Assembly: GCA_947632645.1 (NCBI GenBank)
Contig: CANRQB010000008.1
Location: 1 to 38,977 of the forward strand
Source: an uncultured Clostridia bacterium
GTDB lineage: Bacteria > Bacillota > Clostridia > Christensenellales > UBA1242
Length of the DNA: 38,977 nt
Reading direction: 5' to 3'
Part shown: piece after piece, positions 1 to 38,977 of the stretch
How positions within the stretch are numbered: position 1 is the first letter of the stretch
Layout: each line of letters begins with the position of its first letter
Translations under genes and position numbers: made by a program
The notes under the pieces: model-generated
Told to the model about the DNA's origin: nothing
The model's input: only the letters and a program-made list of their open reading frames with translations
Database searches by the model: none

Positions 1-274
1 CATCCACCATTTTTAACACGCGCTCCACCTCGCCGCCGAAATCGGCGTGGCCGGGGGTATCAACAATGTTGATTTTTGTGTTTTTGTAGTATGCCGAGCA
101 GTTTTTAGAAAGAATGGTTATGCCGCGCTCGCGCTCCAGCGAGTTAGAATCCATAACCCTATCCATAACCTCTTGATTGTCCCTAAACACGCCGCCCTGC
201 TTTAAAAGTGCGTTAACCAAACTGGTTTTGCCGTGGTCGACGTGCGCAATAATTGCAATGTTTCGTATATCCAT
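1..274 (-). CDS. typA: Translational GTPase TypA/BipA, N-terminal part (runs off left edge)
   Basis: Minus strand translates as [58 protein letters not shown]...[24 protein letters not shown]1, G2 and G3 motifs of a translational GTPase. Confidence 0.9.
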
Positions 275-628
275 CTTTTTTACCTATATATCCTTTTATA
301 TCTTTTATCTCGTGTAATTAAAATAAAAAAATTTTGCACAAGTAAAATTATATCCAATTTTGCAAATTTTGTCAACTAGTTGGGTAAATTTAGTTTAAAT
401 TTTTATGCATTTACAGCGCACGCTACCTTATATATAGATATTTATAGTAAATTAATGGCAAAAATAAGCGCCTTAAATTATAAATTTTAGGTTTAAAATT
501 AAAAAAATTGGAGAAAAATTATTAAATAAATAAAAAAATTTTAAAAAACACCTTAAAAATAGTTGATTTTTTTATTTAGTTTTGATAGCATTTTAGTAGT
601 TGATATGGTCAACAAAAAAGGAGAAAGT

Positions 629-913
629 ATGAATTCTATCGGTAAAGGCGATGTCTACAAAGAAGTAGCAGAAGCAGTAGGCGTCAGCGCAGCTCAAGTT
701 AAAGCTGTTTTAGAGGCAACTGGCGAATGCATTTCTAATCACCTTAAAAAAGGTGAAGAAGTTCATTTTATGGGCTTTATGAACTTTGGCATCAAAGAGA
801 AAAAAGCGCAAACCAAACTTAACCCATTCACTGGGCAAAAGATGAAAGTTGCTGCTTGCAAAGTTCCTACCGTTAAACTTAGCGCTGCTTTCAAAAAATT
901 GTTAAAGAAATAA
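629..913 (+). CDS. hup: HU-family DNA-binding protein
   Basis: MNSIGKGDVYKEVAEAVGVSAAQVKAVLEA...GFMNFGIKEKKAQTKLNPFTGQKMKVAACKVPTVKLSAAFKKLLKK; RBS AAAGGAGAAAGT before ATG at 629. The ORF track start at 563 is probably too early. Confidence 0.92.
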   Translation: MNSIGKGDVYKEVAEAVGVSAAQVKAVLEATGECISNHLKKGEEVHFMGFMNFGIKEKKAQTKLNPFTGQKMKVAACKVPTVKLSAAFKKLLKK

Positions 914-952
914 TTTAACAATAACCTTTTCAGCCAAGCTGACATAAGGGGA

Positions 953-983
953 CAAAAAAGAGGAGATCACTCCCCTTTTTTTG
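953..983 (+). terminator. Rho-independent terminator after HU gene
   Basis: aaaaagaggagatcactccccttttttt: GGAG/CTCC-type stem followed by a T run. Confidence 0.6.
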
Positions 984-992
984 TTATGCTTA

Positions 993-2963
993 TTAATAAT
1001 AACAAATGTTCTTATTATATTTAACAAAATTTTTTTGCCAATCAGGAAATTTTTTAATATTTTCTATATAATAATCTCTTATGTTTGCGTAAAAAGCATT
1101 TTTGGCAAGCTCTGGGTCAAAAGAATATAAATGATGGGCAGTTTCTGTTACCACTTTTGCTGCAAAATCATCAGGCAGCGTGTAACCGCCCTCGGTTTCC
1201 TTTGCCTTTTTTGCCAAGTTTCGCAAGCCATTATCAAAAGTTACAAACGGTATTGGCTGGCCAGGTTTAACATTTGGATTATCCAGCACCAGCCTTTGCT
1301 CGTTTGGGTCAATTCGGGATGGAAGGTTTGTAATAAGAATTGCTTTGCGTGCAGTAACCCATTCACTCAATCCAACTTTTGCCACCACTTTATCATCCCT
1401 ATAATGCAAATAGTCTTCCAGCGGGAACAGACAGAATGCATAACCCTGGCCATCGCAATCCCAACAAGGGTCCCAAACATATTCGCCCTGCATATCATAC
1501 CAATCATCTTTAATTGTAACCTTTAACACCAAGTGGGAATAACGCCTTTCGCCTGTTTCTTTATCATAAAATGAAACATGCATAAACTCGCATTGAATGT
1601 TTGGGTCGCCCATTGTGTCCATATACGCTTTGGCGTGGCTTGCAAATCCGCTGCAAACAAAACCTTTTTGCTGCCGCTTTAATTCGGTTTGCTTTGAGTT
1701 GCGGCTGTCCTCCCCCGTTAAAAAGGTTCGGCTCTTTTCAAAATTTATAAAGCCCAGGCTGTCAAATAACTCTTTGATATTTGATGATTCTTGCACATTT
1801 TTTATCACCTGTTGATGCGGCTTTCTTAAATCATCAAATTCCTTTGTGTCGTTCATGTCCACCAATTGATATTTCCCTTTGGTTACAATATAATGCACCA
1901 AAAGCACTTTTTCAAACGGGGAGAGGTCCATTTTTTCTATTTTTTCAATATTCTTATTTTTCCAATAGTTTGCGTGGCGTACTTCATCATAAGTCCACAA
2001 GCGGTTTTTATCAAAAGGCAGCGGACCTTGCGGATAAAATTCGGAAAAATAAAGTTTATCCACTTTCCAATTAATAGAATTAAGCGTGTCTAGTTCCTCT
2101 TCTGTGTAGTTGTATGGCGCGACGATATCTTTGCGCTTTCGTTTTTTTGTTCCGTCTTCATCAATAACAAGTTCCAACTTTTTGCCATCTGCGTGTGCTT
2201 TTTGGTACAGTTCTGATATAAGTTTTTCAACCTCATCAAAATGTTCAAACAACTCATGGCGGTTTATTGCAATGTGATAATATTTTTGCGAATTATCTTT
2301 GTTCTCCACAATTTTTTGACGCAGCCATTTTATGTCGTCCTCTATAGTTATATATCTTGGCTCTTTAAGTCCAAGTTCTATTGTTTTTACAATGTCAGCC
2401 CACTTTTTCCCCGACAAAAGGGTTTTATCTTTAAGGACAAGTCCATAATTCATGGTCAACAAAACTGCGCGCTCTTCTTGCTTGATTTCCTTATACAGAA
2501 GATAGATTTTTTCTCTTTCTTCTTTTTTTAGTGAATATTGATTTTCCTTAATCAGTTTTAAAATGTTGTTATACTCTTCTTGCTGGCGTTCAATTTCTTC
2601 TTCCGTCATGCTGCTGCGCTCGGCCAAAAGTTCGTTAAGTTTTTTGCGGTAAAGTGCAGTTTGCGTGGAATATAGCCCATCCACCTCGGCTTGAACATCT
2701 TCAAAACTTTCACCTTTCAATAACCTTTCCAACCTAACAACCCATGCCGTGGAAAGTTTTGTAACCGCCTTTCTATCTTTGGATAAATTTTGCTCGCCCT
2801 TTGCTCGGCTTAATTTGCGGTAGCGTTCAAGTGAGGAATACAATTCGTTTAACTCACTTTTTGTTGGCAATTTATGAGTTGCTTTATACTCGTTTTTAAT
2901 GCGCTTTTTTGTGGCCTTATCCAGTTCTGCATCCGCCATGCGTTTTATAAAATTCTCTGCCAT
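993..2963 (-). CDS. Large protein with a C-terminal transglutaminase-like (cysteine protease fold) domain
   Basis: Ordered catalytic-like motifs GFVCSGFA (Cys), YSHLVLKV (His), YVWDPCWD (Asp), as in transglutaminase-core domains; RBS ggagggagat before ATG at 2963 (MAENFIKRM). Confidence 0.7.
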   Translation of the reverse strand: MAENFIKRMADAELDKATKKRIKNEYKATHKLPTKSELNELYSSLERYRKLSRAKGEQNLSKDRKAVTKLSTAWVVRLERLLKGESFEDVQAEVDGLYSTQTALYRKKLNELLAERSSMTEEEIERQQEEYNNILKLIKENQYSLKKEEREKIYLLYKEIKQEERAVLLTMNYGLVLKDKTLLSGKKWADIVKTIELGLKEPRYITIEDDIKWLRQKIVENKDNSQKYYHIAINRHELFEHFDEVEKLISELYQKAHADGKKLELVIDEDGTKKRKRKDIVAPYNYTEEELDTLNSINWKVDKLYFSEFYPQGPLPFDKNRLWTYDEVRHANYWKNKNIEKIEKMDLSPFEKVLLVHYIVTKGKYQLVDMNDTKEFDDLRKPHQQVIKNVQESSNIKELFDSLGFINFEKSRTFLTGEDSRNSKQTELKRQQKGFVCSGFASHAKAYMDTMGDPNIQCEFMHVSFYDKETGERRYSHLVLKVTIKDDWYDMQGEYVWDPCWDCDGQGYAFCLFPLEDYLHYRDDKVVAKVGLSEWVTARKAILITNLPSRIDPNEQRLVLDNPNVKPGQPIPFVTFDNGLRNLAKKAKETEGGYTLPDDFAAKVVTETAHHLYSFDPELAKNAFYANIRDYYIENIKKFPDWQKNFVKYNKNICYY

Positions 2964-3103
2964 ATCTCCCTCCATAAATATTATACCACAATATACCCAA
3001 AAAGTCAATATTACAAACGAAAAAAGTGGCACACGCCACTTTTATTTTTTTAATTTTTTGCATCTCTTAAATATCAAAATTTTTTAAATAACAACCATAT
3101 TTT

Positions 3104-3237
3104 AATAGGCTGGTTAGAAACGAGCGAGACGAGGCTCGAAATTCGCGGAGGGCAGGAGTTTAGTGTGTCTAAATGACTGCCTACACGGATTTCAGTAAAC
3201 AAAGTATCGAGAAGTTTATAAACAGCCTATTTTTTTT
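3104..3237 (+). ncRNA. Candidate structured RNA or dispersed palindromic element
   Basis: Outer stem AATAGGCTGGTTAGAAAC/GTTTATAAACAGCCTATT (16 of 18 pairs) followed by T run; inner stems CGAGC/GCTCG, AAATTCGcG/CaCGGATTT, GGCAG/CTGCC, TTTAG/CTAAA. Confidence 0.45.
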
Positions 3238-3760
3238 GCTTTTGCATAGCCTTTTGCAATAACGCTTTAAGCTTTTCCACCCCACCAGTTAAAAACTCTT
3301 TGCGGATGCAGGTGAACTCCACTTTGTTAAACACAAGCACTATTCGGTCGGCATCCTCTATATAACTTGATACATTTTTAAGGTTATGTGTGGCAGAAAA
3401 TTCCGCTTGCCCATCCTTAATCATTTGCTCGGTTATAACGTTGTTTTCTATTTTTATATCTAGGCAGTCCATCTCGTCGAACCCCTGTTTTTTAAATGCC
3501 TTTTTCTGTTGCGAAACAAGGGTTAGCGGAATTATAAGATAAATAATCTCCAACACAACAAGTGCCACAACCAAAATTATATCCCAAATTAAGTTGCGCT
3601 TAAGCACAATGTCCGCCACCAGCATGCCCACCATAGCCACAAGCAAAATGGGTATCATAACTGCAATAATTTTATCCTGCAGGCGGCGTTGCGAACGGTA
3701 GACATATTTTGCACATTTGATGCTATCCTCTAGCGTGTATTTGTATTTGCAAGTAAACAT
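3227..3760 (-). CDS. YcxB-like membrane protein
   Basis: Two adjacent TM helices then a soluble C-terminal domain (IENNVITEQMIKDGQAEFSATHNLKNVSSYIEDADRIVLVFNKVEF...), YcxB-like layout; AGGAGG RBS. Confidence 0.65.
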   Translation of the reverse strand: MFTCKYKYTLEDSIKCAKYVYRSQRRLQDKIIAVMIPILLVAMVGMLVADIVLKRNLIWDIILVVALVVLEIIYLIIPLTLVSQQKKAFKKQGFDEMDCLDIKIENNVITEQMIKDGQAEFSATHNLKNVSSYIEDADRIVLVFNKVEFTCIRKEFLTGGVEKLKALLQKAMQKQKK

Positions 3761-3842
3761 TAATCCTCCTAAGTTAATTTTAGCATAAAATACAATTTTT
3801 GTTGTATTTAATTTGCACTTTTTTTTAATTTCAACAAAATTT

Positions 3843-6800
3843 TTATATCTTATCGCTCTGCTTATATTTTTTTATTGCCCTAACGCGCCGTACTACGATT
3901 ATAGTTACCACTACCGCAATTATAATAAGCACCAAAAGCACTATAAGCAAAATTTGCCACCAAGTAAGCAACGACCTATTTTTGATGATTATAAACAGGT
4001 TTGGTTGGTTTACACTGCTTAAATCAATTTGGATGTTGCCGTCCAAGGTGTAGTTTAGTTGAGTAGCTATATTATCGTTGTTTAGATGTATAACTCCACT
4101 TAGCCCGCTAGTGGTTGGAAGTTGCAACATAAGCTCGTTTGGCACAAAGCTTGTTGTGCTGCCTTGCACAAGTTTTATACGATAGCCGACCACAAACGCT
4201 TTATTTTTTAAATTGCCCGCGATGTAGCGATAAATTCTGTTGTAAGCGGATGTGTCTGCCTTAATGGTTTCCACCACCAGTTGCGCGTCAAACGGGATAA
4301 GCGACACTTTGTTAGGATTGGTTTTGCCAACCTCGTTAACCACCGACACTGTGCCAAATCCATCTACCGTTGTGCTTATTTTGTACGGATAGATAGATGC
4401 GCTAAGTTGTTCGTTTGGAAGTTTTAGCACATAATTTTTTGCAATTTCGCCACCAAAGATATAACTTAGCAAAGTGTCCAAATTCGCAATTTCTATCGGT
4501 TTATTTGCACCAATTTCGCTTGCATTATCCCCTGCAAATCTAGCATCGATTAAATCGTTTAGTTTTATGCTAGAATTGTAGTTATCTTTAATGTCGCTTT
4601 CGTTTAAACTGCAAACAAAACGATTATCTATTTCCACCACGTTTGTGCCGTCGTACACCTTATCCCTAAAGTGCAGATTTTGCAAGCGAATTTCTTTGTA
4701 TCTAATCATGGCAGCGCTATCTAGAATTGCCTCTTTATTAACTATAAAGTTTTTGTTGCCCACCAAATTTAGATTAGATAGTTTGATGTTGTATGGTTGT
4801 GTGCTTGCCTCGTATGGCTGCCTAGTATCGTTTGGATTTAATTTGGTTATTTCGGCACGCGGTTTTAACTCTGAATTGTTATTAAAGGTGAAATTATGGT
4901 CTAGATAGTGCACTACGATGTTTGTGCGCCCTAAGATGCTGCCGTCTGGTTGGATATTTAAACGCTTGTCCGCGCCGAAATCCAATTTAGGCAAAATGCT
5001 ATTAGCAAAATCCTCTTGCGAAATTATATATCCAGTTGGGCCGTTGTAATCCTTATAAAATATTTCTGCATCTGATGCCAAATTTACGGTTAAAGTAACT
5101 GGCACCACTTCCAAAATTATATGATACGAGTTAAAGCCCATCTGCTTTAGCCACAGCGGTGCCTGATCGTCGCTTGACGCATTCGCCACAATTAGTCCAA
5201 CAAGATATTGCCCAGCGTCCACAATGTCGTTTAGTTCCAGCGCATTTTCTTCCAAAATATTAAGGCCATCGGTTATTTTGTAGTATTTAAGTTGCACATA
5301 TTTGGCAAAATAGCTGCTTAGTGTTATGTTATTATCCGCAGCTTGACCGATTGTTAGCCCAAGCTGATGATAGCCAACAATTTTGCCTTGGTTTTGGCTT
5401 GGATTTATAAACAAATAATCGCCGTAGAATTTGTGAACTTTTTGCCCTTGCTGATCATCCAATTCGTGCCTGTAAAGCAATTCGTCGTATCGCCTAGTGC
5501 TGTGGAAAGCGCTATCTTCTATTTTTGGTTGAATTACAAGCTCTATTTTTACATCGTTTATATAATAATGTTCGATAGCAGAAAAGTTATCATTAACTAG
5601 GCTTGCACCCGCCAAATTTAAATCTATTGGCTGCCAAACAAACCCGTCGTTGGTTGCAACCTTTACATAAGCATTTACAGCCACAACAACAAGGTTTTCT
5701 GCATACTCTGAATTTACGCCACCGCCAAAACTGTAAGATAGTCTGGCGTGTGTTAAAAAGGTGAATGAAGTAGAAAAGTTGCCGTCGGTTGGCAAGGACG
5801 TATTTGTGTCTGGATTGTCGATGTGAATGTTAAGCGAAAAATAGTTTTGCCCATCCCTTTGATAAAATTCTGGGTCGGAAATATTTGTAGTATAAGTAAG
5901 TTGTTTTTGCAGTATGGTATAGCTAAATTTTATGTTTATTTGATTGTCTTCGGTTAGATATTTTAGCACGCTGTTTAGGTTAAACGATATAAAGTGATCG
6001 TAACTATCACTATCGGAAAAGTTTAATAGTTCGCCACCCACAAACACTTGCAATCTTAAACCATCTTTAAAGTGGATTTCGCCCAAATTTAGCCCGTGTT
6101 CGCTTCCCACTGCAGTTATAAAGTTCATGCCAATTTGCACTATATCCCTATAGTGAAGCGGGGTGTTAGAGTTATCTAGCACAAAGCCATTATCGCTATA
6201 TCTTAAATAGTTAAAGGTAGCGTCTACAAAGCCATATTCGTTTTCGTACTCTTGCAAATAATCCTCGCCCAGCACTTCAAATGTGGTTATTGTGGAAATG
6301 TTTAGCTGATTGTATGCAATTTTAAACTCGATAACTTTTATATCATTTTCTTGTTTAACCAAAAAGTTAAGCACATTAAAGCTGTTTATTTGCAGGCTGG
6401 CTTGATTAAACTCGCTTAAGTTGCCTTGCGGCATGTCAAACGCGATGTAGTTGTATGTATATCCGTTTTCGCGCACTGGGGCGGCATTTATAACAACGGT
6501 ATCGTACATGCGCACCTGTTGGCTTATTTTGCCATTGACCATGCTGTATGGATTGCCCGCGATATCCAAATCTACATCATCGGTTTTAACTTTAGTTAGG
6601 CGAATTTCGTACACCTGATAGGTAAGCCTATATTGATATTCGTCGTTGTTTAATATAGTTACATTAAGTGTGTCGCCCGCCACGCTATCCGCACTTAATG
6701 GTGCACCAAATTTGTTAAACCAGCCCTCGCCCAAAAGCCCATCAGGGATGCCACCAGTTACACTAACTGTTAACACTGTGTTATATGCAATATTTTCGTA

Positions 6801-9800
6801 CACATAACTATGGTCAACGCGCTTAGGGGTAAGTTCGGCTTGCGAAATCTGTATGGTTGGCAAGCTAGAAAGTACAAGGTCGTCATATTCTGGGCGGTCG
6901 CTATTTACACTAAACGAAATTGTTAAATTATATGTGTGAATAGTGTACTCTATAGTTAAAACTATTTCGCTTTCGCCATCCCCACTTATATTTACTATAT
7001 CTTCCAATTCCTTTAGCATAAACTGGTGATAAAATTGGTTGCCAATAGTTTGGTTGGTTTGCAAATTTTTAATTTCCAGCTCGGAATTTAGATAGATTCG
7101 GTTAGCATAATATCCGTCCGGCATAGTAAAGCCAAATTCCAAATTGGATACATTAAGGGTGGTGTACTCTTGCCCATCAAATTTTACAAAAGTATTTTGC
7201 CACTCCTCTTTAGCATCCGCAGTGCTGTTGGTTTGCTTAATTTTTATTGTGTAATCAATCTCTTTAAATTGCAAATTGAGGGTATATTTTGGATTGGACG
7301 CCAAAGTAAACTCTATTTTTATTGTATCGCCCGTGCTAACGCGCACATCCTCCAGCCCGTCTATGGTTGCGGTAAGGAAAGTGTAGCCAAAATTCATGCC
7401 CGAGCCATTATAACTATAGGCATCAAATTCAACGATGGTTTTGCCCGTTTCGATGTTTATAATCTGCCCAGTTTCTTTTAAAAACTCCGATTTTCCATTG
7501 TGCGTAACTTTTATGCGAGTTAAATTTATTGCGTTTAAATTTGTTACAACTTCTAAAAGCGTGGTTGGCTCTACAAAGCTTACCTCTACACGTGCATTAT
7601 TTAACAATTGATAATCTATATAGTAATCCTCGCCATTTTTTTGCTCGGTTAGCTTATTTATTCCATCTTCAAAAAAGCGATTGAATTGGTATTTTGTATT
7701 TTCTTGTTTGGTTTTAGGCGTTGCTACAAGTTTAATTTTATCGTACAAATGTAGCCCTGTTAGGTGAATGTTTATTTTATTATCTGTTTTGGTAATTTCC
7801 ACATTAACTCTGCCGTAGGCAGGCTCAACTTCGCTATTAGGATTTATAGTTGCATCAGTGTCGCCCGTTACAGCCTGCGATAGTTCAAGCGAAATATCGC
7901 CCATAAATATGTTTCCAAGCGCCGTGTCTTGGTTGGAATTTATATAATAATCCAAACTATAGCTGATATAATTAAACTCTACATTAAGGGTTATTATTTT
8001 GCCTACACTATCGGCAATTAAATCTGCCACTTTATATTGTATTGTGTTGCTGCTTAATTGCTGCCCAGCAAACGATACAAGTTCAAAGCCAGTGTTAACC
8101 CTAAAGTTTATAGAAAATTCGTCAACCAAAATAAATTTATTATCAAAGGTTATTTCGTCTTTAGGGTTGCTAACCCTTTCGCTTACATTAGAGTTATACA
8201 GTGTTACATAGCTAAATGGATGGATTTCGTTGCCGTTGTTGTTTAGCAAGTATTCTTTATTACCCGTTATTTGTACTGTATATTGGGTGTAGTTGTACAC
8301 CATGTAGATTATAATGTTTTGCGGACGGGTATCATCTATTTTAATGTCTTGTTTAGATATTGTTTCGCTTGTAGAAATTTCGCCTGAGATATCCCTTGTA
8401 AAGCCAACAAAGGTGTAGCCCAAATTGTTGCTTAACTCGGTTTGATTTATATCCTCCGTTGGACTTTGCCCGCGATTTAATGCTATGCTTTGCTCCACAT
8501 TCATGTCTGGCAAAATGCTTACGCCATCGCTTGTTTGCAAAACAAATTGGAAGTGCACAAAATAGTTATAACTATTATATTTAACCTGAATTTTGCTATC
8601 GTTTAAAATTTGGGATAAATCGCTTAAACTAGCCGATTCAAACTGATAGTAGTTATACCTTAATCCACCATCCTCGAAATACACCGCTTGCGGATAAATC
8701 GCTTGCGCACCGATGCCAAAATTATCGCGTGCTTGTTTTATTAAATATTTGTAGCTTGGTGTGCTATCTTGCTCGTTAAATTTATAGTAGTAGTTGGTTA
8801 GTTGTATTTGTTGCAGAATTAACTTGCGCGCTGTGTTGTCGGATAAATCTAACTGATTGCCGTCCAAATATGGCACAAACTCGATGTAAAACAATCTATC
8901 GCACTTTAAATTTAGTTCTATGTTATTGTCCTCTTGCAAATTAAGTTGCTCGCTAGTTAGGTTGAAATTTAGTTGAATAGCGGTTGTAACCCCTTGCTCT
9001 GTTTTACTTTTAGTTAGATAGGAAGAGATATCCGCATTGCTGCCATTATACACAAGGCTGGCGGCAGAAATATCGTAGTTTAGCGTGGATTGCTCTTCTA
9101 AACTATCAAATCCAACATGCTTAATTTTAAAGTTAACATCAATCTGCTCGCCTAAACGGAAACCGCCTTGCATAACATCCACTAGTTGTTCGTTTGGTGT
9201 ATCTTGCAAAGTTTGATGCACACAAAATAATTTATCCTCTACAACTTTGGTTTTGCCAACAAAAAAGTGTTTGCCATTTTTGTTTATTATTGTGTTAAGA
9301 TAGTACTCTCCCTGTTGCTCGGTATAATAAATTTTGCCAATTCCATTTATGCTAACGCTATCTAATTGGTTTAATTCATCTATCACGTTATAAAAATTAG
9401 TTATATCAAAATTATAATAAGTTTTAAAATCAAAAACGGGATTTATTTGTAAATTTTCAAATGCCTGACTTATGTACAAACTGCCATCGTAAAATTTATC
9501 GCCATTTGTTACATTGTATCTAATTTCATAATATGGCTGATTTTCTTCCTGCAAGTCAGGCAAATTTTCTTTGGTTTGCCCCTCTGCTGAAATAAATTTT
9601 ATTGGATGTGCGCCGCCATCGTCCCTTTCCAAATATTCGATACGCCAACCAACCAGTTTAAAGCCATCATACGCCCTTGCATAAAGCGTAGCCGAACTGC
9701 CAAGTGCCACTTCACCATAGCCCTCGCCCGCGCCATTTTCCAAATTGGAAAGATATGGGGTGTCGCCATTTACTAGGTAGTTACTTGCTACTGCATCGGC

Positions 9801-9902
9801 CATATCTACCGCCGCTTGCACACGCGTAGGTGAAACGGAAAAGATTAGTGAACCAATCACTAGCGCCATTATTGAGATAGCTGCCAACAATAATTTTTTC
9901 AT
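3843..9902 (-). CDS. Giant (2019 aa) membrane-anchored surface protein with InlB B-repeat-like and YDG/MBG-like domains
   Basis: Signal peptide MKKLLLAAISIMALVIGSLIFSVSPTRVQA; many ~100-aa beta-type repeats; KVYDGT (YDG-like); C-terminal TM LLTWWQILLIVLLVLIIIAVVVTIIVVRRVRAIKKYK; no LPXTG. Confidence 0.8.
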   Translation of the reverse strand: MKKLLLAAISIMALVIGSLIFSVSPTRVQAAVDMADAVASNYLVNGDTPYLSNLENGAGEGYGEVALGSSATLYARAYDGFKLVGWRIEYLERDDGGAHPIKFISAEGQTKENLPDLQEENQPYYEIRYNVTNGDKFYDGSLYISQAFENLQINPVFDFKTYYNFDITNFYNVIDELNQLDSVSINGIGKIYYTEQQGEYYLNTIINKNGKHFFVGKTKVVEDKLFCVHQTLQDTPNEQLVDVMQGGFRLGEQIDVNFKIKHVGFDSLEEQSTLNYDISAASLVYNGSNADISSYLTKSKTEQGVTTAIQLNFNLTSEQLNLQEDNNIELNLKCDRLFYIEFVPYLDGNQLDLSDNTARKLILQQIQLTNYYYKFNEQDSTPSYKYLIKQARDNFGIGAQAIYPQAVYFEDGGLRYNYYQFESASLSDLSQILNDSKIQVKYNSYNYFVHFQFVLQTSDGVSILPDMNVEQSIALNRGQSPTEDINQTELSNNLGYTFVGFTRDISGEISTSETISKQDIKIDDTRPQNIIIYMVYNYTQYTVQITGNKEYLLNNNGNEIHPFSYVTLYNSNVSERVSNPKDEITFDNKFILVDEFSINFRVNTGFELVSFAGQQLSSNTIQYKVADLIADSVGKIITLNVEFNYISYSLDYYINSNQDTALGNIFMGDISLELSQAVTGDTDATINPNSEVEPAYGRVNVEITKTDNKINIHLTGLHLYDKIKLVATPKTKQENTKYQFNRFFEDGINKLTEQKNGEDYYIDYQLLNNARVEVSFVEPTTLLEVVTNLNAINLTRIKVTHNGKSEFLKETGQIINIETGKTIVEFDAYSYNGSGMNFGYTFLTATIDGLEDVRVSTGDTIKIEFTLASNPKYTLNLQFKEIDYTIKIKQTNSTADAKEEWQNTFVKFDGQEYTTLNVSNLEFGFTMPDGYYANRIYLNSELEIKNLQTNQTIGNQFYHQFMLKELEDIVNISGDGESEIVLTIEYTIHTYNLTISFSVNSDRPEYDDLVLSSLPTIQISQAELTPKRVDHSYVYENIAYNTVLTVSVTGGIPDGLLGEGWFNKFGAPLSADSVAGDTLNVTILNNDEYQYRLTYQVYEIRLTKVKTDDVDLDIAGNPYSMVNGKISQQVRMYDTVVINAAPVRENGYTYNYIAFDMPQGNLSEFNQASLQINSFNVLNFLVKQENDIKVIEFKIAYNQLNISTITTFEVLGEDYLQEYENEYGFVDATFNYLRYSDNGFVLDNSNTPLHYRDIVQIGMNFITAVGSEHGLNLGEIHFKDGLRLQVFVGGELLNFSDSDSYDHFISFNLNSVLKYLTEDNQINIKFSYTILQKQLTYTTNISDPEFYQRDGQNYFSLNIHIDNPDTNTSLPTDGNFSTSFTFLTHARLSYSFGGGVNSEYAENLVVVAVNAYVKVATNDGFVWQPIDLNLAGASLVNDNFSAIEHYYINDVKIELVIQPKIEDSAFHSTRRYDELLYRHELDDQQGQKVHKFYGDYLFINPSQNQGKIVGYHQLGLTIGQAADNNITLSSYFAKYVQLKYYKITDGLNILEENALELNDIVDAGQYLVGLIVANASSDDQAPLWLKQMGFNSYHIILEVVPVTLTVNLASDAEIFYKDYNGPTGYIISQEDFANSILPKLDFGADKRLNIQPDGSILGRTNIVVHYLDHNFTFNNNSELKPRAEITKLNPNDTRQPYEASTQPYNIKLSNLNLVGNKNFIVNKEAILDSAAMIRYKEIRLQNLHFRDKVYDGTNVVEIDNRFVCSLNESDIKDNYNSSIKLNDLIDARFAGDNASEIGANKPIEIANLDTLLSYIFGGEIAKNYVLKLPNEQLSASIYPYKISTTVDGFGTVSVVNEVGKTNPNKVSLIPFDAQLVVETIKADTSAYNRIYRYIAGNLKNKAFVVGYRIKLVQGSTTSFVPNELMLQLPTTSGLSGVIHLNNDNIATQLNYTLDGNIQIDLSSVNQPNLFIIIKNRSLLTWWQILLIVLLVLIIIAVVVTIIVVRRVRAIKKYKQSDKI

Positions 9903-10018
9903 ACTAACCTTTTGTGTTTTATTTGATTTTTAATTTTTATATTTTGTGTTATAAAAGTTGTTTAGATTTTTGTGTGCTTTTTATTTTTTAATGTGTAATT
10001 ATAATTTAATTTGTGTGT

Positions 10019-10921
10019 TTAATTTTCGCTATAAATACAACTATTGCCCGCGGTTGCGCCTTCGGCACACGCGTTTATTATTTGGCGGAAATTTTTGCTG
10101 ATTATGTCCCCGCACGCGTACAGATTTTTTACGCTTGTTTGCATGTTGTTATCCACAATTATGTAGCCCGAACTATCCTTATTTATTTCAAAATCCAAAA
10201 AGTTAATTTCAGGATAGGCGCCAATTGCCAAAAACACGCCGTCTAAATTTATGTGTTTAGCATGACCATTGTGGTTGATATCAATGCCTGTAAGTGTACC
10301 GCCGTTTTCACAAAACTTGGATATTGTGGCGGGGGTTATAATTTCAACATTTTTGTAGCCCTTAACTTTGTTTAGTTGAAATTCGCCCGCACGGAATACA
10401 TCGCGACGATTTATAAGGTAGATTTTTTTGGCAATGTTTTTAAGATATTCCACATCCGCAATTGCACTGTTGCCGCCGCCAACCACTGCCACAACCTTAT
10501 TTTTAAAGAAGCTGCCATCACAACTTGCGCAATAACTTATGCCGTGGCCGGTTAACTTTTCTTCATTATCTAGCCCAAGCCGCCTTATTTTGCAGCCGCA
10601 CGCAATTATAACCTTTTTTGCCTCTATTTTGCCCGCGCTGGTTTCTAAAACAAAACCCGATTTTGTTTTGCTTAGTTTGTTAACTGCAGCATACTCTATT
10701 TTTACACCCAAATTTTGGGCTTGATTAAGCAGATTTTGCATTAGCGTAAATCCATCTGTGGTTGGATATGCGGGAAAGTTATCTATCGCTGGAGTAAGCG
10801 CTGCCTGGCCGCCAAATGCCAACTTTTCAAAACAAGCCACTTTTAAACTTGCCCGCCGCACAAAAATGCCCGCTGTTAAGCCGGCCGGACCCGCACCAAT
10901 GATAGCCACATCTAATTTCAT
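10019..10921 (-). CDS. trxB: Thioredoxin reductase (NADPH)
   Basis: MKLDVAIIGAGPAGLTAGIFVRRA (FAD), GHGISYCASCDGSFF (CxxC), VVGGGNSAIADVEYL (NAD(P)), NLYACGDI. Confidence 0.9.
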   Translation of the reverse strand: MKLDVAIIGAGPAGLTAGIFVRRASLKVACFEKLAFGGQAALTPAIDNFPAYPTTDGFTLMQNLLNQAQNLGVKIEYAAVNKLSKTKSGFVLETSAGKIEAKKVIIACGCKIRRLGLDNEEKLTGHGISYCASCDGSFFKNKVVAVVGGGNSAIADVEYLKNIAKKIYLINRRDVFRAGEFQLNKVKGYKNVEIITPATISKFCENGGTLTGIDINHNGHAKHINLDGVFLAIGAYPEINFLDFEINKDSSGYIIVDNNMQTSVKNLYACGDIISKNFRQIINACAEGATAGNSCIYSEN

Positions 10922-11208
10922 AATTTTATTGTACCCCAAATATAAAAAAAATCCAAATAAAATTACATTATTTTTAAAATTTTATTATATTCATATAATA
11001 ACATAAATTTAAAATTCAATTAATAAAATAAAAAAATAATTAAAAAATATAAAAAAATAGTAATTTGCTTTAAATAAAAATTAAATCAAAAATATTATTA
11101 AAATAAAAAAATTATTAAAAAAATAGCAAAAAATACTATTTTATAGGGTTTATATATAAATTTATATTTTTAATTTTTTAAATATTTTTAAAAACAAAAC
11201 CAAATTAT

Positions 11209-11236
11209 TTGACATTTTTTTTAATTTATGTATAAT
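11209..11236 (+). promoter_or_regulatory. Putative sigma-A promoter for ferredoxin gene
   Basis: TTGACA (11209-11214), 16 bp, TATAAT (11231-11236). Confidence 0.75.
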
Positions 11237-11259
11237 TATTATAAACCAAGGAGGAAATT

Positions 11260-11424
11260 GTGGTAGATAGAAAAAAGTGTATAGGCTGTGCAAGTTGCAC
11301 CTTTATTTGCCCAAACAATGCAATAAAATTAGTGGACGGGCGGGCACAAATAGACCCTAAAAAGTGTGTTAAATGCCACGCGTGCGAAAACATTTGCCCA
11401 GTTGCAGCAATAAAAATCAAATAA
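11260..11424 (+). CDS. 2[4Fe-4S] ferredoxin, 54 aa, GTG start (absent from ORF track, below length cutoff)
   Basis: VVDRKKCIGCASCTFICPNNAIKLVDGRAQIDPKKCVKCHACENICPVAAIKIK: two CxxCxxCxxxCP motifs; RBS aaggagga. Confidence 0.92.
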   Translation: MVDRKKCIGCASCTFICPNNAIKLVDGRAQIDPKKCVKCHACENICPVAAIKIK

Positions 11425-11444
11425 AGCCCCCGCGGCTTTTTTTA
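11423..11444 (+). terminator. Rho-independent terminator after ferredoxin
   Basis: AAAGCC-cccgc-GGCTTTTTTT. Confidence 0.85.
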
Positions 11445-11488
11445 TTTACCTATCAAAAGTTTAATCCTATTTATAGCAAAAATTAATC

Positions 11489-11544
11489 TATCGGCAAAAA
11501 AATTTTCATATGCGGTTGACTTTTTGCCGATAATGGTATATAAT
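11489..11544 (+). promoter_or_regulatory. fic promoter with embedded 12-bp inverted-repeat operator
   Basis: TTGACT (11516-11521), 17 bp, TATAAT (11539-11544); inverted repeat TATCGGCAAAAA (11489-11500)/TTTTTGCCGATA (11521-11532) with right arm in the spacer. Confidence 0.75.
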
Positions 11545-11559
11545 ATATAAGAGGTTATT

Positions 11560-12447
11560 ATGAAATATCTATCGGTAGAAGAAGTTGCAAATGCTTGGAA
11601 TATAAGCATCCGCTCGGTTAGAAACTATTGTGCCCTAGGCAAAATTAGTGGTGCAATAAAGCAAGGCAAAACATGGAAAATCCCCGCCAATGCAATTAAA
11701 CCAGCGCGAAAAAATGCTAGCAACTTGCTTAATATTTTAAAGCGCGAAAAAGATAGCCGCTTTAAAGGTGGTATCTATCACAAAACACAAATTGAACTCA
11801 CCTACAACTCCAATCACATGGAGGGCAGCCGCCTAACTGCCGATCAAACGCGGTATATTTTTGAAACCAACACAATAGGCATGGATAAAAGCGCGGCGGT
11901 TAATGTGGATGATATAATTGAAACCGCCAACCATTTTAAGTGTGTGGATTTTTGTATAGATAATGCCAAAAAACCTTTAAGCGAAGCCATGATTAAAAAA
12001 CTGCACCTTATGCTAAAATCCGGCACAAGCGATAGCCGCAAAGAGTGGTTTAATGTGGGCGAATATAAGCGCTTGCCAAACGAAGTTGGTGGCAAACCCA
12101 CCTGCCCGCCCGAAGATGTTAAAAAAGAGATGAACAAACTTATTTCATCCTACAATAAAACCAAACAAAAAACCTTTGAACAGATTGTAGAATTTCATGT
12201 TAAATTTGAAGCCATACATCCCTTTCAAGATGGCAATGGTAGGGTTGGGCGGCTTATACTTTTTAAGGAATGCCTAAAAAACAACATCGTGCCATTTATT
12301 ATAGACGAGCAACATAAAATGTTTTACTATCGCGGGCTTAACGAGTGGCAAAACGAGCGCGGATTTTTATTGGATACCTGCCTATCCGCACAAGATACCT
12401 ACAAAAAGTGGCTATCCTATTTTAAAATAGATTTTTTAAACAATTGA
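11560..12447 (+). CDS. Fic family protein (AMPylase fold) with N-terminal HTH domain
   Basis: HTH: YLSVEEVANAWNISIRSVRNYCALGKI; Fic core HPFQDGNGRVGR; class II-type inhibitory helix motif SNHMEG. Confidence 0.9.
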   Translation: MKYLSVEEVANAWNISIRSVRNYCALGKISGAIKQGKTWKIPANAIKPARKNASNLLNILKREKDSRFKGGIYHKTQIELTYNSNHMEGSRLTADQTRYIFETNTIGMDKSAAVNVDDIIETANHFKCVDFCIDNAKKPLSEAMIKKLHLMLKSGTSDSRKEWFNVGEYKRLPNEVGGKPTCPPEDVKKEMNKLISSYNKTKQKTFEQIVEFHVKFEAIHPFQDGNGRVGRLILFKECLKNNIVPFIIDEQHKMFYYRGLNEWQNERGFLLDTCLSAQDTYKKWLSYFKIDFLNN

Positions 12448-12476
12448 CTTTAGCAAAATATTTATAAAAACAAAAA

Positions 12477-14162
12477 CTATAAATTCGTTTTAAAAGTATT
12501 AGATTTTGCTTTCAATTCGTTTGCGGCGGTAAGGCCGGCGCTGGCTGGGGTGCCCATTAGGCGGGCAATTTCGGTGAGTAAGGCATCGCCGGTTAGTTCT
12601 TGCGCTTTGGTGTGTGTGGTGGTGCGGTCGCTAAATTTTTCTACCTTAATGTTAGTGTCCGCCATGGCGCAGATTTGTGGCAAGTGGCTTATTGCAATAA
12701 TCTGTTTGTTGCGGCTTAGGCGCGCCATATACTCCGCCACCACAGAGGCGATGTGCCCGCTTAGTCCGCTATCAATTTCGTCAAACAGGATGGTGCCGAT
12801 TTGGTCCACCCCGCTAACCACAATTTTATATGCCAGCATAACGCGGCTCATTTCGCCACCCGACACCACTTTGTTAAGCGGTTTTTGGTTAAAGCCCAAA
12901 TTGGATGTAAACATAAACTCCACCCTATCCGCGCCATGCTCGGTGTACTGCTCTGCTACATGGCTAAATTCAACCGACATGCTCGCGTTTGGCATGCCAA
13001 GTGTTTTTAACTCTTGCTGCATTTTTGTAGCCAACTCGTTTGCGCTCTTTTTGCGGCAATCGGTTAGTCGGGTTTGAATTTTGTTTATTTTATCTAGCGC
13101 CACTTCGCGATCTGCCATAAGTTTTTCGTATCTAGCCTGTCCGTTAACCAAATTATCCAGTTTTGCAGCAATATCCGCCTTATACTGTATCAATTTTTCG
13201 TAACTGCCGCCATATTTCCTAAATAGGGTTTTAATTTGGTCTATCCGGTTATCCACAAATTCAAACCGCTCGGCATTAAAATGATTACTATTTAGTTTTT
13301 GGTGCACGGTATCCATTATATCTTCAACTTCCAGCCGCGCACTGTTAAGGCGAGAGTACAGTTCGGCATACTCGCCGTTTATGTTTTCTATCCCCTGCAA
13401 ACACTTTTCTGCGCCCACAAGTTGCTCGCTTGCGCTTGGCTGATAAGCCGATTTTGCGCCAATTTCGTACGCCTGCGATAATGCATCATTTATCTTTTCA
13501 AACTGCTGCATCTCTTGCTTTTCGGCTTGCAGATTTTCTAGTTCCCCTTCGCCAATATTGGCATCGGCAAGTTCGTTAAGTTGATAGGTGTATAGGTCAA
13601 TTAAATTCTGCTTTTCAGCCGGGCTGCCACCAAGCAAAGATAGATTGTCGTCTATAGCTTTTATGTTTTCAATCGCGCTGTGCAAATTGGCAACTTCCTT
13701 TTGCGCGGCGGGTGAAAATAAATCGATAATATACAACTGATAATCATTATTTAATATAGACAAATGTTCGCTTTGCCCGTGCAAATCCACCAACATAGCG
13801 CACACCCGCTTAACCATTGCAACTGGAACCAGTTCGCCATTAATTTTGCACACATTTCTGCCTGCTAAATCCAACGAGCGAAACAAAAACAACTCGTCCG
13901 AACAATCTATGTTAAGTTCTGCCGAAACAAAGTTTTTTATGCTATCGTTAATGTTGGTGAAAATGGCTTCCACCTGCATGGCGTTTTCGTTTTCGCGGAT
14001 GAGAGTGCGGTCGGCACGGCCGCCAAAAACAAAGGTTAGTGCGTCTAGTAGGATGCTTTTGCCCGCACCCGTTTCGCCACTAATCACATTAAGTCCAGCA
14101 CCAAAATTTAGCGTGCTGGATGTTATTAATGCCACGTTGTTTATTTTTAGGGTTTGTAACAT
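12477..14162 (-). CDS. recN: DNA repair protein RecN
   Basis: GAGLNVISGETGAGKSILLDAL (Walker A), VVSGGEMSRVMLAYKIV (signature), TILFDEIDSGLSG (Walker B). Confidence 0.93.
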   Translation of the reverse strand: MLQTLKINNVALITSSTLNFGAGLNVISGETGAGKSILLDALTFVFGGRADRTLIRENENAMQVEAIFTNINDSIKNFVSAELNIDCSDELFLFRSLDLAGRNVCKINGELVPVAMVKRVCAMLVDLHGQSEHLSILNNDYQLYIIDLFSPAAQKEVANLHSAIENIKAIDDNLSLLGGSPAEKQNLIDLYTYQLNELADANIGEGELENLQAEKQEMQQFEKINDALSQAYEIGAKSAYQPSASEQLVGAEKCLQGIENINGEYAELYSRLNSARLEVEDIMDTVHQKLNSNHFNAERFEFVDNRIDQIKTLFRKYGGSYEKLIQYKADIAAKLDNLVNGQARYEKLMADREVALDKINKIQTRLTDCRKKSANELATKMQQELKTLGMPNASMSVEFSHVAEQYTEHGADRVEFMFTSNLGFNQKPLNKVVSGGEMSRVMLAYKIVVSGVDQIGTILFDEIDSGLSGHIASVVAEYMARLSRNKQIIAISHLPQICAMADTNIKVEKFSDRTTTHTKAQELTGDALLTEIARLMGTPASAGLTAANELKAKSNTFKTNL

Positions 14163-14170
14163 AACACCCC

Positions 14171-15160
14171 TTATTTTGCAAGTTTTTCACGCACGAGTTT
14201 ATTAATTTCTTCCACTAGTTCTGGGTGGTCATTTAAATATGCCTTAACATTTTCTTTACCCTGGCCGATTTTGTCTCCATTATAGCTGAACCAGCTGCCG
14301 CTCTTTTCTATAATGCCGGTGTCGATAGCGCAATCGATAAGGCTGCCGATAACCGAGATACCTTCGCCATACATAATGTCGAACTCAGCGGTTTTAAATG
14401 GCGGTGCCACCTTATTTTTAACCACTTTAACGCGCGTGCGGCTGCCAACCATATCTTGCCCATTTTTAATTGTATCCACTTTTCTTACATCCAATCTGAC
14501 AGAAGCATAAAATTTAAGTGCCTTGCCACCCGGTGTTGTCTCTGGATTGCCAAACATAACACCAACTTTTTCGCGCAGTTGGTTGATGAATATAACTAAG
14601 GTTTTGCTTTTGCTTATTATGCCGGTTAGTTTGCGTAGCGCTTGGCTCATTAACCTTGCTTGCAAGCCGATGAAACTATCGCCCATCTCGCCTTCGATTT
14701 CTGCTTTTGGAGTTAGTGCAGCCACCGAATCGATGACCACAATATCCACCCCGCCACTTCTAACAAGCTGCTCGGCAATTTCTAGCCCCTGCTCGCCAGT
14801 ATCGGGTTGCGAAACATACATTGCGCCAATATCCACACCCAATTTTTGCGCGTAGATAGGGTCCAACGCGTGCTCGGCATCAATAAAGGCAGCAGTGCCA
14901 CCCATTTTTTGCGCTTCGGCAATAACATGCAGCGCAACGGTTGTTTTACCGCTACTTTCTGGCCCATAAATTTCTACAATTCGCCCGCGTGGCAAACCGC
15001 CCACACCCAGTGCCATATCTAGCGGAAGGCAACCGGTTGGGATAACCTCTATCCCCTCGGCATAGGCGTTGCTATCCATTTTTATAATTGCGCCCTTGCC
15101 AAATTGCTTTTCTATTTGCGCAATAGTTGCTTCTAATGCTTTTTTCTTATCGTCAGTCAT
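14171..15160 (-). CDS. recA: Recombinase RecA
   Basis: [95 protein letters not shown]. Confidence 0.97.
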
Positions 15161-15215
15161 AATTTCTCCTTTTAATTTGAAAACTGAATTATTAATTAAG
15201 TTTTAATTTAATATT

Positions 15216-15255
15216 ATTTTACCAAAAGCGGATAAATTTGTCAAACATTTGTTCG
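15216..15255 (-). promoter_or_regulatory. recA promoter with overlapping LexA/DinR (SOS) box
   Basis: Minus strand TTGACA (15244-15239), 17 bp, TAAAAT (15221-15216); palindrome CGAACAAATGTTTG (15255-15242) resembles the Gram-positive CGAAC-N4-GTTCG box. Confidence 0.8.
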
Positions 15256-15300
15256 ATGAAATTTGCACTTTGTAAAAATTTCTCCTTTTAAATTTGCAAA

Positions 15301-15358
15301 ATGTTGCAAAATTTTCATTTTAAATTTTTATACAATGTTGCAAAATTTTCATTTTAAA
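15301..15358. repeat. Two-copy 24-bp direct repeat upstream of recA
   Basis: atgttgcaaaattttcattttaaa at 15301-15324 and 15335-15358, period 34 bp. Confidence 0.9.
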
Positions 15359-15421
15359 ATTTAATTTTATATAAATTTCTTTTTAATTTTTGTTAAATAG
15401 ATTTTTTTTAATTTTATTTTT

Positions 15422-16009
15422 TTACTCTTTAAAACAATCCTTATTTTTAATCACATAGTTTGCGCCCGAGATTACGGTTAAAATTGTTGCCGCACCAAGC
15501 AGAACGTATGCGATTATCTCGATTGTTAGGTTAAGCGCGTTTGGCACATTATATCCGCAAGTGTGAATGTATGCCACCAACATGCAAACTGGCAGAGCGA
15601 CCATTTGCACCACCGTTTTAAGTTTGCCCCATATGTCGGCCGCAATCACTACGCCCTTGCTAGCCGCATTAAGGCGCATGGCCGCAACAATAAATTCGCG
15701 CGCGATAATAATTGTAACTGCAATTGCACCATATGGGTGCGGGATTGTGCCGTCCGCGATAATTAAAAACAGCACGGCCGAAGTTAAAATTTTATCCGCA
15801 ATAGGGTCCAAAAACTTGCCCAGATTGGTGATTAAATTGCGTTTGCGGGCAATTTTGCCATCCAGCATGTCGGTGAAACTTGCCACAATAAAAATGATGA
15901 GCGCCACAAGTTTGCCTACACCGTGCGGAATAAAATTGGCAAGATAAAAAAACATCATAAATGGTATAAGCACAATGCGCAGTACAGTTAACTTATTTGG
16001 TAAATTCAT
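15422..16009 (-). CDS. pgsA: CDP-diacylglycerol--glycerol-3-phosphate 3-phosphatidyltransferase
   Basis: MNLPNKLTVLRIVLIPFMMFFYL...SFTDMLDGKIARKRNLITNLGKFLDPIADKILTSA: CDP-alcohol phosphatidyltransferase motif DG(x)2AR(x)8G(x)3D(x)3D; next to recA. Confidence 0.93.
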   Translation of the reverse strand: MNLPNKLTVLRIVLIPFMMFFYLANFIPHGVGKLVALIIFIVASFTDMLDGKIARKRNLITNLGKFLDPIADKILTSAVLFLIIADGTIPHPYGAIAVTIIIAREFIVAAMRLNAASKGVVIAADIWGKLKTVVQMVALPVCMLVAYIHTCGYNVPNALNLTIEIIAYVLLGAATILTVISGANYVIKNKDCFKE

Positions 16010-16147
16010 TTTTTCTCCTTTGATTTTAGATTTCTTAAAAACAATTTTTGCACAATAAAATTATACCAAACGCAAAAAAAAATGGCAACTGCTTTGTTGC
16101 GCTTTTGCCAACTTTTTAAAAATAATAATGTATAGAAATATCAGCGA

Positions 16148-16360
16148 TTAAATTTCGCGGCCGACTAAATAATCTAACGTAACGCCAAAATAATCCGCCA
16201 GCGCAATAAGCGCAAACATGGTTGGCACGCCTTCACCGCGCTCCCATGTGCTTATAATGCTTTTGCCATAACCAATTTTATGCGCAAGTTCTATTTGGCC
16301 GATGCCCTTATCTCGCCTTAGTGCCTTTAAAATATCTTTAAATCTGTTTTTATTATCCAT
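16148..16360 (-). CDS. XRE-family transcriptional regulator (70 aa)
   Basis: FKDILKALRRDKGIGQIELAHKIGYGKSIISTWERGEGVPTMFALIALADYFGVTLDYLVGRE. Confidence 0.92.
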   Translation of the reverse strand: MDNKNRFKDILKALRRDKGIGQIELAHKIGYGKSIISTWERGEGVPTMFALIALADYFGVTLDYLVGREI

Positions 16361-16372
16361 ATATAAAAATTA

Positions 16373-16425
16373 TCCCACAATATTGGGAAAAATAGTTGAC
16401 TTCCCGCTATAACGGGAGATATAAT
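16373..16425 (+). promoter_or_regulatory. Two 16-bp operators in the XRE / small-membrane-protein divergent promoter region
   Basis: TCCCACAATATTGGGA (16373-16388) and TCCCGCTATAACGGGA (16402-16417), centres 29 bp apart; second fills the spacer between TTGACT (16396-16401) and TATAAT (16420-16425). Confidence 0.8.
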
Positions 16426-16431
16426 ATGGAT

Positions 16432-16619
16432 ATGAATAAATTTATTAAATTTTTAATATACTCTGTGGTTTATCTTTTCGCAACTTTTTTAATTATATTA
16501 GTTGTAGACAATTTGTTTTTTCGGGTAAAAATTTTAGCCAAGCATATCTTAATACAATTTATATATTATCTGCTATCGGGTTGATTTGGGGTATAATAAT
16601 AATTATCAAAAATAACTAA
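16432..16619 (+). pseudogene. Small two-TM membrane protein, apparently frameshifted at a T6 run, possibly leaderless
   Basis: Frame 1 MNKFIKFLIYSVVYLFATFLIILVVDNLFF continues coherently in the -1 frame as SGKNFSQAYLNTIYILSAIGLIWGIIIIIKNN after T6 (16516-16521). Confidence 0.5.
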
Positions 16620-16876
16620 AAAAATATAATAATAATCAATTTTTTATTGATTCTGGGCTGATTTTTTGCAATTTTTTATTATTTTTTTATAATTTTTTTA
16701 TTTTAAGGCGGATTTTTTATTTATTTTTATTTTTAAAATAGTTTTTTAATATTTAAAAATTATTTTTTTATTGTTTTAAATTGATTTTTTATTGTTTTTT
16801 AATTAATTTTTGTTATTTTAAGCCAAAAATATTAATTTTGTTTGCAATTTTTGCGCTTTTTTGTTAAAATTTAACT

Positions 16877-17671
16877 ATGAAAATAAATAATGAACTATTA
16901 GATGAATACGTGCGAAATTTTTCGCCCACCAATTATGCGGACATTTTGATCCGCACACAAAAGTTGGTGGATGGTTTAGTTAAATTAAACAAACTACCCG
17001 CCTCTCAAATTAAATGGGAAGAAAAATCCAACCTCGCAATTTGGGCAAGTACTAACTATTCTACTGGCGAAATTACACTTAACCTAACCCTTATACGCGC
17101 AATTGTAGAACTTAATTTGGATAGCTACTCACCCAACTTTATAAGCAAGCTTAAAATTATTGCAAAGAACTATTTTAAGGGCAATATTAGGCACAACACT
17201 GTGTCCGATTCGCTAATATTTACAATAAATAATCGGCCAATAGAATCGCTAATCCTTATTGGCAACAAGCAGGCGCTAACCTACAATTTGCTTATAACCA
17301 CCCTGCACGAAATGCAGCACCTAGTTCAACTAAACAGCAATAAAGTTGAATATCAATTTATGGTTGAGCAAGATAGACTTATGCGCGCGGGCGAATATAA
17401 TAGGTTTAAAAATATCTGCGAAATGGATGCCACGGCGGAGAGTTTGCAGGTAGTTAATGATTATTTAACAAATAAAAAATATATCGATAAAAATTTAATT
17501 AAAAATATTATTGGGTTAAATTGCTATTCAATAAAAAATCCAGAAAAATATGTGGAAAATATTGTAGAAGAGTTTAATTTAAATAAATCGCCACAACAAA
17601 TATTAAAAATTAAAAAATTTTGCATAGATAGGTTAAATATTATTAATAATTTATACAATTTATACAAATAA
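16877..17671 (+). CDS. Putative zinc metallopeptidase-like protein (HExxH)
   Basis: LLITTLHEMQHLVQL contains HExxH; downstream KNICEMDATAES could supply a third ligand. Confidence 0.55.
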   Translation: MKINNELLDEYVRNFSPTNYADILIRTQKLVDGLVKLNKLPASQIKWEEKSNLAIWASTNYSTGEITLNLTLIRAIVELNLDSYSPNFISKLKIIAKNYFKGNIRHNTVSDSLIFTINNRPIESLILIGNKQALTYNLLITTLHEMQHLVQLNSNKVEYQFMVEQDRLMRAGEYNRFKNICEMDATAESLQVVNDYLTNKKYIDKNLIKNIIGLNCYSIKNPEKYVENIVEEFNLNKSPQQILKIKKFCIDRLNIINNLYNLYK

Positions 17672-17754
17672 AAATAAATTTTGGTTGTGCAAAATAAAAA
17701 AATATTATATAATATAGTAAGCAAACGTGCTAAATTATTTTAACAGGAGATATT

Positions 17755-18951
17755 GTGATTAAGAAAAAATTTATTATTGATACCGACCCAGGTGTGGACG
17801 ACAGCGCCGCACTTTCACTTTCGCTATACGATGACGTTATGGAAATTGTGCTGGTTACAACAGTTAGTGGAAATTTGGATGTGGATAGCGTAACCCATAA
17901 TGCGCTGCATATATTAGAAAAATTTTGCCGCACAGATATCCCGCTTGCAAAGGGCGCAACAAAACCGCTTGTTAGGGAAGCTAAGGATGCAAAATTTATC
18001 CACCAAAACTACGGCATGGGCAACTACATCCCACCTAAAACAATAACCAACAAGCCAATTAAAGAGGGCGCGGTTGAGGCAATGTACCGCACAATTAAAA
18101 AATATAAAAACGAAATTAGTGTTATACTGCTTGGCCCGCACACAAATTTGGCAAATTTAATTAAGGCACATCCGGACGTGGTGCATATGATAAGCCATGT
18201 ATATTGCGAGGGCTGCGGCGCGTATGGCAACAAAATTGAAGGCAGTTGGAAACACTACATCTCGTTTAATGCGTCTAGTGACCCTGAAGCCATGCAAATT
18301 GTGTTTAACAGCGGCATCCCTATCACTATCGTTCCATCTCGCATGGGGCGCGAACTTGCCAATTTCAACGAAAAGGAAGTGCTGTCCATCCGCGACATTA
18401 ACGACACCGGCCGCTGGATTTACGAAATGTATAGCGGGTATTGGGAGCCAACCTATCAGGATAGGCGCATCGCCACAAACGATACCTGCGCAGTGCTAAG
18501 CGCGCGCTTTCCAAAATTGTTTAAAACCAAGCGTGCATATGTTGATGTGAACACCACGGATATGCCAGGCAAAACCACATTCAACTTTAACAAGCGCGGC
18601 AACATTGAATATGTGTACAAGGTCAACCGCAAAAAGATGCATAAACTGTATTTTGAGGCAGTTGCAAAACTAAATCGCTTTAAATTTTACGATGCCAATC
18701 CAACCGACACAACAAAAAAAGAATCAAAAGCAAAAAAAGTTAACAAAGCACAACCAAATATAGATACTAAAAAAGTTAAGGATGTAAAAACAAAAACTGA
18801 TACCAAAAAAGTTAAGGCAGAAAAACCCGCCACCAAAAAAGAAATCAAACCAGCAAAAAAATCTATAAGAACAAAAGCAGCCCCAAAAGTAGCAAAGGCG
18901 AAATCTGCCACCAACCAAAAAGCGGATACAAAAACTAAAAATAAAAAGTAA
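17755..18951 (+). CDS. Inosine/uridine-preferring nucleoside hydrolase-like protein with Lys-rich C-terminal tail (GTG start)
   Basis: FIIDTDPGVDDSAALSLSLY (IUNH DxDxxxDD), VILLGPHTNLANLI; final ~85 aa mainly K, A, T, P. Confidence 0.88.
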   Translation: MIKKKFIIDTDPGVDDSAALSLSLYDDVMEIVLVTTVSGNLDVDSVTHNALHILEKFCRTDIPLAKGATKPLVREAKDAKFIHQNYGMGNYIPPKTITNKPIKEGAVEAMYRTIKKYKNEISVILLGPHTNLANLIKAHPDVVHMISHVYCEGCGAYGNKIEGSWKHYISFNASSDPEAMQIVFNSGIPITIVPSRMGRELANFNEKEVLSIRDINDTGRWIYEMYSGYWEPTYQDRRIATNDTCAVLSARFPKLFKTKRAYVDVNTTDMPGKTTFNFNKRGNIEYVYKVNRKKMHKLYFEAVAKLNRFKFYDANPTDTTKKESKAKKVNKAQPNIDTKKVKDVKTKTDTKKVKAEKPATKKEIKPAKKSIRTKAAPKVAKAKSATNQKADTKTKNKK

Positions 18952-18956
18952 ATTTA

Positions 18957-18981
18957 AAACTCTTTTTTAAAAAAAGAGTTG
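18957..18981. terminator. Bidirectional terminator-like palindrome
   Basis: aaactcttttttaaaaaaagagttg; the AACTCTTTTT..AAAAAGAGTT theme recurs near 22300 and 22332. Confidence 0.65.
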
Positions 18982-18999
18982 CAGAAAAATATTAGATTT

Positions 19000-19310
19000 A
19001 TGTTTTGCAAAATTAAACACGACGCAGCACGGCAACAAAAAAGATACCAAGTGGCAAAGTTTCCACCTATAAGGAAATTGCCACCTTTTTGGGCAACCCC
19101 CACGCCGCGCGCGCAGTTGGCAACGCCTTGCACAAAAATCCAACGCCAATCATAATCCCCTGCCACCGCGTGGTTAATAGTAAAGGTGAACTTGCCAAAA
19201 ACTTCGCCTTAGGCGGGCAAGCAAAACAAAAACAACTCCTTAAAGCCGAAGGGGTAAAAATCACCAACAACAAAGTGGACTTAACCAAATATCTCTATAA
19301 ATTAAAATAA
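19000..19310 (+). pseudogene. MGMT-like alkyltransferase domain gene with apparent -1 frameshift at an A6 run
   Basis: KIPSGKVSTYKEIATFLGNPHAARAVGNALHKNPTPIIIPCHRVVNSKGELA...; PCHRV active site intact. The frame upstream of IPSGK has no start; ATG at 19000 joins if A6 (19037-19042) were A7. Confidence 0.65.
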
Positions 19311-19334
19311 GGTGCACAATCTTGCACCTTTTTT
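19309..19334 (+). terminator. Rho-independent terminator after MGMT-like gene
   Basis: AGGTGCA-caatct-TGCACCTTTTTT. Confidence 0.85.
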
Positions 19335-19349
19335 GGTGCGGTTAACAGG
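19334..19349 (-). repeat. 16-bp copy of the tRNA-Leu 3' end including CCA
   Basis: tggtgcggttaacagg identical to 19575-19590. Confidence 0.8.
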
Positions 19350-19430
19350 GGATTAGCGTTAAGAAACAGCAACTGCTTGCTGTTTTAGCCATAACTTTAC
19401 CAACCAGACTTACTTACAAAATGAAGGGAT

Positions 19431-19570
19431 TATCAAGGGGAACACACACTTTCACTTTTACCAAATGTGCCCCTTGATATAAGCGGGCAATTAGCCCAAA
19501 AGTGAAATTTTTGCAATCTCTCGTCTTAGCTTTTATTTGCAAAAATGATAAAAAAGGGCTTAATTGCCCC
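19431..19570. other. Pseudoknot-capable structured element abutting the tRNA-Leu 3' end
   Basis: Perfect stems TATCAAGGGG/CCCCTTGATA (19431/19470), TTTCACTTTT/AAAAGTGAAA (19450/19498), ATTTTTGCAA/TTGCAAAAAT (19507/19537); GGGCAATTAGCCC/GGGCTTAATTGCCC (19485/19556) with one bulge. Confidence 0.5.
19551..19570 (-). terminator. Rho-independent terminator downstream of tRNA-Leu
   Basis: Minus strand GGGGCAATTAAGCCCTTTTTT immediately after the CCA end. Confidence 0.7.
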
Positions 19571-19574
19571 GCTC

Positions 19575-19661
19575 TGGTGCGGTTAACAGGACTTGAACCT
19601 GCACGATATTGCTATCACAGGATCCTTAGTCCTGTGCGTCTGCCAATTCCGCCATAACCGC
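19575..19661 (-). tRNA. tRNA-Leu (anticodon AAG), CCA encoded
   Basis: GCGGTTA TG GCGGAATTGGCAGACGC A CAGGA CTAAGGA TCCTG ... GCAGG TTCAAGT CCTGT TAACCGC A CCA; acceptor, anticodon and T stems pair; long variable arm; loop CTAAGGA gives AAG at 34-36. Confidence 0.9.
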
Positions 19662-19691
19662 ATAGTTTGTTGTTGTATTAAGTTGTTGATT

Positions 19692-19714
19692 GATCCTGTG
19701 ATATCACAGTTTTT
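19692..19714 (+). repeat. Palindrome with T-tract, copy 1
   Basis: GATCCTGTGATATCACAGTTTTT; same theme at 20037-20057; GATCCTGTGATA is the reverse complement of tRNA segment 19613-19624. Confidence 0.75.
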
Positions 19715-19843
19715 GTAAATTTAAACGTTAACTGGGTTGTTTTTGTTTGCTTACTAAATTAAATTTACAAAACGGGGCTTTTGCTACACAACGCCCGCAC
19801 TCACTAAAAACTTGCCACTGGCAACTTTTTTTAACGCTCGCGC

Positions 19844-19881
19844 CCTTAGTCCTGTGCGTCTGCCAATTCCGCCATAACCGC
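19844..19881 (-). repeat. 38-bp duplicate of the 5' half of tRNA-Leu
   Basis: ccttagtcctgtgcgtctgccaattccgccataaccgc identical to 19624-19661; ends just past the anticodon. Confidence 0.93.
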
Positions 19882-20036
19882 TCGTCGCAAATCTCACATT
19901 TGCTAAATTAATTTGCAAGACAAATTAATTGTAAGCCTATATTCGTTTGCTCCTCTCACACTGCGAAAGCCGTAGTTTTCTTGTGTGTTTTTGTATGTTT
20001 CTCTACGAAGTTTTGATATTATTAAGCTGTTTTTTG

Positions 20037-20057
20037 GATCCTGTGATCACAGTTTTT
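20037..20057 (+). repeat. Palindrome with T-tract, copy 2
   Basis: GATCCTGTGATCACAGTTTTT. Confidence 0.75.
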
Positions 20058-20145
20058 AAAAATAACAATTTTATTATATCATTATTTTTTTATTATGTCA
20101 AGATTTTGCTATAAAAATATTAAAAACTTGGTTATTTTGCCAAGT

Positions 20146-22194
20146 TTATTTTTGTTCTTTTTTGTGTTTATTAGGATTATATTTTAGGGCACGAAGGCTG
20201 TTAAGCACGGCAAGAAGAGTAACACCCATATCGGCAAACACGGCGGCTAACATGCCAGTTATGCCAAGTGCGCCCAATGTTAAAAATGTTATTTTTATTA
20301 TGGCGGACAGAATTATATTTTCCCAAACAATTTTGCGGGTGTAGCGCGAGATTTTTATTGCGGTTACAATCTTTTGCGGATTGTCGTCAACTATTACAAC
20401 ATCGCTGGCTTCTATGCTGGCGGGTGCGCCGTTTATGCCCATAGAAAAGCCCACATCTGCCATTGCAAGTGAAGGCGCATCGTTTATGCCATCCCCCACA
20501 TAGCCCACACAAGTTTTATTGTTTTTGGTGGATTTTAAATAGTTGTATTTATCGTCCGGCAGCAGATTTGCATGCACGTCGCTTATATTAAGTTTTTGTG
20601 CGACTGAATTAACCGATTCCAAATTGTCGCCCGATAGAAGTGCGGATTTTACACCCAGTTTTGTTAGCGCATCTATTGTAAGTTTTGCGCTTGGCTTAAT
20701 GCTATCGGCCAGTTCGATTGTGCCAATTATTTCGCTATTTTTGGTTAGTTCCACCACTGTGGATTTTAAATTTGCTGACTGCCTGCCCACAAAATATGAA
20801 TCATTTTCAAACTTAAATTGAACGCCTTTGCCTGCAAATTCTTTAATGTTTTCCACATCCTGCAAGCGCTTTTTATTGGCGGCAACTATCGCTTTTGCAA
20901 GTGGATGAAGCGAGTGCTGTTCGCCCAGCGCGGCAAGATACAACACATCCTTTTTGGTGTATCCTTTTGCGGCATCAACTTTTTTAACTTCGAAATTGCC
21001 GCTGGTTAATGTGCCGGTTTTATCAAACGCAACAAGTTTTAGATTGCTGCACGCATCCAGATAGTTGCTGCCCTTAATTAGCACCCCATTTTTGCTTGCA
21101 TTTCCCAGCCCGGAAAAGTACGACAGCGGCACACTAATTGCAAACGCGCACGGGCAGGATACAACCAAGAAAATCAGCCCGCGATAGAACGCATCGGATA
21201 AATCTTTCGTTACCGCCCAAACTATGCCCCACACCAGCACGGCTAGCACTACCACGCCAAGAGTGTACCAGCGAGTTAGGCGCGAGATAAAGGTTTCGGT
21301 TTTGCTCTTGTTTTCGTTGGCATTTTCCACCAAATTCATAATTTTGCTTATTGCGCTATCTTTATAATGCGCGGTGGTTTTAATTATAAGTGTGCCGTCT
21401 AGCACTATTCCGCCTGACAAAATTTTATCGCCCACGCGCGCCAACACTGGGACACTTTCGCCCGTTAAACTTTGGTTATCCACAAGCGATTGGCCGGATA
21501 TTATCTCGCCATCGATTGGCACTTTTTCGCCCGCATTAACCACGATTTTGCTGCCAACCTTAACCTCGGCTGGGACAACTTTTTGTTCTTTGCCGCGCAC
21601 AATTAAATTGGCATACTCGGGCTGCATGCGCACCAAACTTTCTATACTTTTGCGGCTTTTGTTAACCGCCAAACTTTCAAACAATTTGCCGATTGAATAC
21701 AGCGCGATAACCATTAGCCCTTCCATGTGCTCGCTTATGATAGACGCGCCCACAACCGAAATGGTTATAAGCAAATTTTCGTTAATCACGCCCTTAAACA
21801 GCAAGCGCACCGCTTTAATGTAGGTTTTGTAGCCAAGCAGCAGGCAAGCAAAAATGTATAGCGACCAGTACACCCAAACATTAAGCGGGCAAAAGAAAAT
21901 AAATACGCCGATTGATATACCCACAAGCAGCAGCACTAAATCTATTATAAACTGTTTTTTGGCGCTTGGTTTAGCATTCCCGCCCGCATCTATTTTTGCA
22001 TCCGGCTCCAGTTGTTTGGTGAGCTTAATAATTCGGTTTAGCGCATCGGTTTTATTTTCCGCATCAAAGATCAGCGAACTTTTAACAAAATCTATTTGTG
22101 CATTTTGTATGCCGTCTAACTTGTTAATTTCGCTTTGCAAACTGCGCGCACAATTTGGGCAATCCAGCCCAGTTATTTTAACTTTTACTTGCAT
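20146..22194 (-). CDS. Heavy-metal translocating P1B-type ATPase (Zn/Cd/Pb- or Cu-type) with N-terminal HMA domain
   Basis: HMA GLDCPNCARSL; SCPCAFAISVPLS; DKTGTLTSG; GDGINDAPSLAMADVG. Confidence 0.93.
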   Translation of the reverse strand: MQVKVKITGLDCPNCARSLQSEINKLDGIQNAQIDFVKSSLIFDAENKTDALNRIIKLTKQLEPDAKIDAGGNAKPSAKKQFIIDLVLLLVGISIGVFIFFCPLNVWVYWSLYIFACLLLGYKTYIKAVRLLFKGVINENLLITISVVGASIISEHMEGLMVIALYSIGKLFESLAVNKSRKSIESLVRMQPEYANLIVRGKEQKVVPAEVKVGSKIVVNAGEKVPIDGEIISGQSLVDNQSLTGESVPVLARVGDKILSGGIVLDGTLIIKTTAHYKDSAISKIMNLVENANENKSKTETFISRLTRWYTLGVVVLAVLVWGIVWAVTKDLSDAFYRGLIFLVVSCPCAFAISVPLSYFSGLGNASKNGVLIKGSNYLDACSNLKLVAFDKTGTLTSGNFEVKKVDAAKGYTKKDVLYLAALGEQHSLHPLAKAIVAANKKRLQDVENIKEFAGKGVQFKFENDSYFVGRQSANLKSTVVELTKNSEIIGTIELADSIKPSAKLTIDALTKLGVKSALLSGDNLESVNSVAQKLNISDVHANLLPDDKYNYLKSTKNNKTCVGYVGDGINDAPSLAMADVGFSMGINGAPASIEASDVVIVDDNPQKIVTAIKISRYTRKIVWENIILSAIIKITFLTLGALGITGMLAAVFADMGVTLLAVLNSLRALKYNPNKHKKEQK

Positions 22195-22351
22195 AAAACT
22201 CCATTTTTTATCGATTTTTTGTTAATTTTTATTGTTTTTTATTGTTTTTAAACGATATTTTTGATTTTTAAAAAATTTTAATTGCAAATTTTTCTGTAAC
22301 TCTTTTTGCTAAAAAGAGTTGTTTTTTCTACTACTCTTTCTCAAAAAAGAG

Positions 22352-22564
22352 TTATTTAACTATAGTTACAACTGCGTCAAAATCTTTGGCTTTTAGTGCA
22401 ATTTGTTTTACTGCATCGTCTGCATTTTTTGCATCGAATGTAAGCACACCCGCCTCAAAATCGATTTTAGCATTTTTAACTCCGTCAATAAGATTAATGC
22501 CATTTTGCAAACTTTTTGCACATTTTGGGCAGGTTAGCCCAGATATTTTTGCTTTAACTTTCAT
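22352..22564 (-). CDS. HMA-domain small metal-binding protein
   Basis: MKVKAKISGLTCPKCAKSLQNGINLIDGVKNAKIDFEAGVLTFDAKN. Confidence 0.88.
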   Translation of the reverse strand: MKVKAKISGLTCPKCAKSLQNGINLIDGVKNAKIDFEAGVLTFDAKNADDAVKQIALKAKDFDAVVTIVK

Positions 22565-22926
22565 TTTAACTCCTTTACATGTTCCAAACAAATTTCGAAC
22601 AACTGCCTAACGTGCTCGTCCGCCAGCGAATATATAACCTGTTTGCCCGAGCGCACCCCCTTAACAATGCCCGCCTCTTTTAAGTTTTGCAGTTGATGCG
22701 ACACGGCAGATTTTGTCATATTTAAGGTGGCAGATATATCGCACACGCACAAATCCGATTTATCCAGTGCGTTAATTATTTTAATTCGCGTACTATCCGC
22801 CATGGCCTTGTAAAAATCGGCAATATCAAAAAGCACGCGCTCTTTAAGCATACTCTTTTTAACCTTTTTCACCGAACTTTTATCGATAGTGTTGCAATCG
22901 CACACCACACACTTGCATTTTGCCAT
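22561..22926 (-). CDS. ArsR/SmtB-family metalloregulator (CadC-like)
   Basis: N-terminal MAKCKCVVCDC, DLCVCDISATLNMTKSAVSHQLQNLKEAGIVKGVRSGKQVIYSL; overlaps the HMA gene by 4 bp (22561-22564). Confidence 0.92.
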   Translation of the reverse strand: MAKCKCVVCDCNTIDKSSVKKVKKSMLKERVLFDIADFYKAMADSTRIKIINALDKSDLCVCDISATLNMTKSAVSHQLQNLKEAGIVKGVRSGKQVIYSLADEHVRQLFEICLEHVKELK

Positions 22927-22937
22927 TTTCACCTCAG

Positions 22938-22986
22938 TTGAACGATTGTTCAACCATATTATAATTGAATATATATTCAACTGTCA
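22938..22986 (-). promoter_or_regulatory. arsR operon promoter with two palindromic operators
   Basis: Minus strand TTGACA-N18-TATAAT; TTGAATATATATTCAA (22965-22980) in the spacer and TTGAACGATTGTTCAA (22938-22953) downstream. Confidence 0.85.
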
Positions 22987-23132
22987 AGCATTTTATACAT
23001 AATTTAAAAAATTTTTATAGGTATAAATATAAAAAAGAATTAAAAATTTTTGTAAATAAAAGCTTTGGATTAGTTGTTTCGATTTTAATTTAACGAAATG
23101 TTTATAGTTAACAATATTTAAGTTAATTTTGT

Positions 23133-23960
23133 CTAACTTATTTTTAATTTTTTGATAAAGTTATAAAAGTTTAAATAGAAAATTTTGTTGATTGTTTTTG
23201 TTCTGTGCCCTAGATTTTTTAGGGCGGTTTTTATGTTTTTAAAATCTTTATATCCAGCAATGTTGGTTGGCAAAAAATTTTTATCAAAGCCAAACAGATC
23301 TGTGCCAAAGCCAAAAAAATTGTCGCCATAATTTTTAATTAGGTAGTCAATTTGCATGGCAATATCGCGCGCGCAAATTTTTTTACTCGATATAAAATTT
23401 TGATAGATTGTTATCCCCAAAAAGCCACCACTATTTTTTATTAGTTTAATTTGCTTGTCGGTTAAATTGCGCTTGTGTTTATGTAATGTGTAAATGTTGG
23501 CGTGCGAACAATAAAGAGGATTTTTTGTTAACCTGGCTAGCATATAAAACGATTTTTTATTTAGGTGCGCGCTATCCACCAGCACCCCATTTGCTTCTAG
23601 TTTTTCAATAGCCAGTTTGCCAAGTGGAGTTATCCCGCCATGCCCAAGCGCACCACCCGCAAACTGATTGTCCGCATTCCAAGTGAGTGTGGCAGAAAAA
23701 GGGTTAAGTTTTATAAGTTTATCTAACTCATCCAAATTTTTAACAAACCCTAAATCTTCAATCGAAAGTAGCAAATTTGCATCATTTTTTATTAAATTTT
23801 TTAATTTCTCCACCTTTTTTACATTAAAATTGCCATTAGTAGTAAAAATTGCGCAACTAATAATATTCTCCGTTCCGCGCAAAAACTCCAAATAATTTTC
23901 CAACTCCTCACCTTTCAACTCAGTTAAAAAATCAGTGTGCGCATCACAAATTTTATCCAT
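23133..23960 (-). CDS. Membrane dipeptidase-like (peptidase M19), short form
   Basis: CDAHTDFLTEL, LVDSAHLNKKSFYMLA, CSHANIYTLHKHKRNLTDKQIKLIKNSGGFLGITIY, FGTDLFGF. Confidence 0.8.
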   Translation of the reverse strand: MDKICDAHTDFLTELKGEELENYLEFLRGTENIISCAIFTTNGNFNVKKVEKLKNLIKNDANLLLSIEDLGFVKNLDELDKLIKLNPFSATLTWNADNQFAGGALGHGGITPLGKLAIEKLEANGVLVDSAHLNKKSFYMLARLTKNPLYCSHANIYTLHKHKRNLTDKQIKLIKNSGGFLGITIYQNFISSKKICARDIAMQIDYLIKNYGDNFFGFGTDLFGFDKNFLPTNIAGYKDFKNIKTALKNLGHRTKTINKIFYLNFYNFIKKLKIS

Positions 23961-23996
23961 ATAATTTATTATGAAAAGTTATAAATTTTGCCATTA

Positions 23997-24027
23997 AAAA
24001 ACCCGAGCGCTTGCTCGGATTTTTAAT
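23997..24027. terminator. Terminator hairpin
   Basis: aaaaaaCCCGAGCgcttGCTCGGatttttaa. Confidence 0.8.
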
Positions 24028-24835
24028 ATGATGAAGTTATATACAAAATATAATTTTCTAGTTTTGGATAAGTTATGCTGCCGTTGTATGCAACAACTAC
24101 CTGCTCGGTCTTTTTAGTTATCTCACCACTATCCGCATCGGTTTGCACTTCTTTAATATAAAAGCCAGTAAGAGTGCCGTTTTCTACAACAAGGTATAAC
24201 TCTTTAATTTCGGTTTCGTTGGTTTCGGCTGGGGTGCATTTATATTTGGTTACATTGCCAACCACCGCCTTAGAGTATACAAGCCCTTCTTGTTGTTCTA
24301 TAGAATTGATAATCTCGCCAATTTCTATTATCCTAAAATAATCGAATTTTAATGGATTTTGTTCGCTATATGGCTCGTAACATTTTATTTCGGGTAGATT
24401 GTTATATAAGATGCCGCTGGTTAAATAATAGCCATAATTTTTTTGCAATTTTACAGACACATCAAATTTATCTTTTAAATTATACTTCGTGCTGCCTTCA
24501 ACTGCAAAAGCGGATGGGGTGCCTTGTTCGTACAAAACTTTGCCATAAAAAGTGCTGGCGTATTGTTCTAAGGTTTCGTCGATATATTCTCTATCCGATT
24601 TATTGTATTGTTCGTAATCGAATTGTATCCCTTTGTTAAAATTTTGCAAGAAGTTGGCGCCATTTACCACCTCCACCATCTCGGTTTTTTCGATTGATGA
24701 ATATTCGCCTGATGTATCTACACTAACTTTTGTTCTTTTATCGTTCGGTTTGCAGCCAACAAGCAAAAGCGAGCAGCAAGCGATAACAATTAATGCAAGC
24801 GCCAAAAATATTTTAGATTTCTTTAAAACTTTCAT
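24023..24835 (-). CDS. Predicted lipoprotein of unknown function
   Basis: MKVLKKSKIFLALALIVIACCSLLLVGCKPND: lipobox LVGC; RBS upstream of ATG at 24835. Confidence 0.75.
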   Translation of the reverse strand: MKVLKKSKIFLALALIVIACCSLLLVGCKPNDKRTKVSVDTSGEYSSIEKTEMVEVVNGANFLQNFNKGIQFDYEQYNKSDREYIDETLEQYASTFYGKVLYEQGTPSAFAVEGSTKYNLKDKFDVSVKLQKNYGYYLTSGILYNNLPEIKCYEPYSEQNPLKFDYFRIIEIGEIINSIEQQEGLVYSKAVVGNVTKYKCTPAETNETEIKELYLVVENGTLTGFYIKEVQTDADSGEITKKTEQVVVAYNGSITYPKLENYILYITSSY

Positions 24836-24956
24836 AATTTCTCCTATATTTAGGTTATCACATCTAAAAACTAAAAGCAAATAAATATATAATATTTATC
24901 CGCCAAATAAAATTTTTGCGGCTAATTTTTATAAGAAAAACAACCCTTGCGAGTTG

Positions 24957-26198
24957 TTAATCCATATATGTAAAGTTTTTAAGGTCGATAACGTTGCCGT
25001 CCGAATCCACAATTTTTTTGCCGCCCTTCCATTTTATTGAGCTGGTTACAGGGATGCGGGTTATCCTAGGGTTATTATCCACCGGCACATCGGATTTTAT
25101 AAATGTGTTTTTGCCAAGCGCAATGTGATAGCCATCCCTTTTTACATCGTTTGGCAAATTGCTTTCCACAACCCATGGCTGCTGCTTTTGTTTTGTTATG
25201 TGAACTATGCAACACCAAAGCGCCGATTTTATTAAAAATGGCACATCAAATTCGCATCTGCTGCGGTTATCTTTTTGGTTGCCCTCCAGCCCGCTAAAAA
25301 TATATAAATGTTCGATATTGTTAGGGAAATGTTTAAAAATTGTATCCCCACTAACCAAAAAGTAGCAGTCATCAACCAATTCTAGCGCTTTGTTAACAAA
25401 CTCATCCAGCAGCGAAAATGGCAAATTTCCCACTATGGTTTTTATGTTGCTAGGAATGTCGGCTTTAGTTAAGGTTAAAAAATCTTTTTGTATAACATTT
25501 TTCTTCATAGGCAAAATGTCTATTGACATGCCCTCTCCATTAAGCCAGCGGCCGTCCGAAGCGCAAGGGTCTAAGCATTCGGCCTTGTTTAGTTTTGTAA
25601 TTGCAAAAAATTTATTTATAACGTCATGCGGGGTAAGCCACAAATCTACAAACTCTATTTTTGGTGAGCACAATTTATCGCGCTCCTCCTTTGTGCCGCT
25701 GCCTTTTAAGCCGGCCTCGTCCAATCTTTTATTTTCCTCTAAAGTGATTAAATCGTATGATTGTTCGTTTAATATATCCCTATACTTAGAAACATCGGCA
25801 TTTGGGTTTTGTTGGCACAGCTTAAACATTTTTTCTATAATCACCTTGTTGGGCTCGTTGTGGTCGCCCGTTATATATTGCCCCATTTGGTGACAGGTTT
25901 CTATCATTTTTGCATTTGAAGAAAAGAAATTTTGATATTTTTTTCTTATATCGGAGCCTCTTAAAATAAAATAATCAAAAGCAACCACGCCATGCTCCAA
26001 ACAAGTGTTTAACGCATCGGTAGAAATCCTTATTTTGCTAATTGGGCGAGGCATTAATAGGCGCGTCATAATTCCGCCACTGCTGCCGCCACCGCGCAAG
26101 ATTTCCTTTTGTGCCGAGCTATCATTGCAGGCAACCGTTATGCACTCTTTACACGCTTCGGCTAGCCCTTTTGTTATTCTATCTATATTATTATTCAT
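24957..26198 (-). CDS. Putative orphan N6-adenine methyltransferase-like protein
   Basis: FVDLWLTPHDVINKFFAITKLNKAECLDPCASDGRWL resembles TP-x(n)-DPxxGxGxxL (motif I region); TIVGNLPFSLLDEF resembles motif IV NPPF/NLPY. Confidence 0.5.
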   Translation of the reverse strand: MNNNIDRITKGLAEACKECITVACNDSSAQKEILRGGGSSGGIMTRLLMPRPISKIRISTDALNTCLEHGVVAFDYFILRGSDIRKKYQNFFSSNAKMIETCHQMGQYITGDHNEPNKVIIEKMFKLCQQNPNADVSKYRDILNEQSYDLITLEENKRLDEAGLKGSGTKEERDKLCSPKIEFVDLWLTPHDVINKFFAITKLNKAECLDPCASDGRWLNGEGMSIDILPMKKNVIQKDFLTLTKADIPSNIKTIVGNLPFSLLDEFVNKALELVDDCYFLVSGDTIFKHFPNNIEHLYIFSGLEGNQKDNRSRCEFDVPFLIKSALWCCIVHITKQKQQPWVVESNLPNDVKRDGYHIALGKNTFIKSDVPVDNNPRITRIPVTSSIKWKGGKKIVDSDGNVIDLKNFTYMD

Positions 26199-26226
26199 AT
26201 CTTTCTCCTTTTGTAAAGATAGTGCA

Positions 26227-29200
26227 CTATTCTCCAAATATTGCTTTAAACTCTTCCATAGTTATAAGTACCTGGCGTGGTTTGCTGCCGTTTGGCGCAC
26301 TTATAAAGCCGGCGCGTTCCATTTGCTCTACAATTCTGCCCGCGCGGTTATACCCCACCGAATAGCGGCGCTGAATAACCGAACTGCTTGCCTGCTTGGT
26401 CTCGATAAACATCCTTAGCACGTCTTTAAATATTGGGTCTAACTCTTGCTCTCTCATAGCATCGTCGCCACCCATATCACCGCTTGAATGTGGAGATTTT
26501 ATTGCTTTGCCCGCATCCTCGTCGTACACACCTTTGTTGTGGGTTTTAATGTACTCTACCACCGCGTTAATCTCTTCGCTAGACACAAACGCACCTTGCA
26601 CACGCCTTGGCTCTGGCTTATCTTGTGGCTTAAACAACATATCGCCCTTGCCAAGCAGTTTTTCTGCACCGCCTTGGTCTAGCACGGTGCGGCTATCCAT
26701 AAAGTTGGTCAGTGCAAACGCAATTCGGCTAGGCAGGTTGGTTTTAACCGTACCAGTTATAACATCCACACTTGGGCGCTGAGTTGCAAGCACCAAATGT
26801 ATGCCGGCTGCACGCGCTTTTGCGGCAAGTTTGGCAATGCGGTCTTCAATCTCTTTTTTGGCCTCTAGCATCAAGTCGGCAAGCTCGTCCACCACCACTA
26901 CAATAAATGGAAGTTTATCCTCGCGCTTAGATTTTACTGCATCGCACTTGTTAAATTCGTTTATGTTAACCACCCTATTTTTTGCAAACAAGGCGTAGCG
27001 GCGTTCCATTTCTTTAATTGCCCAATCCAGTGCGTTGATGGTCATATCCTTGTTGGTTATAACTTCTGGGATAAGTAGGTGTGGCAAGCCGTTATAGGTA
27101 GAAAATTCCACCATTTTAGGGTCAACCAAAATTAGGCGCAAATCTTGTGGGCCGCATTTGTAGCACATGCTAAGTAGCATGGTGTTAAGGCAAACCGATT
27201 TACCGCTGCCCGTGCTGCCCGCCACCAACAAGTGCGGCATTTTGTCTAGATTACAGAAAATTATGTCGCCATTAATATCTTTACCCAACACAAAACTCAT
27301 TGGATTGGCGCGCACTCTAAATTCGTTGCTATCGATAAGTTCACGCAAACTAACTGGAGTGACAGTGTTGTTTGGCACTTCTATACCCACACTGTTTTTG
27401 CCCGGGATTGGCGCTTCCACACGGATAGAGCCGTTAGAAGCAAGGGTAAGCGCAATATCGTCCGCCATGGTTACAATTTTGTTAACCGATATGCCGCGCG
27501 GCATGCTGAGTTCGTATCTTGTAACGGCCGGGCCAACCTGCACATTATTAACCTTGGCTGGCACTTTAAAGTCAGCAAGCACTTGCTCCAATCTATCCAC
27601 ATTTTCTTGCAACTGCTCGTCGGTTATGGTGGTTTTGGTTTCCATGTATTTTAAAAGTTCAACCGGCGGTGCAACATATGGCGGAATTTCCAATTTTTCT
27701 TTTGGCTCTTCAATCTTCATTTGCTCGGGCTCTACCGATTTGGATATTTTATTTGGCAGATGGAATTTGCTTAAATCCAAACTTGGGCGCACCACTTCGT
27801 TGTTGTTGGTGTTGCCTAAACTTTCGTTGCGCGGCGCCGAATATTCGTCCACATAATCATCTTGCATGGTTTCGGTTATCTCTTCGTAGTTATTTGCCTC
27901 TTCGTCGGCTGCATCATCTTCGTTTAAATCCTCTATATCGCTGTAATTTTCTTGTTCGCTTTGCTCATCATCCACGCCGTGCAAATCGTCCTGCGCGGAT
28001 AGAATGTCGTCGTTTTGCTCATCTAAAATGTCGCTTCCCTCGGCCGACAAGATATCGTCCTCGTCGATATAATTATTTAGATTGGTTTGGGCGTAGTTAG
28101 ATTGCGTATAGTTGTATTGGTTGCGTTCGTTTTGTGTATAATTTGCCTGTTCGCTTGGCTGCTCGACCTTATTATCCACCGTTGGCTTGCTAGAAAGTTC
28201 TACAAACCCATCCAAATCGCTATCGTTATCTTCCAAAATTATATCGTTGTATTTATCTTCACTGGCGGTTGGCTGGCTTATGCTCTCCTCGGCTGGCGTG
28301 TCAATCGGCTTAATCTCCTCGGCGTGCGCGCGCTTAATTTTTTTGCTATTATAATAGCCAGTAGTGCTATCCAAAAACAGATCGTCCTCGTTTTCGGGCG
28401 GGATAACCGGCTCGATTGGGGTTAAGATGTAGTCCCGCTTGCTGTTTGGGCGCGATTGACTTTCTATCTTGGTTATGTCCGCGCTTGGCATGTCGGACGA
28501 AATTATGTCGGATTTATCCACAATGCCAAGTTTTTGTTTGGCTTCTTTTTTGTTATCCTGCTTAATAACTGGCGCAGGTGCGGCCTGTTTTTCTATGCCA
28601 AAATCCTCTATACTGTTAAAATCGAATTTGGTTTTAACCTCTTTATGCCCAACTGTGCGGTCCACATACACATAGTCCACAATCAGCCCAACAATAATTG
28701 CCAGCGCGATTGCACTAAATATGTACGCGCCCACAAAGGTTATAAGTTTTACAATAGGATAACTTATTAAACTAAATATTAGTCCGCCCGCCGTGGTTTG
28801 CGCTTGATAGGTGGCTTTTAGGTTTGCCCCATAGCTAGACATATCAATCTTAAGCACATTAAGCATAACAAGATGGAAAACAAACCAGCATAGGACAGTG
28901 GCGGTTATAAGGTAGCCAACATAGCGCTTTTTTATTGCAAACTGGCGCCTTAAAAGTTTAAGTGAAGAAAAGACCGCGCCAATAAAGCAAATTGGATATA
29001 CGCTAAGCCCAATTGTGCCAAGCAGAGCATGCCTAATTGGATTAGGGAATAGGCACAGCACAAATAACATAACAAAAACAGCAAGCAAAATTGCGCTTGG
29101 CCTTATTTTTATTTTAAATTTGGATGGACTAGTTTGTTTTACTGGTTTTTCTTTTTTAGGTTTTTCTGCCTTTTCTTTTAGTTTGGGTTTTTTTTCTGGT

Positions 29201-29232
29201 TCGTTGTTAAAAGAAGATTTGTAGATTGCCAT
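26227..29232 (-). CDS. ftsK: DNA translocase FtsK/SpoIIIE
   Basis: N-terminal TM segments, acidic/QN-rich linker, LLVAGSTGSGKSVCLNTMLLSM (Walker A), gamma domain KQASSSVIQRRYSVGYNRAGRIVEQMERAGFI. Confidence 0.95.
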   Translation of the reverse strand: MAIYKSSFNNEPEKKPKLKEKAEKPKKEKPVKQTSPSKFKIKIRPSAILLAVFVMLFVLCLFPNPIRHALLGTIGLSVYPICFIGAVFSSLKLLRRQFAIKKRYVGYLITATVLCWFVFHLVMLNVLKIDMSSYGANLKATYQAQTTAGGLIFSLISYPIVKLITFVGAYIFSAIALAIIVGLIVDYVYVDRTVGHKEVKTKFDFNSIEDFGIEKQAAPAPVIKQDNKKEAKQKLGIVDKSDIISSDMPSADITKIESQSRPNSKRDYILTPIEPVIPPENEDDLFLDSTTGYYNSKKIKRAHAEEIKPIDTPAEESISQPTASEDKYNDIILEDNDSDLDGFVELSSKPTVDNKVEQPSEQANYTQNERNQYNYTQSNYAQTNLNNYIDEDDILSAEGSDILDEQNDDILSAQDDLHGVDDEQSEQENYSDIEDLNEDDAADEEANNYEEITETMQDDYVDEYSAPRNESLGNTNNNEVVRPSLDLSKFHLPNKISKSVEPEQMKIEEPKEKLEIPPYVAPPVELLKYMETKTTITDEQLQENVDRLEQVLADFKVPAKVNNVQVGPAVTRYELSMPRGISVNKIVTMADDIALTLASNGSIRVEAPIPGKNSVGIEVPNNTVTPVSLRELIDSNEFRVRANPMSFVLGKDINGDIIFCNLDKMPHLLVAGSTGSGKSVCLNTMLLSMCYKCGPQDLRLILVDPKMVEFSTYNGLPHLLIPEVITNKDMTINALDWAIKEMERRYALFAKNRVVNINEFNKCDAVKSKREDKLPFIVVVVDELADLMLEAKKEIEDRIAKLAAKARAAGIHLVLATQRPSVDVITGTVKTNLPSRIAFALTNFMDSRTVLDQGGAEKLLGKGDMLFKPQDKPEPRRVQGAFVSSEEINAVVEYIKTHNKGVYDEDAGKAIKSPHSSGDMGGDDAMREQELDPIFKDVLRMFIETKQASSSVIQRRYSVGYNRAGRIVEQMERAGFISAPNGSKPRQVLITMEEFKAIFGE

Positions 29233-29543
29233 GGTTTCTCCTTAAGCTTTGCTAAATAATTTAAATTCCTTTAACTAATTATACAACCAAAAACAAAAAA
29301 ACACAAACAATTTTGGCACAATAAAATTTTAATTTTATAAAATTAAATTTTAAAAAAGCGTATTATGTAAAAAAATAGCTTTTTATAAAAAACTGCAATT
29401 AAATAAAAAATTTTATTAAATCTTTGATTTTTCAAAAAAATTTTAATTTTTTATAAATACTATATGTTAAAAAATTTATGATTTTTTTTATTTATTGCTA
29501 TCATTTAAAAAACTTATAATTTTTGCTAATTTTTATAATTTTT

Positions 29544-30239
29544 CTATTCTGCCAAGCAATCCGATACTGTGGTTGGAGTGTAATCGTTATTTATTGCAAA
29601 TGCCAAAATGTTTGCAAACGCATCCACTGTTTGTTTGGTTGGGTGCATAAGCACCAGGTCGCCGCCCGATAAATCTTTGGTTGCGCGCTTGAATATTATG
29701 TTGCTATCCTTATCGCGCCAATCGATGGTGTCGTGCGTCCACATTATGGTTTTGTAGTTTAAACTTTCCGCTGCATCCACAGTTGTAACATCATACGCGC
29801 CGCTTGGCGGCGCAAAAAGCGTCATCTCTATGCCCAAGTTTTTGCTAAGCACCTCGTGGCATAGGCGTATTTCTTGCACGTTGGCATCAAAATCTAGCGT
29901 ATCTTGGTCGCGATGATAAAACCCGTGATTGCCAATTTCGTGCCCACGAGCGTAAATTTCTTTAATTAAACTTAAATTGTTAACCGCCCAGCAACCGCCC
30001 ACAAAAAAGGTGGTTTTAACGTTGTATAAATCCATAATGTCTAGCATGGCCTTAATGTTTTCGTTTCCCTCGTACACGTTTATCATAAAACAAACATTTT
30101 TGCTGTTAGTGTTGCCCGAGTACACCACACGCGTGTCGCCAGAAACTTGCGTTGTGGCAATATTTGTAAAAGTTAGTGCAATAAGGCAGATAAACATAGC
30201 AACTATAACTATATTTGCAACAACTTGGCTTTTTTTCAT
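29544..30239 (-). CDS. Polysaccharide deacetylase-family protein (NodB-like fold), non-canonical first motif
   Basis: VKTTFFVGGCWAVNNLSLIKEIYARGHEIGNHGFYHRD, LFAPPSGAYD, GDLVLMHPT; signal/TM N-terminus; first motif FMINVYEG. Confidence 0.85.
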   Translation of the reverse strand: MKKSQVVANIVIVAMFICLIALTFTNIATTQVSGDTRVVYSGNTNSKNVCFMINVYEGNENIKAMLDIMDLYNVKTTFFVGGCWAVNNLSLIKEIYARGHEIGNHGFYHRDQDTLDFDANVQEIRLCHEVLSKNLGIEMTLFAPPSGAYDVTTVDAAESLNYKTIMWTHDTIDWRDKDSNIIFKRATKDLSGGDLVLMHPTKQTVDAFANILAFAINNDYTPTTVSDCLAE

Positions 30240-30316
30240 AACACCTCTTATTTAGTGTATTTTTGTTTAAAATAAATTATGTCTTAAATAAATTTTAATA
30301 AAAATTAAAAATAGTA

Positions 30317-30345
30317 TTGACAAATTGCACAAAATGGGATAAAAT
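30317..30345 (+). promoter_or_regulatory. Putative sigma-A promoter
   Basis: TTGACA-N17-TAAAAT upstream of 30367. Confidence 0.75.
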
Positions 30346-30366
30346 TATATAGTTTTAGGAGAAATT

Positions 30367-31368
30367 ATGTCTAAAAATAAAAAACCAATCCAACCCACCG
30401 CAAGTTTAAGCGCCGTGCTTAACCGAATGGAGCAGCGCCGAAACGGAGAACAAACACCTCCTTACCCATTACAAGAGTCATATGCTAGACAACGAACTAA
30501 AAAAGAGATGCTTTATGGGCACAAAAACAAAGAACGTAGGCAGGAGAAAACTGAGCAAAGGCAAAAATTAGTAGCGGGAATAAATAATAAAATAGAAAAT
30601 CTATACAATGATATGGTAAATTTTTACAATCAATCTAAAGATATAGAAAAGACAATGGCGCAGTTTGAACCCGCACTTAATCAATTAGATGAGGAATTTA
30701 ATAGAATTAAAGGTCACTATCAAGCAATATACCCTAAGCAAAAGATATTGTCCCGCCTTTACAAAGTGGATCCTAACTTTATAAAATACTTTTCTACGAA
30801 TGGGCTAAAATCTTATCTAAAAGACAGCACAATAACTCCAAATGAAAATAATGTGGATTATATTTACGAAACTTTAGGCGAAAAAGAAATTTTAAAAATG
30901 GAAAAAATGGTAAAATATTTTCCTCAACTTATCAAATACATGGATACAAGCCAAGCTATATATGCAATAAAAAAAGATCCATCGTTATATGACAAGTGTA
31001 ACGACAGAACAAAATTAGAAATAAGCACAAAAATAGATGCACATGGAAACCATATAATACTAGGTGAAATTTTAAGTAGGAATTATGATTTTATTAATCA
31101 TTTGTCAAACCAAGAATTGCTTATAGTTTTAAAAGATTACCCTTCCAAGTTTGGAATCGCATGCAAAACTTATCCGCGCACTCTTTTAAAATTAAAACCT
31201 GGTGTATTTACAATAATTGCGCCATCTGTAGTTTTTCAAAGTATATCCACTAGCGATTTAGTTGAAAAGCTAAAGGAAGAGGAAATATACACCAAAATAA
31301 CACGGCAGCACCCAGAACTTAAAGAGTATTTTGATTGCTCTTTAAATGTTGCCAAAACAAATAGATAA
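30367..31368 (+). CDS. Hypothetical protein, helix-rich, no recognised domain
   Basis: Aggagaaatt RBS before ATG; intact 333-aa ORF with good promoter; no family recognised. Confidence 0.75.
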   Translation: MSKNKKPIQPTASLSAVLNRMEQRRNGEQTPPYPLQESYARQRTKKEMLYGHKNKERRQEKTEQRQKLVAGINNKIENLYNDMVNFYNQSKDIEKTMAQFEPALNQLDEEFNRIKGHYQAIYPKQKILSRLYKVDPNFIKYFSTNGLKSYLKDSTITPNENNVDYIYETLGEKEILKMEKMVKYFPQLIKYMDTSQAIYAIKKDPSLYDKCNDRTKLEISTKIDAHGNHIILGEILSRNYDFINHLSNQELLIVLKDYPSKFGIACKTYPRTLLKLKPGVFTIIAPSVVFQSISTSDLVEKLKEEEIYTKITRQHPELKEYFDCSLNVAKTNR

Positions 31369-31404
31369 ATTTGTACCACATGCCCACCTGGCCATGCAAT
31401 TAAA

Positions 31405-31440
31405 AAATATACATACCCCGTAAGGTATGTATTTTTTATA
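31405..31440. terminator. Bidirectional terminator hairpin
   Basis: aaaatATACATACC-ccgtaa-GGTATGTATTTTTT. Confidence 0.85.
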
Positions 31441-31480
31441 TAAATCGCTTGCGTGTTTTTGTTTGTGTATCGTCTATTTG

Positions 31481-31573
31481 ATATACCCAATATGGCATAT
31501 TTTTTATACCCCTATGCGGTATTTAATATGCCACAATATTATACCGCACCAGAATACCCCCATATGGCATAAC
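31481..31573. repeat. Cluster of three ATACCC-N(5-7)-GGYAT palindromic repeats
   Basis: ATATACCCaatatGGCATAT, TTATACCCctatgcGGTATT, GAATACCCccatatGGCATAAC. Confidence 0.6.
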
Positions 31574-31600
31574 AAAAAAGGGCTTATGCCCTTAAAGTTT
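31573..31600 (-). terminator. pnp terminator
   Basis: Minus strand AAGGGCATAAGCCCTTTTTT. Confidence 0.85.
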
Positions 31601-33673
31601 TTTAATAAGTTTTAAATCTACCCTGCCGCGCTCGTCTATCTTAATGGTTTTAACAAGCACCTTGTCGCCAACGTTAACCACATCTTCTACCTTTTCTACG
31701 CGCTCTTTAGCTAGTTTAGAAATGTGAATCATGGCCTCTTTTCCCGGTGCAACTTCTACAAACGCGCCAAATTGTGTGGTGCGGGTTACAACACCCTGAT
31801 ATTCGCAGTTAAGTTCAAAATCGGTGGCTATGGCAATAATCATGGATTTTGCCTTTTCTAGCATATCCTTATCGGTAGAGGAAACAAACACGTCGCCACT
31901 ATCTTCAATATCAATTTTAACACCCGTTTCGGCAATGATTTGGTTGATAACCTTGCCGCCCGAGCCAATAACTTCACGAATTTTGTCTGGGTCGATTTTA
32001 AAGGTGATAATCTTAGGTGCGTATTTGCTAAGTTCTTTACGTGGTGCCTTAATGGTTTTACTCATTATCTTTAAAATTTCTAACCTACCCAAACGTGCTT
32101 GTTCTAGTGCGGTTTCCAAAATTTTGCGGTCGATACCGTGGATTTTTATATCCATTTGAATTGCGGTTATACCCTTTGCTGTGCCTGCCACTTTAAAGTC
32201 CATATCGCCAAAGAAATCCTCTAGCCCTTGTATATCGGTTAAAACTGCAACTTTGCCCGTTTCTTTATCCTTCATAAGTCCCATGGCAATGCCGGCAACT
32301 GGTGCTTTAATAGGAACGCCCGCATCCATAAGTGCAAGAGTGCTGCCGCAAACAGATGCCTGCGAAGTGGAGCCGTTAGACGATAGCACATCACTAACCG
32401 TGCGGATGGCGTATGGGAACTCGGTTTCGCTAGGTAGCACTGGTACAAGTGCACGTTCTGCAAGTGCACCATGGCCAATTTCGCGCCTACCAGCCGACCT
32501 AAGCGGTTTTGCCTCGCCAGTGGTGTAGCCTGGCATATTGTATTGGTGCATATAGCGTTTTTCTTCTTCGCCATCTAGCCCTTCTAGTTCTTGTGCATCG
32601 GATAGCATGCCCAGTGTACAAGTGGTTAAAACTTGTGTTTCTCCACGGGTGAACACGCCCGAGCCATGCACGCGTGGGAGAATGCCAACTTCGCACCAAA
32701 TTGGGCGGATTTCGTTGGTTTTTCTGCCGTCTGGGCGCACGCCCTTAAACAAAATGTTATGGCGAACATGCTCTTTTTTAAGGTTGTATAGCACTTGACT
32801 GATCTGTTTTGCGCTGTCTGGGAAAATTTCAGCAAAATGTTCCTGGCACTCAACTTCCAAATTATCCTCTATTTGGTCGCGCACATGGCGGTCAAACTCT
32901 TTAAGCATTTCTACCACTTTTGGCTCGGCATATTTGCGCACTTCTTTATCAATTTCTGGGTCAACTGTTTCTAGTTGAACATCAATCTTTTTAACCTTAA
33001 GCGCTTTGCACATCTTTTCTTGAAAAGCAACCTGCTTTTTAATCTCTTCATGTGCAAACAAAATAGCGTCTAGCATAACGGTTTCGCTAACCTCTTTTGC
33101 GCCAGCTTCAACCATTAAAATTGCCTCTTTTGTGCCGCTAACGGTTAGGTCTATCAAACTTGCCTCTTGTTCAGCTTGTGTTGGGTTGATGATGTATTTG
33201 CCATCCACATAGCCAACTTTAACCGAACCAGTGCTCTCCTCCATTGGAATATCGCTTATGGATATGGCAATAGAACTGCCTAGCATGGCAAGTGGCTCTG
33301 GGCTGATGTCTGGATCTACCGATAGCGGAGTGGCAGTTACGCACACATCGTTATAAAACCCCTTAGGGAATAGTGGGCGCAGTGGGCGGTCAATCAAACG
33401 AGAGCGCAAAATGGCGCTATCTGCTGGGCGGCCTTCGCGGCGCTTCCATCCACCTGGGATTTTGCCAACGCTATACAATTTTTCCTCGTAATCCACACTA
33501 AGTGGGAAAAAGTCCATCCCCGGACGTGGGGCTTTGCTCATGGTGGCGTTAACCATAACCACCGTGTCGCCGCAACGCACAATGCAGTGCCCGTTTGCTT
33601 GGCCACAATATTTGCCAACGGTAACTTCTACCTTGCGGTTGCCAATGTCTAATTTAAATGTCTGTTCTTTCAT
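31592..33673 (-). CDS. pnp: Polyribonucleotide nucleotidyltransferase (PNPase)
   Basis: Two RNase PH-like domains, KH (IREVIGSGGKVINQIIAETGVKIDIEDSG) and S1 (YQGVVTRTTQFGAFVEVAPGKEAMIHISKL). Confidence 0.97.
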   Translation of the reverse strand: MKEQTFKLDIGNRKVEVTVGKYCGQANGHCIVRCGDTVVMVNATMSKAPRPGMDFFPLSVDYEEKLYSVGKIPGGWKRREGRPADSAILRSRLIDRPLRPLFPKGFYNDVCVTATPLSVDPDISPEPLAMLGSSIAISISDIPMEESTGSVKVGYVDGKYIINPTQAEQEASLIDLTVSGTKEAILMVEAGAKEVSETVMLDAILFAHEEIKKQVAFQEKMCKALKVKKIDVQLETVDPEIDKEVRKYAEPKVVEMLKEFDRHVRDQIEDNLEVECQEHFAEIFPDSAKQISQVLYNLKKEHVRHNILFKGVRPDGRKTNEIRPIWCEVGILPRVHGSGVFTRGETQVLTTCTLGMLSDAQELEGLDGEEEKRYMHQYNMPGYTTGEAKPLRSAGRREIGHGALAERALVPVLPSETEFPYAIRTVSDVLSSNGSTSQASVCGSTLALMDAGVPIKAPVAGIAMGLMKDKETGKVAVLTDIQGLEDFFGDMDFKVAGTAKGITAIQMDIKIHGIDRKILETALEQARLGRLEILKIMSKTIKAPRKELSKYAPKIITFKIDPDKIREVIGSGGKVINQIIAETGVKIDIEDSGDVFVSSTDKDMLEKAKSMIIAIATDFELNCEYQGVVTRTTQFGAFVEVAPGKEAMIHISKLAKERVEKVEDVVNVGDKVLVKTIKIDERGRVDLKLIKKL

Positions 33674-33901
33674 GTTTTCTCCTAATTTAACCTTATAATT
33701 ATATCACACAAAAACAAAAAAATAAATTATTTTTAGGGGGTTTTATCAAATTTTTTAAATTTTGCATAATTGCATAATGCAAAACGCAAGCAAACTTGGC
33801 TTGTACACACATAAGATAGCCATAAAATGTATATAATTATTTTTGAAAACCAGGAAAATTTGATTATTTTTATATTTTTATAAAAATTTTTAATTTTGGG
33901 G

Positions 33902-33930
33902 TTGACAAACTCTACATTGTGTGTTATAAT
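33902..33930 (+). promoter_or_regulatory. Consensus sigma-A promoter
   Basis: TTGACA (33902-33907)-N17-TATAAT (33925-33930), both hexamers perfect. Confidence 0.9.
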
Positions 33931-33952
33931 TTTACAAATTTTTGGAGGAAAT

Positions 33953-36316
33953 ATGAAATATAAAATGAAAAAAGTGTTTATGATTCCAGGGGATATCTAT
34001 AGGGCATTATTTGATAAAAATGCCAAAACCTCTGTTCTACCACTAGATCAAGCATATAGTTTGCAGTTCGTAAACATGTTAAATGATTTGCAGCAGTCCA
34101 CCCCAAGCGAAGCCCTAGCAAAAGGTCTTAAAAATAATAAGGTGTTTAATAAAACCGAAAATGACCCATATCTTTTTAGCGCTAAAGATGGAAATGTAAT
34201 CGCTTGTCGTTTAAGTCAACTTATGGACACCAACTTTTTACTAGGCAATACACTTTTTGGTAATATTCCAGAACTGGAAAATTATCCATATTTTGTAATC
34301 TATTCGAAAAATGAAAAGGGCAAAATTCAATATATAGAAGTTAGCACCGAAGATTTGGACAATTTGCTTAAAACCATCCGTGCCAACTACAAACAAGATA
34401 AAAAGCAATATAACGGCATGATTGTTAATTTCGACGACACCACTAGCGATATGGAAATTTTGCTTAAGTTTAAATACGCTCATCAGCCAGCAGAAGGTCA
34501 AAAACATTTTGTGTTTACAGTGGGCGACAATAAATACACTTTGTTTGACAAGACAACTCGCAAAGTAACCAACACTTTCACAAGCGAAACCGTGCCTGTA
34601 CTACACAACGGATACTTTATTTTAAAAGACCACAAAGGCTCTCGTTTCTATCGCGATAGCGATGGCTATTTAAGTGATAGTTATGCTGAAATTATCCCAT
34701 TTAGAAATTATGGGAATAATAAAAAAATCGCTATCGTTAAAATGCCAACTAGCCAAGTGCTTAAAAAATGCAAATTTGCAGAAACTGAAAAAGAAGCTAA
34801 TAAAACAGAAACCGAATCAACAGACAATAAGAAAGATTATCAATCCCTTAGCATGATAGAAAAACTTATCCTTAAAAACAAACTGCCTAACTATCTTTGG
34901 GTGCAAGTTGACGAACTATATCAAATGTTGGTGTTGGATGCCCAAAGCCAATTAGTGGCTTCCGATTCACTTATAGTAGAAAAAACTGAAAAGGCTAAAA
35001 ATAAATACGATTACTATATAAAAGACGCGTTCACATATGCTGAAGGAAATGAATATTTTATATTAACTCAAAAAGAATTAGAAACAAAACCTTCGTATAT
35101 CATCACTAAAAACCAATTCGGTTCTAGATCTGAAGGCATAGGTGAAAACCGAGAGACAGACACCGACCCTGCATTGCAATACGATAAAATAACAATTTTG
35201 GCAGATAAAAATCAAAATTACGATAACGATTTAGGCTTACTTAAACTTGAGCAAGATATAACCGATAAAGATACTGGCATTACTACCACCAAAACCATTT
35301 ATATTGACTACATTGGAAGGGTACTTACTGAAAAAGATAAATTATCTGGAGTTTATCTATACAAATACAAAACCAATCAGCCTATTAAAGCAGGCGGCGA
35401 GTCGGTAACTCTAGAAGATATCCCAGCTGAATTCTTTATTAATGACACAGCAGCAGAAAATGATGGCAAAGATTTAAGCAAAGATGCTTGCGCTCCATTT
35501 GTTGAAGAGTTGTGCAGCATATTTGTAGATAGGCAGATAAAAGAGTATAGAAGAACTCTCTCTTATAAAAACTATTCTAAAAAGAGTGTTTATGCTAAAG
35601 TTGAAGATTCTATAGAAGAGTTTACAAAAATAATCCACGGCAAAATTGAAAAAGCTTCTAAAAACGTGCGAACTGCTGCACGGCGTAAAACTGCTTTCAA
35701 TAAAATTATAGAAGAAATCAGAAAAAAATTCACAACTTTACAAGAAAACCCATATACAAATACAAAGCCTAAAAAAGTTGCAGAAGCCAAACCTCCAGTA
35801 GTGCCAGCGGCCACAGATAGGCAAGAGACCCCTGCAGTGCAAGCGGCTACAGGTGAGCAAGGAACCCCTACACCAGTGCCAGCGGCTACAGGTGAAGAAA
35901 TTCTAGTTGAAGAAAACCCAAACGAAGCAATTCCAGTTGTAGAAACTCCAGGTGAAAAAGCTTCAGGTGAAAAAGCTTCAGGCGAAAATGCTAAAAAGAA
36001 AACGCAAGCTAGAACTAAAACAAAAGGACCATTAAAAATCAAAATAGAGCCACGTGGTGAAGATGAAGATCCAAAAATAACAATAACTATTAATGATGAA
36101 CAAGCGCTTCTAGAAAAATTAAATGGACTTGACAAGATTACAATACGTTCCCTAAAGGACGCATTTAACTTAAACAAAACCGAAGCAGATCTTCTTTTGC
36201 AAAAATTAAAAAATGAGTCCTACGTTAAAAAGACCGGAGACGATAAATATGGTGCTGTGTACGGACTTAATAAAGAGAATGTAAAATCTAGTATCAGTGT
36301 TAGTAAAAATAAATAG
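33953..36316 (+). CDS. Large protein of unknown function with repeat linker and C-terminal winged-helix-like domain
   Basis: RBS tggaggaaat before ATG at 33953; C-terminus EQALLEKLNGLDKITIRSLKDAFNLNKTEADLLLQKLKNESYVKKTGDDKYGAVYGL; no signal peptide or other recognised domain. Confidence 0.75.
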   Translation: MKYKMKKVFMIPGDIYRALFDKNAKTSVLPLDQAYSLQFVNMLNDLQQSTPSEALAKGLKNNKVFNKTENDPYLFSAKDGNVIACRLSQLMDTNFLLGNTLFGNIPELENYPYFVIYSKNEKGKIQYIEVSTEDLDNLLKTIRANYKQDKKQYNGMIVNFDDTTSDMEILLKFKYAHQPAEGQKHFVFTVGDNKYTLFDKTTRKVTNTFTSETVPVLHNGYFILKDHKGSRFYRDSDGYLSDSYAEIIPFRNYGNNKKIAIVKMPTSQVLKKCKFAETEKEANKTETESTDNKKDYQSLSMIEKLILKNKLPNYLWVQVDELYQMLVLDAQSQLVASDSLIVEKTEKAKNKYDYYIKDAFTYAEGNEYFILTQKELETKPSYIITKNQFGSRSEGIGENRETDTDPALQYDKITILADKNQNYDNDLGLLKLEQDITDKDTGITTTKTIYIDYIGRVLTEKDKLSGVYLYKYKTNQPIKAGGESVTLEDIPAEFFINDTAAENDGKDLSKDACAPFVEELCSIFVDRQIKEYRRTLSYKNYSKKSVYAKVEDSIEEFTKIIHGKIEKASKNVRTAARRKTAFNKIIEEIRKKFTTLQENPYTNTKPKKVAEAKPPVVPAATDRQETPAVQAATGEQGTPTPVPAATGEEILVEENPNEAIPVVETPGEKASGEKASGENAKKKTQARTKTKGPLKIKIEPRGEDEDPKITITINDEQALLEKLNGLDKITIRSLKDAFNLNKTEADLLLQKLKNESYVKKTGDDKYGAVYGLNKENVKSSISVSKNK
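35951..35992 (+). repeat. 15-bp in-frame tandem repeat
   Basis: ggtgaaaaagcttca x2 plus degenerate third unit (GEKAS GEKAS GENA). Confidence 0.9.
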
Positions 36317-36327
36317 CCAGGTACTTT

Positions 36328-36642
36328 ATGCGGAATAAAAATGCAATTGAAAACTATGGCTTAGCCATTGAAGATAGGGTTGTAAAGTTTATTGATGTAG
36401 AGTTAATTATCGAATGTTTGCGCAAAATGAAAACAATTTCTATAGCAAATATTCAACGTAATATGCCTTTGGGTTATACATATGCCACACAGTTTTTACA
36501 AAAACTTATTATGCGCCAAATAGTTATACCGGTGGATAAAAATGTGTACGAGCTTAATAGTGAAATTAACTTAAGTTATCAAAAATTATTAGCCGAGCAC
36601 GAACGACCTTGGCACTTTAACCCTATCAACCCAAAACGTTAA
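36328..36642 (+). CDS. Small winged-helix protein resembling a stand-alone FtsK gamma domain
   Basis: MKTISIANIQRNMPLGYTYATQFLQKLIMRQIVIPV compared with KQASSSVIQRRYSVGYNRAGRIVEQMERAGFISA from the window's own FtsK; 11 bp after the preceding CDS. Confidence 0.65.
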   Translation: MRNKNAIENYGLAIEDRVVKFIDVELIIECLRKMKTISIANIQRNMPLGYTYATQFLQKLIMRQIVIPVDKNVYELNSEINLSYQKLLAEHERPWHFNPINPKR

Positions 36643-36651
36643 ATAAAAACT

Positions 36652-36685
36652 ACAAAAATAGGAAGAGATCTCTTCCTATTTTTTT
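36652..36685. terminator. Bidirectional terminator palindrome
   Basis: aaaaATAGGAAGAGATCTCTTCCTATttttttaa. Confidence 0.9.
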
Positions 36686-36723
36686 AATATTGGTTAAAAA
36701 ATAAAAAAAGGCAAAGTTGCCTT

Positions 36724-36984
36724 CTATCCACGGATTTTAAGTTTTGCTTTAATTTCACGCGCGCGCTTAATATCCACTTCGGTTAGATAATCTAACAATT
36801 TTTTGCGCTGAGAAACCATTTTGTTAAGCCCACGAGTAGAGTGTAAATCTTGCTTGTTGGTTTTAAGGTGCTCGGTAAGGTTGTTGATTCTTGCCGAAAG
36901 CAAAGCAATTTGCACTTCGATAGAGCCAGTGTCTTGTTCGTTTTTGCCGTAGGTTTTAACAATCTCTTTTTTATCTATTTTCAT
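36724..36984 (-). CDS. rpsO: 30S ribosomal protein S15
   Basis: [67 protein letters not shown]. Confidence 0.96.
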
Positions 36985-37127
36985 ACTCTCTCCTTTTAAT
37001 ACGCCGCTAACAATGTTGCCGTTGAGCATTCGCACAACTATTGTTAAGGTAAGTTTATTTTATCACCAAAATTTGGATTTGTCAAGGGTTTTACATATTT
37101 TTTTGCGTTTTAGCCAAACTAAGCGAT

Positions 37128-38348
37128 ATGAGAAAGTTTTTATTGCTATCTTTTGCCGTAATAACCGCGCTAGTTTTTGGCATTTTGCTTGTGCCAAATA
37201 TTAATCGCATCAACTCCCTACCCGACGATATGGTTATTACATATAGCGATGTTGAACAGTGCAACAAGCAGGATAGCTACAGCCCATTAATCAATTTGTC
37301 ACTACCAAAAAACGTGCCAGTTAGCGAGGATGGCGAACTGACAAACACTGTAATGAGTGTTAAACTTTTTGGGCTGTTTACAATAAAAAAGGTTAATGTT
37401 CGCCTACTTAGCGATACTGATGTGTTTGTTGGCGGCGACACGGTTGGCTTTAACCTGTTTAGCGAAGGGGTGATTTGCGTGGGCAGCAACGCGGTTAGCA
37501 CGGCGGACGGCCTAAGCGAGCCGATATTATCTAGCGACATCAGAGAGGGCGACGCGATAATTAGCATAGAGGACATTAAGATAGAAAACATTTTGGATTT
37601 AAATCGAATTATTAATATGCCAAAATATGCAGGCAAGGCTGTAGAAGTTCGTTTGCGCAGAAATGGGCAAGAAATATCCACCACCATCACCCCTGCGCTA
37701 GATCAGTTTACAAAAAGTTATAAGTTGGGTTTATGGGTGCGCAACAACATAAGCGGAGTGGGCACACTTACATATGTTAAACAATCTAACAACCGTTTTG
37801 GCGCGGTTGGCCACCCCATTGCTGAAGCCAATATAAGCCCGAATTTTAATATGGATAGCGGAAATATATATAAATGCAATCTGCTTGGAATAAAAAAGGG
37901 CGAGCGCAACAATCCGGGCGAAATCCGCTCGTCTATTAACCTTAGCGACGACGCAATTGGCATAGCCGACACCAATTGTGACTACGGGGTGTATGGCACG
38001 CTGCTTAATAAATCCATTATCGACCCAGAGCGCACTGCCCTACTTGGCGGCAGATTGTCGGTTAAACTTGGCGAAGCAAAAATTTACTGCGCGCTCGATA
38101 ACGAAGGGGTTAAAGGGTATGACGTTATGATTGTTAAGGCAAACAAACAAAAAAATGCGGACGATAAAAGCATGACAATCCGCGTAACCGACAAAGAACT
38201 TATTAAAAAAACAGGCGGCATAATTCAGGGCATGAGCGGCAGCCCAATTGTTCAAAATGGCAAAATTGTTGGCGCAGTAACCCATGTTATGGTTAACGAC
38301 CCCACCAGGGGGTATGGGGTATACATAGATTGGATGATAAATAATTAG
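37128..38348 (+). CDS. spoIVB: SpoIVB-family serine peptidase (S55, PDZ)
   Basis: N-terminal TM, PDZ-like DGLSEPILSSDIREGDAIISIEDIKI, RFGAVGHPI, GGIIQGMSGSPIVQNGKIVGAVTHVMVNDPTRGYGVYIDWM. Confidence 0.92.
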   Translation: MRKFLLLSFAVITALVFGILLVPNINRINSLPDDMVITYSDVEQCNKQDSYSPLINLSLPKNVPVSEDGELTNTVMSVKLFGLFTIKKVNVRLLSDTDVFVGGDTVGFNLFSEGVICVGSNAVSTADGLSEPILSSDIREGDAIISIEDIKIENILDLNRIINMPKYAGKAVEVRLRRNGQEISTTITPALDQFTKSYKLGLWVRNNISGVGTLTYVKQSNNRFGAVGHPIAEANISPNFNMDSGNIYKCNLLGIKKGERNNPGEIRSSINLSDDAIGIADTNCDYGVYGTLLNKSIIDPERTALLGGRLSVKLGEAKIYCALDNEGVKGYDVMIVKANKQKNADDKSMTIRVTDKELIKKTGGIIQGMSGSPIVQNGKIVGAVTHVMVNDPTRGYGVYIDWMINN

Positions 38349-38372
38349 TTGTATACCCCACTGGGCATAAAA

Positions 38373-38400
38373 AAGTCACCATTAAGGTGACTTTTTGTTA
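38373..38400. terminator. Bidirectional terminator hairpin
   Basis: aaAAAGTCACCattaaGGTGACTTTTT. Confidence 0.9.
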
Positions 38401-38977
38401 AGCCTCTGGCTCGGCAATTTTTTGCACAATTAACACTAAGTTGTTATAAGTGTTGTTTGTATCCTTACCTAAACTTACTGTAAGTTGAGTTTGAGCGGCT
38501 GCATTGTATAAAAATTCGCCACTAAGTGGATAGGTTGCAGCTGTATTTGCACCAGATATTTGGCTAGTGGTATCTGGTGTAGCATCAAATGCCAATGCTA
38601 TGCTTGGCGCAGTTCCGCCGCCACCACCAGTTACAACCGCGGTTGCTTGATATTTTATTAAATAGTACCCTGCTGTAAGGGTTAAGGTATCTGTGCCGTT
38701 AAATAGAACATCGGTTTGATCGGCTGGATAATCGGTACCGGCAACTAAAGTTGGGTCGGTGTTTGCCGCAACGGTGGTTGCAGTAAATTGTGCCGCTGCT
38801 ATAGTTCCTGGCTCGCCTTGTGGGCCGGCTGGGCCCACATCACCTTGCACACCTTGTGGACCAACCGCACCAGTTGCACCCGTTGGACCGATTGGACCAG
38901 TAGGACCGGTAGGGCCAGTTGGACCGATTGGACCTACCAAACCCTGTGGACCGATTGGACCAGTTGGGCCGGTTGGA
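38398..38977 (-). CDS. Collagen-like ([11 protein letters not shown] repeat) protein with BclA-like C-terminal domain, partial at right edge
   Basis: Gly-X-Y repeats stay in frame to the window end; C-terminal domain [20 protein letters not shown]...[13 protein letters not shown]. Confidence 0.85.

Follow-up and report, generated by a model that had tools for sequence, protein, structure and literature searches.

The hairpin and its neighbours

The window (the whole stretch of DNA analysed, 38,977 nucleotides from an uncultured Clostridia bacterium) carries on its - strand a gene for a YcxB-like protein, followed downstream in the same direction by a 679-aa ORF whose true start probably lies nearer 2963. 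A Pfam search returned no match for the YcxB-like protein (E 1e-3) and none for the 679-aa ORF. Between the two, and reaching across the end of the YcxB-like gene, lies a large hairpin, the parts of which are as follows.

993-3032, - strand: 679-aa ORF, next gene downstream of the YcxB-like gene (from the ORF list)
3104-3231, + strand: complete hairpin element, 128 bases (covariance model R2 match at 3105-3230, 77.4 bits, E 3.2e-18)
3104-3121, + strand: left arm of closing stem P1, pairing with 3214-3231 with two G.A mismatches
3122-3137, + strand: conserved left motif GAGCGAGACGAGGCTC (consensus AAGCRAGACNAGGCTC), holding the 5' side of P2
3124-3130, + strand: 5' side of P2, pairing with 3204-3210, with a conserved internal G.A mismatch
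about 3134-3145, + strand: 5' side of P3, pairing with 3186-3196 (from the MFE fold)
3150-3163, + strand: 5' side of apical stem P4, GGGCAG-GA-GTTTAG (fold and covariation)
3169-3182, + strand: 3' side of apical stem P4, CTAAAT-GA-CTGCCT (fold and covariation)
3186-3196, + strand: 3' side of P3 (from the MFE fold)
3204-3210, + strand: 3' side of P2, supported by covariation
3214-3231, + strand: right arm of P1, pairing with 3104-3121
3227-3229, - strand: TAG, the native stop of the YcxB-like gene, within the closing stem
3227-3760, - strand: YcxB-like gene, 177 aa, its stop adjoining the hairpin
3230-3237, T tract as read on the + strand: complement of the Lys codons (AAA AAA) of the YcxB-like gene

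The sequence-only reading had proposed an 18-bp closing stem with two G-A mismatches, which was found exactly so (G3113.A3222 and G3117.A3218), and a right arm running across the stop codon of the YcxB-like gene, which also holds, the TAG being read at 3229-3227. The raised local GC it described was recovered as 0.44 in the element vs 0.22 in the left flank. Among the internal helices it listed, AAATTCGcG/CaCGGATTT, GGCAG/CTGCC and TTTAG/CTAAA fit the fold, but CGAGC/GCTCG falls outside the conserved structure, where covariation favours GCRAGAC/GTATYGC (3124-3130/3204-3210); instead of the branched fold it had drawn, the hairpin is an unbranched rod running from P1 to P4. The + strand at 3100-3243 has a minimum free energy of -48.7 kcal/mol vs -30.8 +/- 3.5 for dinucleotide-shuffled sequence (z = -5.2), a value reached by 0 of 200 shuffles. 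Scanned in full for stems with at least 16 of 18 positions paired and a spacer of 60-130 nt, the 39-kb window gave the hairpin, one low-complexity AT stem near 11031 and nothing else.

Three further features of the window were recorded. The 2019-aa ORF at 3843-9902 (- strand), with signal-like N-terminal and membrane-like C-terminal segments, probably encodes a large surface protein. At 19578-19661/19844-19881 on the - strand, a tRNA gene (Rfam match) is accompanied, 220 bases off, by a perfect copy, 38 nt long, of its 5' part, a repeat that reads as a truncated tRNA duplicate. At the edge of the window (38830-38977), imperfect GGACC-rich repeats in a 9-base register look like collagen-like Gly-X-Y coding sequence.

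A dispersed family with a conserved fold

In the host genome (28 contigs, 884,927 bases), a search at the DNA level gave 10 matches to the hairpin, and the covariance model recognised six complete copies, C8 (in the window), C12, C1, C7, C10 and C23. The 16-base left motif occurs 18 times in this genome, vs 0 for a reversed control pattern. At C12, C1 and C10, left halves form a tandem array followed by one complete hairpin and sometimes several right halves; the order at C12 is nested, L1 L2 L1 L2 - loop - R2 R1 R2.

Two covariance models were used to follow the element outwards, R1, built from 10 copies from two families of the order, and R2, built from 103 copies. R1 matched in at least 87 of 248 genomes and 36 of 115 genera of the order, with more than 10 matches per genome in some; since no more than 14 candidates were scored in each genome, these counts are minimum values. 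R2 matched in at least 46 of 391 genomes at class level and at least 35 of 399 at phylum level; in the large searches the number of candidates scored in each genome was capped at 14, 9 or 8, most genomes searched were draft MAGs, and ORF calls were mechanical. The hairpin family is found in many gut and environmental Bacillota.

Rfam 15, searched by gathering score and in E-value mode, holds no family that matches or covers the element, and open-licence papers on such repeats in Clostridia contained nothing matching, so that this is apparently a family of small, mobile, folding DNA elements undescribed in either. Phage and plasmid records gave no match at blastn level; seven pattern matches on viral contigs were set aside as chance, none being a covariance-model match.

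In the alignment of 102 distinct copies, standard pairing holds in 95.3% of cells vs 69.1 +/- 0.6% when shuffled, a contrast that is very large even though the alignment was fitted to the model and is biased towards structure. Cells changed on both sides number 625 vs 149 shuffled, double changes occur in 27 of 28 pairs, and the covariation score is 0.588 vs 0.150 shuffled, with all slid controls at or below 0.103. The fold is therefore kept while the sequence of the copies changes, their stems differing and yet pairing. Conserved features are the G.A mismatches of P1 and P2 and the purine loops around AAGG and RAC; the apical loop reads GGAG...YGACC in most copies and ATAGACC... in a second subtype. 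These results bear on the checks proposed in the sequence-only reading, which had looked to the host, its relatives, a covariance model and Rfam: the family is multicopy, its homologues carry compensatory changes in many genomes, and nothing in Rfam overlaps it.

The folded strand, be it RNA or single-stranded DNA, is probably +, since this strand folds better than its complement in 243 of 258 copies and carries more G-U than A-C juxtapositions (123 vs 31, with 58 from a single column). G-U pairs are scarce, at 5.4% in P1a, 0.5% in P2 and 10.4% in P4; tRNA stems at the same loci have 6.2%.

Placement, gain and loss of copies

The right end of the element lies at the end of a long opposite-strand ORF in 62 of the 102 distinct copies, and in 56 of these 62 the stop codon falls -4 to +30 nt from the conserved ATAARC motif; 17 of the gene-linked copies use the element's own TAA or TAG as the stop. 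When both sides are counted, the opposite-strand stop is the sole one in 52 copies, a same-strand stop at the left end is the sole one in 8, and both occur in 10; the remaining 32, many of them internal array members, have neither. In 20-kb windows from five genomes, a sample that overlaps the 102 copies, the ratio is 41 to 2 in favour of the opposite-strand arrangement at the right end. The genes concerned are ordinary ones and, judged from their C-termini, appear to include queA, recR, ruvB, EF-Tu, rpsI, rpsR, alaS, prfB and pyrG. Replication-strand bias as the sole cause of the orientation was rejected, because copies at rRNA genes are oriented to transcription the other way round from those at protein genes and because, where the gene lies on the local minority strand, four of six copies still have its stop on the opposite strand and so follow the gene.

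Two observations made at gene ends stand apart from these counts. At G784 loci L418 and L419, two different genes share the tail EDVQKVHRR-stop, coded by the terminal repeat of the element, which can therefore supply a C-terminal peptide. Behind the recR stop of two congeners lie large, unrelated-looking hairpins, ACTGGGCGAAGC...GCTTCGCCAGT at L231 and a different one, GGGGCGCAC...GTGCGCCCC, at L213, so that hairpins of other families may use such places too.

Stable-RNA genes form the second setting. In G399 and G461 the hairpin lies on the rRNA strand directly before 23S (at L309, element 4079-4201 and 23S from 4204), and it also precedes 5S in G399, in some G461 operons and in G617 (at L309, element 7241-7363 and 5S from 7368), as well as at L304. 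G399 has a further hairpin about 210 nt before 16S; others precede 16S at L291 and L294, and one lies 9 nt before a tRNA at L435. At L421-L423 the hairpin is found after 16S and before 23S. At most stable-RNA sites, just as at protein genes, it is with its right end that the folded strand meets a functional boundary; the copy behind 16S at L421-L423 is an exception. A 3.2-kb composite transposon suspected in G399 turned out to be rRNA operons carrying the hairpin before 23S and 5S. Some 23S gene copies of G399 and G461 carry internal inserts of about 130-145 nt (L311, L314, L316), which are probably intervening sequences separate from the hairpin family.

Comparison of filled and empty sites shows that the element is mobile and has been gained lineage by lineage. 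The YcxB-like gene is present in 19 congeners, with a hairpin match in the locus in 0 of 19; the window gene ends ...KK-TAG, and most of the 19 orthologues likewise close with KK, or with a comparable basic tail, before the stop. The recR gene bearing the C10 copy stops at its native position, where other congeners have unrelated sequence. In G037 the element follows alaS, a site that no match spans in the other 30 species of the genus; alaS ends in VK-stop or the like where the congener junction is readable and in LR-stop in G037, where the last codons and the stop come from the element. In G461, paralogous rRNA operons differ at the same site before 5S, where the element is complete, internally deleted or absent. 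A different subtype occupies that place in one G399 operon and in 4 of 4 examined G617 operons, together with an apparent remnant of the first subtype's left arm.

Near-identical copies in G784 have extended inverted repeats, and 7-8 bp direct repeats flank three of the four examined, a candidate target-site duplication that is clear in G784 only; direct repeats were not seen flanking most copies, and 8-mer repeats elsewhere are mostly array repeats. A search of G784 for an autonomous parent found that, apart from the small elements themselves, the terminal sequence nowhere occurs twice at a suitable spacing. The Y1 transposase (Y1_Tnp, PF01797) is absent from the host and from most element-rich genomes tested, carriers that lack it including G000, G037, G216, G247 and G249, and reverse transcriptase (PF00078) is absent from the host and most carriers tested. 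REP/RAYT and group II-type reverse transcriptase were accordingly ruled out as movers, many carriers lacking the enzyme in question.

Interpretation and comparison with known systems

With a probability of roughly 0.7, we regard the window hairpin as one copy of a family, apparently undescribed, of small mobile elements that are non-coding, non-autonomous and about 125 bp long. The copies of this family are dispersed, carry compensatory changes in many genomes and were gained lineage by lineage, and in the window the hairpin lies at the native stop of an intact gene. The proposal of a dispersed palindromic (MITE/REP-like) element, one of two options in the sequence-only reading, is thereby borne out by the multiple copies, the lineage-specific sites and the massive compensatory change, though not as a REP in the strict sense, given its length (about 125 nt vs 20-40) and the many carriers that lack a Y1 transposase.

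The + strand folds into a rod-like hairpin with purine-rich internal loops at regular spacing, and an enzyme supplied in trans, recognising the hairpin or its two arms, may move the element at the DNA level. It would settle where harm is small, directly after stop codons and next to rRNA and tRNA genes, where it could be co-transcribed as a hairpin in mRNA or precursor rRNA and, by analogy with ERIC and BOX, might affect 3'-end stability or processing. Simple tolerance leaves the near-absolute orientation and the tight stop-codon spacing unexplained.

These two features suit a less likely alternative, in which the hairpin has a function in cis within mRNAs and precursor rRNAs and is retained because it sets or protects RNA ends through processing by a double-strand RNase, a block to exonucleases or an effect on translation termination; mobility would then explain its spread, not its retention. 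The hairpins directly before 23S and 5S in all examined G399 operons, those before 16S in others and the strong purifying selection on the fold are likewise in keeping with such a role. However, the hairpin is not essential, since some G461 operons have none upstream of 5S and most congeners have none behind the corresponding genes. Besides, the strand transcribed is + at RNA genes and - at protein genes, and therefore no single RNA strand serves both; the - strand folds less well.

A doubtful proposal concerns how the mobile element would enter its sites: a phylum-wide mobile hairpin may integrate via its folded strand, right end first, at functional boundaries (stop codons on the opposite strand, or the points where rRNA and tRNA have their 5' ends), by a chemistry that is neither Y1, nor reverse transcription, nor that of integrons. 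If true, this would explain both the near-absolute orientation and the exchange of subtypes at the same site.

It is improbable that the copies express independent small RNAs of one family from their + strand, antisense to the neighbouring gene at its 3' end. Better folding of the + strand, its excess of G-U over A-C and purine-rich loops like those of structured RNAs all point that way, but the flanks read contain no consistent promoter-like sequence, many copies are tandem or half copies, G-U pairs are few, and insertion recurs anew, which is unusual for sRNA genes.

Still less credible is an attC-like recombination site, where a tyrosine recombinase would act on a folded bottom strand behind stop codons, as in integron cassettes. 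As in attC, the folded strand is the template strand (antisense) of the abutting gene, the site directly follows a stop codon, and pairing is kept while stem sequences vary; yet GTTRRRY/RYYYAAC core boxes are not evident in the aligned copies read by eye, the copies are dispersed behind housekeeping genes and before rRNA genes and not in cassette arrays, and conservation spans the whole rod, including long internal loops. Finally, an ordinary + strand intrinsic terminator, or the sRNA with its own terminator that the sequence-only reading had offered, can hardly be the nature of the family, for although a strong hairpin is followed in the window by TTTTTT on the + strand, this tract (real, at 3230-3237) is coding sequence whose KK-stop end most orthologues share without the hairpin, and in other copies the stem is not followed by a T tract.

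The element is taken, by analogy, to work like ERIC, BOX or MITE elements. ERIC (IRU, RU-1) is likewise an intergenic, imperfect palindrome, of 127 bp in ERIC and about 125 bp in the hairpin family, co-transcribed and thought to be non-autonomous and mobile, and its effects on mRNA depend on orientation (PMC2229807). Set apart by description, ERIC is enterobacterial, whereas the hairpin family extends across Bacillota, its copies differ in their stems but still pair, and they sit tightly at opposite-strand stops and before rRNA and tRNA genes.

According to the part of PMC3049150 drawn on here, BOX, with RUP and SPRITE, shares the modular build of folding repeats with pairing ends, is overrepresented between convergent genes and, in Streptococcus pneumoniae, provides 36 CDSs with their stop codon while leaving them untruncated; a near-absolute orientation to the abutting stop codon is not reported for BOX in that part. 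Compared by description, BOX belongs to pneumococcus and close relatives, whereas the hairpin family occurs in many families of the phylum and also in rRNA operons.

MITEs are similarly short, non-coding and numerous, with paired inverted ends, lineage-specific insertions and empty sites, and in G784 only the 7-8 bp direct repeats may be a further likeness; the arms of the hairpin, however, match each other and not a fixed terminal sequence, and no parent transposon sharing its ends was found in G784. REPs (REPIN-RAYT) are also extragenic palindromes near gene 3' ends, but measure 20-40 bp (PMC3733652) and go with the Y1 (RAYT) transposase that many carriers of the hairpin lack. We therefore file the element as a new family of the broad ERIC/BOX-like kind, and not as a member of ERIC, BOX, REP or attC.

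The present analysis provides both a covariance model and an annotation for this repeat, for which Rfam has no family. Within a single species or genus, the copies of a small palindromic repeat are as a rule near-identical, and it has long been asked how such repeats persist and for what reason. In the present case a single recognisable fold is mobile phylum-wide, and paired changes replace its sequence, so that selection on the fold becomes measurable; single genomes hold filled, empty and remodelled sites. The tight placement at stop codons and rRNA genes makes tolerance, targeting and RNA-level function directly testable in culturable Clostridia.
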